This document shows positions 1 through 64,000 of a stretch of 64,000 nucleotides of DNA, one piece after another (the first letter of the stretch is position 1; each line of letters opens with the position of its first letter). The notes beneath the pieces are model-generated. The model searched no databases. It saw nothing but the letters and a program-made list of their open reading frames with translations, and was not told where the DNA came from. The position numbers and the translations under genes are program-made. This stretch comes from Natroniella sulfidigena (GTDB lineage: Bacteria > Bacillota > Halanaerobiia > Halobacteroidales > Halobacteroidaceae), in the NCBI RefSeq assembly GCF_023223645.1, contig NZ_JALKBY010000016.1, forward strand, positions 1-64,000, written 5' to 3'.

Positions 1-25
1 ATAGTTTGAAGGAAGAAAACGACAT

Positions 26-205
26 TTATTCTAAAAACTGTTTTGAAATATGCTTCATGGGCTTAGAAACATTATAACAGTTAGGACATTCCCATTCTTT
101 TGTTTTAGATTCTGCTATAAAAACATATACACCATCTAAAATTAATAAATCAGTAGCAATTAGATCTGGTAAATCAAGTAATTTTGTGATATTATAAGGT
201 TGCAT
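26..205 (-). pseudogene. N-terminal fragment of an ISL3-type transposase
   Basis: This 59-codon frame begins MQPYNITKLLDLPDL at 205 behind a good AAGGAG site and ends at TAA at 26-28. The pattern is a short leucine-rich N-terminus (ITKLLDLPDL), a beta-rich stretch (LLILDGVYVFIAES), then the pair CPNC at residues 40-43. This is how ISL3 transposases start, before their catalytic DDE domain. Those proteins are usually around 400 residues, so the frame stops far too early. An ATG follows the stop immediately and leads out of the window, so a frameshift or nonsense decay is likely. A genuine small zinc-ribbon protein cannot be excluded. Confidence 0.5.
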
Positions 206-304
206 TTGGTCAAGCTCCTTTCTCTTTTTTTAAGTTGTGGTTACTTAAATAATTAGAGAAAGCTTGCCAAATGCATTTTTATTTTTTAAATTTACATATT
301 TTTC

Positions 305-327
305 TTCACAACATTAGTCAGAGACCC
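305..327 (-). repeat. Candidate IS terminal inverted repeat (outer end)
   Basis: Read on the minus strand this end starts GGGTCTCTGACTAATGTTGT and leads toward the transposase fragment. It stops two bases after the TAA of the neighbouring gene. The partner repeat is outside the window, so this is positional inference only. Confidence 0.35.
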
Positions 328-329
328 TC

Positions 330-662
330 TTATTTTTTAAATAGATTAGTAATACTTTGCCAAATACTTTTCAACTTATCTTGCCAAGATTGCTTATCAT
401 GCTGAGACTGAATCAAAAAAGCCTTTAACTGTTCTTCTTCTTGGGGAGTGATATTTCTATTCACCTGTTTAAAATTTTCTGGAACAAAACTAACTTCCTC
501 CCATTTCTCAATATTCAACTTTTTAACAATTTTATCACTACGCTTAATAACTTTAATTCCTCTACTTAACTGATAAATTACTTCAACTCGATTGGAATCT
601 TTACTATGATAAATTTGCTCGACTTCAATTGCTTCTTTACTACCTTTTAGTTTATCTGTCAT
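330..662 (-). CDS. Hypothetical protein, 110 aa, charged, no recognised family
   Basis: I do not recognise this protein. It is small, very rich in Lys, Glu and Gln, with no signal peptide and no membrane segment. A beta-like section (VEVIYQLSRGIKVIKR, about residues 26-41) precedes a charged helical tail that ends in FKK. The start is supported by AAGGAG about 11 bases before ATG. The coding sequence ends two bases before the presumed end of the ISL3-like element, so the original C-terminus may have been lost or altered by the insertion. It is transcribed in the same direction as the P-type ATPase gene upstream, but a terminator separates them. Confidence 0.6.
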   Translation of the reverse strand: MTDKLKGSKEAIEVEQIYHSKDSNRVEVIYQLSRGIKVIKRSDKIVKKLNIEKWEEVSFVPENFKQVNRNITPQEEEQLKAFLIQSQHDKQSWQDKLKSIWQSITNLFKK

Positions 663-924
663 TTTTCGTTTTAACTCCTTTTGAAATAATTATCTTATGT
701 ATCCTAACTTACTATCTATTAAACACTAGCAAGATCAGTTTCAATATTATCAACTCTCCTAGCTAACTTATAAAAAGCTTACCAAATTACCTCTCTTAAT
801 CCCCTGCTTAAAGATCTTTTTTATTTCTTCTTTAATTAAATTATATTAAATAATTATCTATATGTAAATTAACATGAAGTTAGTTACCACTTACAATAAT
901 CTACCTAACACTAAGTTCAGCTAA
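663..924. other. AT-rich spacer with no recognised gene
   Basis: Apart from the ribosome site of the 110-aa gene at about 673-680, I see no open frame, RNA gene or clear repeat here. A promoter for the 110-aa gene would have to lie in this stretch, but no single -35/-10 pair stands out from the AT-rich background. Confidence 0.5.
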
Positions 925-964
925 CCAAAAGAAAACAGACCCCCATCTATCAAGATAAGAGTCT
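925..964 (-). terminator. Rho-independent terminator of the Ca2+ ATPase gene
   Basis: Arms 937-948 and 953-964 pair over 12 bases, with a few G-U pairs, around the loop 949-952. A T-rich tract (GTTTTCTTTTG on the minus strand) follows. It lies 30 bases beyond the ATPase stop codon and is correctly oriented for that gene. Confidence 0.75.
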
Positions 965-994
965 GCTAATAATTAAATATTTTGTTTTAAAATA

Positions 995-3730
995 TCACGT
1001 CTTACTTATTAACTCTTTAAAGTCTATTAAAGAAATATTTTTTCTAAATAAATTAGTAACAAATTGAACCAATTCTATTAATAATGTACTTCCTCCAGAG
1101 ACTAATATTATTAACCCCCATTCTCCCCTACTTAATACAGTAGTATTAAATATTTCTTGTAAGAATGGTAGATGTAATACTAAATAATGCATCCCAAAGG
1201 AGAAAGCAACTGCTCCTAATAGATATATATTACTTAAGGGATTAATTCGTAGTAGACTATGCTCTTCTGAACGACAACTAAAGACAAAGAATAATTGGGC
1301 CATTACTAAGTTCGTAAAAGCTAAGGTTCTAGCTTTTAGCAACGAATCAGTAAATCTAATTCCAAATAAAAATACCAATACTGTTCCTAAAGCAATCAAT
1401 ACTCCTCGTGCACCTATTTTCCATTTTAGTCCATGAGCAAAGACACTCTCCTCTTTATCCCTTGGTTGCCTCTCCATGATATCATCATCAGCTGGGTCTA
1501 CTCCTAGTGCTAAAGCTGGTAAACCATCAGTTACTAGATTGACCCACAAGATTTGAATTGGAAGCAATGGTAAAGGCAATCCTAACAATGAAGTTAAAAA
1601 CATAGCCAATATCTCTCCAATGTTACAGGATAACAGATAACGAATGAACTTACGAATGTTATCATAAATTGCTCTACCTTCTTCTATTGCTGCTACAATT
1701 GTAGCAAAGTTATCATCAGCCAAGATCAATGCAGAAGCTTCTTTAGTAACATCAGTTCCTTTCTCACCCATTGCAATCCCAATGTCTGCTTCCTTAACTG
1801 CTGGAGCATCATTGACACCATCGCCAGTCATTGCTACTACATGACCCTTTTCTTGCAATATCTTTACAATTCGCAGTTTATCTTCTGGAGCCACACGAGC
1901 AAAGACAGCTATATCATCTATCTGCTCTTTTAGTTTTTGATCACTCATTTGAGAAAGTTCTTTTCCTGTTACTACCTGATCTCCCTTATTTAATAATTCT
2001 AACTGTTTTGCTATCGCCACTGCTGTATTCTTATGGTCACCAGTCACCATTTTAGGAATAATTCCAGCTTTCTTACAATCTATGATTGCACTCTTAACTT
2101 CATCTCGAGGAGGATCAATCATACCTACTAACCCTACAAAAATAATATTATTTTCATACTTCTCTAAATTGTTTTGATCTATATTACTACCTAATTTACG
2201 ATAACCAACTGCTAATACTCTAAGTGCTTGATTAGCTAAGCCTTCATTTTGCCTAATTATCTTATTCTTAATCCTGGAAGTTAATTTTTTAACTTGACCA
2301 TCTTCTATATAATTGCTGCATCGTTCTAATAAAACATCAGGAGCACCTTTAATAAACAGTTCATACTCCCCTCTTTTTTTACCAATAATAGACATTCTTT
2401 TGCGACTAGAACTGAATGGAACTTCTAACACCTTAGAAAATTCAGCTCTTAAATCTTCTTTTTTTAGTCCAACTTTATCCGCTGCTAGAAGTAAAGCTGC
2501 TTCTGTAGGATCACCAACCACTTCTTTTTTAGATTCTTCCCCTAAAACATAATCTTTCACTTCATTAATTTTTCCTGACAACGAACTCCCTCTTTTTAGC
2601 CTCGCATTATTGCAAATAGTACCAATCTCTAATATCCTCTTTAACCGTGGATTATCAAATCCTTCTACCTGGCAATTAAATAATTGATCAATAGTATATA
2701 TTTGTTGAACGGTCATTTCATTTTTAGTTAGTGTTCCTGTTTTATCAGAACAGATTACAGTTGCACAACCTAGAGTCTCAACCGCTGGTAACTTTCTAAT
2801 TATTGCATTTCTTTTAATCATTCTCTGTACACCAATTGCTAATGATAATGTTACAATTGCTGGTAAACCTTCAGGAATAGCTGCCACTGCTAAACTTACT
2901 CCTGCTAAGAACATCTTATAAATTGACTCACCTTTGATAACTCCTAAACCTACAACCGCTACACAAGCAATAAAACAGATTAGCACCAACCACTGCCCTA
3001 AGTCATTTAACCTTTCTTGTAATGGGGTTTTATTATCTTCAGATTGTTGTAGTAAATCTGCTATCTTACCCATTTCAGTATCAGTACCAGTTGCTGTAAC
3101 AATCGCTTCAGCTCGCCCTTTAGTGACTATAGTTCCCATATGAATCATATTCTTTCTATCTCCAACTGCTACTTTTCCTTGTAAAGTAGTATTCTCCTTA
3201 TTTACTGCCATTGATTCTCCAGTAAGTGATGCTTCATTAACCTTCAAGTTATTTTCTTTAATAATTCTTGCATCAGCAGGGATTTTATCTCCCATTTCTA
3301 CTAAAATTATATCTCCTGGAACCAATTCTTGAGATGGAACCTCTTCAATTGAACCTTCCCGTAAAACTTTTGCTTGAGGTGCTGACAACTCTTTTAAAGC
3401 TTGCAATGATCTTTCCGCTCTAACTTCTTGGACAAACCCCATAATCGCATTTAGGATAACAATTGCTAAAATAGCAATTGCATCATCAAATTCTCCTAAA
3501 AACCCTGAAATAATAATTGCCCCGATCAAAACCAAGACCATGAAGTCTTTAAACTGTTCCAAAAAAAGACTCAAAACAGAGTAACCACTATTATCTGGAA
3601 TCTTATTTAAACCAATTGTTTTTAATCTTTCCTCTACCTGGTTAGAATCCAAACCACTGTCTAGATAATTTATTCCAAATTTATTTTTTATTTGTTGAAT
3701 TGTTATATTGTATAGGCTGTTGTTTGTCAT
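995..3730 (-). CDS. Calcium-translocating P-type ATPase (SERCA/PMCA type)
   Basis: This 911-aa membrane pump should export Ca2+ using ATP. The usual order is visible: N-terminal cation ATPase domain, actuator motif TGES at about 170-173, phosphorylation motif DKTGTLT with Asp329, hinge motif TGDGVNDAP, and C-terminal membrane helices. The Ca2+ ligands known from SERCA are kept: IPEGLPA in helix 4, the Asn and Glu of SCNIGE in helix 5, and NLVTDGLPA in helix 6. The length matches bacterial YloB-like pumps. ATG at 3730 follows a strong GGAGG site. It is divergent from rqcH and appears monocistronic. Function is confident by family; specificity for Ca2+ over Mn2+ is inferred from the ligands. 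Confidence 0.93.
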   Translation of the reverse strand: MTNNSLYNITIQQIKNKFGINYLDSGLDSNQVEERLKTIGLNKIPDNSGYSVLSLFLEQFKDFMVLVLIGAIIISGFLGEFDDAIAILAIVILNAIMGFVQEVRAERSLQALKELSAPQAKVLREGSIEEVPSQELVPGDIILVEMGDKIPADARIIKENNLKVNEASLTGESMAVNKENTTLQGKVAVGDRKNMIHMGTIVTKGRAEAIVTATGTDTEMGKIADLLQQSEDNKTPLQERLNDLGQWLVLICFIACVAVVGLGVIKGESIYKMFLAGVSLAVAAIPEGLPAIVTLSLAIGVQRMIKRNAIIRKLPAVETLGCATVICSDKTGTLTKNEMTVQQIYTIDQLFNCQVEGFDNPRLKRILEIGTICNNARLKRGSSLSGKINEVKDYVLGEESKKEVVGDPTEAALLLAADKVGLKKEDLRAEFSKVLEVPFSSSRKRMSIIGKKRGEYELFIKGAPDVLLERCSNYIEDGQVKKLTSRIKNKIIRQNEGLANQALRVLAVGYRKLGSNIDQNNLEKYENNIIFVGLVGMIDPPRDEVKSAIIDCKKAGIIPKMVTGDHKNTAVAIAKQLELLNKGDQVVTGKELSQMSDQKLKEQIDDIAVFARVAPEDKLRIVKILQEKGHVVAMTGDGVNDAPAVKEADIGIAMGEKGTDVTKEASALILADDNFATIVAAIEEGRAIYDNIRKFIRYLLSCNIGEILAMFLTSLLGLPLPLLPIQILWVNLVTDGLPALALGVDPADDDIMERQPRDKEESVFAHGLKWKIGARGVLIALGTVLVFLFGIRFTDSLLKARTLAFTNLVMAQLFFVFSCRSEEHSLLRINPLSNIYLLGAVAFSFGMHYLVLHLPFLQEIFNTTVLSRGEWGLIILVSGGSTLLIELVQFVTNLFRKNISLIDFKELISKT

Positions 3731-3846
3731 TTATATCCCTCCTAATTATTTTAGATTTAACTAGTCTACTATAATTATCATTATTCAGTTTTTTTTCAAA
3801 AAATAACCTCCTAATTAATAAAAACATTTCATATCTGAAATTATAA

Positions 3847-3875
3847 TTGAAAAAAAATAACTATCATGTTAGTAT
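3847..3875 (+). promoter_or_regulatory. Candidate sigma-A promoter of rqcH
   Basis: TTGAAA at 3847-3852 and TAGTAT at 3870-3875 are separated by 17 bases, about 30 bases before the rqcH start. The background is AT-rich, so chance matches are possible. Confidence 0.5.
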
Positions 3876-3907
3876 GAGGATAAGAAATTTAGGAAGGAGC
3901 TGTTACT

Positions 3908-5665
3908 ATGGCATTAGATGGTATTACTTTAGCAGCAGTAAAGTCTGAACTTAGTAAAAAATTGATTAAAGGTAGAATTGATAAAATATATCAACCACAA
4001 AAGCACTTATTAACAATTAGACTTAGACAACCAGGAGAGAATATTAAACTCTTGATCTCTGCTAATCCACAAGAACCACGAATTCACATTACTGACCAGG
4101 AATTTGACAACCCTTTACAACCGCCTACTTTTTGTATGTTGCTTAGAAAGCATATACAATCCGGTAGGATCAAAGAAATTAAACAACCAGATTTTGAACG
4201 CATTTTAGAGATTACAATTCAATATAAAAATAATAACGGTGAATTAGAGGATAAAATCTTAGTTATAGAACTGATGGGACGACATAGTAATATAATATTA
4301 CTAAAAGAAGATCGCCAAATTCTTGATAGTATCAAAAGAATAACATCAAATATGAGTCGCTATCGTGAAATACTTCCAGGCAAGAAATATCTACCACCTC
4401 CTGGACAAGACAAAAAAAATCCATTAACTACAAACCAACAAGAGTTCAAATCTGTTTTAGAAGAAAAGACGGGCCAACCCATCTATAAAACAATAATGAA
4501 GAGTTATCGTGGCATCGGGCCAACAATGGCAACCGAAATTGCTCATCGTAGTCCAGTAAATGAATACGATGATTTAACCAGTTATGCTCAAATTGAAGAA
4601 CTTTGGCCCAGTTTTAGTGAAATTTTTGAGAAAGTTGGTACTGAAGAGTTTGAACCTACACTTATTTTAGATGAAGCAGGTAACTTTGAAGCCTATGCTG
4701 CCTTAGAGCTACAACAATTTGATGATCTAACTAAAGAAGAATTTAATTCCATCAATCAATTACTTAACTTTTATTTCGTAAACAGAATAACCCGAAAGAA
4801 GATCAATAATTTAACAAGAAAGATGGAGAATACCATTGAAAAAAATAAAGAAAATGCTTATAAGAAATATAGGCGAGTTAATGGTCAGCTCAAAGGAGCT
4901 TATAATGCAGATAAGTACCAATTAAAAGGGGAACTGATTACTGCTAATATTTATCAGTTAGAAAAAGGAATGAAAAAAGTTAAATTACAGAACTATTACT
5001 CAGAAAACAATGAAGAGCTGACAATTCAATTAGATCCTGAATTAAGTCCTGCTGAGAATGCTCAATATTATTTTAAAAAGTATGAAAAAGCAAAGAGAAG
5101 TATTAAATACCTCAAAAATGAAGTCAGAAAAGCTAAAAATGAAATTAATTATTTAAAACAAGTAGAAACTAATATTGAACAAGCAGAAACACTTACAGAG
5201 CTAAAAGAAATTTATCAAGAATTGGTTGACGAGGATTATATTAAAGAACAAAAATCAAATCAAAATAAAAAAGATAAGAAACTGCCTCCATTAAAATTTA
5301 AATCAACAGAAGGTCATGATATTTTAGTCGGTAGAAATAATCGCCAAAATGATAAGTTAACTAAAAAAATGGCCAATAATCAAGACCTGTGGTTTCACGT
5401 CAAAGAGATTCCTGGTTCTCATGTAATAGTTAGAAATCATACTAGAGACGAAATCCCTGAAGATACAATTCTAGAAGCAGCTCAAATCGCTGCTTTTTAT
5501 AGTAAAGGAAGAGAATCTAGTAATGTCCCTGTTGATTATACTCAAGTTAAACATGTCAACAAACCAAAAGGGGCCAAACCAGGCATGGTTTACTATGAAA
5601 ATCAGACTACTTTATATGTTGATCCTGATCAAGAATTAGTTGAGAGTTTGGAAGTAACTGATTAA
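3908..5665 (+). CDS. rqcH: Rqc2 homolog RqcH, ribosome quality control NFACT protein
   Basis: RqcH binds stalled 50S subunits carrying peptidyl-tRNA and recruits tRNA-Ala to add C-terminal alanine tails for degradation. The protein has 585 residues, close to B. subtilis RqcH. The NFACT-N domain opens the protein (MALDGITLAAVKSEL). A Glu97-Arg98 pair stands where the functionally important Asp-Arg pair lies in B. subtilis. Coiled-coil segments follow around 300-440, then the NFACT-R domain with LWFHVKEIPGSHVIVR near residue 494. Start ATG follows AGGAAGGAG. It is a lone plus-strand gene between minus-strand genes. It was formerly annotated as a fibronectin-binding protein. Confidence 0.93.
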   Translation: MALDGITLAAVKSELSKKLIKGRIDKIYQPQKHLLTIRLRQPGENIKLLISANPQEPRIHITDQEFDNPLQPPTFCMLLRKHIQSGRIKEIKQPDFERILEITIQYKNNNGELEDKILVIELMGRHSNIILLKEDRQILDSIKRITSNMSRYREILPGKKYLPPPGQDKKNPLTTNQQEFKSVLEEKTGQPIYKTIMKSYRGIGPTMATEIAHRSPVNEYDDLTSYAQIEELWPSFSEIFEKVGTEEFEPTLILDEAGNFEAYAALELQQFDDLTKEEFNSINQLLNFYFVNRITRKKINNLTRKMENTIEKNKENAYKKYRRVNGQLKGAYNADKYQLKGELITANIYQLEKGMKKVKLQNYYSENNEELTIQLDPELSPAENAQYYFKKYEKAKRSIKYLKNEVRKAKNEINYLKQVETNIEQAETLTELKEIYQELVDEDYIKEQKSNQNKKDKKLPPLKFKSTEGHDILVGRNNRQNDKLTKKMANNQDLWFHVKEIPGSHVIVRNHTRDEIPEDTILEAAQIAAFYSKGRESSNVPVDYTQVKHVNKPKGAKPGMVYYENQTTLYVDPDQELVESLEVTD

Positions 5666-5788
5666 AAAAGTTGCCTCCAGCAACTCAGTTTAAGTCTAAG
5701 ATTGAGTTTAAGTAAAACAAACAAATATAAACTAGTAAAAGTTATTCACAACCTCTAAAAAGCATAATTTCCTTAATGATAAAAAAAT
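5664..5788 (-). repeat. Dispersed unit U, copy 1: terminator hairpin plus 6-mer repeats
   Basis: About 120 bases closely match 23213-23330 (roughly 80% by eye). The unit holds a hairpin (5669-5674 with 5680-5685) with a T-run on the minus strand, then degenerate hexamers of the AAGTYT type (5686-5715) and an AT-rich body. The hairpin plus T-run would stop minus-strand transcription just before it ran antisense into rqcH. Only the left hexamer arm is present here. Confidence 0.65.
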
Positions 5789-5815
5789 AACAGGTAGGCT
5801 TCTAAGCCTACCTGT
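5778..5815 (-). terminator. Terminator overlapping the acetyltransferase stop codon
   Basis: A perfect 11-bp stem (5790-5800 with 5805-5815, loop of four) is followed on the minus strand by TTATTTTTTTATC. The stop codon at 5808-5810 lies inside the stem. Confidence 0.85.
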
Positions 5816-6689
5816 CAAAATCCATCTTCATTTCTAAACGCTCTTCTTCTTTTTCAATCTCCCACATATCAGATAAATCAATCTCAGACCAAATTGATTC
5901 CTCAATATTAATATGTAACTGCTCAACATCATTATCTAAAGCCAAATTAGAAGCATAAGCTAACAGTTGCTCTACTATTTGAGCTGGCAATTCTTCTTGA
6001 GCATAAATATAAACTGATCTCCCATTAAATAAGACTACCACTTCAAAATCATCGACTTTCACTTGGTGCACATATGGGCCAACATAATTTAAGAGCTCCT
6101 TTTGACCAGCTTTAAATGATTTTAACCAAGTATAATCCATTGCCCATGGACAACCAACTACTACATTTAAATCTTCTGGTCGCTCAGAAATAGTCAACTC
6201 TCCAACCTTTTCAACTTCTACCGTCTCTCTTTGAGCAACTATGTTAACTGATAATTGAGGCTCTTCTCTAATTTCTTTTAATCCTACTTTCTTATAAAGT
6301 CCTTTCGATTTATCAGTGTTAGGCCAGGTAATATAACCTTCATAACCTAACCCTTTCATAATAATAGCTGTATAGCGTACTAATTCTATTCCAAACTTTC
6401 TCCTCCTAAAATCATCATGTATCTCCAATCTAACTAAATAAACATATTCATCTGTAGATTCAGGTAAAATCAATTCGGCGTAACCAATCACAGCATCATC
6501 TAGTACAGCTACAAACATTCTGCCATTGACCTCTTTAATTAACTCAGCATGAAATTCACTTAAATCTTCATCTTTCCACCACAATTTAGGAGTAGTATCC
6601 TGATACATCTCATAAATTTTAGAGATATCATCCTCAGTTGCTTCACGTAACAATACCCTTCCCTCATTGGCATAAACATATTGTTGCAT
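5808..6689 (-). CDS. GNAT-family N-acetyltransferase with an extra C-terminal domain
   Basis: The first half is a GNAT acetyltransferase. It has the N-terminal LREATEDDISKIYEMY, then VYLVRLEIHDDFRRRKFGIELV, matching the acetyl-CoA loop region, and a YKKVGL turn typical of motif B. The last ~130 residues match nothing I recognise. The substrate is unknown. An in-frame ATG at 6707 exists, but AGAGGTGAG lies right before the ATG at 6689, so I place the start there (293 aa). It appears monocistronic, with its own terminator overlapping the stop codon. Protein N-acetylation, small-molecule modification or resistance are all possible. Confidence 0.75.
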   Translation of the reverse strand: MQQYVYANEGRVLLREATEDDISKIYEMYQDTTPKLWWKDEDLSEFHAELIKEVNGRMFVAVLDDAVIGYAELILPESTDEYVYLVRLEIHDDFRRRKFGIELVRYTAIIMKGLGYEGYITWPNTDKSKGLYKKVGLKEIREEPQLSVNIVAQRETVEVEKVGELTISERPEDLNVVVGCPWAMDYTWLKSFKAGQKELLNYVGPYVHQVKVDDFEVVVLFNGRSVYIYAQEELPAQIVEQLLAYASNLALDNDVEQLHINIEESIWSEIDLSDMWEIEKEEERLEMKMDFDR

Positions 6690-6883
6690 CAGCTCACCTC
6701 TTTTCATTAAATTAATATCTATTCTAAGCTTGATTAACTACTAGAAAAAAATAGTTTCCTTTAATATTCTTTCTAGATTAATCGCTTTTCACCTTCTTTT
6801 TCAGGAAAATTATTCAATCTACAAATATATTATATACACTTTCCTTGAAATTTATGTATAGAATAAAAAATGACTTACGCTCA

Positions 6884-6991
6884 TAGTCTAAGGTTAAGTT
6901 TAAGTCTAAGTAAAAATTAAAACTTTATTCTTATATTTTTACTTAGACATTTAATGCTTGACTTAAGCTTAAACTCAACCTCAAACTTAAA
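6884..6991. repeat. Hexamer hairpin family B, copy 2
   Basis: The left arm is built of degenerate AAGTYT hexamers (6884-6911) and the right arm of the complementary CTYAAM hexamers (6958-6990), with an AT-rich centre. Together they can form a long imperfect hairpin downstream of pyrE. With this copy the 6690-7017 gap is accounted for; the rest (6690-6880) shows no gene. Confidence 0.7.
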
Positions 6992-7010
6992 AGGCCCCAT
7001 CTCTGGGGCC
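6987..7010 (-). terminator. GC-rich terminator at the end of the pyr operon
   Basis: The perfect 6-bp stem 6993-6998 / 7005-7010 (GGCCCC with GGGGCC) has a 6-base loop and a short T-run on the minus strand. It lies 8 bases past the pyrE stop. Confidence 0.7.
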
Positions 7011-7017
7011 AACAACC

Positions 7018-7590
7018 TTAAATATCTCTACTGCCTGGCTTATCTATCTTTAATCCTCTTGCACACATCGGACAGTCATCAGGCTCATAAGTCTTCACAT
7101 CCACAGCCAACATTGCTTCAGTAGGAACCCCAAAATCAACCTGACCATTACTTCGATCTACTAAAGTACCTACCGCTGCCAGTTCAGCACCATTCTGTTC
7201 AATTACCTCAATTACTTCCCGTACAGACTTACCAGTCGTCAAGACATCATCCACCACTAAAATTTTATCATTAGGATTAATCTTAAATCCTCTTCGCAGA
7301 ACCATCTCACCTTCTTCACGTTCAGTAAAGATAGTCTTTTGCTCCATTGCTAAACCAACCGCATAGGCAAGAGTAACCCCTCCCATCGCCGGGCCAACGA
7401 CTAGATCTATATCTAACTCAGCAAATTTAGCAGCTAATCCCTCAGCTAACTTCTGAGCATGAATCGGATGCTGTAACACTTGAGCACACTGTAAATATTG
7501 ATCACTGTGCAACCCTGAACTTAATTTAAAATGCCCTTCTTGTAAAACCCCAGTCTCTTTAAAAATCTCGATTACTTGTTCCTCTTTCAT
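7018..7590 (-). CDS. pyrE: Orotate phosphoribosyltransferase
   Basis: PyrE joins orotate to PRPP to form OMP, the fifth step of UMP synthesis. The 190-aa protein carries the PRPP-binding signature ILVVDDVLTTGKSV near residues 110-123 and the FKLSSGLHSDQYLQ N-terminus typical of the Gram-positive form. Start ATG follows GGGGGGATG at good spacing. It is the last gene of the operon, about 280 bases past pyrD. The gap is filled by nested repeats rather than by a promoter I can see. Expression is expected to follow the PyrR attenuators upstream of pyrR and pyrP. Confidence 0.95.
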   Translation of the reverse strand: MKEEQVIEIFKETGVLQEGHFKLSSGLHSDQYLQCAQVLQHPIHAQKLAEGLAAKFAELDIDLVVGPAMGGVTLAYAVGLAMEQKTIFTEREEGEMVLRRGFKINPNDKILVVDDVLTTGKSVREVIEVIEQNGAELAAVGTLVDRSNGQVDFGVPTEAMLAVDVKTYEPDDCPMCARGLKIDKPGSRDI

Positions 7591-7608
7591 TTAACATCCC
7601 CCCCGCTT

Positions 7609-7690
7609 GATAGTTGACAGTTTACAGTGTACAGTTGACAGTTAAAATCAAAAATCTAACCCTTTATAATTAAGAGATATTAACTATCAG
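7609..7690. repeat. Heptamer family A, left arm (copy interrupted by family B)
   Basis: Tandem degenerate 7-mers (GTTGACA, GTTTACA, GTGTACA, GTTGACA) lead into the AT-rich core of family A. The matching right arm is not adjacent: a family B hairpin intervenes and heptamers resume at 7832. Confidence 0.65.
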
Positions 7691-7712
7691 TTATATATAA
7701 ACTGCCACTTAA

Positions 7713-7815
7713 AAGTTTAAGTTTAAGGCTAAGTCTAAGTTTAAGTAAAACCTAAGCCCTTATGCTTTTAACGGTTGGCTTAAACTTAAACTCAACCTCA
7801 ACCTTAGACTTAAGC
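7713..7815. repeat. Hexamer hairpin family B, copy 3, nested in family A
   Basis: Left hexamers (AAGTTT, AAGGCT, AAGTCT and so on, 7713-7748) face right hexamers (CTTAAA, CTCAAC, CTTAGA, 7782-7815) across about 35 bases. It sits between the two heptamer blocks in the pyrD-pyrE gap. Confidence 0.75.
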
Positions 7816-7831
7816 TATTTTTTTATGCTCT

Positions 7832-7880
7832 TTAACTATTCACTATTCACTATTCACTATTCATTATTAACTATTCACTG
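7832..7880. repeat. Near-perfect 7-mer tandem array running into the pyrD stop
   Basis: Seven consecutive heptamers of the type CTATTCA read through 7832-7880. The pyrD stop codon (7871-7873) lies inside the array, so the array supplies the last codons of the gene. Confidence 0.75.
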
Positions 7881-8794
7881 CTCTTTACTGCTTTCCCTAC
7901 AATCTCATTTATATCTTGATAATCATGCTCGATTAAATACTCCTCTAGCCCCTTTAAAATCTCCATCGTAACTTCTGGATTGACAAAGTTAGCCGTGCCA
8001 ACTGAGATAGCGTTGGCCCCTGCTAAAAAGAACTCAATTGCATCCTCAACAGTCGAAATACCTCCCATTCCAATCAGCGGAATGTCAACTGCCTGGGCTA
8101 CTTGATAGACCATCCTGACTGCTACCGGTTTGATTGCTGGCCCTGATAGACCACCAACCTTATTAGCTAAAATAGGCTCTTGGCGTTCAATATCAATCTT
8201 CATTCCCAACAAAGTATTGATTAAAGAGATGATATCCGTTCCTGCTTCCTCTACAGCCTGAGCAATTTCAGTTATATCAACCACATTAGGAGATAATTTA
8301 GTGATCAACGGCAATGAAGTCTCTGCTCGAACTGCTTGGACCACTGAAGCTGCCATATCAGCCTCCGTACCAAATGCTAAACCACCTTTTTTAACATTAG
8401 GACAAGAGATATTAATCTCGATTGCACCGATCTCTGTCTCAGCCAACTTAGCAGCTAGTTTAGCATAATCCTCAACGGTATTTCCTGAAATATTAACAAT
8501 CGTCTTAAACTCCTTATCCTTAATCCCAGGTAAAGTCTGCTCTATAAAGTGATCGACTCCAGGATTTTGCAGCCCAATAGCATTCAACATTCCAGCAGGT
8601 GTCTCGGCAATTCGAGGAGTAGGATTACCCTTTTTAGGTTGTAAGGTAGTTCCTTTGACCATTACTCCACCTAACTTATCTAAGTCAACATAATTCTTAT
8701 ATTCTAAACCAAAACCAAAGGTACCAGAGGCAGTCGTAACTGGATTTTGTAACTTTAACCCATTCAAATCAACTGCTAAATTTACCTTACTCAT
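7871..8794 (-). CDS. pyrD: Dihydroorotate dehydrogenase, class 1B catalytic subunit
   Basis: PyrD oxidises dihydroorotate to orotate. In the 1B class it forms a complex with PyrK and uses NAD+. The FMN-barrel protein (307 aa) shows [10 protein letters not shown] near the N-terminus, the catalytic-Cys motif [11 protein letters not shown], and the FMN-phosphate motif [13 protein letters not shown]. Cys rather than Ser as catalytic base and the pyrK neighbour define class 1B. A TTG at 8797 is in frame, but GGGAGGTGA precedes the ATG at 8794, which I prefer. That start overlaps the end of pyrK by 8 bases, implying translational coupling. Its stop codon falls in a heptamer repeat. Confidence 0.95.
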
Positions 8795-9587
8795 CAAAGA
8801 TCACCTCCCGCAATGGAAAGACTGGGCCAGCTGTACAGGCCTGTTTATAAGTCCAACCATCCTTACCCTCTATCTTGACTTGACAAACACAGGATAGACA
8901 TGCACCTGTACCACAACCCATTCGCTCTTCTAAGGAAGCTTGTCCAGGAACATTAAAGTCAATTGCCCAATCTCTAATAACCTTCATCATCGGTGTTGGC
9001 CCGCAGGTATAAATATAATCCATCTCCTGTTCTAATTCCTCTAAATAATCGGTTACGAAACCTTGCTTTCCTAAACTACCATCCATCGTGGCAACCTTCA
9101 GTTCAAGGTCAAATTCTTGAAAACTATCCAAATCTATTACTTCTTCTGCAGTCTCTGCTCCTAATAGTAAGATAACTTCCTTATTCGCTTCTATTAACTT
9201 ATTGACCAGCGGGTACAAAGGAGCAATTCCAACTCCCCCTCCAATAACCAATACTCTGTTAGTATCTTCAGAAATACTAAATCCAGTTCCTAAGGGTCCC
9301 ATAATATCTAATTGATCTCCTGGTTTTAAGTTAGATAATACCTTTGTCCCCCGGCCTACAACTCGATAGACAAGCGTTATCGTCTCTTCTTCGTGATTGA
9401 TCCGATTGATGCTGATCGGCCTTCTTAATAATGGGTCAGAATTTCTCTCTTCAGCTATCCACTTAATATGTACAAATTGTCCAATTTTAGCCTGGGCTAC
9501 TATCTCTGGTGCTTTAATTACCAACTTGAAATATCCTGGGCCAATCTTCTGCTGCTCAACAATCTCTCTAATTACTCGTTGTGCCAT
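8787..9587 (-). CDS. pyrK: Dihydroorotate dehydrogenase electron transfer subunit
   Basis: PyrK carries FAD and a 2Fe-2S cluster and passes electrons from PyrD to NAD+. A ferredoxin-reductase fold is visible: the FAD motif [10 protein letters not shown] near residue 55, the GIAPLYPLV nucleotide loop, and the C-terminal cluster motif [15 protein letters not shown] with a fourth Cys in QACTAGPVF. Length (266 aa) is normal. Start ATG follows GGGGGGAG. The gene overlaps pyrD by 8 bases and is separated from carB by a heptamer hairpin. Confidence 0.95.
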
Positions 9588-9607
9588 TGAGCTCCCCCCT
9601 TTTTTTT

Positions 9608-9757
9608 AGTTTACAGTTGACAATGTACAGTTGACAGTTAGAATTCAAAACCTTAAAACTCAAAACCTATAAAGATTTTTATGTTTATAAATTTAGCATG
9701 GTTTGATTTTAGATTTTTTCTCTCTACTGTCAACTGTAAACTGTACACTATACACTG
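9608..9757. repeat. Heptamer hairpin family A, copy in the carB-pyrK gap
   Basis: Left heptamers of the GTTKACA type (9608-9640), an AT-rich core containing AATTCAAAACCTTAAAA, and right heptamers of the complementary type (9724-9757) make an imperfect hairpin filling the gap. Confidence 0.7.
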
Positions 9758-9760
9758 CTT

Positions 9761-12700
9761 TTACACGTAGTCTTGTAATGCTTGAACAGTTGCCTCTGCA
9801 CCTGTTTCTTTATTCTCCTGTAAGACTCGCAAGATTGCTTTCGTTGTGTCAAGTGAAGTCAAGCAAGGAATTCCCATCTCTACTGCATTCCTTCTAATCT
9901 GGAATCCATCCCTCGCTGGGACTTTACCTTTAGTCAGCGTATTAACCACTAAATCAACTTCATCTGCTTCTATCATATCAATTACATGTGGAGAACCTTC
10001 TGATACTTTCTTAACTTCCTCCACCTCTACTCCTACTTCTTGTAATACCTCAGCTGTTCCAGCAGTAGCTACAATCTCAAAACCGAGTTCAGCAAAATCT
10101 TTAATATAAGATATTGCTTCCTCTTTGTCCTTATCAGCAATCGTAGCTAAAATTCTACCTTCTTCAGGAATATCTATATCTGCTGCTACAAACCCTTTAT
10201 ATAGTGCCTTATTATAATCATGATCTAACCCTAAAACTTCACCTGTTGACTTCATCTCTGGCCCTAAGTTAGTATCGACCTTTCTTAATTTAGAGAAGGA
10301 GAAGACAGGTATCTTAACTGCTACATGATCCTGTTTTGGTAATAGACCTGTTGGATAACCTAAATCTTTTAACTTCTCCCCTAACATCGCTTTAGTTGCT
10401 AAATTAACCATCGGTATTCCTGTCACCTTACTCAAATAAGGAATTGTTCTACTTGAACGTGGATTGACCTCAATCACATAAATCTCGCCATCATGAAGAA
10501 CATATTGAATATTAACCAATCCTTTGACATCTAGTGCTTGGGCCAACTTTCTTGTATACTCCTCTAGCTTGGCCTCTTGCTCAGCAGTCAATGTCTGAGC
10601 TGGATAGACAGCAATACTATCACCTGAATGGACACCAGCTCGCTCAATATGCTCCATAATCCCTGGAATAATTATCTCTTCTGCATCAGAAATAGCATCA
10701 ACTTCGATCTCTTTTCCAATCATATACTTATCAACCAAGATTGGACGATCTGGCGAAACCTTGACTGCATTCTCCATATATTCTGCTAACTCTTGCTCAT
10801 CATAGACAACCTCCATTGCTCTACCACCTAAGACATAGGAAGGACGTACTAAGACAGGATAACCTATTTCGTTAGCTATCTTAGCTGCTTCATCCATTGA
10901 AGTAGCTACATCACCGATTGGAGTAGGGATTTCTAACTCATTTAATAAGTTAATAAATTTGTCTCTATCTTCAGCAATATCGATTGCTTTGACTGATGTT
11001 CCTAGAATATTGACCCCTTCTTCTGCTAATGGCTTAGCTAGATTGACAGAAGTCTGCCCTCCAAACTGAACTACAACCCCTTCTGGTTGCTCTAAGTCAA
11101 CGATATTCATTACATCTTCTTTAGCCAATGGCTCAAAGTACAACCTATCTGAAGTATCAAAGTCAGTACTTACCGTTTCTGGATTATTATTAACAATAAT
11201 TGATTCATATCCTTTTTCATGTAATGCCCAAGCAGAGTGAACACTACAATAATCAAATTCTATCCCCTGACCAATTCGAATTGGCCCTGAACCAAGGACT
11301 AATACCTTCTTTTCATCCGTTACCTCTGATTCATTAGTTCGCTCATAAGTTGAATAATAATAAGGGGTCTCTGCTTCAAACTCAGCTGCACAAGTATCTA
11401 CCATCTTATAAGCAGTCTCTATCCCATGCTCTTTGCGGAATTGATTAACTTCTTGCTCTGATTTATCGGTCAAGATTCCAATCTCCCTATCAGAAAATCC
11501 AAATCGCTTAACCTCTCTAATCAACTCTGGAGTTAAACCTTCCCCTTCCAATCTCCTCTCTAAGTCAATAATATTCTTCATCTTGACCAAGAAGAAGGTA
11601 TTAATCTCTGTCAGTTGATGAATCTTTTCAATACTCCAATCTCGACCAAGTGCTTCAGCAATTACGAAAATTCTTCGATCATCTGCTACCTTTAACTTCT
11701 CTGTTAACTGTTCATCACTCCAACTTTCTACTTCCTCATGCTTCAATCCAGAAGCTCCCACTTCCAAAGAACGAACTGCTTTCAATAAAGAGGCTTCTAT
11801 CGTTCGTTCAATCGCCATTACCTCTCCTGTTGCCTTCATCTGAGTTCCTAATTCTCGCTCTGCATAATGGAATTTATCAAAAGGCCAACGTGGAATCTTA
11901 GCTACTACATAATCAAGAGCAGGCTCAAAACAAGCTGTCGTCTTCTTAGTAATTGCATTTTCAATCTCATCTAGAGTATATCCCAAAGCAATCTTTGCTG
12001 ACACCTTAGCAATTGGATAACCTGTCGCCTTAGAAGCTAAAGCACTAGAACGACTAACCCGTGGATTAACCTCAATAATATTATAATTAAAGCTCTCTGG
12101 GTCTAAAGCAAACTGAACATTACAACCGCCTTCAATCCCTAAAGCTCTAATAATCTTTAAAGAAGAAGAGCGTAACATCTGATACTCCTTATCAGTTAAG
12201 GTCTGACTAGGAGCAAAGACGATACTATCACCCGTATGAATCCCCACTGGATCGAAGTTCTCCATATTACAGACAGTAATACAATTGTTATTAGCATCTC
12301 TCATTACTTCATATTCAACTTCTTTCCATCCTTTAATACTCTTTTCAATCAAAATCTGTCCAATCAAACTATGCTTAAAACCACGTGCTGCAATCTCATC
12401 TAACTGGTCTGGATTATTGGCAACTCCACCACCAGTTCCTCCCATAGTATAACCTGGTCTTACAATTACTGGATAACCAATCTTGTTAGCAATCTTTTTG
12501 GCCTCACCAATTGTAGTTGCAGTCCGACTGGTCAAGATCGGCTCTCCAATCTCATCCATCAAGGCCTTAAATGTATCCCGATCCTCAGCCCGCTGAATCG
12601 TATCTAAAGGTGTTCCTAACAACTCTATCCCTAACTCTTCTAAAATACCATCCTCAGATAGATCAATCGCTAAATTCAACCCTGTCTGACCACCTAGAGT

Positions 12701-12964
12701 CGGTAATAAACCATCAGGTCTTTCTTTCTTTAAAATTTCTTTTATATATTTAACAGTCAACGGCTCAATATAGACTCTATCGGCCATATTCCGATCGGTC
12801 ATAATTGTAGCAGGATTACTATTAATTAAGACTACTTCTAATCCTTCTTCCTTCAAAGCCCGACAAGCCTGACTTCCTGAATAATCAAATTCTGCTGCTT
12901 GTCCAATAATAATTGGCCCTGATCCAATAACCATTACCTTCTTTAAATCTTCTCTCTTTGGCAT
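9761..12964 (-). CDS. carB: Carbamoyl-phosphate synthase large subunit
   Basis: CarB makes carbamoyl phosphate from bicarbonate, ammonia channelled from CarA, and two ATP. The 1067-aa protein shows the expected internal duplication. The N-terminal half starts [20 protein letters not shown] and the second half repeats [20 protein letters not shown] near residue 550. Each half has an ATP-grasp domain with the [13 protein letters not shown] / [13 protein letters not shown] motifs. A C-terminal allosteric MGS-like domain follows (last ~140 residues). A TTG at 12979 is in frame, but GAGGGGGT precedes the ATG at 12964, which gives the canonical MPKRED start. It lies in the pyr operon, so it serves pyrimidine synthesis at least. 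Confidence 0.97.
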
Positions 12965-12984
12965 AATTAACCCCCTCAAAAAAT

Positions 12985-13083
12985 CAGTTGCTAGTTAATA
13001 ATTGATAATTGATAGTTAACTTCAAAATTCAAAACCTAACAAAGATTTTAACTGTAAATTGTCAATTGTCAACTGTCAATTGT
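12985..13083. repeat. Heptamer family A, short copy between carA and carB
   Basis: Heptamers GTTGCTA, GTTAATA, ATTGATA, ATTGATA lead into AATTCAAAACC and a right arm of TGTCAAT-type heptamers that ends two bases before the carA stop codon. Confidence 0.65.
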
Positions 13084-13084
13084 T

Positions 13085-14164
13085 TTATAAGCTTTTCTCC
13101 ATCAGTTCTATAAAGTGATCGAATAAATAGTGAGAATCTTCAGGTCCTGGTGCCGCCTCTGGATGATACTGGACAGAAAAGACCGGTAATTCTTTATGCT
13201 TCAATCCTTCTACTGTCTGATCATTAGCATTGATATGGGTTACTTCTAAATTTAATCCCTCTAATGATTCATCCTTTAAAGCAAAACCGTGATTTTGAGA
13301 AGTAATATAAACTCGATTTGTCTTTAAATCTTTAACTGGGTGATTGACACCTCGATGACCAAACTTCAATTTATAAGTATCTGCTCCACAGGCCAACCCT
13401 ATGATCTGGTGACCTAAACAAATCCCAAAGATTGGAACTTCGCCCATCAATTCTTTAACTGTCTCTACCACATAAGGTGCATCCTTTGGATCTCCTGGCC
13501 CATTAGAAACCATAATTCCATCAGGATTAAAATCTAAAATCTCTTCTGCAGAAGTATCCGCAGGTACCACAGTTACTTCACAATCTCGCCCTGTTAAAGA
13601 ACGAATTATATTCTTCTTCGCCCCACAATCGATCAAAACTACCTTATAATCTCCGTCTCCTACTTCATAAATCTCATCAGGAGTTACTTGGCTTACTAAA
13701 TCTCGACCTGATAAACCAGGAGCTGCTTTTGCTTCTGCAATCAATTCTTCTTCTGATTTATCAGCAGTAGTAATAACCCCTTTCATTGTACCTTCAGTTC
13801 TTAATCTCTTCGTCAAAGCCCTAGTATCAATCCCTGATATTCCCACAATTCCAATTCTCTTTAAATACTCATCTATCTTCTCTTTGGCCCGCCAATTACT
13901 AGGTTGATTACAAAACTCCCTAACTACAAACCCATTAACATGAGAAGTATAAGATTCAACATCTTCATTCGTAACTCCATAATTTCCGATCATTGGATAA
14001 GTCATTGTTACAATCTCACCTTTATAAGAAGCATCGGTCAAAATCTCCTCATAACCAGTCATTCCAGTATTGAAGACAATCTCACCTTCAGCTTTATCCT
14101 CAACTCCAAAAGCTTGCCCTTTAAAAACGGTTCCATCTTCTAAAACCAACTTTGCTTCTCGCAT
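13085..14164 (-). CDS. carA: Carbamoyl-phosphate synthase small subunit (glutamine amidotransferase)
   Basis: CarA hydrolyses glutamine and feeds ammonia to CarB. The N-terminal small-subunit domain (LVLEDGTVFKGQAFG onward) precedes a class I amidotransferase domain. The nucleophile Cys lies in GICLGHQIIGLACG near residue 247, and the catalytic His-Glu pair in QYHPEAAPGPEDS near the C-terminus. Length 359 aa is normal. ATG follows GAAGGGGGT. It sits directly upstream of carB, separated by about 120 bases of heptamer repeat. Confidence 0.96.
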   Translation of the reverse strand: MREAKLVLEDGTVFKGQAFGVEDKAEGEIVFNTGMTGYEEILTDASYKGEIVTMTYPMIGNYGVTNEDVESYTSHVNGFVVREFCNQPSNWRAKEKIDEYLKRIGIVGISGIDTRALTKRLRTEGTMKGVITTADKSEEELIAEAKAAPGLSGRDLVSQVTPDEIYEVGDGDYKVVLIDCGAKKNIIRSLTGRDCEVTVVPADTSAEEILDFNPDGIMVSNGPGDPKDAPYVVETVKELMGEVPIFGICLGHQIIGLACGADTYKLKFGHRGVNHPVKDLKTNRVYITSQNHGFALKDESLEGLNLEVTHINANDQTVEGLKHKELPVFSVQYHPEAAPGPEDSHYLFDHFIELMEKSL

Positions 14165-14189
14165 TTGATAACCCCCTTCAGTTTAATAG

Positions 14190-14349
14190 CAGTGTACAGT
14201 TTACGGTTTACAGTTGACAGTTAAAGACCTTAAAACCTTAAAATTAAAATAACTCTAACTCTGTAGTATAATCCTTTTTAGAAATTTTAATTTTTTAAGC
14301 TTTTGATTTTTTCTATCTACTGTACACTGTTCATTGTACACTGTAAACT
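14190..14349. repeat. Heptamer hairpin family A, copy between pyrF and carA
   Basis: Five clean heptamers (GTGTACA, GTTTACG, GTTTACA, GTTGACA, GTTAAAG) start the left arm. The core holds CTGTAGTATAATCC. The right arm is made of TGTACAC, TGTTCAT, TGTACAC, TGTAAAC. It is one of the best preserved copies. Confidence 0.75.
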
Positions 14350-14359
14350 TATTTTTATA

Positions 14360-15304
14360 CTACCCCCAAGCCAATTTGTCTGCTCCAGCTAAGGCTTGAT
14401 TGATCGCTTCTTTCATCCCAACTACTGCTTCTTCAGCAGCCTGCTGGTAGTCGTTACTATATTGTTCTTCTTGATAAGCAAAGATAATTCCTCGTGAAGA
14501 ATTGACAACAGCTCCATAGCCATCTTGGTTAAAAGCAGGTAAAACATCATCTGCTCCTCCACCCTGAGCACCATAGCCAGGTACTAAAAAGTAATTTTGA
14601 GGCATTAATTCTCTTAACCTCTCAGCTTCTTGAGGATAAGTAGCTCCCACTACAACTCCTACTGAACTATAACCTCGCTGCCCAATCAAATCCTCTCCCC
14701 ACTCGACTACCAACTCAGCCAGTCTTTGATAAAGTTTAGCTCCTGTATTTAACTCTAGATCCTGTAACTCACCTGCAGAAGGATTAGAGGTCTTAACCAA
14801 GATAAAGATCCCCTTTAGATACTCTTCACAATTCTTTAGAAAAGGGCCAATCCCATCATGACCCAAATAAGGAGTTACAGTTAAAGCATCAGACCTTGCC
14901 TTCAATTTTTTATCTTCCCCGATCTCTTGCTGACCTAAATAAGCATCAGCATAAGCTTGAGCAGTTGAACCAATATCATTTCTCTTACCATCTGTTAAGA
15001 CCAATAAATCCTGCTTCTTAGCATAATCAACCGTCTTCTCAAAAGCTTCAATTCCTGCTGAACCATACATTTCATAGAATGCTAACTGTGGCTTAACAAC
15101 CGGAGCATGCTCCTTTATTGCATCAATAATCCCACAGTTAAATTCAAATAATGACCACGCAGCAGCCTCTATTGTCTCACCGCATCTCTCTACTGCTTCT
15201 TTCTTAATCTCTTCAGGAATCCTATCCAATCGAGGATCAAGCCCTACACAGACATGACTCTGCTTTTGATCTATTTTCCCCATTAATCTATCTGCAAAAT
15301 TCAT
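14360..15304 (-). CDS. pyrF: Orotidine 5'-phosphate decarboxylase, long form
   Basis: PyrF decarboxylates OMP to UMP, the last step of the pathway. At 314 aa this is the long type-2 form, not the ~240-aa B. subtilis form. It has CVGLDPRLDRIPEEI at the N-terminus, the catalytic Lys-Asp set in LLVLTDGKRNDIGSTA near residue 103, and the phosphate loop VVNSSRGIIFAY. ATG follows AAAGGAG. Unlike B. subtilis, where pyrF is near the operon end, here it lies between pyrC and carA. A block of heptamers (15322-15377) separates it from pyrC. Confidence 0.95.
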   Translation of the reverse strand: MNFADRLMGKIDQKQSHVCVGLDPRLDRIPEEIKKEAVERCGETIEAAAWSLFEFNCGIIDAIKEHAPVVKPQLAFYEMYGSAGIEAFEKTVDYAKKQDLLVLTDGKRNDIGSTAQAYADAYLGQQEIGEDKKLKARSDALTVTPYLGHDGIGPFLKNCEEYLKGIFILVKTSNPSAGELQDLELNTGAKLYQRLAELVVEWGEDLIGQRGYSSVGVVVGATYPQEAERLRELMPQNYFLVPGYGAQGGGADDVLPAFNQDGYGAVVNSSRGIIFAYQEEQYSNDYQQAAEEAVVGMKEAINQALAGADKLAWG

Positions 15305-15321
15305 TATAACTAACTCCTTTA

Positions 15322-15377
15322 CTTGTTATTAGTTATTAGTAACTTGTAATTTATGACTTGTGACTAATTTACTAATC
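15322..15377. repeat. Heptamer family C (GTTATTA type) at the pyrC stop
   Basis: Degenerate 7-mers such as GTTATTA, GTTATTA, GTAACTT, GTAATTT and GTGACTA run from 15324 into pyrC. The pyrC stop codon (15372-15374) lies within the array. Confidence 0.6.
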
Positions 15378-16649
15378 ACGATAAACTACCTCTCCATTAA
15401 CGATTGTCAGTGCTGCTTTACCTCTCAATTCAGTTTGAGCAAATGGCGTATTCTTCCCCTTAGAAATAAATTCTTGAGGCTCTACTACCCACTCTTGCTC
15501 TAAATCTATTACAGTTAAATTGGCTTTAGCTCCTACTGCTAAATTCCCACCTGTCAAATTCAATCGCTGAGCAGGATTGATAGTCAACTTAGCCAATGCA
15601 TCTTCCAAACTCAAAATACCAGGCTCTACTAACTCCGTCAATACCACTCCTAAAGCTGTTTCAATTCCTGAAATTCCAAAAGGAGCATAATCATATTCTA
15701 CTCTCTTTTCCTCTATAGTATGAGGAGCATGGTCAGTAGCTATAATATCAATCGTTCCATCAGCCAACCCTTCTTTAATCGCTGCTACATCTGCTGCACT
15801 CCTTAAGGGAGGATTAACCTTAGTATTGGTATCAAATGAAGTAATCAATTCATCTGTTAGGGCAAAGTGATGGGGAGCTGCTTCACAACTTACATCGACC
15901 CCTCTACTCTTAGCCTGCCGAACCAATTCAACCGCTCCTGCAGTACTGATATGGGCAATATGTACTTTAGTTCCTAGCTCCTCCGCCAATAATATATCCC
16001 GAGCTACCATCACTTCTTCTGCACTAGCAGGAATCGGATTCAACCCTGTTATAGTTGAATAATAACCTTCATTAACTACACCATCTCCTGCTAAATTATC
16101 ATCTTCACAGTGAGAAATCACTGTCAAATCAAAGTCCTGAGCATACTTTAGGGCCAACCTCATTAATTCCGCATTCATTACTGAATTGCCATCATCAGAG
16201 ATAGCAACTACTCCTTCTTCATACATTAAACCAATCTCAGCTAACTCTTTCCCTTGGCTTCCTTTAGTAATTGCTCCGATCTGATAGACGTCAACTGCTG
16301 CTTCTTGTTTTGCCTTTGCTAGAACAGATTTAACCAATGATTGATTATCTATTACAGGATCGGTATTAGGCATCGCAGCAACTGCAGTAAAACCACCTTT
16401 AGCTGCAGCTTCAGTTCCAGTTTTGATAGTTTCTTTATGTCCAAAACCTGGCTCTCTTAAGTGAACATGAATATCTATTAAACCAGGACTAATTATCTTA
16501 CCCTCGACATCAACAACCTTAGCATCAGCTACTTCTAAGTCAACTCCAATCTCTGCTATCTCTCCATCTATAATTAAAAGATCTGCTTGCTTTCTCTTAC
16601 TCTCTGCTGGCTTAACAACTTCTCCACCTTTAAGTAATAGCTTTTTCAT
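15372..16649 (-). CDS. pyrC: Dihydroorotase
   Basis: PyrC cyclises carbamoyl aspartate to dihydroorotate. The 425-aa amidohydrolase has the metal-binding HxH motif in IDIHVHLREPG (His61, His63). Further ligand motifs are ISDDGNSVMN, VISHCEDDNL, KVHIAHIST and IIATDHAPHT. These fit the class I dihydroorotase used with PyrB in Gram-positive bacteria. ATG at 16649 follows GGGGAGG. The start overlaps the end of pyrB by 20 bases, so the two are probably translationally coupled. Its stop codon lies in a heptamer array. Confidence 0.96.
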   Translation of the reverse strand: MKKLLLKGGEVVKPAESKRKQADLLIIDGEIAEIGVDLEVADAKVVDVEGKIISPGLIDIHVHLREPGFGHKETIKTGTEAAAKGGFTAVAAMPNTDPVIDNQSLVKSVLAKAKQEAAVDVYQIGAITKGSQGKELAEIGLMYEEGVVAISDDGNSVMNAELMRLALKYAQDFDLTVISHCEDDNLAGDGVVNEGYYSTITGLNPIPASAEEVMVARDILLAEELGTKVHIAHISTAGAVELVRQAKSRGVDVSCEAAPHHFALTDELITSFDTNTKVNPPLRSAADVAAIKEGLADGTIDIIATDHAPHTIEEKRVEYDYAPFGISGIETALGVVLTELVEPGILSLEDALAKLTINPAQRLNLTGGNLAVGAKANLTVIDLEQEWVVEPQEFISKGKNTPFAQTELRGKAALTIVNGEVVYRD

Positions 16650-17574
16650 CTTTACTTCCTCCCCTAATTAAAAGGTATAATAAAGCCATCCTGACAGCTA
16701 CCCCATTCGTTACCTGCTCTTCAATTACTGCTTGATTACTATCAGCCAGCTCTGCTGAAATCTCAATTCCCCGATTGATTGGCCCAGGATGCATTAGTGT
16801 TACATTATCACGGGCCAACTCTAAATGCTCCTTACGCAACCCATAAAATTTCACATACTCCCTAATTGTAGGAAAGAATCCTTTATCCTGCCTTTCTCGT
16901 TGAATTCTTAATAAATTAATCACATCTACATCTTTAACTCCTTCTTCTAAATCTGTATAGACTTCTACTCCTAACCTTTCAACCTCGACTGGTAATAAAG
17001 TCTTAGGTGCTATAACCCTTACTTCAGCTCCTAATTTATTCAACCCCCAGATATTAGAACGAGCGACCCGACTATGTTTAATATCTCCTACAATTGCAAT
17101 CTTTTGGCCCGCAATCTTATCCCTTTTCTCCATAATCGTATACATATCTAATAAGGCTTGGGTCGGATGCTCATGAACACCATCACCAGCATTTAAAACA
17201 GGAATATTGATCTCTTCTGCCAATAACTTTGCTGCTCCTGGAATTCCATGCCTAATCACTACTGCATCTGCACCTAATGCTTGTAAAGTCTTAGCAGTAT
17301 CAAGCAGACTCTCTCCTTTAACCACACTACTTTTCTTGACAGATAGTCCCATACTATCTGCACTCAGTCTTTTAGCAGCCAAACTGAATGATGAACTTGT
17401 TCTAGTACTTGGCTCATAAAAAAGATTAACCACTAATTTTCCTTGTAACGTCGGCACCTTCTTAATCGGTCTTGCTAAAACATCCTTCATAGATTTAGCT
17501 GTTTCCAAAATCAATTCAATCTCATCTTTACTTAACTCTTCTAAACCCAACAAACTTCTTCGCTCCCAGACCAC
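16630..17574 (-). CDS. pyrB: Aspartate carbamoyltransferase catalytic subunit
   Basis: PyrB condenses carbamoyl phosphate with aspartate. The carbamoyl-phosphate motif FYEPSTRTSSSF stands near residue 52, and HPTQALLDMYTI and HPGPINRGIEI mark the second domain. Length is 314 aa. No pyrI gene is present, consistent with the Bacillus-type unregulated enzyme. The start is GTG at 17574: GGAGGTGG precedes it by seven bases and no better ATG exists. In B. subtilis a third PyrR attenuator lies before pyrB. None is seen here; the gap is occupied by heptamer repeat. Confidence 0.95.
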   Translation of the reverse strand: MVWERRSLLGLEELSKDEIELILETAKSMKDVLARPIKKVPTLQGKLVVNLFYEPSTRTSSSFSLAAKRLSADSMGLSVKKSSVVKGESLLDTAKTLQALGADAVVIRHGIPGAAKLLAEEINIPVLNAGDGVHEHPTQALLDMYTIMEKRDKIAGQKIAIVGDIKHSRVARSNIWGLNKLGAEVRVIAPKTLLPVEVERLGVEVYTDLEEGVKDVDVINLLRIQRERQDKGFFPTIREYVKFYGLRKEHLELARDNVTLMHPGPINRGIEISAELADSNQAVIEEQVTNGVAVRMALLYLLIRGGSKDEKAIT

Positions 17575-17595
17575 CTTTAGCCACCTCCATTTTGT

Positions 17596-17661
17596 CAGTG
17601 TACAGTTTACGGTTTACAGTTGACAGTTAAAGACTTTAAAAACTGTACATTGTATTGTAAT
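17596..17661. repeat. Heptamer family A, truncated copy before pyrB
   Basis: The left arm (GTGTACA, GTTTACG, GTTTACA, GTTGACA) is nearly identical to that of the 14190 copy. The core is short and the right arm is reduced to CTGTACATTGTATTG. It occupies the place where a pyrB attenuator would be expected. Confidence 0.65.
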
Positions 17662-17705
17662 AAAGATTCGCTTTAACCACATATAAAACCGAGATTTAGC
17701 TTAAT

Positions 17706-18995
17706 TTAATCCGTCTGATTCGGTAATAAGCGATTCAATACTATACCTACAATTGCACCCAGACCCATTCCTTGTAACTCTAAAACTTCAATCACATTAG
17801 CCGCTCTACTGACTGTTGCTATCCCATCAAGTTGTAAGAAGTTTACTACTTCTACGAAGTTAATACTAAATGAAATACCACTGATTCCAATCACTAAGAT
17901 AGTCGATACAATTACTAAGTTACGATTATTACTTAAATCTACTTGATTCTCAATCAAAGTTCTTAAGCCGATTGCTGCAATCATTCCAAATAATAAGATT
18001 ACAATTCCACCCATTACTGCTACAGGAATTGTCTGAATAATTGCTCCTACCTTCTGCACAAAACTGACTGCTATTACAATTACCGCAGCTAATTGAATGA
18101 TTACTGGATTATGCACACCCGTAATTGCTAAGACTCCTATATTCTCACCATAAGTTGTATTAGGAGGACCTCCTGTTAATGAGGCAAATAAAGTAGCTAC
18201 ACCATCTCCTAACAAAGTTCGATGTAGACCAGGCTCTGTTAAGAAGTCTTTATCTGCAGTTTTAGCCAAAGCTAGAACATCCCCTAAATGCTCAACCATT
18301 GTTACTACTGCTACCGGTGCAATCAAAGCAATCGCTGAAATACCAGCTCCAATAGATTCAACCTCTAAAGCAGAAGTAAACTGAGGTAAAGCTAACCATT
18401 CTGCTTCAATAACTGGAGTAAGATCAACAATTCCGGTTATTAATCCAAGTAAATATCCACTCACAATCCCTATCAAAATTGGAATAACCTTAAACATACC
18501 CTTTCCTAAAACACTGACTGCTATCGTCACTGCTAAAGTAAAGATAGCTACTGGTAAGTGCTCAGTTGCCATATCCTTAGCAGTCGGGGCCAATCCTAGC
18601 CCAATCGTCATAATTACCGGGCCAACTACAACAGGTGGTAGATATTCATCAATAAAATCTACCCCTATCTTCTTAATCACACCTGCCATGACAATATAAA
18701 TAATCCCTGCTACTAGACATCCCAATAAAGCTGCTGGTAAGCCATAACCTTCTTTTGCAGCAATGATTGGCCCGATGAAAGCAAAAGAAGAACCTAAGTA
18801 AGCTGGAACCTTTCTTTTCGTTATTAAGTGAAAGATTAATGTTCCACAACCGGAGGTAAATAAAGCAACTGCTGGATTTAAACCTGTCAAGCTCGGAACT
18901 AAGACTGTAGCTCCAAACATAGCAAATAAGTGCTGGATCGCTAAAACTATCATTTTACTAAAACCTAAATTATGTTCTTCAATCCTTTTAATCAT
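17706..18995 (-). CDS. uraA: Uracil permease (NCS2/UraA family)
   Basis: This protein imports uracil by proton symport. The 429-aa polytopic protein has the NCS2 pattern: AMFGATVLVPSLTG at the first helices, LGSSFAFIGPI, and the signature GGPPNTTYGENIGVLAITGV near residue 275, whose Glu is substrate-linked in the family. It is the second gene of the pyr operon, as pyrP is in B. subtilis, behind its own PyrR attenuator (19149-19263). ATG follows GGGGGA. Confidence 0.93.
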   Translation of the reverse strand: MIKRIEEHNLGFSKMIVLAIQHLFAMFGATVLVPSLTGLNPAVALFTSGCGTLIFHLITKRKVPAYLGSSFAFIGPIIAAKEGYGLPAALLGCLVAGIIYIVMAGVIKKIGVDFIDEYLPPVVVGPVIMTIGLGLAPTAKDMATEHLPVAIFTLAVTIAVSVLGKGMFKVIPILIGIVSGYLLGLITGIVDLTPVIEAEWLALPQFTSALEVESIGAGISAIALIAPVAVVTMVEHLGDVLALAKTADKDFLTEPGLHRTLLGDGVATLFASLTGGPPNTTYGENIGVLAITGVHNPVIIQLAAVIVIAVSFVQKVGAIIQTIPVAVMGGIVILLFGMIAAIGLRTLIENQVDLSNNRNLVIVSTILVIGISGISFSINFVEVVNFLQLDGIATVSRAANVIEVLELQGMGLGAIVGIVLNRLLPNQTD

Positions 18996-19050
18996 TACTA
19001 TTCCCCCTTAGCTAATAATTTATCATCTATATTAAGTTAATTGATAACCT

Positions 19051-19138
19051 AAGTTTAAGATTAAGTTTAAGATTAAGTTTAAGCCAACCATTAAAAACAG
19101 AAGGGGTTAGCTTTAGACTCAGACTTGAACTTAAACTT
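19051..19138. repeat. Hexamer hairpin family B, copy 4
   Basis: Regular hexamers (AAGTTT, AAGATT, AAGTTT, AAGATT, AAGTTT) face CTTGAA/CTTAAA-type hexamers at 19118-19138. The copy lies between the attenuator terminator and the permease start codon, so it is in the permease leader RNA. Confidence 0.7.
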
Positions 19139-19148
19139 ATTTATATAC

Positions 19149-19188
19149 AAAAAGACCTCCCTTAGCCCAATTAGGCATAAAGGAGGTC
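19149..19188 (-). terminator. Attenuator terminator, pyrR-uraA gap
   Basis: The stem GACCTCC (19182-19188) / GGGAGGTC (19154-19160) is extended by inner pairs around GCC...GGC. A T-run (TTTTTG) follows on the minus strand. It comes 40 bases after a PyrR-binding loop and is therefore the conditional terminator of a PyrR attenuator. Confidence 0.9.
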
Positions 19189-19228
19189 AATAAACCCATA
19201 GAAGAATATCTATGTAGATCCACTAACT

Positions 19229-19263
19229 CCCTTTATTAGCCTCACAGGACTAACTTAAAAGGG
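19229..19263 (-). promoter_or_regulatory. PyrR-binding loop (anti-antiterminator) upstream of uraA
   Basis: On the minus strand the hairpin is closed by CCCTTTT/AAAGGG and contains AGTCCTGTGAGGCT, which matches the known PyrR consensus AGTCCNGNGAGRCU. It begins 10 bases after the pyrR stop codon. UMP-bound PyrR should stabilise it, blocking the antiterminator and letting the terminator at 19149-19188 form. Confidence 0.93.
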
Positions 19264-19272
19264 ATTTTTTAT

Positions 19273-19857
<585 letters not shown>

Positions 19858-19892
19858 CTAATAGAAAACTTATTCAACAAATTTTATTGATA

Positions 19893-19924
19893 AACAAAAA
19901 AACTCCTTTTCCAGCAAGGAGTTT
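19893..19924 (-). terminator. Attenuator terminator in the pyrR leader
   Basis: A 9-bp stem (19900-19908 / 19916-19924) with a 7-base loop is followed by seven T on the minus strand. It ends about 65 bases before the pyrR start codon and is paired with the PyrR loop at 19981-20013. Confidence 0.9.
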
Positions 19925-19980
19925 GACTAAATTTATTTAGGAGTCAATAGATAAACTAATCCCTACCTAATGACTAAATT

Positions 19981-20013
19981 CCCCTTACTAGTCTCGCTGG
20001 ACTAATTTAAAGG
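19981..20013 (-). promoter_or_regulatory. PyrR-binding loop in the pyrR leader
   Basis: Minus strand AGTCCAGCGAGACTAGTAAG fits the PyrR consensus, closed by CCTTTAAA and GGGG flanks. It lies between the promoter at 20038-20066 and the terminator at 19893-19924, the standard attenuator order. Confidence 0.92.
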
Positions 20014-20037
20014 TCTTCAGATTCAGTTGTCATTAAA

Positions 20038-20066
20038 ATCCTATCAGATAACTCCTAACTTGTCAA
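20038..20066 (-). promoter_or_regulatory. Promoter of the pyr operon
   Basis: A perfect -35 TTGACA (20061-20066) and TAGGAT (20038-20043) are spaced by 17 bases. It lies just past the rluD stop codon and upstream of the first PyrR loop, so pyrR has its own transcript start despite its closeness to rluD. Confidence 0.8.
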
Positions 20067-20079
20067 GAAATTTTATTAA

Positions 20080-21000
20080 TTAGTTCTTATCATCTAATTT
20101 AGAGACTATTCTTTCCATATCATCCCAAATAGGTGCTGCAAATTCCTGCCACTCCTCTGTTCGAGGATGATAAAACCCTAATTTAGTTGAGTGTAGCAGT
20201 TGGCGGTTGGCCCCTAACTCATTTTCAACAGATCCATATAGTTGATCTCCAACTACTGGATGGCCCATATAATCCATATGTAATCTAATCTGATGAGTTC
20301 GACCGGTCTTGATCTCTACTTCTACTAAAGTATAATTTTGATATCTAGTCAGCACCTTAAACTTTGAAACTGCTTTCTTACTATTTTTACTGGTCACTGC
20401 CATCTTCTTTCTATCCTTAGGATCACGTCCAATAGCTGCATCTATCTTACCTTGATTGTATTTAACTTGCCCTTCTACCAATGCTTGGTATATCTTTTTG
20501 GTCTCTCTTCTTTCAAACTGTCGTACCAAATTAACGTGAGCTGTATCATTCTTAGCAGCTACAATTGCTCCTGACGTATCTTTATCTAAACGATGAACAA
20601 TTCCAGGCCTAATCTCCCCATTGATTCCAGATAAATTATCACAATGATATAATAAAGCATGTACTAAAGTACCAGTTTGATAGTGAGGTGTCGGGTGCAC
20701 TACTAAATCAGGCTGTTTATTGATTACTATTAAGTCCTGATCTTGATAAATAACTTCTAGCGGAATATCCTCAGCCTGTAACTCAACCTCTTTTGTTTGA
20801 GGGAAAGATAACTTTATCTCATCCCCTATTTGTACTTGGTAACTCTTCTTAACCTCTTTACCATTAACAGTAATCTGATTATCTTTTATTAACTCTTGGA
20901 TGTAACTTCTTGATAAATCTTTATTTTGATTAGTTAAAAATTTATCAATCCGCAAATCAGCTTGATCAGCATTAACCTTAAAATCTCGTGTCTTAGACAT
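20080..21000 (-). CDS. rluD: RluA/RluD-family 23S rRNA pseudouridine synthase
   Basis: The enzyme converts uridines of 23S rRNA to pseudouridine. An S4 RNA-binding domain (residues 1-70) precedes the catalytic domain with HRLDKDTSG at 136-144, whose Asp139 is the catalytic residue. GRTHQIRLHMDYMGHPVVGD is also typical. It follows lspA closely, an arrangement common in Gram-positive bacteria, often just before pyrR as here. ATG follows GGAGTGG. The exact target uridines cannot be read from sequence; RluD versus another RluA paralogue is not certain. Confidence 0.9.
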   Translation of the reverse strand: MSKTRDFKVNADQADLRIDKFLTNQNKDLSRSYIQELIKDNQITVNGKEVKKSYQVQIGDEIKLSFPQTKEVELQAEDIPLEVIYQDQDLIVINKQPDLVVHPTPHYQTGTLVHALLYHCDNLSGINGEIRPGIVHRLDKDTSGAIVAAKNDTAHVNLVRQFERRETKKIYQALVEGQVKYNQGKIDAAIGRDPKDRKKMAVTSKNSKKAVSKFKVLTRYQNYTLVEVEIKTGRTHQIRLHMDYMGHPVVGDQLYGSVENELGANRQLLHSTKLGFYHPRTEEWQEFAAPIWDDMERIVSKLDDKN

Positions 21001-21025
21001 AATACCACTCCATCTAATTCAAATA

Positions 21026-21463
21026 TTATTTACCTTCAATTATCAATACCCAATAACTGAAAATAGAAACTGTCAGAACAATTGCCACATCTGCAACATT
21101 GAAGACAGGCCAGACTCTAAAATCAAAAAAATCAACAACATAACCCAATCTAACTCGATCAATTAAATTTCCTAATGCACCACCAATTCCTACTCCTAAA
21201 ATAATACGATTAAACCTATTATCTACAGGCAATTCATTATAAAAGACAATCAATAAAATTATAGCTAATATAGTAACTATAATTAAAAAAGTTAATCGCC
21301 CCTGTAAAATTCCAAAAGCAGCCCCTTGATTGCGAATATAAGTTAAATGAAATATATCTTCAATTATTGGAATTGATTGATGTAAATTTAAATTTTCCAT
21401 AATCAAGTACTTTGTACCCTGATCTAAAATCACCACTAAAATTAAACTAATTAAGACAGCCAT
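21026..21463 (-). CDS. lspA: Prolipoprotein signal peptidase II
   Basis: LspA removes signal peptides from lipoproteins after lipid attachment. Four membrane helices are visible in 145 residues. The conserved motifs are VVILDQGTKYLI near the N-terminus and the two catalytic aspartates in GNLIDRVRLGYVVDFFDF and FNVADVAI. The frame opens at a GTG (21472), but TTGGAG is better spaced for the ATG at 21463. A likely substrate in this window is the PrcB-like lipoprotein at 46970. It precedes rluD by 25 bases. Confidence 0.94.
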   Translation of the reverse strand: MAVLISLILVVILDQGTKYLIMENLNLHQSIPIIEDIFHLTYIRNQGAAFGILQGRLTFLIIVTILAIILLIVFYNELPVDNRFNRIILGVGIGGALGNLIDRVRLGYVVDFFDFRVWPVFNVADVAIVLTVSIFSYWVLIIEGK

Positions 21464-21518
21464 TTCATTCACTCCAACCTTTAAAATTATTATTTCTTAT
21501 CTAGTCTAAACTTATTAT

Positions 21519-21547
21519 ATTTTAGCATACTTGATATAAAAAAACAA
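21519..21547 (-). promoter_or_regulatory. Candidate promoter of lspA-rluD
   Basis: TTGTTT (21542-21547) and TAAAAT (21519-21524) are 17 bases apart on the minus strand. The -35 lies in the T-run of the preceding terminator, so this assignment is tentative. Confidence 0.4.
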
Positions 21548-21568
21548 GGAAGTAAGCAAGTGCCTACT
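21536..21568 (-). terminator. Terminator overlapping the yteA stop codon
   Basis: On the minus strand AGTAGGC (21562-21568) pairs with GCTTACT (21551-21557) around the loop ACTT. TCCTTGTTTTTTTA follows. The stop codon at 21564-21566 is within the stem. Confidence 0.7.
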
Positions 21569-22262
21569 CCCTATCATCCTTCCTTCTTTGACCTGTTAAG
21601 TGGGATTCTTCATCCTCAAACTGCTCTGTAAAATCACTTGCTTCTTGATCAATAATATCTTCACCCCAACCTACCAAACCTACTTCTTCATCGGCATTCA
21701 GGTAGCTATCATCATCATTATGTGCCCCAAGCAGATCTGATGGGGTATTTGAAGTTCCATATTGGGCCAACTCTTGCCAAGTATCCTCACCATCATAGAT
21801 TACACTATCCTCATAATCCAAATTCATCTGCATCCTACCATGTAACTCTCCTAATAAGTCCTCTTCCATCGGTCGATCCGCATCATCGGGCACTCTTTCA
21901 ACCTTTGCTTTACATTGATAACAAAAAGTACTATAGGGCATTACCTCCAAACGTTCCGGATCAATCTCTTGGTGGCAAGCATCACATAAACCATAATCCC
22001 CAGTTTCAATCTTTTCTAAAGCATCATCTATCATCTTAAGAATTATTCGATCATTATCCTTTAATCCTAAGTCCTTACTACGATCAAAGGTATCAGTTCC
22101 TCCATCAGCAGGGTGATTATCATAATTTGATAATTCTCCAGTCGAATCTCGCAGCTTATGATCCAATCCTTCATAACCTCTATTATCAAAATGATCTACT
22201 TCCTCTAATAATGCTTCCTTTTCCTCCATTAATTTCTGCTTATAATGACTTAAATTTTCCAT
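21564..22262 (-). CDS. yteA: YteA-family DksA/TraR-type zinc-finger protein
   Basis: The protein begins with a coiled segment (YKQKLMEEKEALLEEVDHF). It then has the DksA/TraR zinc finger with CDACHQEIDPERL and the second Cys pair in CYQC, about residues 95-118. The later residues are acidic. YteA proteins are associated with sporulating Firmicutes. By analogy with DksA it may bind RNA polymerase, but that is inferred. ATG follows GGCGGGGGAG, and the stop overlaps a terminator. A nitroreductase gene lies 12 bases upstream and may share its transcript. Confidence 0.85.
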   Translation of the reverse strand: MENLSHYKQKLMEEKEALLEEVDHFDNRGYEGLDHKLRDSTGELSNYDNHPADGGTDTFDRSKDLGLKDNDRIILKMIDDALEKIETGDYGLCDACHQEIDPERLEVMPYSTFCYQCKAKVERVPDDADRPMEEDLLGELHGRMQMNLDYEDSVIYDGEDTWQELAQYGTSNTPSDLLGAHNDDDSYLNADEEVGLVGWGEDIIDQEASDFTEQFEDEESHLTGQRRKDDRE

Positions 22263-22274
22263 TTCTCCCCCGCC

Positions 22275-22802
22275 TTAATTAATAATAGTAGTAACTTCAT
22301 CTAACTCTTTTTGCGGTCTAACCTCTTCTTTATCACCTTCAGGATAACCAATTGTTACAAAGGCAAGTGGCACTAACTCTGCTGGCAACTCTAATACTTC
22401 TTTTACTTGTTGTTCATCAAAAGCTCCAACCCAACAACTTCCTAAATCATAGCCTTCAGCTGCTAATAACATATTTTCAATAGCAGCAGAGGTATCTTGC
22501 AGGGCATATAACTCTTCTCCTCGCTGACCATACTTAGCAGCTGATAAATCTGGATTAGTACAGATCACAACTACTACTGGTGCTTGAGTCATCCATTCCT
22601 GTCCATAAGCAATTTCAGTTAACTTTTCAATTTTAGCCTGATTTTTAACTACAAAAAATTCCCAAGGTTGAATATTTCCTGCACTCGGTGCCAAATGAGC
22701 TGCTTCTAATATCTTTTCTAGAGTTTCTTCTGGAACTTCTTTAGGTTTGTAAGCTCTAACACTTGCTCGATCCTTAATTGTTTGGATTACATCTTTAGTC
22801 AT
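22275..22802 (-). CDS. Nitroreductase-family FMN flavoprotein
   Basis: The 175-aa protein has the family pattern: IKDRASVRAYKPKEVPEE with the FMN-phosphate Arg/Ser residues, APSAGNIQPWEFFVV, and AAIENMLLAAEGYDLGSCWVGAFDE near residue 105-130. These FMN enzymes reduce quinones, nitro compounds or flavins with NAD(P)H. The physiological substrate is unknown. A textbook AAAGGAGG site precedes ATG. It lies between DUF5665 and yteA genes at short spacing, so a three-gene transcript is likely. Confidence 0.88.
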   Translation of the reverse strand: MTKDVIQTIKDRASVRAYKPKEVPEETLEKILEAAHLAPSAGNIQPWEFFVVKNQAKIEKLTEIAYGQEWMTQAPVVVVICTNPDLSAAKYGQRGEELYALQDTSAAIENMLLAAEGYDLGSCWVGAFDEQQVKEVLELPAELVPLAFVTIGYPEGDKEEVRPQKELDEVTTIIN

Positions 22803-22815
22803 CTTAATACCTCCT

Positions 22816-23154
22816 TTACAAATGTTGTTGAACTATTCTAACCAGGTGTGCTATATACTCTCCAATCAAGGGAAGATTTAAATCAGCTAATCTATATAAA
22901 ATTGACAAAAAGATTGCTCCTAGTAAAGTCAATCCAATTGCAATCCCAAACCCCCGGGCCAACCCAGCTACAAAATTAAAGTAGATCAATCGCTTAGGCG
23001 AATTAAACAATTCTATATATTCAGCCATCTGCATCTTTTCTGCATTTAGAATAAACTTCTCAATCAATCTTTCTAATCTATCGATGCTTCCTTCGTCTAC
23101 TCTTTCTTTATCTTTAATTTCTTGGATTAAATCCCTAGAAGAATCTTCGTTCAT
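22816..23154 (-). CDS. DUF5665 small membrane protein
   Basis: The 112-aa protein has a charged N-terminal half (about residues 1-55) and two hydrophobic segments around 60-85 and 90-108. The pattern LERLIEKFILNAEKMQMAEYIELFNSPKRLIYFNFVAGLARG... is that of DUF5665. The function of the family is unknown. The gene leads the cluster with the nitroreductase and yteA (13 bases apart). Two terminator-like hairpins upstream (23213-23352) isolate it from the DUF1576 gene. Confidence 0.75.
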   Translation of the reverse strand: MNEDSSRDLIQEIKDKERVDEGSIDRLERLIEKFILNAEKMQMAEYIELFNSPKRLIYFNFVAGLARGFGIAIGLTLLGAIFLSILYRLADLNLPLIGEYIAHLVRIVQQHL

Positions 23155-23212
23155 TAATCTTCCCCCTTACTAAATATTAATTTATCCTAAAAGTAAGTTT
23201 AAAATACAAAAA

Positions 23213-23330
23213 AAAATAAAGTTGCCTGATGGCAACTCAGTTTAAGTCTAAGATTGAGTTTAAGTAAAACCAACAAATACAAACTGATAAAAGCTATCCA
23301 AAACCTCTAAAAATCATATTTTCCTAAAAA
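23213..23330 (-). repeat. Dispersed unit U, copy 2: terminator hairpin plus 6-mer repeats
   Basis: This matches 5664-5788 closely through the hairpin, the hexamer block (23239-23268) and the body ending AACCTCTAAAAA. The hairpin arms are 23220-23226 and 23231-23237, followed on the minus strand by TTTATTTTTTTTTG, a strong terminator. It lies between the DUF1576 and DUF5665 genes. Confidence 0.7.
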
Positions 23331-23352
23331 AAAGTTGCCTGACGGCAACTTT
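23324..23352 (-). terminator. Terminator of the DUF1576 gene
   Basis: A 9-bp perfect stem (23331-23339 / 23344-23352) with loop TGAC is followed by TTTTTAG on the minus strand. Its GTTGCC/GGCAAC stem is the same as in the U unit next to it, so two like terminators flank the unit. Confidence 0.8.
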
Positions 23353-23440
23353 AGATTAAGTTTAAGGTTGAACTTAAGTCAACTCTTAAAGATATAATGT
23401 TTTAACTCTTATTCAACCTCAAACTTAGGCTCAAACTCAA
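23353..23440. repeat. Hexamer hairpin family B, copy 5
   Basis: Left hexamers at 23353-23382 face right hexamers (CTCAAA, CTTAGG, CTCAAA, CTCAAA) at 23413-23440. It immediately follows the DUF1576 stop codon on the minus strand. Confidence 0.65.
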
Positions 23441-23442
23441 AA

Positions 23443-24759
23443 CTACTCTGTTTCAGGTTCATTTTTCAAAGCAATTAAAATCGGAACAAGTATAGCAGCT
23501 CCTATTCCTCCAGCAAAACCATTGTTATAAAGGTTCATTCCTCCATGTAGGCTACCTACATTCATTACCATTGACATGTGTACAATTCCTGCTAAAATTC
23601 CACACTTCCAACCAAATTCACCTGCTATTGGTGCTAAAGTTGTTCCAAAGAGCGCAGCCAATAAAGCTCCAGTGGAGTTAACTTCCCAAACTTGAAATAA
23701 AGTTGCTAAATAAACTCCTATAAATAATGGAACTATATTCTTAGCATGCTTTCCAAAAGCACCAAAACCAACGATTGTTAAAATACCACCGATTATTGGC
23801 CCGTTAATTTCACCTCCGACCAAAATTACATAACCAGTTGACATCAAACCAATAAGTCCCATATTTATTAAACTTAAACCAAAATTATGCGATGTAACAA
23901 AATCAGCTACTAATTGTCCTGGTACTTTTAAAACATCATCATATCCTTCTAAAGAACGACCATTAAATAAATACCCTAAAACAATCATTGAGATAAACAT
24001 AATACCAAAATAAATACTGAGTTCAAAATTATAACCTTCAGCTGCAATCATTGTCGTAGGATTTTCAAAGCCAAACGCTCTAAAAAACGCCATAAATAAA
24101 GTACCTGTAACTCCCGCTGTAAAACCAATATTATAAAGGTTAAATCCTTGATGAAACTTGATTACATGATTAGCTAAAGGTGGTACAATAAAACCAGCCA
24201 AAATCCCACAAAAGATCCCTACAGCAATACCAGTTGTAGTCGGTAAATCATATCCAAAACTAACCTGACTAACTAATGGACCTAATGCAGTACCAAACAA
24301 AGCTGGTAAAATAAACTTACCAAAGCTTTCCTTTTGTACTCTTGAATAAAAATAAACCCCAATGAATATTGGCCAAATATTATAGATGTTCTTACCAAAG
24401 AAAGCAAATCCACCTACTGTCAATACAGCAGCCACTATCGTTCCATTCATCTTTATATCACTAATTTTAGCTAGATAAATAGAAACAATCATTAATAAAC
24501 CGCTATTAAAGAAAGCTGCACCTACATTACCTATTTCCATATAGTCAGAGACTAATATACTAGGAGATACAGTCAACCTTTGAAAACCAACCCAAATTTC
24601 TTGTGGTGTGTTAAATAATAAACTTGATAACATCACTACAACAGCATAAGCCAACATTGTCACAAACTTACTTCTTTCCGTCTCTTCTAATTGCTTAGGA
24701 ATTACTCCTTGTCTGACCCCTCCATCTGCTTGAAGATCTAAATCTACTGATTTTTGCAT
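23443..24759 (-). CDS. DUF1576 polytopic membrane protein with internal duplication
   Basis: This 438-aa membrane protein of unknown function belongs to DUF1576. About ten hydrophobic segments are visible. The protein is a tandem duplication. Residues ~78-225 contain FFGKNIYNIWPIFIGVYFYS, ALFGTALGPL and HQGFNLYNIGFTAG. Residues ~295-425 contain AFGKHAKNIVPLFIGVYLAT, ALFGTTLAPI and HGGMNLYNNGFAGG in the same order. Such two-repeat architecture is typical of transporters and channels, so a transport role is plausible but unproven. ATG at 24759 is preferred over the in-frame GTG at 24765 for spacing to AGGGGAG. CodY-like boxes lie upstream. Confidence 0.8.
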   Translation of the reverse strand: MQKSVDLDLQADGGVRQGVIPKQLEETERSKFVTMLAYAVVVMLSSLLFNTPQEIWVGFQRLTVSPSILVSDYMEIGNVGAAFFNSGLLMIVSIYLAKISDIKMNGTIVAAVLTVGGFAFFGKNIYNIWPIFIGVYFYSRVQKESFGKFILPALFGTALGPLVSQVSFGYDLPTTTGIAVGIFCGILAGFIVPPLANHVIKFHQGFNLYNIGFTAGVTGTLFMAFFRAFGFENPTTMIAAEGYNFELSIYFGIMFISMIVLGYLFNGRSLEGYDDVLKVPGQLVADFVTSHNFGLSLINMGLIGLMSTGYVILVGGEINGPIIGGILTIVGFGAFGKHAKNIVPLFIGVYLATLFQVWEVNSTGALLAALFGTTLAPIAGEFGWKCGILAGIVHMSMVMNVGSLHGGMNLYNNGFAGGIGAAILVPILIALKNEPETE

Positions 24760-24924
24760 ACCCACTCTACTCCCCTCTCATAATTTTATTTTATAAGCTC
24801 AATTATCTTTTTATTTTGTTCTACTCAGCTAATCAATTTTTATAAACCCCCTGACAAGTTTATAAAAATACTACTATAATTATATCAGTTAGCTAAAAAA
24901 ATAAAAGAGCTTATTAATAATACT

Positions 24925-25067
24925 AAAATTCATATAATTCTGCGATATTATAATTAATACAATTTCAATATTGATAAAATTCAGATAATTCTAACGATAA
25001 AAATAAGTCCACTCTTTATATTATATTATATTAAATCAGTTTTATTATTGTTAAAATTCAGACAATT
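24925..25067 (-). promoter_or_regulatory. Three CodY-like boxes upstream of the DUF1576 gene
   Basis: Three copies of a 15-mer occur at 24925-24939, 24976-24990 and 25053-25067. On the minus strand they read AATTATATGAATTTT, AATTATCTGAATTTT and AATTGTCTGAATTTT. The second and third match the known CodY consensus AATTTTCWGAAAATT at 12 of 15 positions, the first at 11. They cover most of the 330-base gap, where I see no gene. CodY control is inferred; the DNA is AT-rich. Confidence 0.45.
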
Positions 25068-25089
25068 GAAAAAACAATGTTTTTATTTA

Positions 25090-25719
25090 TTATACCTCTT
25101 TACCCTCTGCTTTGAGCTTTAGATATTTCTCATAAGCTTTTTTTATCTTTAAAAAATCCTTCCAAACTGGTAACTTCTTATTTTCATCCCATAATAAAGC
25201 AGCCGGATGAAAAGTAGGTAATAAATAGTAACTCCTTCGCTTAACCCATTGTCCTCTCATTCTGGTAATCTTAGCCTTAGGATTTAACAAACCTCTAGTA
25301 GCAGTAGAGCCTAAAGGAACTAAGATTTTAGGATCAACAAACTTTATCTCTTGAGCCAAAATCCATAAGCAAGTCTTCATTTCTGTCTCAGTTGGTTTTC
25401 TATTCTCAGGAGGACGACATTTAACTATATTACTAATATATACTTCATCCCTATCTATCCCTGCCTCAGTCAAAATCCTATTTAATAATTGACCTGCTCG
25501 CCCAACAAAAGGAATCCCTTGTCGGTCTTCATCAGCACCTGGCCCTTCTCCAACAAACATTAAATCTGCCTGGCGATTACCAACCCCAAAGACAACTTGC
25601 TTACACCCCGCTCTTAACCTGCAGCGTTGACAATTAAGTGCTATATCTTTTATCTCCTGTAATGACTCAAATTTATGTTCTGATTGTGACAATAACTGCT
25701 GTTTAGAATTAAATAGCAT
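25090..25719 (-). CDS. Family 4 (4Fe-4S) uracil-DNA glycosylase
   Basis: The enzyme removes uracil from DNA. Cysteines for the Fe-S cluster are seen at 30, 33 and 39 region ([10 protein letters not shown]) and in [19 protein letters not shown]. The catalytic loop [12 protein letters not shown] near residue 58 and the C-terminal TFHPAALL motif are both present. Length 209 aa is normal for bacterial family 4. ATG follows AGGAGG. It is 17 bases downstream of the coiled-coil gene, so both may share a transcript, although nothing else links them. Confidence 0.92.
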
Positions 25720-25736
25720 TTAATTTCCTCCTACAA

Positions 25737-26312
25737 TCAAGCTAAGAAACTGGGGTACGGTTGTAATAAATTGTAAAGTTCAGCCTGCTTTTTATCTAAA
25801 TTTTCGCCTAATAGCTCACCTCCCTCAACTACTTTATCTTCCTCATCTAATAAAAAATCTAATTTATTATATAATTGAACAAATTCTTCTTTTTCATTTA
25901 ATAACTTATGCTGATAAAACAGCTTTCCTATCTTCAATAGTGAATTAATATTCTCTTTATTTAATTGAGCTAATTTTTCTTCTTTCTTATTTAATGATTT
26001 ATTAAATCTTTCTTGTTGACCTTCTAATTCTTTCTTTAGGTCAGTTTGAAACTCAGCCAATTCATTCAACTTTAAATTCATCTCATTAATTCTTTCTCGC
26101 AAAGCAAAAATTCTACTCTGTAATTGGCTACAAATTTGTAAGTTATTAAGTACTAAAATCAAACTTTTTTTTATCTCAGCCGTTAATCGATCATCATATT
26201 TCAAAATCATTTTAGAGTAATTTCTAATTACTAAACAACCTAATGTCAAAAACAAATTTTTTATATCACAATCACTAATTTTTAGCTCCCTATATTTACC
26301 TACTACAGACAT
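25737..26312 (-). CDS. Hypothetical coiled-coil protein
   Basis: I do not recognise a family. The 191-aa protein has a hydrophobic N-terminal region (DIKNLFLTLGCLVIRNYSKMILKY). A long heptad-rich coiled coil follows at about residues 60-125 (RINEMNLKLNELAEFQTDLK), then a short acidic C-terminus. There is no signal peptide or membrane helix. A TTG at 26339 is in frame, but AAGGGAG precedes the ATG at 26312, which I use. It is transcribed away from ylqG. A 16-bp inverted repeat lies immediately upstream. A structural or chaperone role is possible but unproven. Confidence 0.7.
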   Translation of the reverse strand: MSVVGKYRELKISDCDIKNLFLTLGCLVIRNYSKMILKYDDRLTAEIKKSLILVLNNLQICSQLQSRIFALRERINEMNLKLNELAEFQTDLKKELEGQQERFNKSLNKKEEKLAQLNKENINSLLKIGKLFYQHKLLNEKEEFVQLYNKLDFLLDEEDKVVEGGELLGENLDKKQAELYNLLQPYPSFLA

Positions 26313-26334
26313 TATATCAACTCCCTTATTAAAA

Positions 26335-26440
26335 TTCAAGGAGTTTCATAGAAAAAATTTTTATTGCTAGTTGTTATAGAAGAATCTTGTAATATATGTA
26401 AAACAACTATAAGCAAACTTTAATTATGAAACTCCTTGAA
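26335..26440. repeat. Long-armed inverted repeat between the coiled-coil and ylqG genes
   Basis: Perfect 16-bp arms (26335-26350 and 26425-26440, TTCAAGGAGTTTCATA and its complement) flank 74 bases. Inside, TAGTTGTT (26368-26375) faces AACAACTA (26402-26409). The arms contain AAGGAG/CTCCTT, so a ribosome-site-like sequence would be sequestered in the hairpin. It could be a cruciform, a leader RNA or a MITE-like remnant. Confidence 0.6.
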
Positions 26441-26581
26441 CCAAGACACTTTATTAAATAAATTCAACAATTACACTCCAAAGACCTGCCAAAGAATCAT
26501 CTTAACTAATTTAAAAAGAAAGCAGGTTTATTCTCATAAAAAACGAAGTTTATTAATTAGATAGCTTAAGGAGTGAAAACT

Positions 26582-28111
26582 ATGACAAAAATTAAAGAAA
26601 CATCAACACTAAAACAGTATAACTTAAATTATAGCAAAAAGTCAAATTTAATTGATGAAAAATCGAAAAAAAATTTAGTAGAAAATGCAACAGCTTCTGA
26701 ATTAATAAATAAATTAAATTTAGAAAATAATAAATTAAATAAAGCTATCATCACGGAGTTATTAAAATTAAATTTACCTCTCAAAAAAGAGTTAGTTTCA
26801 GAATTAAATCAATTTTTAACTCAATTTGCAGAGTCAAATAATGAAAGTTTAACAGATAAGATTAAAACATTTCTGTTGTTGAAAGAACTTGAACTTCCTC
26901 TCAATATTAAATTTTATGATCTATTCAAAGAACAGACCAACTTAACAGCTAATTTAAAAGATAGCTTTGAAAAATTATTAATCCAATTAAATGAAACTGA
27001 CTTAGATTTTGATTCTTTAGGGAAAGAGTTTAATAATTCAGAGAAAAGTATTGAAGCAATAATTGAAGATCTAAATTTCAATCCCACTCCAGAAGAAAAA
27101 GAATTATTATTGGAAATGAATAAATTCAATATAGAATTAACTGAAAATAATTTAACTACTATTAAAAATAATCTACAAGAAAATTCTACAGACCAATTAT
27201 TGAAAAGAATGCTCTTTAGTAAAAATTTAGAAGATTTTTCAACTGATAATTTAACTAAACTAGTTCAGCAAATAGATTGGTCTCCTGATGATAATTTAAT
27301 TGCTGGTTTTGAAAAGTTGATCAATTTAATGACTACTAGTCAAGCTGATATAAATTTCTCAAATATAATATCCCCAAACTTTAAAATAATACTCAAAGAA
27401 AACCCGGAATTATTGATAACATTAAAAGAAAATTTACCACAAGAACTTTATAATGACTTACAACAAGAGCTCAACTTATCTACAACAGAAGAAGTTAATA
27501 TCTTAAGAGAAGAAACAAAAAATCTATTAGAAGAAACAGTCATTACTTCCGATAATCTAAGTTCTAAAAAGATATCAAATACAATTAATAAGCTTTCTTT
27601 AAATGATAATCAAACAACTAATTTATTGAAATTTCTATTTCAATTTAATCAATCTTCTCCAAAAGATATATCTGAAGGAGAAAAATTGCTTAAACAACTA
27701 ACTAGCTTACAGGCTCTTAATCATTCAAATGATAATTTTTCAATCTTTTTACCATTGTTATTTCAAAATGATTTGAATTTAGCTCATATTAAAATCACTA
27801 AAGAAGCTAAAAAGGAAGCTAAAGAAGATAAAAATAATAATAGTAACCCTTTAAATTTTTCTATCAATTTTCAAACTGAACAACTTGGTCTAATTAAAGC
27901 AACCATCAAAATCAAAAATAAAAAAATTTGGGCCCAATTTAAGAGTGATCAAGCTAAAACTGTAGATTTAATTAATCAGCACTTAGATAAGTTCAAGACT
28001 AAATTGGAAGCTAATAACTATCAAGTAAGAGCACTAACTTGTAACTTAGCCACTGATAACTCAACTACATCCCAACAATTAAAATTAACAACTATCGATT
28101 TAAAAATCTAG
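26582..28111 (+). CDS. ylqG: YlqG/FliK-like protein, low-complexity Asn/Lys-rich
   Basis: The 509-aa protein is rich in Asn, Lys, Leu and Glu, with irregular helical repeats through most of its length. The last ~85 residues (FSINFQTEQLGLIKATIKIKN through LTTIDLKI) resemble the FliK C-terminal hook-length-control domain. It is followed at once by an FlhB-tail-like gene, the same pairing as ylqG-ylqH in Bacillus. This suggests a partner of an export-switch-like protein, but the biochemical role is unknown. A GTG at 26573 opens the frame; AAGGAG is 8 bases before the ATG at 26582, which I use. Confidence 0.65.
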   Translation: MTKIKETSTLKQYNLNYSKKSNLIDEKSKKNLVENATASELINKLNLENNKLNKAIITELLKLNLPLKKELVSELNQFLTQFAESNNESLTDKIKTFLLLKELELPLNIKFYDLFKEQTNLTANLKDSFEKLLIQLNETDLDFDSLGKEFNNSEKSIEAIIEDLNFNPTPEEKELLLEMNKFNIELTENNLTTIKNNLQENSTDQLLKRMLFSKNLEDFSTDNLTKLVQQIDWSPDDNLIAGFEKLINLMTTSQADINFSNIISPNFKIILKENPELLITLKENLPQELYNDLQQELNLSTTEEVNILREETKNLLEETVITSDNLSSKKISNTINKLSLNDNQTTNLLKFLFQFNQSSPKDISEGEKLLKQLTSLQALNHSNDNFSIFLPLLFQNDLNLAHIKITKEAKKEAKEDKNNNSNPLNFSINFQTEQLGLIKATIKIKNKKIWAQFKSDQAKTVDLINQHLDKFKTKLEANNYQVRALTCNLATDNSTTSQQLKLTTIDLKI

Positions 28112-28124
28112 GAGTGTGAATATA

Positions 28125-28406
28125 ATGAGTTCTAATCAAAAAAATAGCTCAGAAGAAAAAGAAGCAGTAGCATTAAAATATGACCCACAACAAGATTCAG
28201 CTCCAACCTTAATCGCTAAAGGACGAAAAGATTTGGCCCAACAGATAATTAAACAGGCTAAAGAAGCTGATATCCCAATTACAGAAGATCAAGACCTTGT
28301 TAAAATCTTATTACAATTGAACTTAGGAGAAGAGATTCCTGAAGAATTATACCGAGTTGTAGCCGAAATACTCAGTTTTATTTATGATTTAGAAGATTTA
28401 GCATAA
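28125..28406 (+). CDS. ylqH: FlhB C-terminal-like protein (YlqH family)
   Basis: The 93-aa protein matches the cytoplasmic tail of FlhB/YscU export switch proteins. It has the pattern AVALKYDPQQDSAPTLIAKGRKDLAQQIIKQAKEADIPITEDQDLVKILLQLNLGEEIPEELYRVVAEIL, here given only in part as key motifs ALKYDP, APTLIAKG and IPEELY. The autocleavage NPTH motif of true FlhB is absent. It follows ylqG by 13 bases. GTG at 28116 is in frame but too close to the ribosome site; ATG at 28125 is chosen. Its 3' end overlaps the convergent nth gene by 25 bases. Confidence 0.8.
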   Translation: MSSNQKNSSEEKEAVALKYDPQQDSAPTLIAKGRKDLAQQIIKQAKEADIPITEDQDLVKILLQLNLGEEIPEELYRVVAEILSFIYDLEDLA

Positions 28407-29029
28407 TCACAATATTGAATTATTGGACACTCTGAACAGTTAGGATTTCTAGCTTTACATAGATTACGACCATGAAATATAAGCCAATGGTGAGCATCAG
28501 ACCATAAATCTTTAGGGATAACCTCCATTAAGTCTTGCTCTACTTGATCTACTTTATCACTAGCAGCCAAACCAATCCGGTTTGACACCCTAAATACATG
28601 GGTATCAACTGCAATTGCATCTACCCCAAATACTGCACTTGCTACTACATTAGCTGTCTTACGCCCTACCCCTGATAGCTTCATTAACTCTTTTCTAGTC
28701 TGGGGAATCTGCCCTTCATAGTTGTCAAGTAACATCTGGCAGGTCTTAATAATATACTTACTCTTATTACGATACAGACCTACTCCCCTAATTTCAGTTG
28801 CTAATTCTTCTGGTGTTAAATTAGCAAAATCCTCTGGAGTCTGATACTTATTAAATAATTGTGCAGTAACCTTATTAACCTGTTTATCCGTTGATTGAGC
28901 AGATAGGATAACTGCAATTAATAATTCAAAAGGGTTGTTATAATTTAGTTCAGTCTCAGGTGCTGGATATTTTTCCTTTAAGATCTCTAATATCTCACAA
29001 GTTTCCTCAGTAGACTTTAATTCTTTCAT
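28382..29029 (-). CDS. nth: Endonuclease III
   Basis: Nth excises oxidised pyrimidines and nicks the abasic site. The helix-hairpin-helix LMKLSGVGRKTANVV near residue 105-120 and the catalytic Asp in AIAVDTHVFRV are present. The C-terminal 4Fe-4S ligands appear in CKARNPNCSECPIIQYC with the classic C-x6-C-x2-C-x5-C spacing. Length 215 aa is normal. ATG follows AAAGGAG. It is convergent with ylqH and overlaps it by 25 bases. Confidence 0.95.
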   Translation of the reverse strand: MKELKSTEETCEILEILKEKYPAPETELNYNNPFELLIAVILSAQSTDKQVNKVTAQLFNKYQTPEDFANLTPEELATEIRGVGLYRNKSKYIIKTCQMLLDNYEGQIPQTRKELMKLSGVGRKTANVVASAVFGVDAIAVDTHVFRVSNRIGLAASDKVDQVEQDLMEVIPKDLWSDAHHWLIFHGRNLCKARNPNCSECPIIQYCDYAKSSKS

Positions 29030-29045
29030 TATTGTCTCCTTTCAG

Positions 29046-29080
29046 AGATAAAAAGAAGGCTATCATATGATAACCTTCTT
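29046..29080 (-). terminator. Terminator of the riboflavin operon
   Basis: The 12-bp near-perfect stem (29053-29064 / 29069-29080, one mismatch) is followed by CTTTTTATC on the minus strand, 30 bases past the ribH stop. T-runs on both sides make it possibly bidirectional. Confidence 0.8.
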
Positions 29081-29108
29081 TTATCTAATATTTTCATTTA
29101 GCATTTAT

Positions 29109-29582
29109 TTAAAATTCTTCAACCAAATTAGCCATTTCTAAAGCTCCAACAGCAGCTTCCCAACCTTTGTTTCCAGCTTTAGTACCTGCTCGTTCAATAG
29201 CTTGTTCAATAGTATCAGTAGTGATTACCCCAAACATAACCGGTAACTCATCTTCTAAACTGACCTTAGCAATTCCTTTAGAAACTTCAGAACAGACATA
29301 ATCAAAATGAGGTGTAGCTCCTCTAATTACAGCACCTAAACAGATAACAGCATCATACTTATCATTTTTAGCCATCTTTTTAGCAACCAATGGAATCTCA
29401 AAAGCTCCTGGAACCCATGCCACTTCAATATCATCCTCTTTAACACCATGCCGCTTTAATGCATCTAGAGCTCCACTCAATAACTTAGTAGAGATAAATT
29501 CATTAAACCTCCCCAATACAACTCCAAACTTTAACCCTTCTCCTAATAATTTTCCTTCATAAACTTTTCCTACTTTTTGCAT
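29109..29582 (-). CDS. ribH: 6,7-dimethyl-8-ribityllumazine synthase
   Basis: RibH condenses the pyrimidine intermediate with dihydroxybutanone phosphate to give lumazine. Substrate motifs are visible: [29 protein letters not shown], and [23 protein letters not shown] with the catalytic His near residue 90. The 157-aa length is typical of 60-mer icosahedral enzymes. A strong GAGGAGG precedes ATG. It is the last gene of the rib operon. Confidence 0.96.
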
Positions 29583-29613
29583 CTTATTACCTCCTCTAGT
29601 TTATAAATCTATT

Positions 29614-30816
29614 TTAAAAATTATTCTCTAACATATGTCCTAACTTCTCTTTTTTCGTCTCTAAATAATGTTTATTTACTACGTTCGGTTCAACTTGATG
29701 TGGTACCCTCTTAGTTACCTCTAAACCATAACCTTCTAAACCTACTATTTTACGAGGGTTATTTGTCATCAACTGAATCTTAGTTAAACCTAGATCTGAT
29801 AAAATTTGTGCTCCGACTCCATAATCCCTCATATCATCATCAAAACCAAGCTCTCGATTTGCTTCAACTGTATCCTTACCTTCATCTTGTAATTGATATG
29901 CCTTTAATTTATTAGCTAGGCCAATTCCTCTACCTTCTTGCCTCATATAAAGGACAACCCCTACTCCTTCGTCCTCAATCCTTTTTAAAGCCACTCCTAG
30001 CTGATCACGACAATCACATCTTAAAGATCCTAATACATCTCCTGTTAAACATTCTGAATGAACTCTAACTAAAACCTCTTCTGCATCTTCAATATCTCCT
30101 TTAATAATAGCTACATGGCATTTATCATCAACATCAGTCTCATATCCTATTGCTTCAAAATCACCAAACTTGCTCGGTAATTCAATCTCGGCTACACGAT
30201 GAACTAAATTGTCTTTCTTAACTTTATATTCAATTAAATCTTTAATAGTAATCATCTTCAAATCATGTTCTTGAGCAAACTCCTTTAACTCTGGAACTCG
30301 AGCCATAGTACCATCATCGGACATAATCTCACAGATAACACCAGCAGGATATAAACCAGCCAATTTAGCTAAGTCTACTGCTGCTTCTGTATGACCAGCT
30401 CTTCTTAAAACTCCACCATCTTTAGCCTCTAAAGGAAAAATATGTCCAGGTCGAGCAAAATCAGTTGGTTTTGCTTCAGGATTGACGACCTCTTCAACAG
30501 TTTTGGCCCGCTCAAAAGCAGAGATTCCTGTTGTAGTATCTTTATGATCAATAGAAACTGTAAAAGCAGTCTCATGACTGTCAGTATTATTCTTTACCAT
30601 TTGAGATAGTTCTAATTCTTCTACTCGCTCTTTTGTAGTCGGTAAACAAATAAGTCCCTTCCCATGAGTTGCCATGAAATTGATACTTTGTGGTGTTACT
30701 TTTTCAGCAGCCATCAATAAATCGCCTTCATTTTCTCGATCTTCATCATCAACAACTATAATCATCTTTCCTTCTTTAATATCTCCAATCGCTGCTTCAA
30801 TTGAATGAAAATCCAT
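29614..30816 (-). CDS. ribBA: Bifunctional DHBP synthase / GTP cyclohydrolase II
   Basis: One polypeptide supplies both entry compounds of riboflavin synthesis. The RibB domain (about 1-200) has [20 protein letters not shown] and the [17 protein letters not shown] motif. The RibA domain (about 205-400) has the zinc cysteines in [17 protein letters not shown] and the RQEGRGIGL catalytic motif. A GTG at 30825 is in frame, but AAGGAG is 8 bases before the ATG at 30816, giving [10 protein letters not shown] as expected for the family. It lies between ribE and ribH. Confidence 0.96.
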
Positions 30817-30861
30817 TTCAATCACTCCTTAAGTTATTTGATATTTAATAGTAAACTGCAC

Positions 30862-31524
30862 TTATGCAAATAAAAATCCTTTATCTTTTAACATATTAAT
30901 ATCTATATTAGAATCAGAACCTTCTTCCTCTTCTTCACTAAACTCCATCATCCTTTCCACATACTTCCCTATTAAATCAACTTCTAAATTAACCTTATTA
31001 CCTACATTCTTTTTTCCTAAAATTGTAATTTGGGCAGTATGAGGGATTAAAGAAATATCAAACGTATTAGCTTCTAATTGAGCTACAGTCAAACTGACTC
31101 CGTCAATAGTAATAGAACCTTTAGGTATAATATATCTCAATAATTCCTTAGGAGGTGCTATAGTTACTACTACAGCATTATCTTCTCTCTTTTTTGCTCT
31201 AATACTCCCTACCCCATCTATATGACCTGAAACAAGGTGTCCTCCTAAACGATCTCCAACTCGCAATGCACGCTCTAAATTAACTTCATGCCCTATCTTC
31301 AAGTCTGCTAAACTAGAATTTCTTAACGTTTCAGGCATCACATCAACTGTAAACTCATTCTCTTTAAAGTCAGTTACAGTTAAACAGACACCATTTGTAG
31401 CAATACTATCTCCTAACTTTACATCTCCTAAAACCTTGTTAGCTTGAATAGTTAAAGCAATTGAATTGCTTCCATGTTCAATCTTTTTAATCTTTCCAAT
31501 TTCCTCAACAATTCCAGTAAACAT
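30862..31524 (-). CDS. ribE: Riboflavin synthase alpha subunit
   Basis: RibE dismutates two lumazines to riboflavin. The internal duplication of lumazine-binding domains is visible: MFTGIVEEIG with NGVCLTVTDFKENEFTVDVMPETL, and then GSITIDGVSLTVAQLEANTFDISLIPHT. An upstream in-frame start at 31545 is rejected because AAAGGAGG sits just before the ATG at 31524, which gives the invariant MFTGIVEE. The C-terminal tail is unusually acidic (EFSEEEEEGSDSN). The symbol is ribE in B. subtilis usage, ribC in some other systems. Confidence 0.96.
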   Translation of the reverse strand: MFTGIVEEIGKIKKIEHGSNSIALTIQANKVLGDVKLGDSIATNGVCLTVTDFKENEFTVDVMPETLRNSSLADLKIGHEVNLERALRVGDRLGGHLVSGHIDGVGSIRAKKREDNAVVVTIAPPKELLRYIIPKGSITIDGVSLTVAQLEANTFDISLIPHTAQITILGKKNVGNKVNLEVDLIGKYVERMMEFSEEEEEGSDSNIDINMLKDKGFLFA

Positions 31525-31537
31525 GCTTAACCTCCTT

Positions 31538-32644
31538 TTATACACCTAGTTCCTTATATTTAGGATAGCCTATTATTAAAAAATCATCACCACTTCTTTT
31601 AATCTTCGACTCTTCAATGCTAATCCCTGCTTTAATTTTATCCACTCCTGTACCAGCTACTACAGGTACTGCATCTTTTCCACCAATGATTTTAGGAGCA
31701 ATAAAGTAATATAATTTATCAACAAGCTCAGCTTCCAAGAAGGAAGTATTTACCTGGCTTCCTCCTTCAACTAATACACTTATAATTTCTCTGTTTCCTA
31801 ACTCCTTTAATAATTCTTCTAAATCAACCCTGTTTTCAGTCTCTACTTCAATTATCTCTACCCCAGCTTCTTGCAACTTTATTTTTTTAGATTGATCAGC
31901 TTTTTTTGTAGTAGCAATTATTGTAGGTGCTGAAGAGTTTTGAGTAACTAACTTAGCATCTAGTGGAATCTTTAATTCTTCATCTAACACAATTCTGGCA
32001 GGATCTTCACCACCTTCAGGAAGTCTAGTTGTTAATCGTGGATTGTCTGCTAAAACTGTACCTATTCCAACTAAAATTCCATCAACTCGATCCCTCAAAC
32101 GATGAACAAATTCTCTAGATTCTTCTCCTGTGATCCATTTAGAATCTCCTTTTTTAGTAGCAATCCTTCCATCTAAAGTCATAGCATTCTTCAAGATCAC
32201 AAATGGAGTATTGGTCTCCATATATTTGATATAATCTTCATTTAATTGGGCAGCTTCTTCTTTTAACAGACCTACTTCAGTCTCTACACCAGCAGCTTTT
32301 AACATCTCAATACCCTTACCTGCTACTTTAGGATTTGGATCTTGCATAGCTATAACCACCTTTTTGATCCCAGATTCAATAATAAATTTAGCACAAGGTG
32401 GTGTTTTGCCATAATGGGAACATGGTTCTAAAGTAACATACATTGTAGCTCCTTTAGCTTCTTGATCAACCTTCTTAAGTACATTAACCTCTGCATGAAG
32501 ACTACCAGCATAATGGTGATAACCTGTTCCTATTATTTCCCCATCTTTGACAATTACTGCTCCAACTAAAGGGTTAGGGCTCGTTCTACCTACTGCTTTT
32601 TTAGCTAAATTTAACGCTACTTTCATATACTTCTCTTTTCCCAC
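31538..32644 (-). CDS. ribD: Bifunctional deaminase/reductase of riboflavin synthesis
   Basis: The N-terminal half is a zinc deaminase with LHAEVNVLKK and EPCSHYGKTPPCAKFI. The C-terminal half is the NADPH reductase starting NAMTLDGRIATKKGDSKWITGEE near residue 165. The frame opens at a TTG (32683). AAGGTGA stands before the GTG at 32644, which gives a VGKEKYMKVALNLAKKA start matching the family (368 aa); I choose it. It is the first gene after the FMN riboswitch, about 60 bases downstream of its terminator. Confidence 0.94.
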   Translation of the reverse strand: MGKEKYMKVALNLAKKAVGRTSPNPLVGAVIVKDGEIIGTGYHHYAGSLHAEVNVLKKVDQEAKGATMYVTLEPCSHYGKTPPCAKFIIESGIKKVVIAMQDPNPKVAGKGIEMLKAAGVETEVGLLKEEAAQLNEDYIKYMETNTPFVILKNAMTLDGRIATKKGDSKWITGEESREFVHRLRDRVDGILVGIGTVLADNPRLTTRLPEGGEDPARIVLDEELKIPLDAKLVTQNSSAPTIIATTKKADQSKKIKLQEAGVEIIEVETENRVDLEELLKELGNREIISVLVEGGSQVNTSFLEAELVDKLYYFIAPKIIGGKDAVPVVAGTGVDKIKAGISIEESKIKRSGDDFLIIGYPKYKELGV

Positions 32645-32702
32645 TACTTTCACCTTCCATTCCAATTTATGATCAATTAACAACTAATCCATTAATTTTG
32701 AA

Positions 32703-32741
32703 TAATAAAAAAAGTTCTCAGAATTAAACTCCGAGAACTTT
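32703..32741 (-). terminator. Terminator of the FMN riboswitch
   Basis: A 9-bp stem (32711-32719 / 32733-32741) is followed by a run of T on the minus strand. It lies between the FMN aptamer and ribD, so FMN binding should promote termination here. Confidence 0.9.
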
Positions 32742-32774
32742 ACATATCGAGTAGTAAGAATACTAAATCTAATC

Positions 32775-32884
32775 CTTCTTCTCACATCCAGACTATACTG
32801 TCGGTTTTGGAATCACACCAAATCAACTCATTGAGCTCGCGGACTATAACCGCCGGTTAGGAATTTCACCTGTTCCCGAAGAAG
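32775..32884 (-). promoter_or_regulatory. FMN riboswitch (RFN element)
   Basis: Conserved RFN blocks are readable on the minus strand: CTTCGGGAACAGGTGAAATT, AACCGGCGGTTATAGTCCGC, and CCGACAGTATAGTCTGGATG ending in GAGAAG. The closing helix P1 pairs 32775-32780 with 32879-32884. With its terminator it controls ribD-ribE-ribBA-ribH by FMN concentration. Confidence 0.97.
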
Positions 32885-32904
32885 CTATTCTATTTTCCAA
32901 TCTT

Positions 32905-32933
32905 ATTATACTACGAATCCAAAAAGAAATCAA
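32905..32933 (-). promoter_or_regulatory. Promoter of the riboflavin operon
   Basis: TTGATT (32928-32933) and a perfect TATAAT (32905-32910) are separated by 17 bases, just upstream of the FMN aptamer. Confidence 0.8.
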
Positions 32934-32969
32934 CTAAAATTTAAGCTAAATTTGGTAATTAAAAAATTA

Positions 32970-33617
32970 TCAGTTACTAGCTTTAATCTCTTTGATTGCT
33001 TGTCCTCTATCTTCAACTCCAAAAACTGCTGAACCTGCTACCAAAATGTTGGCCCCAGCCTTAACAGCATCTACTGCTGTCGTATTAGGTTTAATTCCTC
33101 CATCAACTTGAATATCAACTTCTAAACCTCGTTCTTCAATCTGAGCTCTTAACTGCTCAATTTTAGGTAATACTTCAGGAATAAAGCTCTGCCCACCAAA
33201 ACCAGGATTAACTGTCATCAATAATACCATATCTAATTCATCGAGTACATATTCTAAAACAGACAAAGGAGTAGCTGGATTTAAGGCAACTGCTGCTTTG
33301 GCCCCTTCTTGTTTTATATTCTGGATTGTTCGATGTAAATGAGGGCAGGCTTCAGCATGAACAGTAATAATATCTGCTCCTGCTTTAGCAAAATCAGATA
33401 TATAATGATCTGGATTTTCAATCATTAAATGGACATCTAATACTTGAGTTGTCTTATCTTGAATTCCATCTAAAACCAACGGGCCAATCGTAATATTAGG
33501 TACAAAATGACCATCCATTACATCAATATGTAAATATTCTGCTTCTTGTACAGTCTTGATCTCTTCTTCTAACTTGCTAAAATCTGCTGATAAAATTGAT
33601 GGTGCTACTTTAATCAT
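32970..33617 (-). CDS. rpe: Ribulose-phosphate 3-epimerase
   Basis: Rpe interconverts ribulose-5-phosphate and xylulose-5-phosphate in the pentose phosphate pathway. The TIM barrel motifs are [33 protein letters not shown] with metal-binding His and Asp, VHLMIENP, and [14 protein letters not shown]. An upstream TTG at 33650 would overlap rsgA. GGTGA before the ATG at 33617 gives the standard [13 protein letters not shown] start, seven bases after rsgA. It is the last gene of the prkC cluster, a location seen in many Firmicutes. Confidence 0.95.
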
Positions 33618-33624
33618 TTTAAAT

Positions 33625-34506
33625 TCACCAACCCCTTTTTTTATTTTCAACTTCCTCTAAAAACTGCAAATAATTTTGATAACGATGTGTTGCAATCTCT
33701 TCGACTGCTACTGCTTCTTTAACTGCACACTGTGGTTCATGACTATGTGAACAAGGGCTAAACTTACATTGACCTAAATAATTGATAAATTCAGGAAAGA
33801 AATACTGTAACTTTTCAGTAGTAATAAAACTCAAATCAAGTGAACTAAAACCTGGAGTATCTGCTACCCAGCCTTGATTATCTAAGCTCAACAACTCAAC
33901 ATGTCTAGTTGTATGTCTACCTCTTTTTATCCTCTGACTTACTTCCCCTACTTTCAATTCTAAACCTGGTTGAATAGCATTTAACAAACTTGATTTACCT
34001 ACTCCAGAAGGCCCTGCAAAGACAGATACATTATCTTTTAATACCTCTTTTAAAGCATTTAGACCTAGCTCTTCTTTAACACTTGTATAAATCACCCTAT
34101 AGCCAACTTTTTGGTACGGAAGAAGGCGTTTCTTAGCCACTTCTAAAGATGCTAATTCAACTTTATTAATACAGATAGTTACTTCTAAATCAGCTACCTC
34201 TGCTAATACTAATAAGCGGTCTAATAATTTAAAATCTAAATCTGGCTCTAAAATAGCAAAAGTAATAATTACTTGATCAATGTTAGCAATTACAGGGCGA
34301 AATAAAGAATTCTTTCTCTCCAGCCTTTCTTCTACAACTCCACTCCCATCATCCAATAGATCAAACTTAACTAAATCACCAGTAACCACATCACAGTCTT
34401 CCTTCTTTAACCTCCCTCTAATCGTACAGCGATATACTTCCTTGCTTTCAAAATCATGTACAAAAAAATAGCCACCTAGTGCTTTTAAAACTCTTCCTTC
34501 TCTCAT
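33625..34506 (-). CDS. rsgA: Ribosome small subunit maturation GTPase RsgA
   Basis: RsgA checks late 30S assembly. The circularly permuted GTPase order is visible: NKVE (114-117), then GPSGVGKS (165-172), then DTPG (216-219). An N-terminal OB-fold (1-65) and a C-terminal zinc site (Cys247, Cys252, Cys260 and a His between) complete it. A GTG at 34512 is in frame, but AGGGAG is better placed for the ATG at 34506. It lies between prkC and rpe as in B. subtilis. Confidence 0.95.
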
Positions 34507-34543
34507 AACCACTCTCCCTTTTATGAATTAATTTAATCCATAG

Positions 34544-34627
34544 AGCTTAAGTTTAAGGCTAAGTCTGAGTCAAACATTGAAGAATAAACATTTCTTACTC
34601 AGCCTTAAACTTGAACTCAAACTCAAG
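34544..34627. repeat. Hexamer hairpin family B, copy 6, abutting the prkC stop
   Basis: Left hexamers AGCTTA, AGTTTA, AGGCTA, AGTCTG face right ones in 34598-34627, making a long imperfect hairpin that begins at the base next to the prkC stop codon. It would be transcribed between prkC and rsgA. Confidence 0.7.
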
Positions 34628-36583
34628 CTATACTGTTCTTTCATAAACTACATTACCATCAAAATAAACTCTAATCCTTGCTGAACCTACAGTTATTACT
34701 TCCTCGCTAATTACATCACCAGCTTGGTGATCTTCCTCATAAACTACCCGTCTACCATTATTATCTTCAACCACAATCCTTACTTCACGATCAGGACCAG
34801 GTTGTATTGTAGTTCTAACTTCTGAAGTCTTTACCTCAGCCCCTTCAACATTTCTAATCCCTGAACTTACAATCAAATCTACTGTTGCTCCTTCTGTCAA
34901 TTCCTCTCCAATTTCAGGATCTTGAGCTATAACTCTACCTTGACGATAATTCAAGCTCTCTCTTTCAATCACTCTTCCAATAATTAAATTTTGATCCTGT
35001 AATTTTTGTTCAGCCTCTTCTTGACGTAATCCAACTACTTCAGGAACAATTACTTGTTCAGGTTCTTTACCTTGACTGATCACTAAATCAACCTCAGTAT
35101 CCATTTTCACCTCTTCTTCAGCCTCAGGATCTTGAGAAATAATCTCATCTTCAGGAATTTGATCACTATACTCATAATCCAGTTCTCCTACTTCTAGATT
35201 AAGCCGATTTAATTCAACTCTAGCTTCTCGTAAGGTGCTCCCAACTAGATCTGGAGCTTCAACCATTTGTGCTCCTTTACTGGTTACCACACTGATTACT
35301 CGATTTTCTTTAACCATCCTGTTAGGTTCAGGACTTTGTGAAATAATATGATCTTCAGCAATTTCATTGCTATAACTCTCATAATATACTTCTAAATTTA
35401 ATCCCAACTCCTCTAATTGCTCCCGGGCCAAATCAACATGCTCACCCCTTAAGTTAGGCACTTCAACATCATCAACAGCCATATACCGGTCTAATAAATA
35501 ATAACCTAAACCAACTACAGCTAAAAATAATACTAATATAATCCCTAATCCAGCTATTACTTTCTTTTTACTAGATCTTTTTGAATTTTTATTGGGTTCT
35601 TTATCTTTTTCTGTACTCATCTCTTTTGATCCTCCAGAATCTATTTTAATTACTTCTTGTTTATTAACCCCTCGCCGGTCAGCTTTAGAAATAACTTTAG
35701 TCTCTTGTTCTTCCTGCTTAGAAATGACCATTGTCTTTTGATTAGCAGTCTCTTGTTGGAGGTCAAGTTGATAGCTAACCTCCCTTAAATCTTTTAACAT
35801 TTCAACAGCCGAATTATATCTTTCAGCAGGATCTTTTGCAATAGCCTTGAGAATAATATCAGCTAATTGTTGGGGCAAAGCAGGGTTGATCTCTTGAGGA
35901 AAAGTAGGCTCTTGCTCAATATGTTTCAACGCTACAGAAACAGAATTTTCCCCCTTAAAAGGAACCTCCGCTGTAACTAACTCATATAGAACAATCCCTA
36001 ATGAATAAATATCAGATCTCATAGTAACCTTACTTCCCTTAGCTTGCTCTGGAGAAAGATAATGAGCCGACCCTACAATTGATTCAGTTTGAACTACAGT
36101 TGCTGAAGTTATTGCTTGAGCAATTCCAAAATCAGTTACTTTAGCTTTACCTTCAGAAGTCAATAAGATATTATGAGGTTTAATATCACAATGGACAATA
36201 TTATTTCGATGTGCCGTAATCAAAGCTTGGCAGACCTCTTGTGCTATCTTAACTGCTTCTTCAAGTGGTAATTTTCCACTTTGTTTAACTTTTTCTTTTA
36301 AATTCTGTCCCTCTACATGCTCCATTATTATATACTGAAAATCTCCATCTTTAGCTATATCATAGATGTTAACTATATTTTGATGAGAAAAGCTAGCAAC
36401 TGCCTGAGCTTCATGCCTAAACCTCTCTACAGCAGCTACATCATCAGCAAATTGAGGCTGTAAAATCTTAACCGCCACTTCTCTACTTAATAATTTATCC
36501 TGAGCCAAATAAACAACAGCCATTCCACCCGTGCCAATTTTTTCAAGTAATTCATATCTATTATTGAGCACTTTTCCAATCAT
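34628..36583 (-). CDS. prkC: PASTA-domain Ser/Thr protein kinase
   Basis: This membrane kinase senses cell-wall fragments in Gram-positive bacteria. The kinase domain has the glycine loop GTGGMA (17-22), Lys39, HCDIKPHN at 131-138 and DFG at 151-153. A basic juxtamembrane linker leads to one membrane helix (about 342-364) and three PASTA repeats (about 371-436, 438-504, 510-576). An extra beta-rich extracellular domain ends the protein. The HRD arginine is Cys132 here. ATG at 36583 follows GAGGTGA. The cognate phosphatase gene lies 18 bases upstream. Confidence 0.95.
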   Translation of the reverse strand: MIGKVLNNRYELLEKIGTGGMAVVYLAQDKLLSREVAVKILQPQFADDVAAVERFRHEAQAVASFSHQNIVNIYDIAKDGDFQYIIMEHVEGQNLKEKVKQSGKLPLEEAVKIAQEVCQALITAHRNNIVHCDIKPHNILLTSEGKAKVTDFGIAQAITSATVVQTESIVGSAHYLSPEQAKGSKVTMRSDIYSLGIVLYELVTAEVPFKGENSVSVALKHIEQEPTFPQEINPALPQQLADIILKAIAKDPAERYNSAVEMLKDLREVSYQLDLQQETANQKTMVISKQEEQETKVISKADRRGVNKQEVIKIDSGGSKEMSTEKDKEPNKNSKRSSKKKVIAGLGIILVLFLAVVGLGYYLLDRYMAVDDVEVPNLRGEHVDLAREQLEELGLNLEVYYESYSNEIAEDHIISQSPEPNRMVKENRVISVVTSKGAQMVEAPDLVGSTLREARVELNRLNLEVGELDYEYSDQIPEDEIISQDPEAEEEVKMDTEVDLVISQGKEPEQVIVPEVVGLRQEEAEQKLQDQNLIIGRVIERESLNYRQGRVIAQDPEIGEELTEGATVDLIVSSGIRNVEGAEVKTSEVRTTIQPGPDREVRIVVEDNNGRRVVYEEDHQAGDVISEEVITVGSARIRVYFDGNVVYERTV

Positions 36584-36601
36584 AATGTCACCTCAAAATC
36601 T

Positions 36602-37324
36602 TTAACTTAATTCTACTGCATAAATAATTACAGTAATATTATCGCGACCGCCTGCTTGATTAGCTAGCTCAACTAATGTTTCAGCCCCCTGCTGTAGGTT
36701 ACTCTGTTTGGCTAACACCTCTATTATTTGTTCTTCAGAAAGCATATTAGTCAATCCATCCGAACAAAGCAAAATTAAATCATCCTCTTCTAAGTTTACT
36801 TCAACCAAATCAAAATTTACATCTTCGTCTACTCCTAAAGCATTCGTCAACATATTTTTCTGGGGATGGTCTTCTGCCTCTTCTGAAGTAATAATCTTCT
36901 TCCTGATTAATTCTTCAACCATAGAGTGATCTTGAGTAATCTGAGACAGATCGCCATTTCTAAACAAATAAGCTCTACTATCGCCAATATGACCAATTGT
37001 TAATATTCTATCCTTGATAACCCCTAAAGTCAAGGTGGTTCCCATTCCATAATATTCCTCTTTCTCCTCACTTTTATGATAAATCTTTTGATTAGCCTGA
37101 GAGATTAAGCTTCTCATATTCTGTACTAGATTATCAACGCTAAATTGGTAGCTTTTAATCACTTCTATTGTTAAGGAACTGGCCAATTCACCACAATTAT
37201 GACCACCCATACCATCTGCTACAGCCAACAGACTAAAATCTTCTTTAAGTAATACTAAGTAATCATCCTCATTTTCAACTCTAACCTTACCACGATCCGA
37301 AACTGCTCCATAATTCAAACTCAT
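36602..37324 (-). CDS. prpC: PP2C-type Ser/Thr protein phosphatase
   Basis: PrpC removes phosphate placed by PrkC. The PP2C metal-binding motifs are all present: SDRGKVRVENEDD at the N-terminus, LAVADGMGGHNCGE near residue 35, IGDSRAYLF, LLCSDGLTNM and GGRDNITVIIY at the C-terminus. The 240-aa length is normal. GTG and ATG are adjacent (37327, 37324); I use the ATG with GGAG ten bases before it. It lies between an FHA gene and prkC, a signalling unit of kinase, phosphatase and phosphothreonine reader. Confidence 0.95.
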   Translation of the reverse strand: MSLNYGAVSDRGKVRVENEDDYLVLLKEDFSLLAVADGMGGHNCGELASSLTIEVIKSYQFSVDNLVQNMRSLISQANQKIYHKSEEKEEYYGMGTTLTLGVIKDRILTIGHIGDSRAYLFRNGDLSQITQDHSMVEELIRKKIITSEEAEDHPQKNMLTNALGVDEDVNFDLVEVNLEEDDLILLCSDGLTNMLSEEQIIEVLAKQSNLQQGAETLVELANQAGGRDNITVIIYAVELS

Positions 37325-37331
37325 CACCTCT

Positions 37332-37820
37332 TTACTCCAGATTCAAAGAAAACTTTAATTTAACATTGCCAATGCTAATTATATCTTGATCAAACAGCTT
37401 CTTCTTTTTAACTAATTGATTGTTGACCCATAAACCATTCGTACTGTTTAAGTCTTTAATTAAATAGTAATGTTTTTTAGTAATTATTTGAGCATGCACC
37501 CTCGAAACACTAAGATCAGCTAAGACAATCTCATTCGTTTCTTGACGACCAATATTAGTTTCTATTGAATCAATAATAAATTCCTGTTGTTTGGACTCTT
37601 CATTAAGTAGTTTAAGAGAACATTTTCTACGAGAAACAGGGATTATTTTACGAGTAGAGTCTACTTCTTGATAATTATCATCCTTAAACTGTTCACTAGA
37701 GGTAAATATTTTAGTTCCATCATCTTTAGTATCTTGAATATTAGTATCAGTTTCATCTTTTATTCTTTCTTCCGAAAAAACAGCTTTAATCTTTTTACTT
37801 AATTTAGTTCGCAACCCCAT
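37332..37820 (-). CDS. FHA-domain protein
   Basis: The C-terminal ~90 residues form an FHA domain with INIGRQ-like strand (TNIGRQETNEIVLADLSVSR), the phosphothreonine-binding Arg and Ser, SRVHAQI, and DLNSTNGLWVNN. The first ~75 residues are polar and contain Thr-rich stretches (DETDTNIQDTKDDGT), plausible phosphorylation sites for PrkC. It is tightly packed between rlmN (6 bases) and prpC (7 bases). By analogy with GarA or FhaB it probably reads or transmits PrkC signals; this is inferred from context. Confidence 0.88.
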   Translation of the reverse strand: MGLRTKLSKKIKAVFSEERIKDETDTNIQDTKDDGTKIFTSSEQFKDDNYQEVDSTRKIIPVSRRKCSLKLLNEESKQQEFIIDSIETNIGRQETNEIVLADLSVSRVHAQIITKKHYYLIKDLNSTNGLWVNNQLVKKKKLFDQDIISIGNVKLKFSLNLE

Positions 37821-37826
37821 ATTCTT

Positions 37827-38858
37827 TTAATCCTCCTTGGCTTTCAATTGTCCACAAGCAGCATCAATATCCGCTCCACGCTCTCTTCTGACTGTCACAG
37901 CAATATTTTCCTTTTCTAATTCCATCTTAAAAGAGCTAATTGCTTCTTGACGAGGTTTGCTATACCCGATTTGTTCCACCTGATTAATTGGAATTAAATT
38001 AACATGGGCCAACATCCCAGTTAATAACGAAGCTAACTTCTGGGCTAAGTCCTTTGAATCATTGACCCCTCGTACTAAGGCATACTCAAAACTGACTCTT
38101 CGCCCAGTCTGCTTGGTATAATAATCACATGCTGCTAATAAGTCATCTAATGGATAACGTTGATTAATTGGCATCATCTGGCTCCGTAACTGATCAGTAG
38201 GAGCATGTAATGAAATAGCTAAGGTCAATTGGAGCTTTTCATCTGCTAACTGCTTAATCTCAGGAACCAAACCACAAGTAGATAAAGTAATCCTCCTACT
38301 ACCAATATTAAGTCCAGCATCATGATTCATTAAATTGATAGCTTTTAAAACCTGGTCATAATTGGCTAATGGCTCTCCCATCCCCATCAAGACTACATTA
38401 CTAATTCGCTCCTTTGTTAATCTTTCTACCATTAGAATTTGATTGACAATCTCTCCGGCAGTTAAATTACGACTTAACCCTTGTAGGCCTGTAGCACAGA
38501 AATTACATCCCATTGCACATCCAACCTGACTGGAAATACAAAGACTCCTTCTCCCATCCTGATTAGGCAGATAAACAGTCTCAATCTTTTCTCCATCTGT
38601 TAGTTGAAAAAGAAATTTTTCTGTTTTATCCTTAGAGTGTTGGCGATTAAGTACTGTAAACTCTTCTAGTTCAGCTACTTGTTGTAGCTGCTTTCTTAAA
38701 TCCTTAGGTAGATTCTTCATTTCAGCAATCTTGCTTACTTTTTGATTATAAATCCAATTAAAGATCTGTTTAGCTCTAAAACTAGGCTGCTTTAAATCTA
38801 CCATCAACTCCTCTAACTCTTCCATTGTCTTTCCAACTAATGCTATTGTATCTGTCAT
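37827..38858 (-). CDS. rlmN: Dual-specificity 23S rRNA/tRNA adenine C2-methyltransferase
   Basis: RlmN methylates A2503 of 23S rRNA and A37 of some tRNAs by radical SAM chemistry. The cluster motif is CAMGCNFCATG (C-x3-C-x2-C) near residue 111. SAM-binding VVLMGMGEPLANYDQV follows, and the catalytic C-terminal Cys is in GADIDAACGQL. The 343-aa length is normal. GTG precedes the ATG at 38858; the ATG has the better GGGGAAG spacing. It follows rsmB, as in B. subtilis. Confidence 0.95.
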   Translation of the reverse strand: MTDTIALVGKTMEELEELMVDLKQPSFRAKQIFNWIYNQKVSKIAEMKNLPKDLRKQLQQVAELEEFTVLNRQHSKDKTEKFLFQLTDGEKIETVYLPNQDGRRSLCISSQVGCAMGCNFCATGLQGLSRNLTAGEIVNQILMVERLTKERISNVVLMGMGEPLANYDQVLKAINLMNHDAGLNIGSRRITLSTCGLVPEIKQLADEKLQLTLAISLHAPTDQLRSQMMPINQRYPLDDLLAACDYYTKQTGRRVSFEYALVRGVNDSKDLAQKLASLLTGMLAHVNLIPINQVEQIGYSKPRQEAISSFKMELEKENIAVTVRRERGADIDAACGQLKAKED

Positions 38859-38917
38859 CACTTACTTCCCCTCATTTAATATTATAGTCATCCAACTTTA
38901 AAATAGAAATATTGAAC

Positions 38918-40255
38918 CTAATTTTTCACTAATTTAGCTATAAAAAACCCTTCTAATAGCTCTTGATCAGGTAACAGTTGCAAATATCCATCACTTAAAT
39001 AATCCTCTAATCCTAATTCTACCATCTGTTCTGTTAGATCAAACACTGAAAAAGAGGTGAATTCTTCTAAAAACTTAGCAATTACTTCTTGATTTTCTTG
39101 TTCAGTAAAGGTACAGGTACTGTAAACTAACTCCCCTCCAACTTTAAGAAATTTGGCTGCATTAGCTAATAACTCTAACTGTAACTGCTGTAACTCTTTT
39201 AAATCCTGAGGTTTTTTCTGCCATCTAATCTCTGGTTTTTTGGCCATAATTCCCAATCCAGAGCAAGGAGCATCAATCAATACCTGATCTACTTCTTCCT
39301 TAAAGCTGACCTCTCGACCATCTTGGCGGATAGTTTCAATATTATTAATTCCTAATCGTTCACAATTCTCTTCAATCAACTCCAACTTATGCTGATGAAT
39401 ATCGATTGCATAAACTTTCCCTTGATTATTCATCAATTGGGCCAAATGAGTCGCCTTCCCTCCTGGAGCTCCACAAAGATCTACTACTAGATTATCTTCA
39501 GTAGGTGCTAGTACATGACTTACTAACATTGAGCTAAACCCTTGTACCTGAAATTTACCCTCTTGAAAAGTAGTTAACCGCTCCATTGCTGAATAATCAG
39601 TCAATTCAACTGCTTCAGGTAACAAATCAATCTCTTCTGCACAAGCCCCTTCTGCTGCTAAATCAGCTAATAACTCTTCTCTTGTTACTTGTAATGTATT
39701 TGTTCTAACCACCGTTGGTGGAACTTGATTTAAGCTTTTACAGATCTTAATTGTCTTCTCTTTACCAAACCTTTTAACCCATCGTTCAACCAACCACTGT
39801 GGTTGAGAGTACTTATATCTAATATGTTGTACTGGCTGCTGTTGTAGATCAGGGTAATCTATCTCATCTAATTTACGAATAATATTTCTTAAAACACCAT
39901 TAATAAACTTAACTGCTCCTCGATTACAGTGTCCTTTTGCCACCTCAACCGTTTCATTACAGGCAGCTGGAGCAGGAATTCGATCGAGAAATTTAATCTG
40001 ATAAACTCCTAAACGTAAAGCATTCCGTACCCAAGGGGTCATCTCTTTAACTTTTCGATTGGCAACCTGATTAATAATCCAATCAAGGCTATTTCTCATT
40101 CTGATCGTCCCATAGATTAGTTGAGTAGCTAAACTTCGATCACGTTTATCTAACTGAGATTGATTCAATAAATTATTGACCACTAAGTTAGAGTAACCTT
40201 CTTCTTCATTAATACGATAAATTGCTTGTAAAGCTAGTTGGCGTGCATTATTCAT
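38918..40255 (-). CDS. rsmB: 16S rRNA cytosine-967 C5-methyltransferase
   Basis: RsmB methylates C967 of 16S rRNA. An N-terminal NusB-like RNA-binding domain (residues 1-135, starting ARQLALQAIYRINE) precedes the methyltransferase. That domain has VVDLCGAPGGKATHLAQL near residue 255, DAPCSGLG, and the catalytic Cys in YSTCTFTEQENQEV. The 445-aa length is typical. ATG follows TGGAGG. It continues the fmt-to-rpe cluster. Confidence 0.95.
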   Translation of the reverse strand: MNNARQLALQAIYRINEEEGYSNLVVNNLLNQSQLDKRDRSLATQLIYGTIRMRNSLDWIINQVANRKVKEMTPWVRNALRLGVYQIKFLDRIPAPAACNETVEVAKGHCNRGAVKFINGVLRNIIRKLDEIDYPDLQQQPVQHIRYKYSQPQWLVERWVKRFGKEKTIKICKSLNQVPPTVVRTNTLQVTREELLADLAAEGACAEEIDLLPEAVELTDYSAMERLTTFQEGKFQVQGFSSMLVSHVLAPTEDNLVVDLCGAPGGKATHLAQLMNNQGKVYAIDIHQHKLELIEENCERLGINNIETIRQDGREVSFKEEVDQVLIDAPCSGLGIMAKKPEIRWQKKPQDLKELQQLQLELLANAAKFLKVGGELVYSTCTFTEQENQEVIAKFLEEFTSFSVFDLTEQMVELGLEDYLSDGYLQLLPDQELLEGFFIAKLVKN

Positions 40256-40267
40256 CTTTAGCCTCCA

Positions 40268-40927
40268 TTAATAATCATAATAGATTTTTAATTCTTTAGT
40301 ACTTACAAATATTTTTTGCCTTCTGAACAGATTAAATCCAAAAAAAGAATTATTGTAATAATTTACCGGATGGATACTATCTATTATCACTCCTTCTACA
40401 TTTGAAGCAGTAGTCAGCTTTTTTTGAACCCAGACACCTAATAGCGGGCCAATCAGATTCGATATTACTATTGCCACCAAAACATACAAAATTGTAAAAC
40501 GGCCTGTTTGTACTAATAAAAATAAAAAAATAATCGCTGCTAAAGTATTAGCAACAGCTATACTGGTCCCACATCTTCTATGAACAACCAACCCTCTTTC
40601 TCCTCGTTGTAGACGGGCCAACCCTTCTTGAGCTGCCTGTTTAATAAAGAGAGGGTTGACAACTCCATTGATATAAAAACCATCCTCCTTAGCCCAACCT
40701 GACAAGGCTTGACAACCATATCTTTCTTCTAAGATATTGATTGTTGCATGTTCTAAAGCATGATTTTGTCTCAACCTCAAATTGGTAGCTATCTTGATAA
40801 TCTGCTTAGGTACTAACAATAATGTAATAATCGAATCAATAGTAAACTTGTATGGTATAAAAATAATCGCAAAAAAAACAAAAGAAAGAATGGGGAATAC
40901 TAAAAAAAATAATAAATAATAAACCAT
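40268..40927 (-). CDS. DUF6391 membrane protein
   Basis: The function is unknown. Hydrophobic segments flank a conserved soluble loop with LRQNHALEHATINILEERYG near residue 52 and RRCGTSIAVANTLAA near residue 117. The His and Glu of HALEHAT could bind metal, which is only a suggestion. This family commonly sits between rsmB and a zinc metallopeptidase in Clostridia, as here (12 and 28 bases). A membrane-associated maturation or proteolysis role with its neighbour is conceivable. Confidence 0.75.
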   Translation of the reverse strand: MVYYLLFFLVFPILSFVFFAIIFIPYKFTIDSIITLLLVPKQIIKIATNLRLRQNHALEHATINILEERYGCQALSGWAKEDGFYINGVVNPLFIKQAAQEGLARLQRGERGLVVHRRCGTSIAVANTLAAIIFLFLLVQTGRFTILYVLVAIVISNLIGPLLGVWVQKKLTTASNVEGVIIDSIHPVNYYNNSFFGFNLFRRQKIFVSTKELKIYYDY

Positions 40928-40955
40928 CTTTAATCAGTCCTTTATTCAAGCATTG

Positions 40956-41651
40956 TTAGTCATCACTTAACATGCCACGCATAATTAGTAATCTAATTAG
41001 ATGGCCTATTGAGACTAACGTAGCCGCCACATAAGTCAATGCTGCTGCATTTAAAACCTTCTTAGTCCCTTTAACTTCTTCACGAGCTAGATATTGATTG
41101 CTCTGTAATAACCTCAGTGCTCGACTACTAGCATTAAATTCAACAGGTAATGTTACAATCTGAAATAAAACAGCAGCACTAAAAAAGATAATCCCAAGCG
41201 TAACTATAAATTCTGACCTAAAGAACATAAATCCAAAAATTGCTAACATTGGGCCAACACGTGAACCAAAATTAGCTGCTGGAAATAAAGAATGTCTAAT
41301 ATTTAAAGGTGCATAGTTAACAGCATGCTGAATTGCATGGCCAACTTCATGAGCTGCTACTCCTAATGATGCTAATGAATTACCATTATAGACCTCAGGC
41401 GATAACCTGACAGTCTTAGAGCGAGGGTCATAATGATCAGATAACTTCCCTCTAGTCTGCTGGACACTGACACCACGAACACCTTCCCGCTGCAAAATTT
41501 CGCGAGCAATATCTGCTCCAGTCTTGTTAGTTTTGGCCCTAACATCTAAGTATTTATTAAAGGTAGATTTAACCTTAAATTGAGCATACATTGCAATTAA
41601 GATCGCAGGAAGTACAATAATCATCGTTGGATCAAAAAAGAAAAATGGCAT
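40956..41651 (-). CDS. YugP-type membrane zinc metallopeptidase
   Basis: The 231-aa protein begins with a membrane segment (TMIIVLPAILIAMYAQF). Its zinc site is HEVGHAIQH near residue 101, followed by hydrophobic segments at about 130-175 and near the C-terminus. This is the Zn_peptidase_2 family. Members are predicted membrane proteases; their substrates are not established. ATG follows GAGGGGTGA. It lies between the DUF116 and DUF6391 genes. Confidence 0.88.
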   Translation of the reverse strand: MPFFFFDPTMIIVLPAILIAMYAQFKVKSTFNKYLDVRAKTNKTGADIAREILQREGVRGVSVQQTRGKLSDHYDPRSKTVRLSPEVYNGNSLASLGVAAHEVGHAIQHAVNYAPLNIRHSLFPAANFGSRVGPMLAIFGFMFFRSEFIVTLGIIFFSAAVLFQIVTLPVEFNASSRALRLLQSNQYLAREEVKGTKKVLNAAALTYVAATLVSIGHLIRLLIMRGMLSDD

Positions 41652-41670
41652 TTAGATCACCCCTCTTAAT

Positions 41671-41826
41671 AGTTTACAGTTGATAGTTGACAGTTGACAG
41701 TTAAAAACATAATTAGAATCCTAAATTCAAAACCAGTCTAACCTGTAGATATAAGATTTTTCAAAGAGCTAAGCTTTTAAGATCTTGAATTTTAACTATA
41801 CACTATCAATTATCAACTCTCAACTA
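41671..41826. repeat. Heptamer hairpin family A, copy before the zinc peptidase
   Basis: Left heptamers GTTTACA, GTTGATA, GTTGACA, GTTGACA (41672-41700), the core CCTGTAGATATAAGATTTTT at 41742-41761, and right heptamers up to 41826. The right arm enters the DUF116 gene and supplies its last three codons and stop. Confidence 0.75.
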
Positions 41827-42592
41827 TCTTTTCCCCAATCGGTTCTTTAAAGATTAACTTTTCAACCGCTTTTTCTATCTTTTCCATCTCTACTCCTGTA
41901 TTAACACAAGGGCCATTCGGTCTTAAATTCACCACTCCCATTACTGGCATCGGATAGACATCTTGAATTCCGGTACTTAAATCCCGTTCACAAGCAACAG
42001 CTATAATAGCTTTTGGTCTTGTTTCCTTAATAATCTTACGGGCCAACGTTCCTCCAGTTGCAATTGCTAGATTCAAGCCATACTTCTTTTGTAATCCAAT
42101 CAGATCATCTACTTGGCAGCGACCACACCTTTGACAGTTATCAAGATCACTTGTTACCCTAAAATTACAATCTGCCAGTTGGATACAATGAGGTAATAAG
42201 ATCAATATATCTTGAGCATTAACTTCAATATCCTCAGGATTAATCAATTGATTGCTCATCTTAATAAAAGAAGACTGAATCTCCTCCTTATCAAACCCTA
42301 AGAAAGCCCCTAGGTGAATAACAACCGGTAAAAAATAAGCAATTACTAATTTAATTGGTATGACTAGGGATTTTATCGGTCTTTGCAATCTAATCGTGAG
42401 CAAAATACCTATAATCCCCAATACTAAAATCAGAGAAACCACCGATAAAACAAGACTTATAATCAATAATACTCCATAACTTAGTAGATTAAAACCATAA
42501 AAATTTAAATACCAGATCCCACTTACTAAAACTCCTACTACAACCAGTGATAATAATAATAATCCAATAAATAGCCCTTTAGATTCTGTCAT
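41813..42592 (-). CDS. DUF116 cysteine-rich membrane protein
   Basis: Two N-terminal hydrophobic segments (about 8-30 and 38-65) anchor a cytoplasmic Cys-rich domain. That domain has LPHCIQLADCNF and NCQRCGRCQVDDL near residue 130-160, then IAVACERDL and NGPCVNTG. The spacing suggests an Fe-S cluster, unproven. DUF116 genes are commonly found after fmt in Clostridia; here fmt ends 2 bases before this start and contains its ribosome site. The stop codon and last residues derive from a heptamer repeat. Confidence 0.85.
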   Translation of the reverse strand: MTESKGLFIGLLLLSLVVVGVLVSGIWYLNFYGFNLLSYGVLLIISLVLSVVSLILVLGIIGILLTIRLQRPIKSLVIPIKLVIAYFLPVVIHLGAFLGFDKEEIQSSFIKMSNQLINPEDIEVNAQDILILLPHCIQLADCNFRVTSDLDNCQRCGRCQVDDLIGLQKKYGLNLAIATGGTLARKIIKETRPKAIIAVACERDLSTGIQDVYPMPVMGVVNLRPNGPCVNTGVEMEKIEKAVEKLIFKEPIGEKIVES

Positions 42593-42594
42593 TA

Positions 42595-43536
42595 CTAATC
42601 CCCTAACTTACTTCCTACTTCAATATCATACCCTAATAGATAATCTGTCGCTGACATCTTCTGTTTGCTAGCTGGTTGTAGTTTGGTTAATACTAATTGG
42701 CCTTGCCCTGTTTGCACAACAATTCCTAAATCATGATCCAGTTCAACGATAGTCCCTGGTTCTATTTTCTCATTTACCTTTTCTTGGTCAACTACTTGTG
42801 AGGCCCATAACTTTAAACGTTGGCCCTGGTAATAAGTATAAGCTCCTGGCCAGGGATTGAACCCTCTAATCAAATTCCAAATATCCTCTGCACTTTGGCC
42901 CCAATCAACCTCTCCTTCTTTCTTATCTACCTTATCAGCATAAGTTGCTGCTGCATGATCTTGCTCTTGATATGAAACGGAACCATCTGCAATAGCTACT
43001 AATGTTTCAACCAACAACTCTCCTCCAACTAAAGCTAATCTATCATGTAAACTACCAACGGTATCTTCAGCAGTAATCTCTACCTCCTGCTGTAAGATCA
43101 TATCTCCCGTATCCATTCCTTGCTCTAATTTCATTGTCGTAACCCCTGTAATCTGATCTCCATTGATAATTGCCCGATGAATTGGAGCAGCTCCTCGATA
43201 CTTAGGCAATAAAGATGAATGGACGTTAATACAACCATGCTCTGGTAAGTTTAAAACCTCTTCTGGTAAGATCTGTCCATAAGCAACAACAGCAATAACT
43301 TCTGGATCCCATTCTTTCAATTTATCTATTCCTTCTGAAATATCTTCTGGTTGAAAAACCTCTAAATCATATTCTAAAGCCTTCTTTTTGACAGAGGTCG
43401 GCTGTAATTTCTGACCTCGACCTTTCTTTCTATCAGGCTGACTGATTACTCCTTGCACCTCAATACCTTCTGCTTCTACTACTGCCTCCAATGCTGGAAC
43501 AGCAAAATCAGGTGTTCCCATAAATACAATATCCAT
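42595..43536 (-). CDS. fmt: Methionyl-tRNA formyltransferase
   Basis: Fmt formylates initiator Met-tRNA using 10-formyl-tetrahydrofolate. The N-terminal MDIVFMGTPDFAVPAL and the catalytic Asn-His-Asp set (CINVHSSLLPKYRGAAPIH near residue 106, and GMDTGDMI) are intact. The C-terminal tRNA-binding OB-like domain begins near residue 205 with the PWPGAYT motif. The length of 313 aa is standard. ATG follows GGAGGGG. It lies downstream of def, with which it acts in sequence on the nascent chain's first residue. Confidence 0.96.
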   Translation of the reverse strand: MDIVFMGTPDFAVPALEAVVEAEGIEVQGVISQPDRKKGRGQKLQPTSVKKKALEYDLEVFQPEDISEGIDKLKEWDPEVIAVVAYGQILPEEVLNLPEHGCINVHSSLLPKYRGAAPIHRAIINGDQITGVTTMKLEQGMDTGDMILQQEVEITAEDTVGSLHDRLALVGGELLVETLVAIADGSVSYQEQDHAAATYADKVDKKEGEVDWGQSAEDIWNLIRGFNPWPGAYTYYQGQRLKLWASQVVDQEKVNEKIEPGTIVELDHDLGIVVQTGQGQLVLTKLQPASKQKMSATDYLLGYDIEVGSKLGD

Positions 43537-43627
43537 TATATCCCCTCCGAATTAACAGGTACTACTCTCCCTTAAATTAAAATCTAATATTACAATACTT
43601 AGCAAGCCATTGAATTTTTCTCTATCA

Positions 43628-43775
43628 CATTTTAATTAACAATGCACAATTTACAATTAAATTCAAAATCATAAAACCACAAACACTTAAACCATCAATA
43701 GTTACAAGACATTCTGAGACTAAATAATCAGTCTTCCAATATTTCCTTTTAGCTGAGAAAACTCACAAAAACTGC
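43628..43775. repeat. Degenerate family D repeat in the def-fmt gap
   Basis: Heptamer-like ATTTACA and ATTAAAT units and AATTCAAAA open the element. The end CCTTTTAGCTGAGAA...CTC recurs at 54603-54630. The two copies share the start and end more than the middle, and a third weak copy is at 57363-57440. Confidence 0.45.
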
Positions 43776-43777
43776 AA

Positions 43778-44212
43778 TTAATAATCAATAAATAACTTTC
43801 CAGCTAGATGATCAATTTCATGCTGTAAAACCCGGGCCAACAAGCCCTTACCTTCAATTTCTATCTCTTCGCCATCACGATTTAAAGCCTTAACCTTAAC
43901 CTGATAGGCTCGTTCTACATCACCACTCTGCTCTGGGATACTCAAACAACCCTCTTGATCGATATATGTCCTATCTGAACTTTCTATAATTTCAGGATTG
44001 ATCAACTCAACTACACCTTGACCGATATCTATCACAATAATCTGCTTAGAAATGCCTATCTGTGGAGCAGCTAAACCTACTCCTTGAGCATCATACATTG
44101 TTTCAACCATATCGTCAAGCAATTTACCTGTTTTATCTGTAATCTCTTCTACCTTCTTAGCTTCAGTTCGTAACACTGGATCTCCTAACTCTCTAATATT
44201 TAAAATTGCCAT
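43778..44212 (-). CDS. def: Peptide deformylase
   Basis: Def removes the formyl group from new proteins. The three metal-site motifs are [10 protein letters not shown] near residue 45, [11 protein letters not shown] near 88, and [16 protein letters not shown] near the C-terminus (HExxH). The Cys of EGCLS and the two His bind iron. Two ATGs are in frame. GAGGGGG is one base from the first and six from the second, so I choose 44212, giving the canonical [15 protein letters not shown] start (144 aa). Confidence 0.95.
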
Positions 44213-44236
44213 TTTCATCCCCCTCGGTATATAAAT

Positions 44237-44393
44237 AGTTTACAATTTACAGTTGATAATTGACAGTTAAAACCTTAAAATCAAAACTACTCCAAACTTG
44301 TGAGTATAAGACCTTTTAGATGTCATGGTAAAAAATCTTACTCTTAGATTTTTTCTATCAACTGTACACTGTTCACTGTAAACTGTCAACTAT
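44237..44393. repeat. Heptamer hairpin family A, copy between priA and def
   Basis: Left heptamers GTTTACA, ATTTACA, GTTGATA, ATTGACA; centre with CTTGTGAGTATAAGACC; right heptamers CTGTACA, CTGTTCA, CTGTAAA, CTGTCAA. A separate palindromic hairpin abuts its right end. Confidence 0.7.
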
Positions 44394-44419
44394 ATTGTGG
44401 CACAAAAGTGACACAATAT
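44392..44419. repeat. 12-bp hairpin abutting a family A element
   Basis: Arms 44392-44403 and 44408-44419 (ATATTGTGGCAC with GTGACACAATAT, one mismatch) enclose AAAA. It is 18 bases past the priA stop but has no T-run on the minus strand, so it is a weak terminator at best. Confidence 0.5.
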
Positions 44420-44436
44420 CCTAACCCTAAATCATA

Positions 44437-46671
44437 TTATAACATTCCTATTGGGTCAACATCAACACTTACTCGCACAGTTTCGACACTTTCTTCATCT
44501 CTCAACTGCTCTAAACTCTCTTCACTAACTTGCCGTAACTCCTCTAGTTCAGCCCCCTTCAAAATTAACTGCCATCTAAATTCACCTTTCAACTTACTTA
44601 AAGGTGCTGGAACTGGCCCAAGTAGCATTACCTCCTCACTATCTAGGTTATGCAAATCTGAATTAATAATTACCCCTAATTGATTGGCAATCTTAATTAC
44701 TCTCTCTTCCTCTTCACCAGCTACAATAATATTGATCAAATGGCTATAAGGTGGATACAGACAGCCCTTTCTCTGTTCTATTTCATAATCATAAAAACTC
44801 TCATAATCATGCTCCTTAGCCAACTGAATACTATAATGCTCAGGAGTATAACTTTGCACTACCACCTCTCCTGCTTTATCACCACGACCTGTTCTTCCTG
44901 CAACCTGAGTCAATAACTGAAAGGTTCGCTCCCCAGCTCTAAAATCAGGAAAGTTCAAAGAGGTATCAGCAGTAATTACTCCTACTAAGGTTACATTTGC
45001 AAAATCATGTCCCTTAGCCACCATCTGTGTCCCTAGTAAAATATCAGCCTTTCCTCTTTTAAAATCTGATAGGATCTGTTGATAAGCTCCCTTTCGTCGA
45101 GTCGTATCAACATCCATCCTTAAGGTATTAGCTTCAGGAAATAACTCTCCTAACTGCTCCTCTACCTTTTGCGTTCCTAAGCCAAAATACTTGATATATC
45201 TACTTTCACACGCAGGACAAATATCAGGGTTCCTTTCTTTATGATCACAATAATGGCATTGTAATAAATTAGATTGAGCATGATAGGTCAAGGATACATC
45301 ACAAGCTTCACATTCCATAACATGTCCACATTCTCTACACTGCACAAAAGTAGAAAATCCTCGCCGATTAAGAAAGATGATACTCTGTTCATTTCGCTCT
45401 AGCGTTCGGGCCAACTTCTCTTGCAATAGCTTACTGAACATACTCCTATTCTCAGCTTTTAACTCTTCTCTCATATCTACCACTTCTACCGGTGGCAAAG
45501 GTCGATCATCGATCCTTGTTGGCAATTCCAACAATTGATAATCACCAGTTTGAGCTCGATAATAAGCCTCTAAAGAAGGAGTAGCAGTTCCCAAAACAGT
45601 TACTGCCCCATTAAGCTCTGCTCTCTTAACTGCTACCTCCCTAGCATGATACTTCGGGTGATCCCCTTGCTTATAGCTTGTCTCATGCTCCTCATCGATA
45701 ATAATTATCCCTAAATCTTCAAACGGAGCAAAGACAGCTGAACGAGCTCCCACTGCTATCTTAACTTCTCCAGCCTTAATCTTTCTCCATTCATCAAACC
45801 TCTCTCCAGTCGATAATTGACTATGTAAAACTGCTACTTCTTCTCCAAATCTACCTTTAAAGCGAGCAATTGTTTGGGGAGTTAAAGATATCTCAGGAAC
45901 TAAAACAATTGCTTGTTGACCACGTGCTAAAGCTTCAGCAATCACCTGCAAATAAACTTCCGTCTTGCCACTGCCCGTAATCCCCTTCAATAAAAAAGTT
46001 TTAGCATTAGCTTCGGCTAATGCAGTAGAAATCTCCTTAATTGCTACTTTTTGTTCAATAGTTGGCTCTAACGGCTCTGTTTGAACAAAGTCAGTAGCTC
46101 GATAAGGATTCCGCTTTACCTCCAACCATTGATAAGAGATTAATCCTTTCTCTTTCAACCTCCTGACAGTTCCAGATGTTGTATCAACCTCTGTTGCCAA
46201 CTCAGTCATAATTAAGTTAGCATTAGGGTGCTCAACCAAATAAGACAAAACGGCTGCTTGCTTAGGAGCTCTACTTTGAATCTGTTCAATTATCTGTTCT
46301 GTCTCCTCTAGTGATTGGGCCAACCGTACAACACGCTTAGTCTTGACTTTCTGCTCCCCGCTAGGAACGATTGCTTTCAACGCAGTAATTAAATAACATT
46401 GATAATAATTAGCCATCCAACGAGCCACTTTTAATAATTCCTCGTTAAATAATCTATAAGGACTAACTACTTCTAAAATAGGCTTTGTCTCAAAATCAAC
46501 TTGACCAGTTTCTCCTAATACATAACCTTCTATCCTTCGGTTCCCAAATGGAACCTTTACTTTATGGCCAACTCTTAAATTTCCTTTTAATTCTTCAGGT
46601 AAATGATAAGTAAAAGGTTTGTTAACCTGCTTGACCGGTAAATCAACTGCTACCTTAACATAATTTTCCAT
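44437..46671 (-). CDS. priA: Primosomal replication restart helicase PriA
   Basis: PriA rebuilds replication forks and loads the replicative helicase. The N-terminal DNA-binding domain (KVAVDLPVKQVNKPFTYHLP) is followed by the helicase core. Walker A is LKGITGSGKTEVYLQ near residue 230, and DEEH and GTATPSLEA follow. A zinc region holds eight Cys from CRECGHVMECEACD to CPACES. The C-terminal helicase motifs end in QVAGRTGRGD. A TTG at 46692 is in frame, but AGGTGGG precedes the ATG at 46671 (744 aa). It is the first gene of the def-fmt cluster. Confidence 0.96.
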   Translation of the reverse strand: MENYVKVAVDLPVKQVNKPFTYHLPEELKGNLRVGHKVKVPFGNRRIEGYVLGETGQVDFETKPILEVVSPYRLFNEELLKVARWMANYYQCYLITALKAIVPSGEQKVKTKRVVRLAQSLEETEQIIEQIQSRAPKQAAVLSYLVEHPNANLIMTELATEVDTTSGTVRRLKEKGLISYQWLEVKRNPYRATDFVQTEPLEPTIEQKVAIKEISTALAEANAKTFLLKGITGSGKTEVYLQVIAEALARGQQAIVLVPEISLTPQTIARFKGRFGEEVAVLHSQLSTGERFDEWRKIKAGEVKIAVGARSAVFAPFEDLGIIIIDEEHETSYKQGDHPKYHAREVAVKRAELNGAVTVLGTATPSLEAYYRAQTGDYQLLELPTRIDDRPLPPVEVVDMREELKAENRSMFSKLLQEKLARTLERNEQSIIFLNRRGFSTFVQCRECGHVMECEACDVSLTYHAQSNLLQCHYCDHKERNPDICPACESRYIKYFGLGTQKVEEQLGELFPEANTLRMDVDTTRRKGAYQQILSDFKRGKADILLGTQMVAKGHDFANVTLVGVITADTSLNFPDFRAGERTFQLLTQVAGRTGRGDKAGEVVVQSYTPEHYSIQLAKEHDYESFYDYEIEQRKGCLYPPYSHLINIIVAGEEEERVIKIANQLGVIINSDLHNLDSEEVMLLGPVPAPLSKLKGEFRWQLILKGAELEELRQVSEESLEQLRDEESVETVRVSVDVDPIGML

Positions 46672-46764
46672 GATTATCCCACCTAGCACCAACTAAATTT
46701 CTCCATATGATAAGCTATGTTTATCAGTATTATTATTCAAGACCTAGCTTTATATTCCTCTATT

Positions 46765-46918
46765 CAATTTACAGTTGACAGTGAACAGTTGACGGTTAAC
46801 AGTAAAGACCTTAAAATTATAAAATCAAAACCAATCTAAACCCTTAGATATAAATGATTTCAGAAGTCTTTGCCTTTAATGTTTTGAATTTCAACTGTAA
46901 ACCGTCAACTGTCAACTC
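46765..46918. repeat. Heptamer hairpin family A, copy upstream of priA
   Basis: Left arm heptamers ATTTACA, GTTGACA, GTGAACA, GTTGACG, GTTAACA; core with AACCCTTAGATATAAATGAT; right arm CTGTAAA, CCGTCAA, CTGTCAA. It ends exactly where the lipoprotein gene's terminator begins. Confidence 0.75.
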
Positions 46919-46950
46919 AAAAAGGATCCCTGCTTAAGCAGAGATCCTTT
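46916..46950 (-). terminator. Terminator of the PrcB-like lipoprotein gene
   Basis: Nearly perfect stem AAAGGATCTCTGCT/AGCAGGGATCCTTT (46921-46950) is followed by TTTTTGAG on the minus strand, 20 bases beyond the stop codon. Confidence 0.8.
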
Positions 46951-46969
46951 CGATCGATCAAATGAAATT

Positions 46970-47443
46970 TTATAACTCTAAAAGTTCAATCTTTTCTCCT
47001 TCTTGATCAATAAAGACTACCTGCTCTACTCCTTCTAGCTCTTCCTCTTCCAATTCCACAAGATCATGTGGATAAGTAATCGCTTGCGTTACCATATCTG
47101 AAGGACCTGGCCCTACTGCCTTAACGACCACGATTAAAGCATCATCTGCTCGTCTAACTTGATTAATCTGAATACCATAACCTCCAGTTGGTCGCTCTCC
47201 TAAGCTTGCATAAACTGTTGGCCCGTGATCAAAATCAACATCTTCAAACCCTCTTAGTTCATCACCTTCTTGCTCATCGATCAATAAAAATTGACTATCC
47301 TCAGGGTACTCATCCCGCTGCCATTCACCTGTCAACTCATCAGGTGCTTCATAAATCACATCCCCTGCTTCAAGCAACCGTTCATTACAACCAACAACTA
47401 ATAGCATCACTAATGCTAATAAAATTGCCAACTTTAATTTCAT
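46970..47443 (-). CDS. Lipoprotein with PrcB-like C-terminal domain
   Basis: A lipoprotein signal ends in LLVVGC with the modified Cys at residue 19. The mature part is acidic. Residues ~80-150 carry RPTGGYGIQINQVRRADD and VKAVGPGPSDMVTQAITYP, the pattern of the PrcB_C domain. That domain is known from a regulator of the PrtP protease in Treponema and is widespread in Firmicute lipoproteins. Its role here is unknown, perhaps protease control or protein binding at the cell surface. The start follows AAGGGGAAG. It stands alone between repeats and has its own terminator. Confidence 0.8.
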   Translation of the reverse strand: MKLKLAILLALVMLLVVGCNERLLEAGDVIYEAPDELTGEWQRDEYPEDSQFLLIDEQEGDELRGFEDVDFDHGPTVYASLGERPTGGYGIQINQVRRADDALIVVVKAVGPGPSDMVTQAITYPHDLVELEEEELEGVEQVVFIDQEGEKIELLEL

Positions 47444-47469
47444 CTAAATCTTCCCCTTCTACATAAAAT

Positions 47470-47562
47470 AATTTACAATGTACAATTTAGAATTTACAAT
47501 TAAAGACTAAGCCTTTAAGTTTTTTTAATTGTTCATTGTACATTGTGTCAATTGTTCATTGT
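47470..47562. repeat. Heptamer family A, AT-rich variant before the lipoprotein gene
   Basis: Units ATTTACA, ATGTACA, ATTTAGA, ATTTACA, ATTAAAG form the left arm; AATTGTTCATTGTACATTGTGTC forms the right arm in 7-base register. It is a variant with A in place of the G of GTTTACA. Confidence 0.6.
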
Positions 47563-47593
47563 GAAGCTTATAACTTCACTTCAAGATTAGTTT

Positions 47594-47622
47594 CACTCAA
47601 CCTTAAGCTTAAACTTAACCTC
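47594..47622. repeat. Hexamer family B, single right arm
   Basis: CTCAAC, CTTAAG, CTTAAA, CTTAAC hexamers without a facing left arm, next to the heptamer element at 47470-47562. Confidence 0.45.
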
Positions 47623-47669
47623 TTCTCTATCATTATAACATTAGTCTCTTTAAAATGCAGTGGAAATTA

Positions 47670-48587
47670 TTATTTAATTTGGTTGAGATCATAAGGAGTC
47701 CGTTGATAAACATAATAGTTAAGCCAGTTAGAAAATAATAAATTAGCATGTGATCTCCACTCTACAGTCGGCTTTTGAGTTGGATCATCATCAGGAAAGT
47801 AATTTTTCGGAATTTGAATCTCGAGTCCTTTAGCTAAATCACGCTCATACTCCCCTTTTAAAGTAAGTCGATCATATTCAGAATGGCCGGTTACAAAGAT
47901 CTGTCTTCCATCTTTAGTCGCCACAAGATAAGCTCCCGCCTGCTCCGATTCAGCTAAAATTTCAAGTTCAGATACTTGCTCTATATCCTCTTTTCTTACT
48001 TCAGTATGGCGAGAATGCGGTGCCTTAAATCGATCATCAAACCCTCGTAGAAGCTTAACTTTATCCTTATTTATTTGGTGATCAAAGACACCAAACATCT
48101 TTTGTTCTAACGGATACTTAGGAATTCCAAAGTGATGATAAAGGCCTGCTTGAGCTCCCCAACAGATATGCAAAGTTGAAGTAACATTATTCAACTTCCA
48201 ATCCATTATTTCTTGTAATTCTTCCCAATAATCAACCTCTTCAAAGGGAAGATGTTCAACTGGTGCTCCTGTAATAATCATTCCATCAAACTTCTGCTCT
48301 TTAATCTGATCAAATGTCTTATAAAATGTACTCAAATGCTGCTGAGAAGTATTTTGAGATTTATGGGTTGCTGACTGTAAAAAGACAATATCTACCTGTA
48401 AAGGCGTATTTCCTAACAACCGAAGCAATTGAGTTTCAGTAACCTTTTTTAGTGGCATCAAATTCAAAATTAAGATTTTAAGAGCTCTAATATCCTGACT
48501 ATACGCTCTTGATTCTTTCATTACAAAGATATTTTCTTCTTCTAGAATCTTCGTTGCTGGTAAATTATCCGGAATATTGATTGGCAT
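47670..48587 (-). CDS. metA: Homoserine O-acyltransferase (MetA), probably acetyl-specific
   Basis: MetA activates homoserine for methionine synthesis. The catalytic Cys142 in [14 protein letters not shown], His235 and Glu237 in VTGHSEYD are at the canonical positions of the family. Residue 111 is Glu ([11 protein letters not shown]). Glu at 111 is known to go with acetyl-CoA and Gly with succinyl-CoA, so O-acetylhomoserine is the predicted product. The length is 305 aa. It is monocistronic, under a SAM-I riboswitch that should stop transcription when SAM is plentiful. Confidence 0.94.
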
Positions 48588-48611
48588 GACTACTCACTCC
48601 TCTTTTTATAT

Positions 48612-48645
48612 AAACTAAAAAAACCTCTTCTGTTAAGAAGAGATT
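48612..48645 (-). terminator. Terminator of the SAM-I riboswitch
   Basis: Stem 48622-48630 / 48637-48645 (CTCTTC core) with loop TTAACA is followed by GTTTTTTTAG on the minus strand, 24 bases before the metA start codon. Confidence 0.92.
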
Positions 48646-48658
48646 TATATTAACTCTT

Positions 48659-48763
48659 CTTATCTTCCAATACCTGATAGGTATTGCTGGATTTAGCACC
48701 TTCCTTAATTAAAAAGAGGTTGCCGGGCTTCATTGGGCCAATCCCTCCACCACTCTCGATAAG
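48659..48763 (-). promoter_or_regulatory. SAM-I riboswitch (S-box) upstream of metA
   Basis: The minus strand reads CTTATCGAGAGTGGTGGAGG, GGCCCAATGAAGCCCGGCAA, AGGTGCTAAATCCAGCA and ends GATAAG. The P1 helix is 48659-48664 / 48758-48763. These are the hallmark S-box segments. A terminator follows directly. Confidence 0.97.
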
Positions 48764-48784
48764 ACTATATTTTTAGTTTTAATT

Positions 48785-48813
48785 ATACTAACACATATTA
48801 ATAAAGTTGTCAA
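48785..48813 (-). promoter_or_regulatory. Promoter of metA
   Basis: TTGACA (48808-48813) and TAGTAT (48785-48790), spaced by 17, stand just upstream of the SAM-I aptamer; an overlapping TATAAT is three bases further on. Confidence 0.75.
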
Positions 48814-48878
48814 ACTCCTATCTTTCTCTACAGTGTGCAATACCATAAATTCCAAAAACAAAATTTCTACTTTATCTG

Positions 48879-48908
48879 TTGATCTAGATATTTACTAAAG
48901 TTTATGAT
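48879..48908 (+). promoter_or_regulatory. Candidate promoter of the YibE/F gene
   Basis: TTGATC (48879-48884) and TATGAT (48903-48908) are 18 bases apart on the plus strand, about 110 bases before the start. The rest of the 48764-49015 gap shows nothing else. Confidence 0.45.
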
Positions 48909-49015
48909 AAAATGATTTACGGCCTTGTTTGATTAAACTTATACTAGTCAATTTATTCAAACAATCAACCATTGCTAAAACAAATTTTCCAATCACAGGG
49001 AGGAAGTAATCGACT

Positions 49016-50149
49016 ATGAAAAAAATTATTATATTCTGTTCAGTTCTTTTATTTATAATGATGCCATCATCTATTCTTGCCCAAGAACAAGTCAGTTCTC
49101 AAACGGTACGAGGAAGAATTATTGAAATCGTCCAAGGGCCAACTGAGGAAGAGCAAAGTTATGTAGCTGATGTTCAACAAATTAAAGTTGAAATAACCCA
49201 AGGGGAGTTTAGAGGAGAAAAAGTAACGACCAATCATACTCTATCTGGCAACCCTGCTAGAGACTTTTACTATAATGAAGGAGATCGAGTATTGTTATGG
49301 GTTGAATCACAAGATGGAGCAATTACAAGAAGCTTAGTTCGAGAAGTGATTCGAGATCATTACCTAGGCTATTTAGCCCTCTTTTTCGTCTTCTCTCTTA
49401 TTTTAGTAGGAGGACGACAGGGCTTAAAGACAGTGCTAACCTTAAGTATTACCGGTTTTCTTGTTCTCAAAGTACTTTTACCCCTCATCTTAGAAGGGTA
49501 TCCACCTATTTTGACTACAATTATTATAACTTCTATCATTGTATCTATTAGCTTATTCATTACTAGTGGCTTTACTCGTAAAACATTAGCAGCTATTATC
49601 GGTACAATGGGTGGTGTTGTAGTCGCAGGAGTACTTGCCTGGTGGATGTCTTCTGCAACTAGATTGACTGGATTAAGTGGTGAAGAATCTCAAATGTTGA
49701 TGTATATTCCGCAAGGAACCGACTTTGACTTTAGGGGGCTCTTATTTGCAGGAATGATCATCGGAGCTATGGGGGCTGTACTAGATATAGGAATGTCTAT
49801 AGCCTCTACTATAGATGAGGTCAAACGGGCCAACCCTTCTATCAGTACTAAAGATTTGATTAAATCAGGACTAAATGTGGGAAGAGATATCATGGGTACC
49901 ATGTCCAATACCTTAATCCTAGCCTATACAGGTGCTTCTATGTCATTATTATTAGTCATAATAGCCAATGAAATTCCTTTATCTAGAATTACCAATATGG
50001 ATTCTATAGCAACAGAAATCGTTAGAGTTTTAGCTGGAAGTATCGGCTTAATCTATGCAATACCGATTACAGCTATCACTGCTGGCTTGCTTTATAGACA
50101 AGTAGATTTTTCAACAACAAACAATACTGACCAAACTAATAATCTGTAA
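49016..50149 (+). CDS. YibE/F-family membrane protein
   Basis: An N-terminal signal-like helix is followed by a soluble extracytoplasmic beta domain (about 25-115) with GRIIEIVQGP and YNEGDRVLLWV. About seven or eight membrane segments follow from residue 120 to the end. The YibE/F signature GMIIGAMGAVLDIGMSIAS near residue 240-260 and NTLILAYTGASM are present. The function of the family is unknown; a transport role is usually assumed. The gene is on the plus strand with AGGGAGG before its ATG, alone between minus-strand genes. Confidence 0.88.
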   Translation: MKKIIIFCSVLLFIMMPSSILAQEQVSSQTVRGRIIEIVQGPTEEEQSYVADVQQIKVEITQGEFRGEKVTTNHTLSGNPARDFYYNEGDRVLLWVESQDGAITRSLVREVIRDHYLGYLALFFVFSLILVGGRQGLKTVLTLSITGFLVLKVLLPLILEGYPPILTTIIITSIIVSISLFITSGFTRKTLAAIIGTMGGVVVAGVLAWWMSSATRLTGLSGEESQMLMYIPQGTDFDFRGLLFAGMIIGAMGAVLDIGMSIASTIDEVKRANPSISTKDLIKSGLNVGRDIMGTMSNTLILAYTGASMSLLLVIIANEIPLSRITNMDSIATEIVRVLAGSIGLIYAIPITAITAGLLYRQVDFSTTNNTDQTNNL

Positions 50150-50179
50150 TAAATTTAAAACAAATAATCAACCTAATTT

Positions 50180-50315
50180 TCCTCCTTAAAGTAGAGATAC
50201 AGTCACTAGTAATTAGTAACTAGTGACTAGTGACCAGTTACTAGTAAAAAAAACAACCAATATTAATTATACTTTAAACTTGAATATCTATATGTAAGGC
50301 TAACTTTAAGGAGGA
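50180..50315. repeat. 13-bp inverted repeat enclosing a heptamer family C array
   Basis: Perfect arms TCCTCCTTAAAGT (50180-50192) and its complement (50303-50315) enclose 110 bases. Within them 50201-50246 is a 7-mer array (ACTAGTA, ATTAGTA, ACTAGTG, ACTAGTG, ACCAGTT, ACTAGTA). The right arm is followed by TTTTAT on the plus strand, so it may have been the terminator of the YibE/F gene into whose loop the array expanded. Confidence 0.55.
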
Positions 50316-50331
50316 TTTTATAAAAAGTAAA

Positions 50332-51861
50332 TTAACTAGTGAAAATATCAGTCGAAGATTCTTCAGGAATAGACATAAAGAGGATACCTATATTTTCTCC
50401 TGCATCACTTTTGATTGGTGCATAAGCAGTCTGATGCATTTCACCTAATATATCTGCTCTTCCATAATACTCTTTACCTTCTTCTAATACCATTGTTGTT
50501 ATCTCATCCTTCCCTGAAGTTCCATCCGCTCTGACATTATCTATTCTAAGATTAGTAGCAACACTCATATAACCAGCAAAAATAGTAACTATAGCCCCTG
50601 TTACTTTTCCAATCTGATCAACAAGTTGATAATTTTTATTAATCAAAGTCTCCCCTTTATATAATTTATCTTCTTTTAATGACCAAGAACCTGGTACTTC
50701 TTCTTCTAATATTTCTTTTGCTAATTTAAATTTAGCTTTTAGAGTGGCAGATATCTTGGGCTCTACTAGATCCTGTAACTTCTGAGCCATCACCGTTAAG
50801 TTTTCAGAAGAATCTGATACTTCTTGAGACATCTCTGTTACCTGCTGAGAGGAATCCATGATTTGGTTTGTATTTTCAGCTAGATGCTGACTTGATATAG
50901 CAGTCTGTTCAATCTGATTAGAAGTCTCTTCAATGTAGTTTTTGATCTCTACAAAGACCTCTTCTGCTTCTTCTGCTATTGCCTTCCCCTCTTTAGCTTT
51001 AAGTTCAACTTTCTTAATTGAATCTAAAGCAGCTTTAGATTTATCTTGAGTTTCAGTGATTAATTGTTCAATATTTTCAGTAGCTTGAGCTGTCTCTGTA
51101 GCCAACACCCTAATCTCATCTGCTACAACTGCAAAACCAGCACCATCTGTACTAGAGTTGGCCCTAGCTGCTTCAATAGCTGCATTTAAGGCTAATAGAT
51201 TGGTCTGTTCTGCTATATTATTTATCAGTTCAACAATCTTACCTACCGCTTTTGAATTCTGAGCTAATTGATTAATACTCTCTACTGTATCTTTAACGAG
51301 ATAATTAATTCCTTCTATACTATCTATTGTATCATTAATATTTTCGCTACCAAGTTGAGCCTGAGCAGTTGTCTGTTGAGCAAAACTGCTTACTTCTTGA
51401 ATACTTGCCGAAATTTGTTGAATACTAGCTGACATTTCACCAATAGATTGATCAGTTTCTTCTATAGTCGTATTTCCTGCTTCAGCCGAAGCAGATAGCT
51501 CTTCACTATATGAAGATAAATCTTTGATCTCACTTAATAATTTGGTTAAGAGCTCTTTTTGTTCTCGAACAATCCAATTAATATTCTTAGCCAACTCTCC
51601 TAATTGATCTTTTCTATCCTCCTCTAATTCTACTGTCAAATCACCCGTTGCTACCCTTTGAATTCCTCTTTCTATTCTGTTTAACCTTCTAAATAAAAAT
51701 CTGTTCAAATAAATAGCTAATCCTAACAACGAGGTAATTAGTCCTAAATTTAAAGCCACTAACTTTATATTATCTATCAGTAATACATTAAACATCCCCA
51801 ATAACATAGCAATTGTAATAATCAAATTCACCTTACTCTTTAAAGAAAGAGAATCTTTCAT
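50332..51861 (-). CDS. Methyl-accepting chemotaxis protein with C-terminal Cache-like domain
   Basis: Two close N-terminal membrane helices (about 10-29 and 33-53) leave almost no external loop. A HAMP domain (about 54-106) and a receptor signalling coiled coil (about 110-366) follow. The hairpin tip is near LLALNAAIEAARANSSTDGA at 222-241. Unusually, residues ~375-500 form a Cache-like sensor (GSWSLKEDKLYKGETLI, IVTIFAGYMSVATNL, YAPIKSDAGENIGILFMSI). This segment is normally outside the cell and N-terminal; here it must be cytoplasmic. It is monocistronic, with no che genes nearby. The ligand is unknown. Confidence 0.9.
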   Translation of the reverse strand: MKDSLSLKSKVNLIITIAMLLGMFNVLLIDNIKLVALNLGLITSLLGLAIYLNRFLFRRLNRIERGIQRVATGDLTVELEEDRKDQLGELAKNINWIVREQKELLTKLLSEIKDLSSYSEELSASAEAGNTTIEETDQSIGEMSASIQQISASIQEVSSFAQQTTAQAQLGSENINDTIDSIEGINYLVKDTVESINQLAQNSKAVGKIVELINNIAEQTNLLALNAAIEAARANSSTDGAGFAVVADEIRVLATETAQATENIEQLITETQDKSKAALDSIKKVELKAKEGKAIAEEAEEVFVEIKNYIEETSNQIEQTAISSQHLAENTNQIMDSSQQVTEMSQEVSDSSENLTVMAQKLQDLVEPKISATLKAKFKLAKEILEEEVPGSWSLKEDKLYKGETLINKNYQLVDQIGKVTGAIVTIFAGYMSVATNLRIDNVRADGTSGKDEITTMVLEEGKEYYGRADILGEMHQTAYAPIKSDAGENIGILFMSIPEESSTDIFTS

Positions 51862-51937
51862 TATTTTTAATAACCTCCCATAAAAACTATAAAGATATAA
51901 TATTATCTTCTATCCAATTACCCTCACTTAAGTATAA

Positions 51938-51977
51938 ATAACTCTACAGCATTAAATATTTAATGCCGTAGAGTTAT
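51938..51977 (-). terminator. Hairpin downstream of the first 5'-nucleotidase region boundary
   Basis: A long stem (51938-51956 with 51959-51977, one mismatch; ATAACTCTAC at the base) lies between the receptor start and the nucleotidase stop at 52032. On the minus strand it follows the nucleotidase gene and leads into ATTTATACTT, so it is a weak terminator of that gene. Confidence 0.6.
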
Positions 51978-52031
51978 GTGTAATCGTACTTTTCCTAGTG
52001 ACTTTGATAGTCAGCTCTTAATTGTTGTTCT

Positions 52032-53966
52032 TTAGCTCCACAATCCACTCCAAAATGCTCTGATTCTATCCCATAAGCTAGTAGTTTCTTCTTGTTCTAC
52101 ACTTAAATCATACTCATATAGGCCCCAATCATCTTCTTCACCTACATAATCAATATAAGCTGCTTCACTATTAGTCATATGCTCTGTAGCATTTGGATAA
52201 GATCTGAATACTACTCTTCCCTCAGTCTCTACAGGTGCAATTGACCAGTAATCTGTTACTTCTGGATCAGCTCCACCAGTCTCTTGAATATAATCAATAA
52301 TTACTTCTCGATTTTCTTCAGTCCCTTGATAAACAACTTCAGCATCATTTAAGTGGTCTCCACCACCTGAAGCCCGATAATTATTTGTAACTGCTAAAAA
52401 CTCCATGTCTGCAGTTAATGGTTCTCCTTCATAAGTTGCATCTACAATTCGCTCTCCTATAGGCTGTGTTACATCAATTTCATATTCAATTCCTGCAATC
52501 TGATCAAAATTGAAACCTCTAAATCCATAATCTAATAATACTTGATCTTCAGTTTCTGATGGATCAATTTGATTAAAGTTTTCTGCTGATCTCTCTAACC
52601 AATCTATTACCTCTTCTCCATCTACTTTCACAACTTGTAAAGTATTATCGTAAATATAGATCTCTGCAACATCTCTAACTGCTATTCCACCTTCAGATAC
52701 ATCTGTGAAATAGTCTGCTCCATGACGTCCAGCTTTAAATGGAGCTGCTGCTGAAAGAACTGGTAAATCAGAGTACTCAGTCTCTTCAAAGTAGTTGTCA
52801 GCAAACCATAATTGAGCATCATTAACTAACTGAACTACTTTATTATCCTTAACTCTTGAGAAGAAAGTATTTAAGTTAGCAAAAGTTTCTCCAACATCTG
52901 TATTTACATAGTCAACTGTTGCTTCATGCTTTTCTTGTACAGATTCAGTAATCTCTTGCTCTAACTTTACATCTCCATCAACAGCTGTTACTTCAGACTG
53001 GCTATCTACAATTTGCCATCCATTACTATCATTAGTTAGACTTAAGTTAATAGCTCCTAAGTGGCTACCCCATGCTCCTGGCATTACTGCAGGCACACCA
53101 TTAATCGTTCCTTGCTCAATATCAACTCCATCAATACCTTCATAATCATTGCTTGGGAATCTTCTATGCTCATGCCCTAATAACATTGCATCAATACCTT
53201 CAACTTGGCTTAAATGATAAGCAGCATTCTCACTAGCTCCTTCACTTTCATCGATTCCTGTATGAGCAACAGCAAGAATAATATCTGCTCCCTCTGCTTT
53301 CATTTCTGGTACAAATTTTTCAGCTGTTTCTACTATCTCTCTTGCTTCTACCTCTCCTTCTAAATGAAGCTTATCCCACACCATAATTTGTGGTGGCACA
53401 AAACCAATTACTCCAACATTGATCTCTTCACCATCAACTTCACGCTCTAAAATCTTATAAGGTGTAAAGTAGTTTTCATCTGTTCCAGCTTCATAAACGT
53501 TAGCATTAACCAATGGAAATTCAGCATCACTATAAGCACGTTCTAAGAATTCTAATCCAAAGTTGAATTCATGGTTACCTGTTATTGCAGCATCATAACC
53601 AATCATATTCATAGAATCAATTGTTGCATGTACTTCACCATCTTGAATTGGGTCTACTACAGCCTCTATATTTCCTAATAAACTCCCTTGGATTAAATCT
53701 CCTGTATCGAACAATAGAGTATTATCATTGTTGGCCCTCATTTGATCGATTAATGTTGCTGTCTTTACTAATCCATAGCTATCAACTTCATTATCATTTA
53801 GATAATCATGAGGCATAATATAGGAATGAATATCCGTAGTACTCATAATCGTCAATTCATGAAGTTCACCTTCTTGGGCACTAACCTCTGGTAATACAGC
53901 CATAGAAAAAGCCAACATAAACGCTAGAGTAAGAATACCTATTTTACTAATTATTTTTGCTTTCAT
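52032..53966 (-). CDS. Secreted 5'-nucleotidase / cyclic phosphodiesterase (Sec-exported)
   Basis: The metallophosphatase hydrolyses extracellular nucleotides. A Sec signal peptide (hydrophobic core TLAFMLAFSMAVLP, cleavage after VSA near residue 30) precedes the catalytic domain. That domain carries TTDIHSYI, DTGDLIQGS, GNHEFNFG and GHEHRRFP. The C-terminal nucleotidase domain has TNNYRASGGGDH for nucleotide binding. The last residues (LWDRIRAFWSGLWS) are an aromatic amphipathic tail, perhaps for surface contact. The second of two adjacent ATGs (53966) is better spaced from GAGGAGG. It is a paralogue of the Tat-exported gene at 54640. Confidence 0.92.
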   Translation of the reverse strand: MKAKIISKIGILTLAFMLAFSMAVLPEVSAQEGELHELTIMSTTDIHSYIMPHDYLNDNEVDSYGLVKTATLIDQMRANNDNTLLFDTGDLIQGSLLGNIEAVVDPIQDGEVHATIDSMNMIGYDAAITGNHEFNFGLEFLERAYSDAEFPLVNANVYEAGTDENYFTPYKILEREVDGEEINVGVIGFVPPQIMVWDKLHLEGEVEAREIVETAEKFVPEMKAEGADIILAVAHTGIDESEGASENAAYHLSQVEGIDAMLLGHEHRRFPSNDYEGIDGVDIEQGTINGVPAVMPGAWGSHLGAINLSLTNDSNGWQIVDSQSEVTAVDGDVKLEQEITESVQEKHEATVDYVNTDVGETFANLNTFFSRVKDNKVVQLVNDAQLWFADNYFEETEYSDLPVLSAAAPFKAGRHGADYFTDVSEGGIAVRDVAEIYIYDNTLQVVKVDGEEVIDWLERSAENFNQIDPSETEDQVLLDYGFRGFNFDQIAGIEYEIDVTQPIGERIVDATYEGEPLTADMEFLAVTNNYRASGGGDHLNDAEVVYQGTEENREVIIDYIQETGGADPEVTDYWSIAPVETEGRVVFRSYPNATEHMTNSEAAYIDYVGEEDDWGLYEYDLSVEQEETTSLWDRIRAFWSGLWS

Positions 53967-54018
53967 CATCTTCCTCCTCTTTAATTTTAAAATAGTTTGA
54001 TAGTAGCATTTGTTTCCA

Positions 54019-54032
54019 GTTAGACGTCTAAC
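54019..54032. promoter_or_regulatory. 14-bp palindrome upstream of the Sec nucleotidase (candidate operator)
   Basis: GTTAGACGTCTAAC is a perfect palindrome about 55 bases upstream of the start codon. GACGTCTTAC, nine of ten bases alike, occurs at the deoC-side promoter (60172-60181). A shared nucleoside-related repressor is a possibility. Confidence 0.45.
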
Positions 54033-54237
54033 GACTACCTCTAAAAAAATAAAACCATATCAATAATAAGCTCATATGTCCCTTATGTTCTTATACTTAT
54101 TAATCTTTATCCTAAACAAATTTTATCATACTTTTTTAATATCTACAAGTAGTTTTCAGAAGTTTTTTATAATATAAACTACTCTACACTCTATTAATCA
54201 AAATCAAACGTAGGGTAATTCATAGTCAGTATATTCT

Positions 54238-54402
54238 TTATTCCTCTTCGCCTTCTATCTTCTCCACTTCCTGAGCTGCTGTTTTGAATTCCTTGATTCC
54301 TTTTCCTACAGCTTCACCTATCTCTGGTAATTTACTAGGGCCAAAGATCACAAGTGCAATCACTAAAATCAAAATCAACTCCGGTGCTCCTAATCCAAAC
54401 AT
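54238..54402 (-). CDS. tatA: Twin-arginine translocase subunit TatA
   Basis: The 54-aa protein [20 protein letters not shown]... has the TatA form: the N-terminal membrane helix with GAPELILI, the hinge [17 protein letters not shown], an amphipathic helix, and an acidic tail (EEE). TatA forms the pore of the Tat export system for folded proteins. GGAGGAG stands before ATG. It lies between two 5'-nucleotidases, directly downstream of one with an RR signal. No tatC is in the window. Confidence 0.92.
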
Positions 54403-54495
54403 ATTTCTCCTCCTTTCTTATTTAGTGCTCTCAACTAAATTTAATCCTATCACTACAGTACTTCGCAGATAACTAAGTTTCTCTGCACTCCCGTC

Positions 54496-54632
54496 TTAGT
54501 GTACAATTTACAATGTCAGTTGACAATTAAATTCAAAACCACACAATCAAAATACTAAAAAATCAATGTCTAGGGACTAAAAACTGACTGCCTCTTTGGA
54601 TTTCTAACAGTTTCTTTTAGCTGAGAATACTC
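54496..54632. repeat. Family D repeat between the Tat nucleotidase and tatA
   Basis: It begins with GTGTACA, ATTTACA, ATGTCA-type heptamers and AATTCAAAACCA, and ends TTTCTTTTAGCTGAGAATAC, which matches 43748-43768 closely. The middle is less alike. Confidence 0.5.
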
Positions 54633-54639
54633 TTATTAT

Positions 54640-56589
54640 TTATAAATTTGCTAAGTCTATCTTATAAACTCCCATTCCATTCTCATCTATTTCTAATTGT
54701 TCTACCTTTCCTTTAAGGCTATCTACAATTTCCTTTTCAGCTTCTGGATGCGAACGGAAGGTTACTGTTCCAGCAGTCTCAACCGGCTTAATCCTCCAGT
54801 TGTTCGTTGGTTCAGGGCTAATTGGTTCATTTTCTTCAATATATTGGACTATCATTTCTCGATTCACCTCACCTGCTGGAGCATAAACTGGGTCAACTTG
54901 AGGAACATGTCCTCCTCCACCACCTGCACGATAATCATTAGTAACTACTAAAAATTCTTGGTCTGTAGTTAAAGGTGATCCTTCATAAGTAACATTGACA
55001 ATTCTTTCTCCCACAGGTTGAGTAACATCAATTTCATATTCAATTCCATCAATTACATCATAGTTAAAGGCAGAGAATTCACCATTTAGTAACTCTTGTG
55101 TCGCAGTAAAGTTCGGATCGATTTGATTAAAGTTCTCAGCACTTTTCTCCAACCATTCAATCACTTCTTCTCCATTCAACTTCATAACCCTAATTTGATT
55201 ATCATAGATATAAATATCCGTTACATCACCAATCGTTACATTACCAGCAAACACTTCAGTAAAGTACTCTGCATCCTGACGTCCAGCTTGGAAAGGAGCA
55301 GCTGCTGATAAGATCGGTAAATTAGAGTACTCTCCATTAGCAAAGGTTCTTTCTGCCCACCAGATTTGAGCATCATTGACAATTTGAGTTACTGGTGAAT
55401 CTGCAACTCGAGAGAAGTAGGATGTAATACCAATCTCAGTTGCTCCAATTGGAGTTCTTACGTATTCAATAGTCTTTTGATGAACATCTTGAGCCATCTC
55501 TTCAATCTCAGGATGCGAAGCAACACTTTCGTCAATCTTTCTTAATCGAACCTTAGCATCTTTTACTTCCCAATCTCCATTATTATTAACTAAATCTAAA
55601 TCGATAGCACCTAAAGCACCACCCCAGGAGCCAGCCATTATCGTTGGTACACCATGAATAATTCCTAATTCATTATCTAACTTCTCTATTCCATCATAAT
55701 CACCTGGCATATAATTATGATCATGGCCTAAGATCATAGCATCAATTCCATCAACTTGGGCCAAATAAAGAGCAGCATCTTCTCGAGCATCATCAGAATC
55801 CTTTGGAGCATCCTCTATACCTGTATGGGCCAACGCAATTACAATATCAGATTTCTCTTTAACTTCTGGTACATACTTTTCTGCTTGCTCTACAATATCC
55901 TTTATTTCTAACTTCCCTTCAACATGATCTCTACCCCATAGCATAGTTTGAGGTGGCAAGAAACCAATAATTCCCACTTTAAGAACTTCACCATCAACTT
56001 CTTGTTCAATAATTGTATATGGTTCTACATAAAACTCATCAGGATTATCAGCTAATTTAATATTAGCAGCCAACCAAGGAAAATCAGAACCATCTCTAGC
56101 TAATTCAAAGAAATCCATTCCATAATCTTGTAGTTCATGATTACCCATAGTTATTGCTTCATACCCCATATGGTTCAATACCTCAACAATTGTTTGAGTT
56201 TCTCCCTCTTCTAGAGGTTCAACTTGATATTCATAATTACCAATTAAGCTCCCTTGAATCGTATCTCCAGCCGAAAGAAGCATTGTATTATCTTGTTCTT
56301 TTCTTTCCTCTTCAATTAAGGTAAATACCTTAGAAAGACCAATTGTTTCATTAGGTGCATCAGCCATATAATCATAAGGTAGAATATACTGATGTTCATC
56401 AGTTGTAGTTAATAAAGTTAATTGATGTTCACTCTTTACTGGGCCAGATGACATAGCATTAGCAGTATTACTACTTAAATTAAATCCAAGCCCAGTAATA
56501 AATGTCCCTGCCAATACTTGACCTGTTCCAACTAAAAAGTCCCTTCGAGATAACCTCTTTTCCCCTTTTTTCTTATCTTTTTTAGACAT
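54640..56589 (-). CDS. Tat-exported 5'-nucleotidase family protein
   Basis: The N-terminus has a Tat signal: a basic start, SRRDFL with Arg15-Arg16, a hydrophobic stretch, and a likely cleavage after TANA near residue 45. The metallophosphatase motifs are TTDEHQYILPYDY, SAGDTIQGS, GNHELQDYG and GHDHNYMPG, and the C-terminal TNDYRAGGGGGHV binds nucleotide. It is the same length as and clearly homologous to the Sec-exported gene at 52032. Use of Tat suggests it folds or takes metal in the cytoplasm first. AAGGAGG precedes ATG. tatA follows 240 bases downstream. Confidence 0.93.
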   Translation of the reverse strand: MSKKDKKKGEKRLSRRDFLVGTGQVLAGTFITGLGFNLSSNTANAMSSGPVKSEHQLTLLTTTDEHQYILPYDYMADAPNETIGLSKVFTLIEEERKEQDNTMLLSAGDTIQGSLIGNYEYQVEPLEEGETQTIVEVLNHMGYEAITMGNHELQDYGMDFFELARDGSDFPWLAANIKLADNPDEFYVEPYTIIEQEVDGEVLKVGIIGFLPPQTMLWGRDHVEGKLEIKDIVEQAEKYVPEVKEKSDIVIALAHTGIEDAPKDSDDAREDAALYLAQVDGIDAMILGHDHNYMPGDYDGIEKLDNELGIIHGVPTIMAGSWGGALGAIDLDLVNNNGDWEVKDAKVRLRKIDESVASHPEIEEMAQDVHQKTIEYVRTPIGATEIGITSYFSRVADSPVTQIVNDAQIWWAERTFANGEYSNLPILSAAAPFQAGRQDAEYFTEVFAGNVTIGDVTDIYIYDNQIRVMKLNGEEVIEWLEKSAENFNQIDPNFTATQELLNGEFSAFNYDVIDGIEYEIDVTQPVGERIVNVTYEGSPLTTDQEFLVVTNDYRAGGGGGHVPQVDPVYAPAGEVNREMIVQYIEENEPISPEPTNNWRIKPVETAGTVTFRSHPEAEKEIVDSLKGKVEQLEIDENGMGVYKIDLANL

Positions 56590-56946
56590 TTTATCAATCC
56601 TCCTTAAAATTTCAAAATTTTATTTTATACATCTTTAAATATAATCATCTTCACTATTTAACTCTGCTTAACTTTATATTTCAAATATTTTGATTATTAA
56701 AAACAAAACCTCAGAAGTCAAATGTCATATGTAAGATGTCAGACAACTCTATCTAAAAAAAGAGCTTCCAACTAATCAATCTTAACCTAATAGTATTGTT
56801 CTACACGAATCGGCAAATTCCTTTATGTATATAGAATTTATTTTCAAATTGTATATTATAAGCTTGTTGAACAATTAAAATTTCATCTATCTTTTCAGGT
56901 TCTTAAAGGCTAATCATTCAACAAGCCCTATAAAACTAACAAAAAA
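56590..56946. other. Gap with short heptamer patch and a 10-bp inverted repeat
   Basis: No gene is visible. At 56713-56744 a patch of heptamers (GTCAAAT, GTCATAT, GTAAGAT, GTCAGAC) occurs. GCTTGTTGAA (56862-56871) faces its complement at 56917-56926 across 45 bases, downstream of cdd; it has only a weak T tail, so it may or may not end cdd transcription. Confidence 0.5.
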
Positions 56947-57348
56947 TTAGGATAGATCTTCTTCAGAGAATGCTCCCCATAATAATTCACTAGCTTTTTT
57001 AGTAATCGTCTCTCCATCTAAATTAGTCATAATCACATCAATCTCTGAACCAAACTCTAAAATAACCTGTCGACAGGCACCACAAGGACTACAAGCCCTC
57101 TCTGTATCTGCTATGATAGCGATTGCTTCAAACTCTTTATCTCCTTCAGAAACAGCCTTATAAATAGCCGTTCTTTCAGCACAATTAGTCAATCCATAGG
57201 AAGAATTCTCAACATTACATCCTGTATAGATCTCCCCATCTGTAGTTAATAAGGCAGCACCAACCTTAAAGTTTGAGTAAGGAACATGAGCTTTTTCTCG
57301 TGCTTGTTTAGCTTCTGCAATTAACTTCTCTTTTAGATTCTGATCCAT
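56947..57348 (-). CDS. cdd: Cytidine deaminase
   Basis: Cdd converts cytidine and deoxycytidine to uridine and deoxyuridine. The 133-aa protein has the zinc and catalytic motifs NCAERTAIYKA (Cys and Glu, near residue 54) and SPCGACRQVILEF (near 86-98), and VPYSNFKVGAALLT at the N-terminus. It is the small homotetramer type. GGGAGGTGA precedes ATG. It lies about 230 bases after nupC, suggesting a nucleoside salvage unit. Confidence 0.96.
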   Translation of the reverse strand: MDQNLKEKLIAEAKQAREKAHVPYSNFKVGAALLTTDGEIYTGCNVENSSYGLTNCAERTAIYKAVSEGDKEFEAIAIIADTERACSPCGACRQVILEFGSEIDVIMTNLDGETITKKASELLWGAFSEEDLS

Positions 57349-57362
57349 CTAATCACCTCCCA

Positions 57363-57440
57363 ATTCAATTGACAATTCACAATTAAATTCAAACAATCAA
57401 AATACTGAAAGATTCAATATTTATTTTAACTGAAAGTACT
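57363..57440. repeat. Weak family D copy upstream of cdd
   Basis: ATTGACA, ATTCACA, ATTAAAT heptamers, AATTCAAA, and AATCAAAATACTGAAA correspond to the 54496 copy, but the right part is degenerate. Confidence 0.4.
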
Positions 57441-57524
57441 CAAATTTATTGATTTCTACTATTGATTAGATTCAGAAAATTAACCTTTTAAGAAAATTAA
57501 AAATAACAATTCTAATAACATAAT

Positions 57525-57563
57525 AGATACATAAAACCTAGATTTTATTAAAACCTAGGTTTT
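57525..57563 (-). terminator. Terminator-like hairpin after nupC
   Basis: AAAACCTAG (57533-57541) pairs with CTAGGTTTT (57555-57563) around a 13-base loop, 14 bases beyond the nupC stop. The T-run is in the stem rather than after it, so efficiency is doubtful. Confidence 0.55.
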
Positions 57564-57576
57564 ATGCCTATTTATA

Positions 57577-58767
57577 TTACATGAAAAGTCCAGCAATAGT
57601 AGCTGTAGTATAAGTTGCTAATGTTCCGGCAATTAATGCCTTAACACCTAAACTAGCAATTAAACCTTTTCTTTCTGGATCTAATGGGCCAATACCACCA
57701 ATCTGAATCGCAATTGAAGCAAAGTTAGCAAATCCACATAAAGCAAAAGTAGCAATTATTTCAGATTTAGCACTTAGTGCTTCTGCTGCAAGTAAATCAG
57801 CTAAACTTAGATATGCTACAAACTCATTGATAGCCATCTTTTGACCCAATAAAGTTCCAACCTCTGTAATTTCTGCTGCAGGAACTCCCATTAAGAAAGC
57901 AAATGGAGAGAATACATATCCTAAAATCTGTTCTAAACTTGTACCTAATAGTCCTAATGGATAGTTAATTAAAGCAATTAATCCTAAAAATCCAATCAAC
58001 ATTGCAGCTACATTTAAAGCAAGAGTTAAACCTTCACTTGCTCCTTCTGCAGCAGCTCCTATTACATTCTCATTATCAATCTCGACATCTATATCTACTT
58101 CTCCAGCAGTTACAGATTCTTCAGTTTCTGGCACGATAATTTTAGCCATTACTAAAGCAGCTGGAGCAGACATTACACTTGCTGCTAATAAATAACCAGG
58201 ATCAATTCCCATCCCGATAAATCCAGCCAATACTCCACCGGCTACTGTGGCAAATCCTCCACCCATCATTGCCATAACCTCAGAACGAGTCATCTTCGGA
58301 ATATACCTTTTAACAACCAAAGGTGCCTCAGTCTGCCCAACAAAGACATTGGCAGCAGCAGCTAAGGATTCAGCACCACTTAATCCCATCACCTTCATCA
58401 TAATACCTGCCATAGCTTCAACTAACTTTTGAACAATCCCAAGATAATACATTACTGACATTAAAGATGAGAAGAAAATAATTGTAGGTAATACCATCAA
58501 AGCAAAACTATGTTCAGCCATCAAATATTCACCAAATACAAACTCAGCACCATCAAGAGCAAAATCTAAAATAGTAGCTGCCACTTCACTCAACCATTGA
58601 AAAGCAGCTCTTCCCGGTGGAAATGCTAAAATTAGAAAAGCAAAGACTAACTGTAGGACAAGTCCACCAATAACAGTCCGATGATTAACAGCCTTCCTGT
58701 CTTCAGACAATGCATAAGCAATTCCTAAAAATACTAATAATCCTAAAATTCCAATTAACCTTGACAT
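57577..58767 (-). CDS. nupC: Concentrative nucleoside transporter (NupC/CNT family)
   Basis: The 396-aa membrane protein imports nucleosides by ion symport. The family marks are GLVLQLVFAFLILAFP near the start, the FVGQTEAPLVVKRYIPKMTRSE substrate-binding motif near residue 142, and LGQKMAINEFVAYLSL and ALCGFANFASIAIQIGG in the C-terminal half. Ten or so hydrophobic segments are visible. ATG follows AAGGGGG. Its 5' leader carries inverted repeats and two copies of AATAGCTATT, suggesting regulation. It sits between deoC and cdd. Confidence 0.94.
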   Translation of the reverse strand: MSRLIGILGLLVFLGIAYALSEDRKAVNHRTVIGGLVLQLVFAFLILAFPPGRAAFQWLSEVAATILDFALDGAEFVFGEYLMAEHSFALMVLPTIIFFSSLMSVMYYLGIVQKLVEAMAGIMMKVMGLSGAESLAAAANVFVGQTEAPLVVKRYIPKMTRSEVMAMMGGGFATVAGGVLAGFIGMGIDPGYLLAASVMSAPAALVMAKIIVPETEESVTAGEVDIDVEIDNENVIGAAAEGASEGLTLALNVAAMLIGFLGLIALINYPLGLLGTSLEQILGYVFSPFAFLMGVPAAEITEVGTLLGQKMAINEFVAYLSLADLLAAEALSAKSEIIATFALCGFANFASIAIQIGGIGPLDPERKGLIASLGVKALIAGTLATYTTATIAGLFM

Positions 58768-58816
58768 ATTAATAATCCCCCTTATTTAATTTAATATAAT
58801 TATTATGAGGGTTATT

Positions 58817-58895
58817 AATAGCTATTGATTATTAGGTATCTCCTTATTAAAATTATTAAATAAGCACAATAGCTATTATCTTCTTAGATACCTAA
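58817..58895. promoter_or_regulatory. Symmetry elements in the nupC leader
   Basis: The palindrome AATAGCTATT occurs at 58817-58826 and 58868-58877, 51 bases apart, close to five helical turns. TTAGGTATCT (58832-58841) faces its complement at 58886-58895, and CTTATT (58844-58849) faces AATAAG (58859-58864). This could be a double operator or a leader RNA fold. No known riboswitch is recognised. Confidence 0.45.
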
Positions 58896-58903
58896 CGTTT
58901 TAT

Positions 58904-58936
58904 TGCTATAAAGTGGCACTTTGCCACTTTATAGCA
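58904..58936. repeat. Perfect 15-bp hairpin abutting a family A element
   Basis: TGCTATAAAGTGGCA (58904-58918) and its exact complement (58922-58936) enclose three bases. The last bases overlap the start of the heptamer element (GCAGTGTACAG). There is no T-run after it in either direction. Confidence 0.7.
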
Positions 58937-59130
58937 GTGTACAGTTTACGGTAGATATGGTTTTTATGGATTTCACGAAGGGTCTTGGTAAAGACCCGTA
59001 GGTACAGTTGACAGTTAAAACCCTAAATTCAAAATCAATCTAAACCTGTAGATATAATTTTTTTAAAAGTACTTAAGCTCTTAAGGTCTTGATCTTATAA
59101 CTGTACACTGTACACTATCAACTGTCAACT
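58936..59130. repeat. Heptamer hairpin family A copy carrying a 51-base insert
   Basis: The left arm GTGTACA, GTTTACG is interrupted at 58952-59002 by 51 bases not found in other copies, including a perfect 7-bp hairpin (58980-58986 / 58991-58997, GGGTCTT with AAGACCC). The heptamers then resume (TACAGTT, GACAGTT). The core AACCTGTAGATATAATTTTT and the right arm are normal. Confidence 0.7.
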
Positions 59131-59141
59131 CAATGATGTTT

Positions 59142-59816
59142 CTAATAGTCTCCTGTAACCTTTTCTCCAGCTACAATCTTGACACCAGAGCTAGCTCCAA
59201 TTCTTGTAGCACCTGCTTCAATCATATTTTGAGCATCTTCTAAACTTCTAACGCCACCTGAAGCCTTAACTCCTAATTCTTCACCAACAACTTCTCTCAT
59301 CAATCTTATATCTTCAACAGTTGCTCCACCTGTTCCAAAGCCAGTAGATGTCTTAACAAAATCTGCCCCTGCTTCTTTAGCTACCTGACACGCTTTCTTC
59401 TTTTCTTCTTCTGTCAAATAACATGTTTCAATAATAACTTTAACTAAAGCTTTATCTTGAGCAGCTTCAACAACTGCTTTGATATCTTCTTGCACAACTT
59501 CCCAGTCCCCAGACTTTAAAGCTCCAATATTGATCACCATATCAATCTCATCAGCACCCTCTTTAATCGCCTTATTTGTTTCAAAGGCTTTAGTTTCTGC
59601 TGTGTTGGCCCCTAATGGAAATCCAATCACTGTACAAACCTTTACTGGGCTACCTTCTAACTCTTTACTTATTAAGGATACAAAAGCTGGGTTAATACAA
59701 ACAGAAGCAAAATTATGCTCTTTTGCCTCCTGACATTTAGTTATAACCTCTTCTTTAGTTGCTTCAGCACTTAATATCGTATGATCAATTATACTTGCTA
59801 TCTCATTGACCTCCAT
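59142..59816 (-). CDS. deoC: Deoxyribose-phosphate aldolase
   Basis: DeoC splits deoxyribose-5-phosphate to acetaldehyde and glyceraldehyde-3-phosphate. The Schiff-base Lys lies in [15 protein letters not shown] near residue 155, the second Lys in [10 protein letters not shown], and the phosphate site in [14 protein letters not shown]. It begins [15 protein letters not shown], typical of the family. Two ATGs are adjacent; the second (59816) is better spaced from GGAGGGG. An XapX gene lies 48 bases upstream, probably on the same transcript from 60189-60217. Confidence 0.95.
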
Positions 59817-59864
59817 CATACCCCTCCAGTTTTATTAATCTATTATTTGACTATACTTAATAAT

Positions 59865-60020
59865 TTATACCAAACTATTCATTATAATAAATCCTAAGTA
59901 AATACCAACAACCCCCATGACACCTGCTAAATTTGGTGGTGCAGGTACAGGTAAGCTTAAAAAAGAAAATAATGCTCCAACTACTGCACCAGATAAAGTA
60001 GAAATTAATGCTTGATTCAT
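59865..60020 (-). CDS. XapX-domain small membrane protein
   Basis: This 51-aa protein (MNQALISTLSGAVVGALFSF...) has the XapX pattern: two hydrophobic segments joined by LPVPAPPNLAGVMGVVGIYLG. XapX (formerly DUF1427) was named from the xanthosine operon region of E. coli; its biochemical role is not known. An upstream in-frame start at 60053 is rejected because AAGGAGG is placed for the ATG at 60020. Its position before deoC fits an accessory role in nucleoside metabolism. Confidence 0.85.
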   Translation of the reverse strand: MNQALISTLSGAVVGALFSFLSLPVPAPPNLAGVMGVVGIYLGFIIMNSLV

Positions 60021-60166
60021 TTCTTTTCCTCCTTGCTTGCTGTATTCCCTCACCCACCCGCTTATCTATTTAAAATAAGCATAAGTCAACTAAACTTTGG
60101 TCATAAACCAAGTTTAATTTAAAAGATTAACCTAACAACAATTAAATCCTTCAACACCTTTATAAT

Positions 60167-60181
60167 ACGTCTGACGTCTTA
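60167..60181. promoter_or_regulatory. ACGTCTGACGT operator-like site at the XapX-deoC start
   Basis: ACGTC and its complement GACGT flank one base (60167-60177), continuing into GACGTCTTAC. It lies where transcription from 60189-60217 should begin, a place where repressors act. It resembles the 14-bp palindrome at 54019. Confidence 0.5.
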
Positions 60182-60188
60182 CAATATA

Positions 60189-60217
60189 ATTTTACTATAT
60201 ATTTTTTTATTTGTCAA
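60189..60217 (-). promoter_or_regulatory. Promoter of the XapX-deoC genes
   Basis: TTGACA (60212-60217) and TAAAAT (60189-60194) are spaced by 17 bases on the minus strand, 27 bases past the permease stop codon. The leader to XapX is about 160 bases. Confidence 0.7.
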
Positions 60218-60243
60218 CTTAACAATTATTTATTTTTGACAAT

Positions 60244-61779
60244 TTAGATTATTAAATAAACAACCATTCCCATTACTAAGCTACTTATCAAAGTATAACC
60301 AAGGGTTAATTTTAATACTCTCCCTTCTAATCCTAAAGCTCCTACAGTAGAAACACCCAATAAGATCTTAGCAGGAGCTACTGCTGAACCTAAGGAAGCA
60401 CCAACTGCTTGATTTGCAGCAATTAGATAAGGAGAAAGTTCTAATAATTCTGCTACCTCTGTCTGCACTCCTCCAAACAAGACATTAGAGCTAGTAGTAC
60501 TACCGGTTAAAAAGGCTCCTAATATCCCGATAAAAGGAGAAATTATAGGGAAATAAGTATTACTAATTTCAATTAATCCTTGAGCAAACATATAAAGCAT
60601 ACCTGAATCATTCATCACCAATGCCATGATCATCAATAACAAAACAGTAAGACTAGAAGAACTACCTTGTTGATAACTAGATTGTAAAATCTCCTTGACC
60701 TGCCCAGAAGCTAAAAAACCTTTTGCTAGGTAAATTAAAATACCTAATACCCCTGCTAGTAATAAAAATGTAACTGGGTGAGAAAAAAGTTCAATAGCAG
60801 CATAGCCCTCTTCAGGTCGAACTTGATACCCTAACAAAGTAGTAAAGCCTGGATAATAAAACCCAACCTGCCATTCAGGTAATAGATTCTTAAACAGAGG
60901 AATCTGAGAAAGCAAAGCTGTTCCAATTAAAATAAAGTAAGGCAACAATGCTAACCCTATTGACATTTCTTCATTATTTTTATTTTTTCGCTCTTTTTCT
61001 TTTTTATTCCTATTTAGTATAATTAAAAAGAATATACTACCACTCAACCCTCCTAATAATGAAGCTAAATGAGGAAATCCCAATTTAACAACTCCTAATT
61101 GTACTGAACCCATCAGCAACCCAATCGGAAGGACATACTTTAATGAACTTTTAACCGCTTTTAATCCTCCCTGCAGATGAGCAACTGCTAGTCCAGTTGT
61201 AATAATTGGCAGATAAAATAATAATGATAATACTAAGCCTAAGCGCATTGGTTCTAGCCCTGTTACTAAGCTGAGTGCATAAAAGGTAGAACCCATAGAA
61301 CCAAACCCAACCGCCCAGGAATGTCCGATCAAAACTGCACTAAGGGCAATTAAAGGATCAAAACCCATTCCTACCATCAATGAACCAATTACAGCTACTG
61401 GCACCCCAAAACCTGATATTCCTTGAATAAAAGAAGAAAAAGCCCAAGCTAAAGCTAAAATTTGTAATAATTTATCTCCACTTAGGTTTAACATAAAATC
61501 CCTAATAACTTCAAAAGCCCCTACAGTTTTTGCTACATTATATAAAAATATTGCTCCCATAATTATTAAAATTACATATAGACTCAGACTAACCCCTTTA
61601 GCAATCGCTATCCCGAGTTGAGCAAAGGTAAGCTTATAATTTATTACTGCAATTACTAATGCAGTTATTAAGCTGATCAAAGCAGCCCTTGTTGATTTTA
61701 TCTTTAAGTAAGAAATCGTAAATAAAAGTAAAATAATAGGTATCATAGCACTAATCCATAGCTCAATACTAAATTCCAT
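60244..61779 (-). CDS. lctP: L-lactate permease (LctP) family transporter
   Basis: The 511-aa protein has 12 or more membrane segments in the LctP pattern. SFIQGISGFGVPVAVIGSLMVGMGF is near residue 125, and AVLIGHSWAVGFGSMG follows. SPFIGILGAFLTGSTTSSN and QAVGASLGSAVAPAKILLGVSTVG are near the C-terminus. Such proteins carry lactate or glycolate with protons; the substrate here is not certain. TTG at 61800 is in frame, but GGGGAG is placed for the ATG at 61779. A short leader with a terminator hairpin precedes it. Confidence 0.88.
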   Translation of the reverse strand: MEFSIELWISAMIPIILLLFTISYLKIKSTRAALISLITALVIAVINYKLTFAQLGIAIAKGVSLSLYVILIIMGAIFLYNVAKTVGAFEVIRDFMLNLSGDKLLQILALAWAFSSFIQGISGFGVPVAVIGSLMVGMGFDPLIALSAVLIGHSWAVGFGSMGSTFYALSLVTGLEPMRLGLVLSLLFYLPIITTGLAVAHLQGGLKAVKSSLKYVLPIGLLMGSVQLGVVKLGFPHLASLLGGLSGSIFFLIILNRNKKEKERKNKNNEEMSIGLALLPYFILIGTALLSQIPLFKNLLPEWQVGFYYPGFTTLLGYQVRPEEGYAAIELFSHPVTFLLLAGVLGILIYLAKGFLASGQVKEILQSSYQQGSSSSLTVLLLMIMALVMNDSGMLYMFAQGLIEISNTYFPIISPFIGILGAFLTGSTTSSNVLFGGVQTEVAELLELSPYLIAANQAVGASLGSAVAPAKILLGVSTVGALGLEGRVLKLTLGYTLISSLVMGMVVYLII

Positions 61780-61825
61780 TATCTCAACTCCCCTGTCCAA
61801 AGACTTTAAATCTATTAATCAAATA

Positions 61826-61882
61826 AAAAAACAAGCTATCCCTTAATGTCAGATATTAGAATAACTGTATTAAGAGAGCTTG
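61826..61882 (-). promoter_or_regulatory. Candidate attenuator hairpin in the lctP leader
   Basis: On the minus strand CAAGCT (61877-61882) pairs with AGCTTG (61832-61837), and CTTAAT/ATTAAG extend it around a loop of about 25 bases. TTTTTTTATTTG follows. It lies between a promoter (61897-61925) and the lctP start, so it could be a conditional terminator. Confidence 0.5.
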
Positions 61883-61896
61883 CTTAGATAAATTTT

Positions 61897-61925
61897 ATTA
61901 TATCAAACAAAAAGATTAGTTACAA
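61897..61925 (-). promoter_or_regulatory. Promoter of lctP with extended -10
   Basis: TTGTAA (61920-61925) and TGATATAAT, an extended -10 with TATAAT at 61897-61902, are spaced by 17 bases. The -35 lies inside the terminator of the upstream gene. Confidence 0.6.
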
Positions 61926-61946
61926 TTAATTGCAACCAATCTTTTT
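61903..61946 (-). terminator. Terminator of the M20 amidohydrolase gene
   Basis: The long stem 61909-61946 (AAAAAGATT arms, near-perfect inner pairs around AATTAATT) ends in TTTTTGTTTG on the minus strand, 30 bases after the stop codon. Confidence 0.75.
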
Positions 61947-61974
61947 ATTACTACATTATAAGCTTTTTTTAACT

Positions 61975-63153
61975 TTAAATTTTCTCCAACCAATCAACAG
62001 CTACTTGGGCCAACAAAGCTGTTCCTATCCAGAGAACACTTTCATCTACATCGAATTTTGGGTTATGATGAGGATAAGATTGACCATCTACCTCTTGAGC
62101 AGCTCCCAAATAAAAATAAGTACCTGGTACCTCTTGTAAGTAATAAGCCATATCATCCCCACCCATAGTCGGTTCATTTATCTCAACTACTCGATCAGAA
62201 CCTAAACTCTCTCTAACAAGCTCAGCAAAATAATCAGTAAACTTTTGATCATTTACCAAAGGAGGACAACCATAATGATAATCAAAATTTACCTTACCTT
62301 GTTTAGCCGCAGCAATTCCACTTGATAATTCTTCCATACGATGTGAAATTTCCTGGCGAGCACTTTCATTAATAAAACGGACTGTTCCTTCTAATTTAAC
62401 CTTTTCTGGAATTATATTATAAGCTGTTCCACCATGAATCTCTCCTACTGTGATCACACCTGGAGTAGTTGGAGAAATTTCTCTACTGATCAATGTTTGG
62501 AACTCTTGAACAATTGACGAGGCAATAACAACTGGATCAATAGTTGTCTCGGGTATAGCTCCATGCCCCCCTCGACCTTCTACTTCTAAAGAAAATCTAT
62601 CTAAACAAGCCATAAACTCTCCCGATTTAACTCCTATCTGTCCATTTTCAATCTCTTCAAAGATATTACCAACATGGAGTCCAACGATGGCATCTACCCC
62701 TTCTAATGCTCCAGCTTCAATCATCGGTTTGGCCCCACCTGGCCCCTCTTCAGCCGGTTGGAATAAGAATCTAACATTTCCTATTAACTTCTCTTGATTC
62801 TCTACCAACAACTTAGCTACTCCTAAAACAATAGCAGTATGAGCATCATGTCCACAAGCATGCATCCGTCCTTCATGCTCAGATGCAAAAGAAAGACCTG
62901 TCTCTTCTGTAATAAGCAAGGCATCCATATCAGCCCTGATCGCAAAAGTCTTTGCTTTATTATCACCAGATTTAATCTCAGCTGTCAATCCACTAGCTAT
63001 CTTTTTAACTTCTAGCCCCATTGCCTCTAACTGCTCAGTAACATATTGAAGAGTCTTAGGCAACTCTAAACCGACTTCAGGTATTTTATGCAACTCTCTG
63101 CGCCAAGTAATTATTTCTTCTTCTAAACCTTTAGCTAACTCTTTAAAATTCAT
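61975..63153 (-). CDS. M20-family amidohydrolase (N-acyl amino acid type)
   Basis: The 392-aa enzyme belongs to the amidohydrolase branch of M20. Metal ligands appear in FAIRADMDALLI, MHACGHDAHTAIVLG (near residue 100) and FLFQPAEEGPGGAKPMIEAG. GRGGHGAIPETTIDPVV marks the dimerisation domain, and MGGDDMAYYLQEVPGTYFYLG the last metal site. Typical substrates are N-acetyl or other N-acyl amino acids; the true one is unknown. It is 80 bases downstream of two membrane-protein genes and may share an operon with them. Confidence 0.9.
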   Translation of the reverse strand: MNFKELAKGLEEEIITWRRELHKIPEVGLELPKTLQYVTEQLEAMGLEVKKIASGLTAEIKSGDNKAKTFAIRADMDALLITEETGLSFASEHEGRMHACGHDAHTAIVLGVAKLLVENQEKLIGNVRFLFQPAEEGPGGAKPMIEAGALEGVDAIVGLHVGNIFEEIENGQIGVKSGEFMACLDRFSLEVEGRGGHGAIPETTIDPVVIASSIVQEFQTLISREISPTTPGVITVGEIHGGTAYNIIPEKVKLEGTVRFINESARQEISHRMEELSSGIAAAKQGKVNFDYHYGCPPLVNDQKFTDYFAELVRESLGSDRVVEINEPTMGGDDMAYYLQEVPGTYFYLGAAQEVDGQSYPHHNPKFDVDESVLWIGTALLAQVAVDWLEKI

Positions 63154-63235
63154 TCTTAATCCCCCTCATCTGCAAAACTGATTGATAAAAACAAAAGAAC
63201 TACTTCTTAGCATAGATCCTTTTTATAAGTAAAGA

Positions 63236-63898
63236 CTATTCGATCAAACCCTTTTGATAAAAAACTCTAGCAACAAGTATCGTTCCAAAGACAGCACCTA
63301 GAATCACCAACCAAAGTGGTGCATCAAAGACTCCTAATAAGATCAATGGAATTCCAATTCCAAAAGGGGCCAACTTAGGGTATTTCATAGTAAATTGTCC
63401 AAATACAGCACCAAAGATTGCTGGAGCAGTATAATCTCTAAAAGCATCAACAACAATCGGCGGAAAGACCTCAATTAATCGCATTCCAATAAAGGCTGCT
63501 AAAGTAACCCCAATCAAGTTGGTGATTACGGAACCAATAATCCCTAAAGTACCAATTATTTCTGCTTTCTTACTCCCCTCTTCTACCTCTAATACCTCTT
63601 GAGCCATAGCAGAAGCAGGTAAACGTAAATTAGAAATATTACCACTTAAAAAGGATACATAAGTCCCTGCTAATCCTAAAATTGCATAATAAGAGATCGG
63701 TTCTACAAAATAAGCTGCCCCAAAGGAAGCAGCAACCAATGCCCAGGCACTCAAGGCTGCATCTAAAGGAGGATAGACTCCTCTAGTAAAATAGAGATAA
63801 AGTAAAGGGCCAAAACTACCTATAACAGCAGTTATCAACGTTGCCATCCCAATCTTTTTAACCGGCTTATACCAAATTTCTTCTAAATTATCCTTCAT
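63236..63898 (-). CDS. Polytopic membrane protein of unknown function
   Basis: The 220-aa protein has about six hydrophobic segments, joined by short loops, and a short charged N-terminus (MKDNLEEIWYKPVKK). I do not recognise the family with certainty. A Pro/Asp loop (VYPPLDAALSAW), an N-rich loop (LSGNISNLRLP) and a Glu-rich loop (EVLEVEEGSKKAE) are notable. ATG follows TGGAGGTG. It is directly downstream of another membrane-protein gene and upstream of an M20 hydrolase. Together they look like a two-component carrier plus an enzyme acting on its cargo, which is inferred from context only. Confidence 0.7.
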   Translation of the reverse strand: MKDNLEEIWYKPVKKIGMATLITAVIGSFGPLLYLYFTRGVYPPLDAALSAWALVAASFGAAYFVEPISYYAILGLAGTYVSFLSGNISNLRLPASAMAQEVLEVEEGSKKAEIIGTLGIIGSVITNLIGVTLAAFIGMRLIEVFPPIVVDAFRDYTAPAIFGAVFGQFTMKYPKLAPFGIGIPLILLGVFDAPLWLVILGAVFGTILVARVFYQKGLIE

Positions 63899-63920
63899 TT
63901 AAATACACCTCCATAAGTTC

Positions 63921-64000
63921 TTATCCAAGTAATACCGCAGCAAACATTCCTACTAACATTGCTAAGCCTAAAGAATATTCTTTAAGTACACTATAGTGTT
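63921..64000 (-). CDS. C-terminal end of a membrane protein, cut by the window
   Basis: The last 26 codons read HYSVLKEYSLGLAMLVGMFA and end AVLLG before TAA at 63921-63923. The end is hydrophobic and resembles a last membrane helix. In other Clostridia a DUF5058 protein often sits here with the same neighbours; I cannot confirm that from 26 residues. It precedes the 220-aa membrane protein by 22 bases. Confidence 0.5.
   Translation of the reverse strand, partial: HYSVLKEYSLGLAMLVGMFAAVLLG

Follow-up and report, generated by a model that had tools for sequence, protein, structure and literature searches.

In the 64,000-nucleotide stretch of Natroniella sulfidigena DNA analysed here (the window), a chemoreceptor gene (50332..51861, minus strand; 509 aa, ATG start) was identified whose product has, by Pfam assignment, the domain order TM-TM-HAMP-MA-sCache_3_3. 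The only sensor of this receptor, the sCache_3_3 domain, has probably moved from an external N-terminal position to a cytoplasmic C-terminal one, where it would read a cytoplasmic metabolite, perhaps one linked to nucleotides.

Architecture of the receptor and identity of its C-terminal domain

Hydropathy analysis delimited two membrane helices, TM1 at residues 11–29 (51775..51831, minus strand; peak 2.41) and TM2 at residues 34–53 (51703..51762, minus strand; peak 2.11), spaced by a loop of about 4 residues, and beyond residue 70 no membrane segment was found above the hydropathy threshold of 1.6. The C-terminal side of TM2 is assigned to the cytoplasm because the Arg-rich segment NRFLFRRLNR follows it. 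The HAMP domain occupies residues 52–96 (51574..51708, minus strand; PF00672, E 2.3e-11) and the Pfam match of the MCP signalling domain residues 188–344 (50830..51300, minus strand; PF00015, E 1.5e-40), within an MA coiled coil that spans about residues 100–362 and turns at about residue 230. The conserved MCP hairpin tip EQTNLLALNAAIEAAR is present and, by homology, the receptor would be expected to couple to CheA/CheW and to be methylated. Its tip (residues 233–243) carries two extra residues (ARANSSTDGAGF versus ARAGEQGRGF). Four extra tip residues are found in three other receptors of the order (L002, L015, L027), and 76 of the 80 MA hairpin tips surveyed have none.

The C-terminal domain, modelled as residues 378–509 (50335..50730, minus strand), consists of one Cache domain, which belongs to the sCache_3_3 family (PF17202, E 1.8e-26) and has a long first helix starting at about residue 367. 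The family match covers residues 406–506 with 93.0 bits (cut-off 28.8); like those of HAMP and MCPsignal, it exceeds the curated Pfam cut-off. An AlphaFold2 model of the Cache alone, built from three sequences, has a mean pLDDT of 90.3 and a pTM of 0.85 over residues 378–509 and displays the long N-terminal helix and PAS-like sheet of the Cache fold, while a prediction on the Cache plus the MA tail from two sequences gave a pLDDT of 37.9. Foldseek and VIA-align agree in placing the formate-bound structures 8PY0 (TM 0.78, Z 15.9) and 8PY1 (TM 0.74, Z 14.6) first among the matches to the model, followed by other Caches, e.g., KinD (4JGO) and CitA (1P0Z). A sequence search of the PDB also retrieves 8PY0 and 8PY1, and the structural and sequence matches together identify the domain as a Cache. 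Since HAMP and MA precede it with no intervening membrane segment, the Cache is predicted to lie in the cytoplasm; no membrane segment was found by hydropathy after it either. The usual sCache_3_3 setting, extracytoplasmic and flanked by two membrane helices (which does not strictly define the family), is thus not the one found here.

The frame around the receptor ORF measures 525 aa from stop to stop. It leaves at most about 15 additional upstream residues, too few for a lost sensor. The ATG at 51861 is preceded by a ribosome-binding-like GGGAGGT (51873..51879, minus strand), and a misplaced start was rejected. The first-pass annotation had given the ORF the coordinates confirmed here. It had also correctly described the two N-terminal helices, the lack of an external sensor, the succession of helices, HAMP, signalling domain and Cache, and a Cache-like pattern at about residues 375–500, which now corresponds to the PF17202 match and to the fold of the AlphaFold2 model. 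It had called for structure prediction and a domain search, and had named a fold unlike Cache or a misplaced start with a lost upstream sensor as refuting its reading; neither was encountered.

Rarity of the domain order and origin of the fusion

An ortholog with the same order, 58% identical overall, is encoded by Halonatronum saccharophilum DSM 13868, the only further case returned by a search of genome contigs for the MA-Cache order. A match spanning MA and Cache in this order is found in 2 of the 59 genomes of the class, and no third genome with such a match was identified in the order (13 genomes) or in the class. Matches above the search thresholds in 398 genomes sampled from the phylum, together with those of the order, defined a survey set of 98 distinct sCache_3_3-type ORFs, relatives mostly from one phylum: 64 have the arrangement Cache-MA, 32 an N-terminal Cache without MA, and two the arrangement MA-Cache. 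The Cache is therefore N-terminal in 96 of the 98, the two exceptions being the window receptor and its Halonatronum counterpart. The survey for same-order receptors proposed in the first-pass annotation has thus yielded one further case. Among plasmid records, 95 had a match, none of which covered 80% of the MA-Cache query; three were inspected and all have the Cache N-terminally. Viral contigs had no match to the C-terminal pair; a search of them with the family profile returned one conventional N-terminal receptor, and a search with the C-terminal half of that profile returned nothing. Of the 32 ORFs in which an N-terminal Cache comes without MA (350–440 aa), two, L074 and L079, were read by eye and have a helix-turn-helix-like end after TM2/HAMP, while L099, also with an N-terminal sCache_3_3 and no MA, ends in GGDEF. 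ORFs of these types are apparently membrane-bound regulators.

The rarity of the MA-Cache order could raise the suspicion of an artefact, namely a wrong start, an assembly chimera or a gene fusion created by sequencing error. This explanation is refuted by the 58% identical receptor of an independent genome, in which both order and junction recur, and the open frame without upstream room and the ribosome-binding-like sequence also speak against it. An assembly artefact was rejected because Halonatronum carries the same fusion, and the probability left to any such error is negligible.

The fusion junction was placed by alignments at residues 365–378 (LVEPKISATLKAKF; 50728..50769, minus strand). 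It is the same in both receptors (LVEPK and LIEPK), and its (I/V)EP motif aligns with the TM1 exit (FVIEP) of L002, a conventional paralog encoded in the same genome. In the Cache tree the two C-terminal copies join with support of 100/100, and the pair is sister to the N-terminal Cache of L002 (96/94) on a long branch of 1.18 changes per column. The pair also groups together in the MA tree, which does not resolve the donor of the receptor backbone. Judging by sequence, sensor and MA domains have been shuffled elsewhere in the family: the Caches of L005 and L017, for instance, are 76% alike versus 34% for their MAs. An external Cache, cut just after TM1 and before TM2, likely became attached to a receptor's C-terminus in or near the family.

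Constraint on the Cache, its pocket and the gene neighbourhood

Between the window receptor and its Halonatronum ortholog dN falls from 0.72 for the membrane helices through 0.47 for HAMP and 0.27 for MA to 0.20 for the Cache, with dS so near saturation that dN/dS is only a rough measure. Of these four regions, the Cache has accordingly been conserved best across the two genera and the membrane region least. Pairs of conventional receptors show a similar range of Cache versus MA identity, and the idea of an unusually slow evolution of the Cache compared with MA was dropped for that reason; the domain appears strongly constrained, but not unusually so. A drifting sensorless membrane part combined with a Cache held constant is as expected if the Cache senses. 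The maintenance of the order in a second genus together with this strong constraint argues for a working sensor.

Residues R142, T145 and T158 of PacF affect formate binding, according to PMC12501870, which cites Monteagudo-Cascales 2025. By spacing and alignment to 8PY0/8PY1 they correspond to positions 433, 436 and 448 of the window receptor. The anchoring Arg is kept in 82 of the 96 N-terminal relatives (85%) and the complete R-T-T triad in 78 of them. On this alignment, the formate-anchoring position holds a Ser433 codon (50563..50565, minus strand); the triad reads S433-T436-T448 in the window protein and S-T-N in Halonatronum. Neither copy has the Arg-Thr-Thr signature of the formate-specific sCache group (8PY0/8PY1, PacF-like). 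The pair shares changes at four positions conserved in the relatives (S433, I454, M496, S497) and is identical over residues 449–463 and 469–480. These shared changes and identical stretches suggest that the pocket may have been retuned and conserved, rather than being in decay. The changed residues may touch a ligand, which is probably not formate.

Two other explanations bear on these residues. The C-terminal Cache might have lost ligand binding and serve as a structural or regulatory add-on (a dimer clamp, an adaptor or a membrane-proximal cap), the receptor being driven otherwise, e.g., by membrane helices or HAMP sensing the state or energy of the membrane. Such an add-on would be compatible with the loss of the formate-anchoring Arg, with the Asn found in Halonatronum in place of T448 and with the long branch leading to the pair, but it fits poorly with the ranking by dN, in which the Cache has changed least and the membrane helices most, and with the two stretches that are identical in the pair. 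We consider it unlikely. Alternatively, the cytoplasmic Cache could still sense formate or another small carboxylate, a fermentation product of the cell itself, and serve as an end-product gauge. The closest solved relatives are indeed formate-bound and the window protein retains both Thr residues of the triad (T436 and T448); yet both copies have Ser in place of the Arg reported as important in PacF (PMC12501870), and one of them has Asn at the position of T448. An end-product gauge of this kind seems to us quite improbable.

The receptor gene lies in a neighbourhood of nucleotide- and nucleoside-scavenging genes. On the minus strand of the window the order is lactate permease, deoxyribose-phosphate aldolase (deoC, 59142..59819), a NupC-type nucleoside transporter (57577..58767), cytidine deaminase (cdd, 56947..57348; PF00383), two 5′-nucleotidase-like enzymes (54640..56589 and 52032..53969) and the receptor, followed by a convergent plus-strand gene for a YibE/F family protein (49016..50149; PF07907). 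The nucleotidase closest to the receptor (PF02872 and PF00149) is probably secreted, and a homolog 75% identical to it is encoded beside the Halonatronum receptor. The tandem enzymes differ in their export signals, apparently Sec-type in the one closest to the receptor and twin-arginine-like (RRDFL) in the other. The Halonatronum order is fructose-6-phosphate aldolase/transaldolase, cdd, receptor, 5′-nucleotidase and convergent YibE/F; cdd is beside the receptor in that genome, and YibE/F also ends the cluster. In a genome of the same genus (G009, locus L064) metA and cdd are separated by about 0.5 kb, and the block of YibE/F, receptor and two nucleotidases that lies between these genes in the window (48587–56947) is absent; searches of the G009 genome gave no match to a nucleotidase or to MA-Cache. 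Because the cluster occurs in both genomes and the block is missing from G009, the receptor gene is seen, by gene order, to travel with nucleotide-scavenging genes, a link that covers two genomes of one family. The nearby YibE/F, metA and lactate permease genes fit no single pathway. Between the nucleotidase and the receptor there is an 18-bp terminator-like hairpin (51938..51977, minus strand; −23.8 kcal/mol, z −6.3) strong enough that a shared transcript is not assured. Its T tail is weak.

Proposed mechanism and comparison with known systems

The MA hairpin would run down and back, and its return to about residue 362 would set the Cache next to HAMP, close to the membrane, with its first helix as an extension of the returning MA helix. 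A bound ligand could then shift this first helix directly and act on the methylation region, and hence on CheA activity, with no need for a transmembrane signal. This route from Cache to methylation region to CheA is deduced from the anatomy of the protein. The ligand would be a small cytoplasmic metabolite that rises during uptake and degradation of nucleotides and nucleosides; its tie to this catabolism is a weaker inference, drawn from the position of the gene next to secreted 5′-nucleotidases, NupC, cytidine deaminase and deoxyribose-phosphate aldolase. If the ligand is nucleoside-linked, the protein would be a metabolism-dependent taxis receptor. That the retuned Cache is a true cytoplasmic sensor, signalling backwards via the returning MA helix and coupling taxis to the intracellular products of nucleotide scavenging, is put forward tentatively, as a possibility rather than as an expectation. 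The first-pass annotation had proposed that a cytoplasmic ligand is read through a domain of a type known for external ligands. The cytoplasmic reading gains from the domain order, from its presence in a second genus and from the constraint on the Cache, whereas the sensing of a ligand type known from outside is weakened by the loss of the formate-anchoring Arg in both copies. The Cache would have changed both its end of the protein and its side of the membrane, and the same genome keeps its conventional parent, offering a clean test of the evolution of sensor position, signalling direction and ligand choice. If true, the proposal would tie swimming directly to nucleotide metabolism inside the cell.

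Cytoplasmic PAS and CZB sensors at the C-terminus are known from other chemoreceptors. A literature search on C-terminal sensors in chemoreceptors, thin on subscription papers, gave nothing to the point, and no earlier report of a Cache of the mainly external sCache_3_3 type behind a chemoreceptor MA was found in the literature searched. Cache is the dominant extracytoplasmic sensor of prokaryotes, its wiring being explained by the flanking membrane helices, and all its families are principally extracellular with the exception of YkuI_C and Diacid_rec (Upadhyay et al. 2016, PMC4822843). YkuI_C belongs to c-di-GMP enzymes; Diacid_rec is mainly a domain of transcription factors, with 30 Diacid_rec MCPs besides (PMC4822843, Table 1). 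An intracellular Cache is thus not without precedent, although these two are Cache families other than sCache_3_3 (PMC4822843). The conventional paralog L002 (534 aa, TM-Cache-TM-HAMP-MA) has homologous HAMP and MA domains and a Cache about 44% identical to that of the window receptor, but its Cache is external, between the membrane helices, and its R-T-T formate triad is intact. The domains of 8PY0 (Oscillibacter ruminantium) and 8PY1 (Asticcacaulis benevestitus) resemble the window Cache in fold over their whole length and are homologous in sequence; the window Cache differs from them in its C-terminal and cytoplasmic position and in the replacement of the formate-anchoring Arg by Ser. McpR, a cytoplasmic chemoreceptor, reports the state of the cytosol, as the window receptor would, but it has no membrane helices and its sensor is N-terminal (PMC10579534), whereas the window receptor is membrane-anchored and carries its sensor at the C-terminus.
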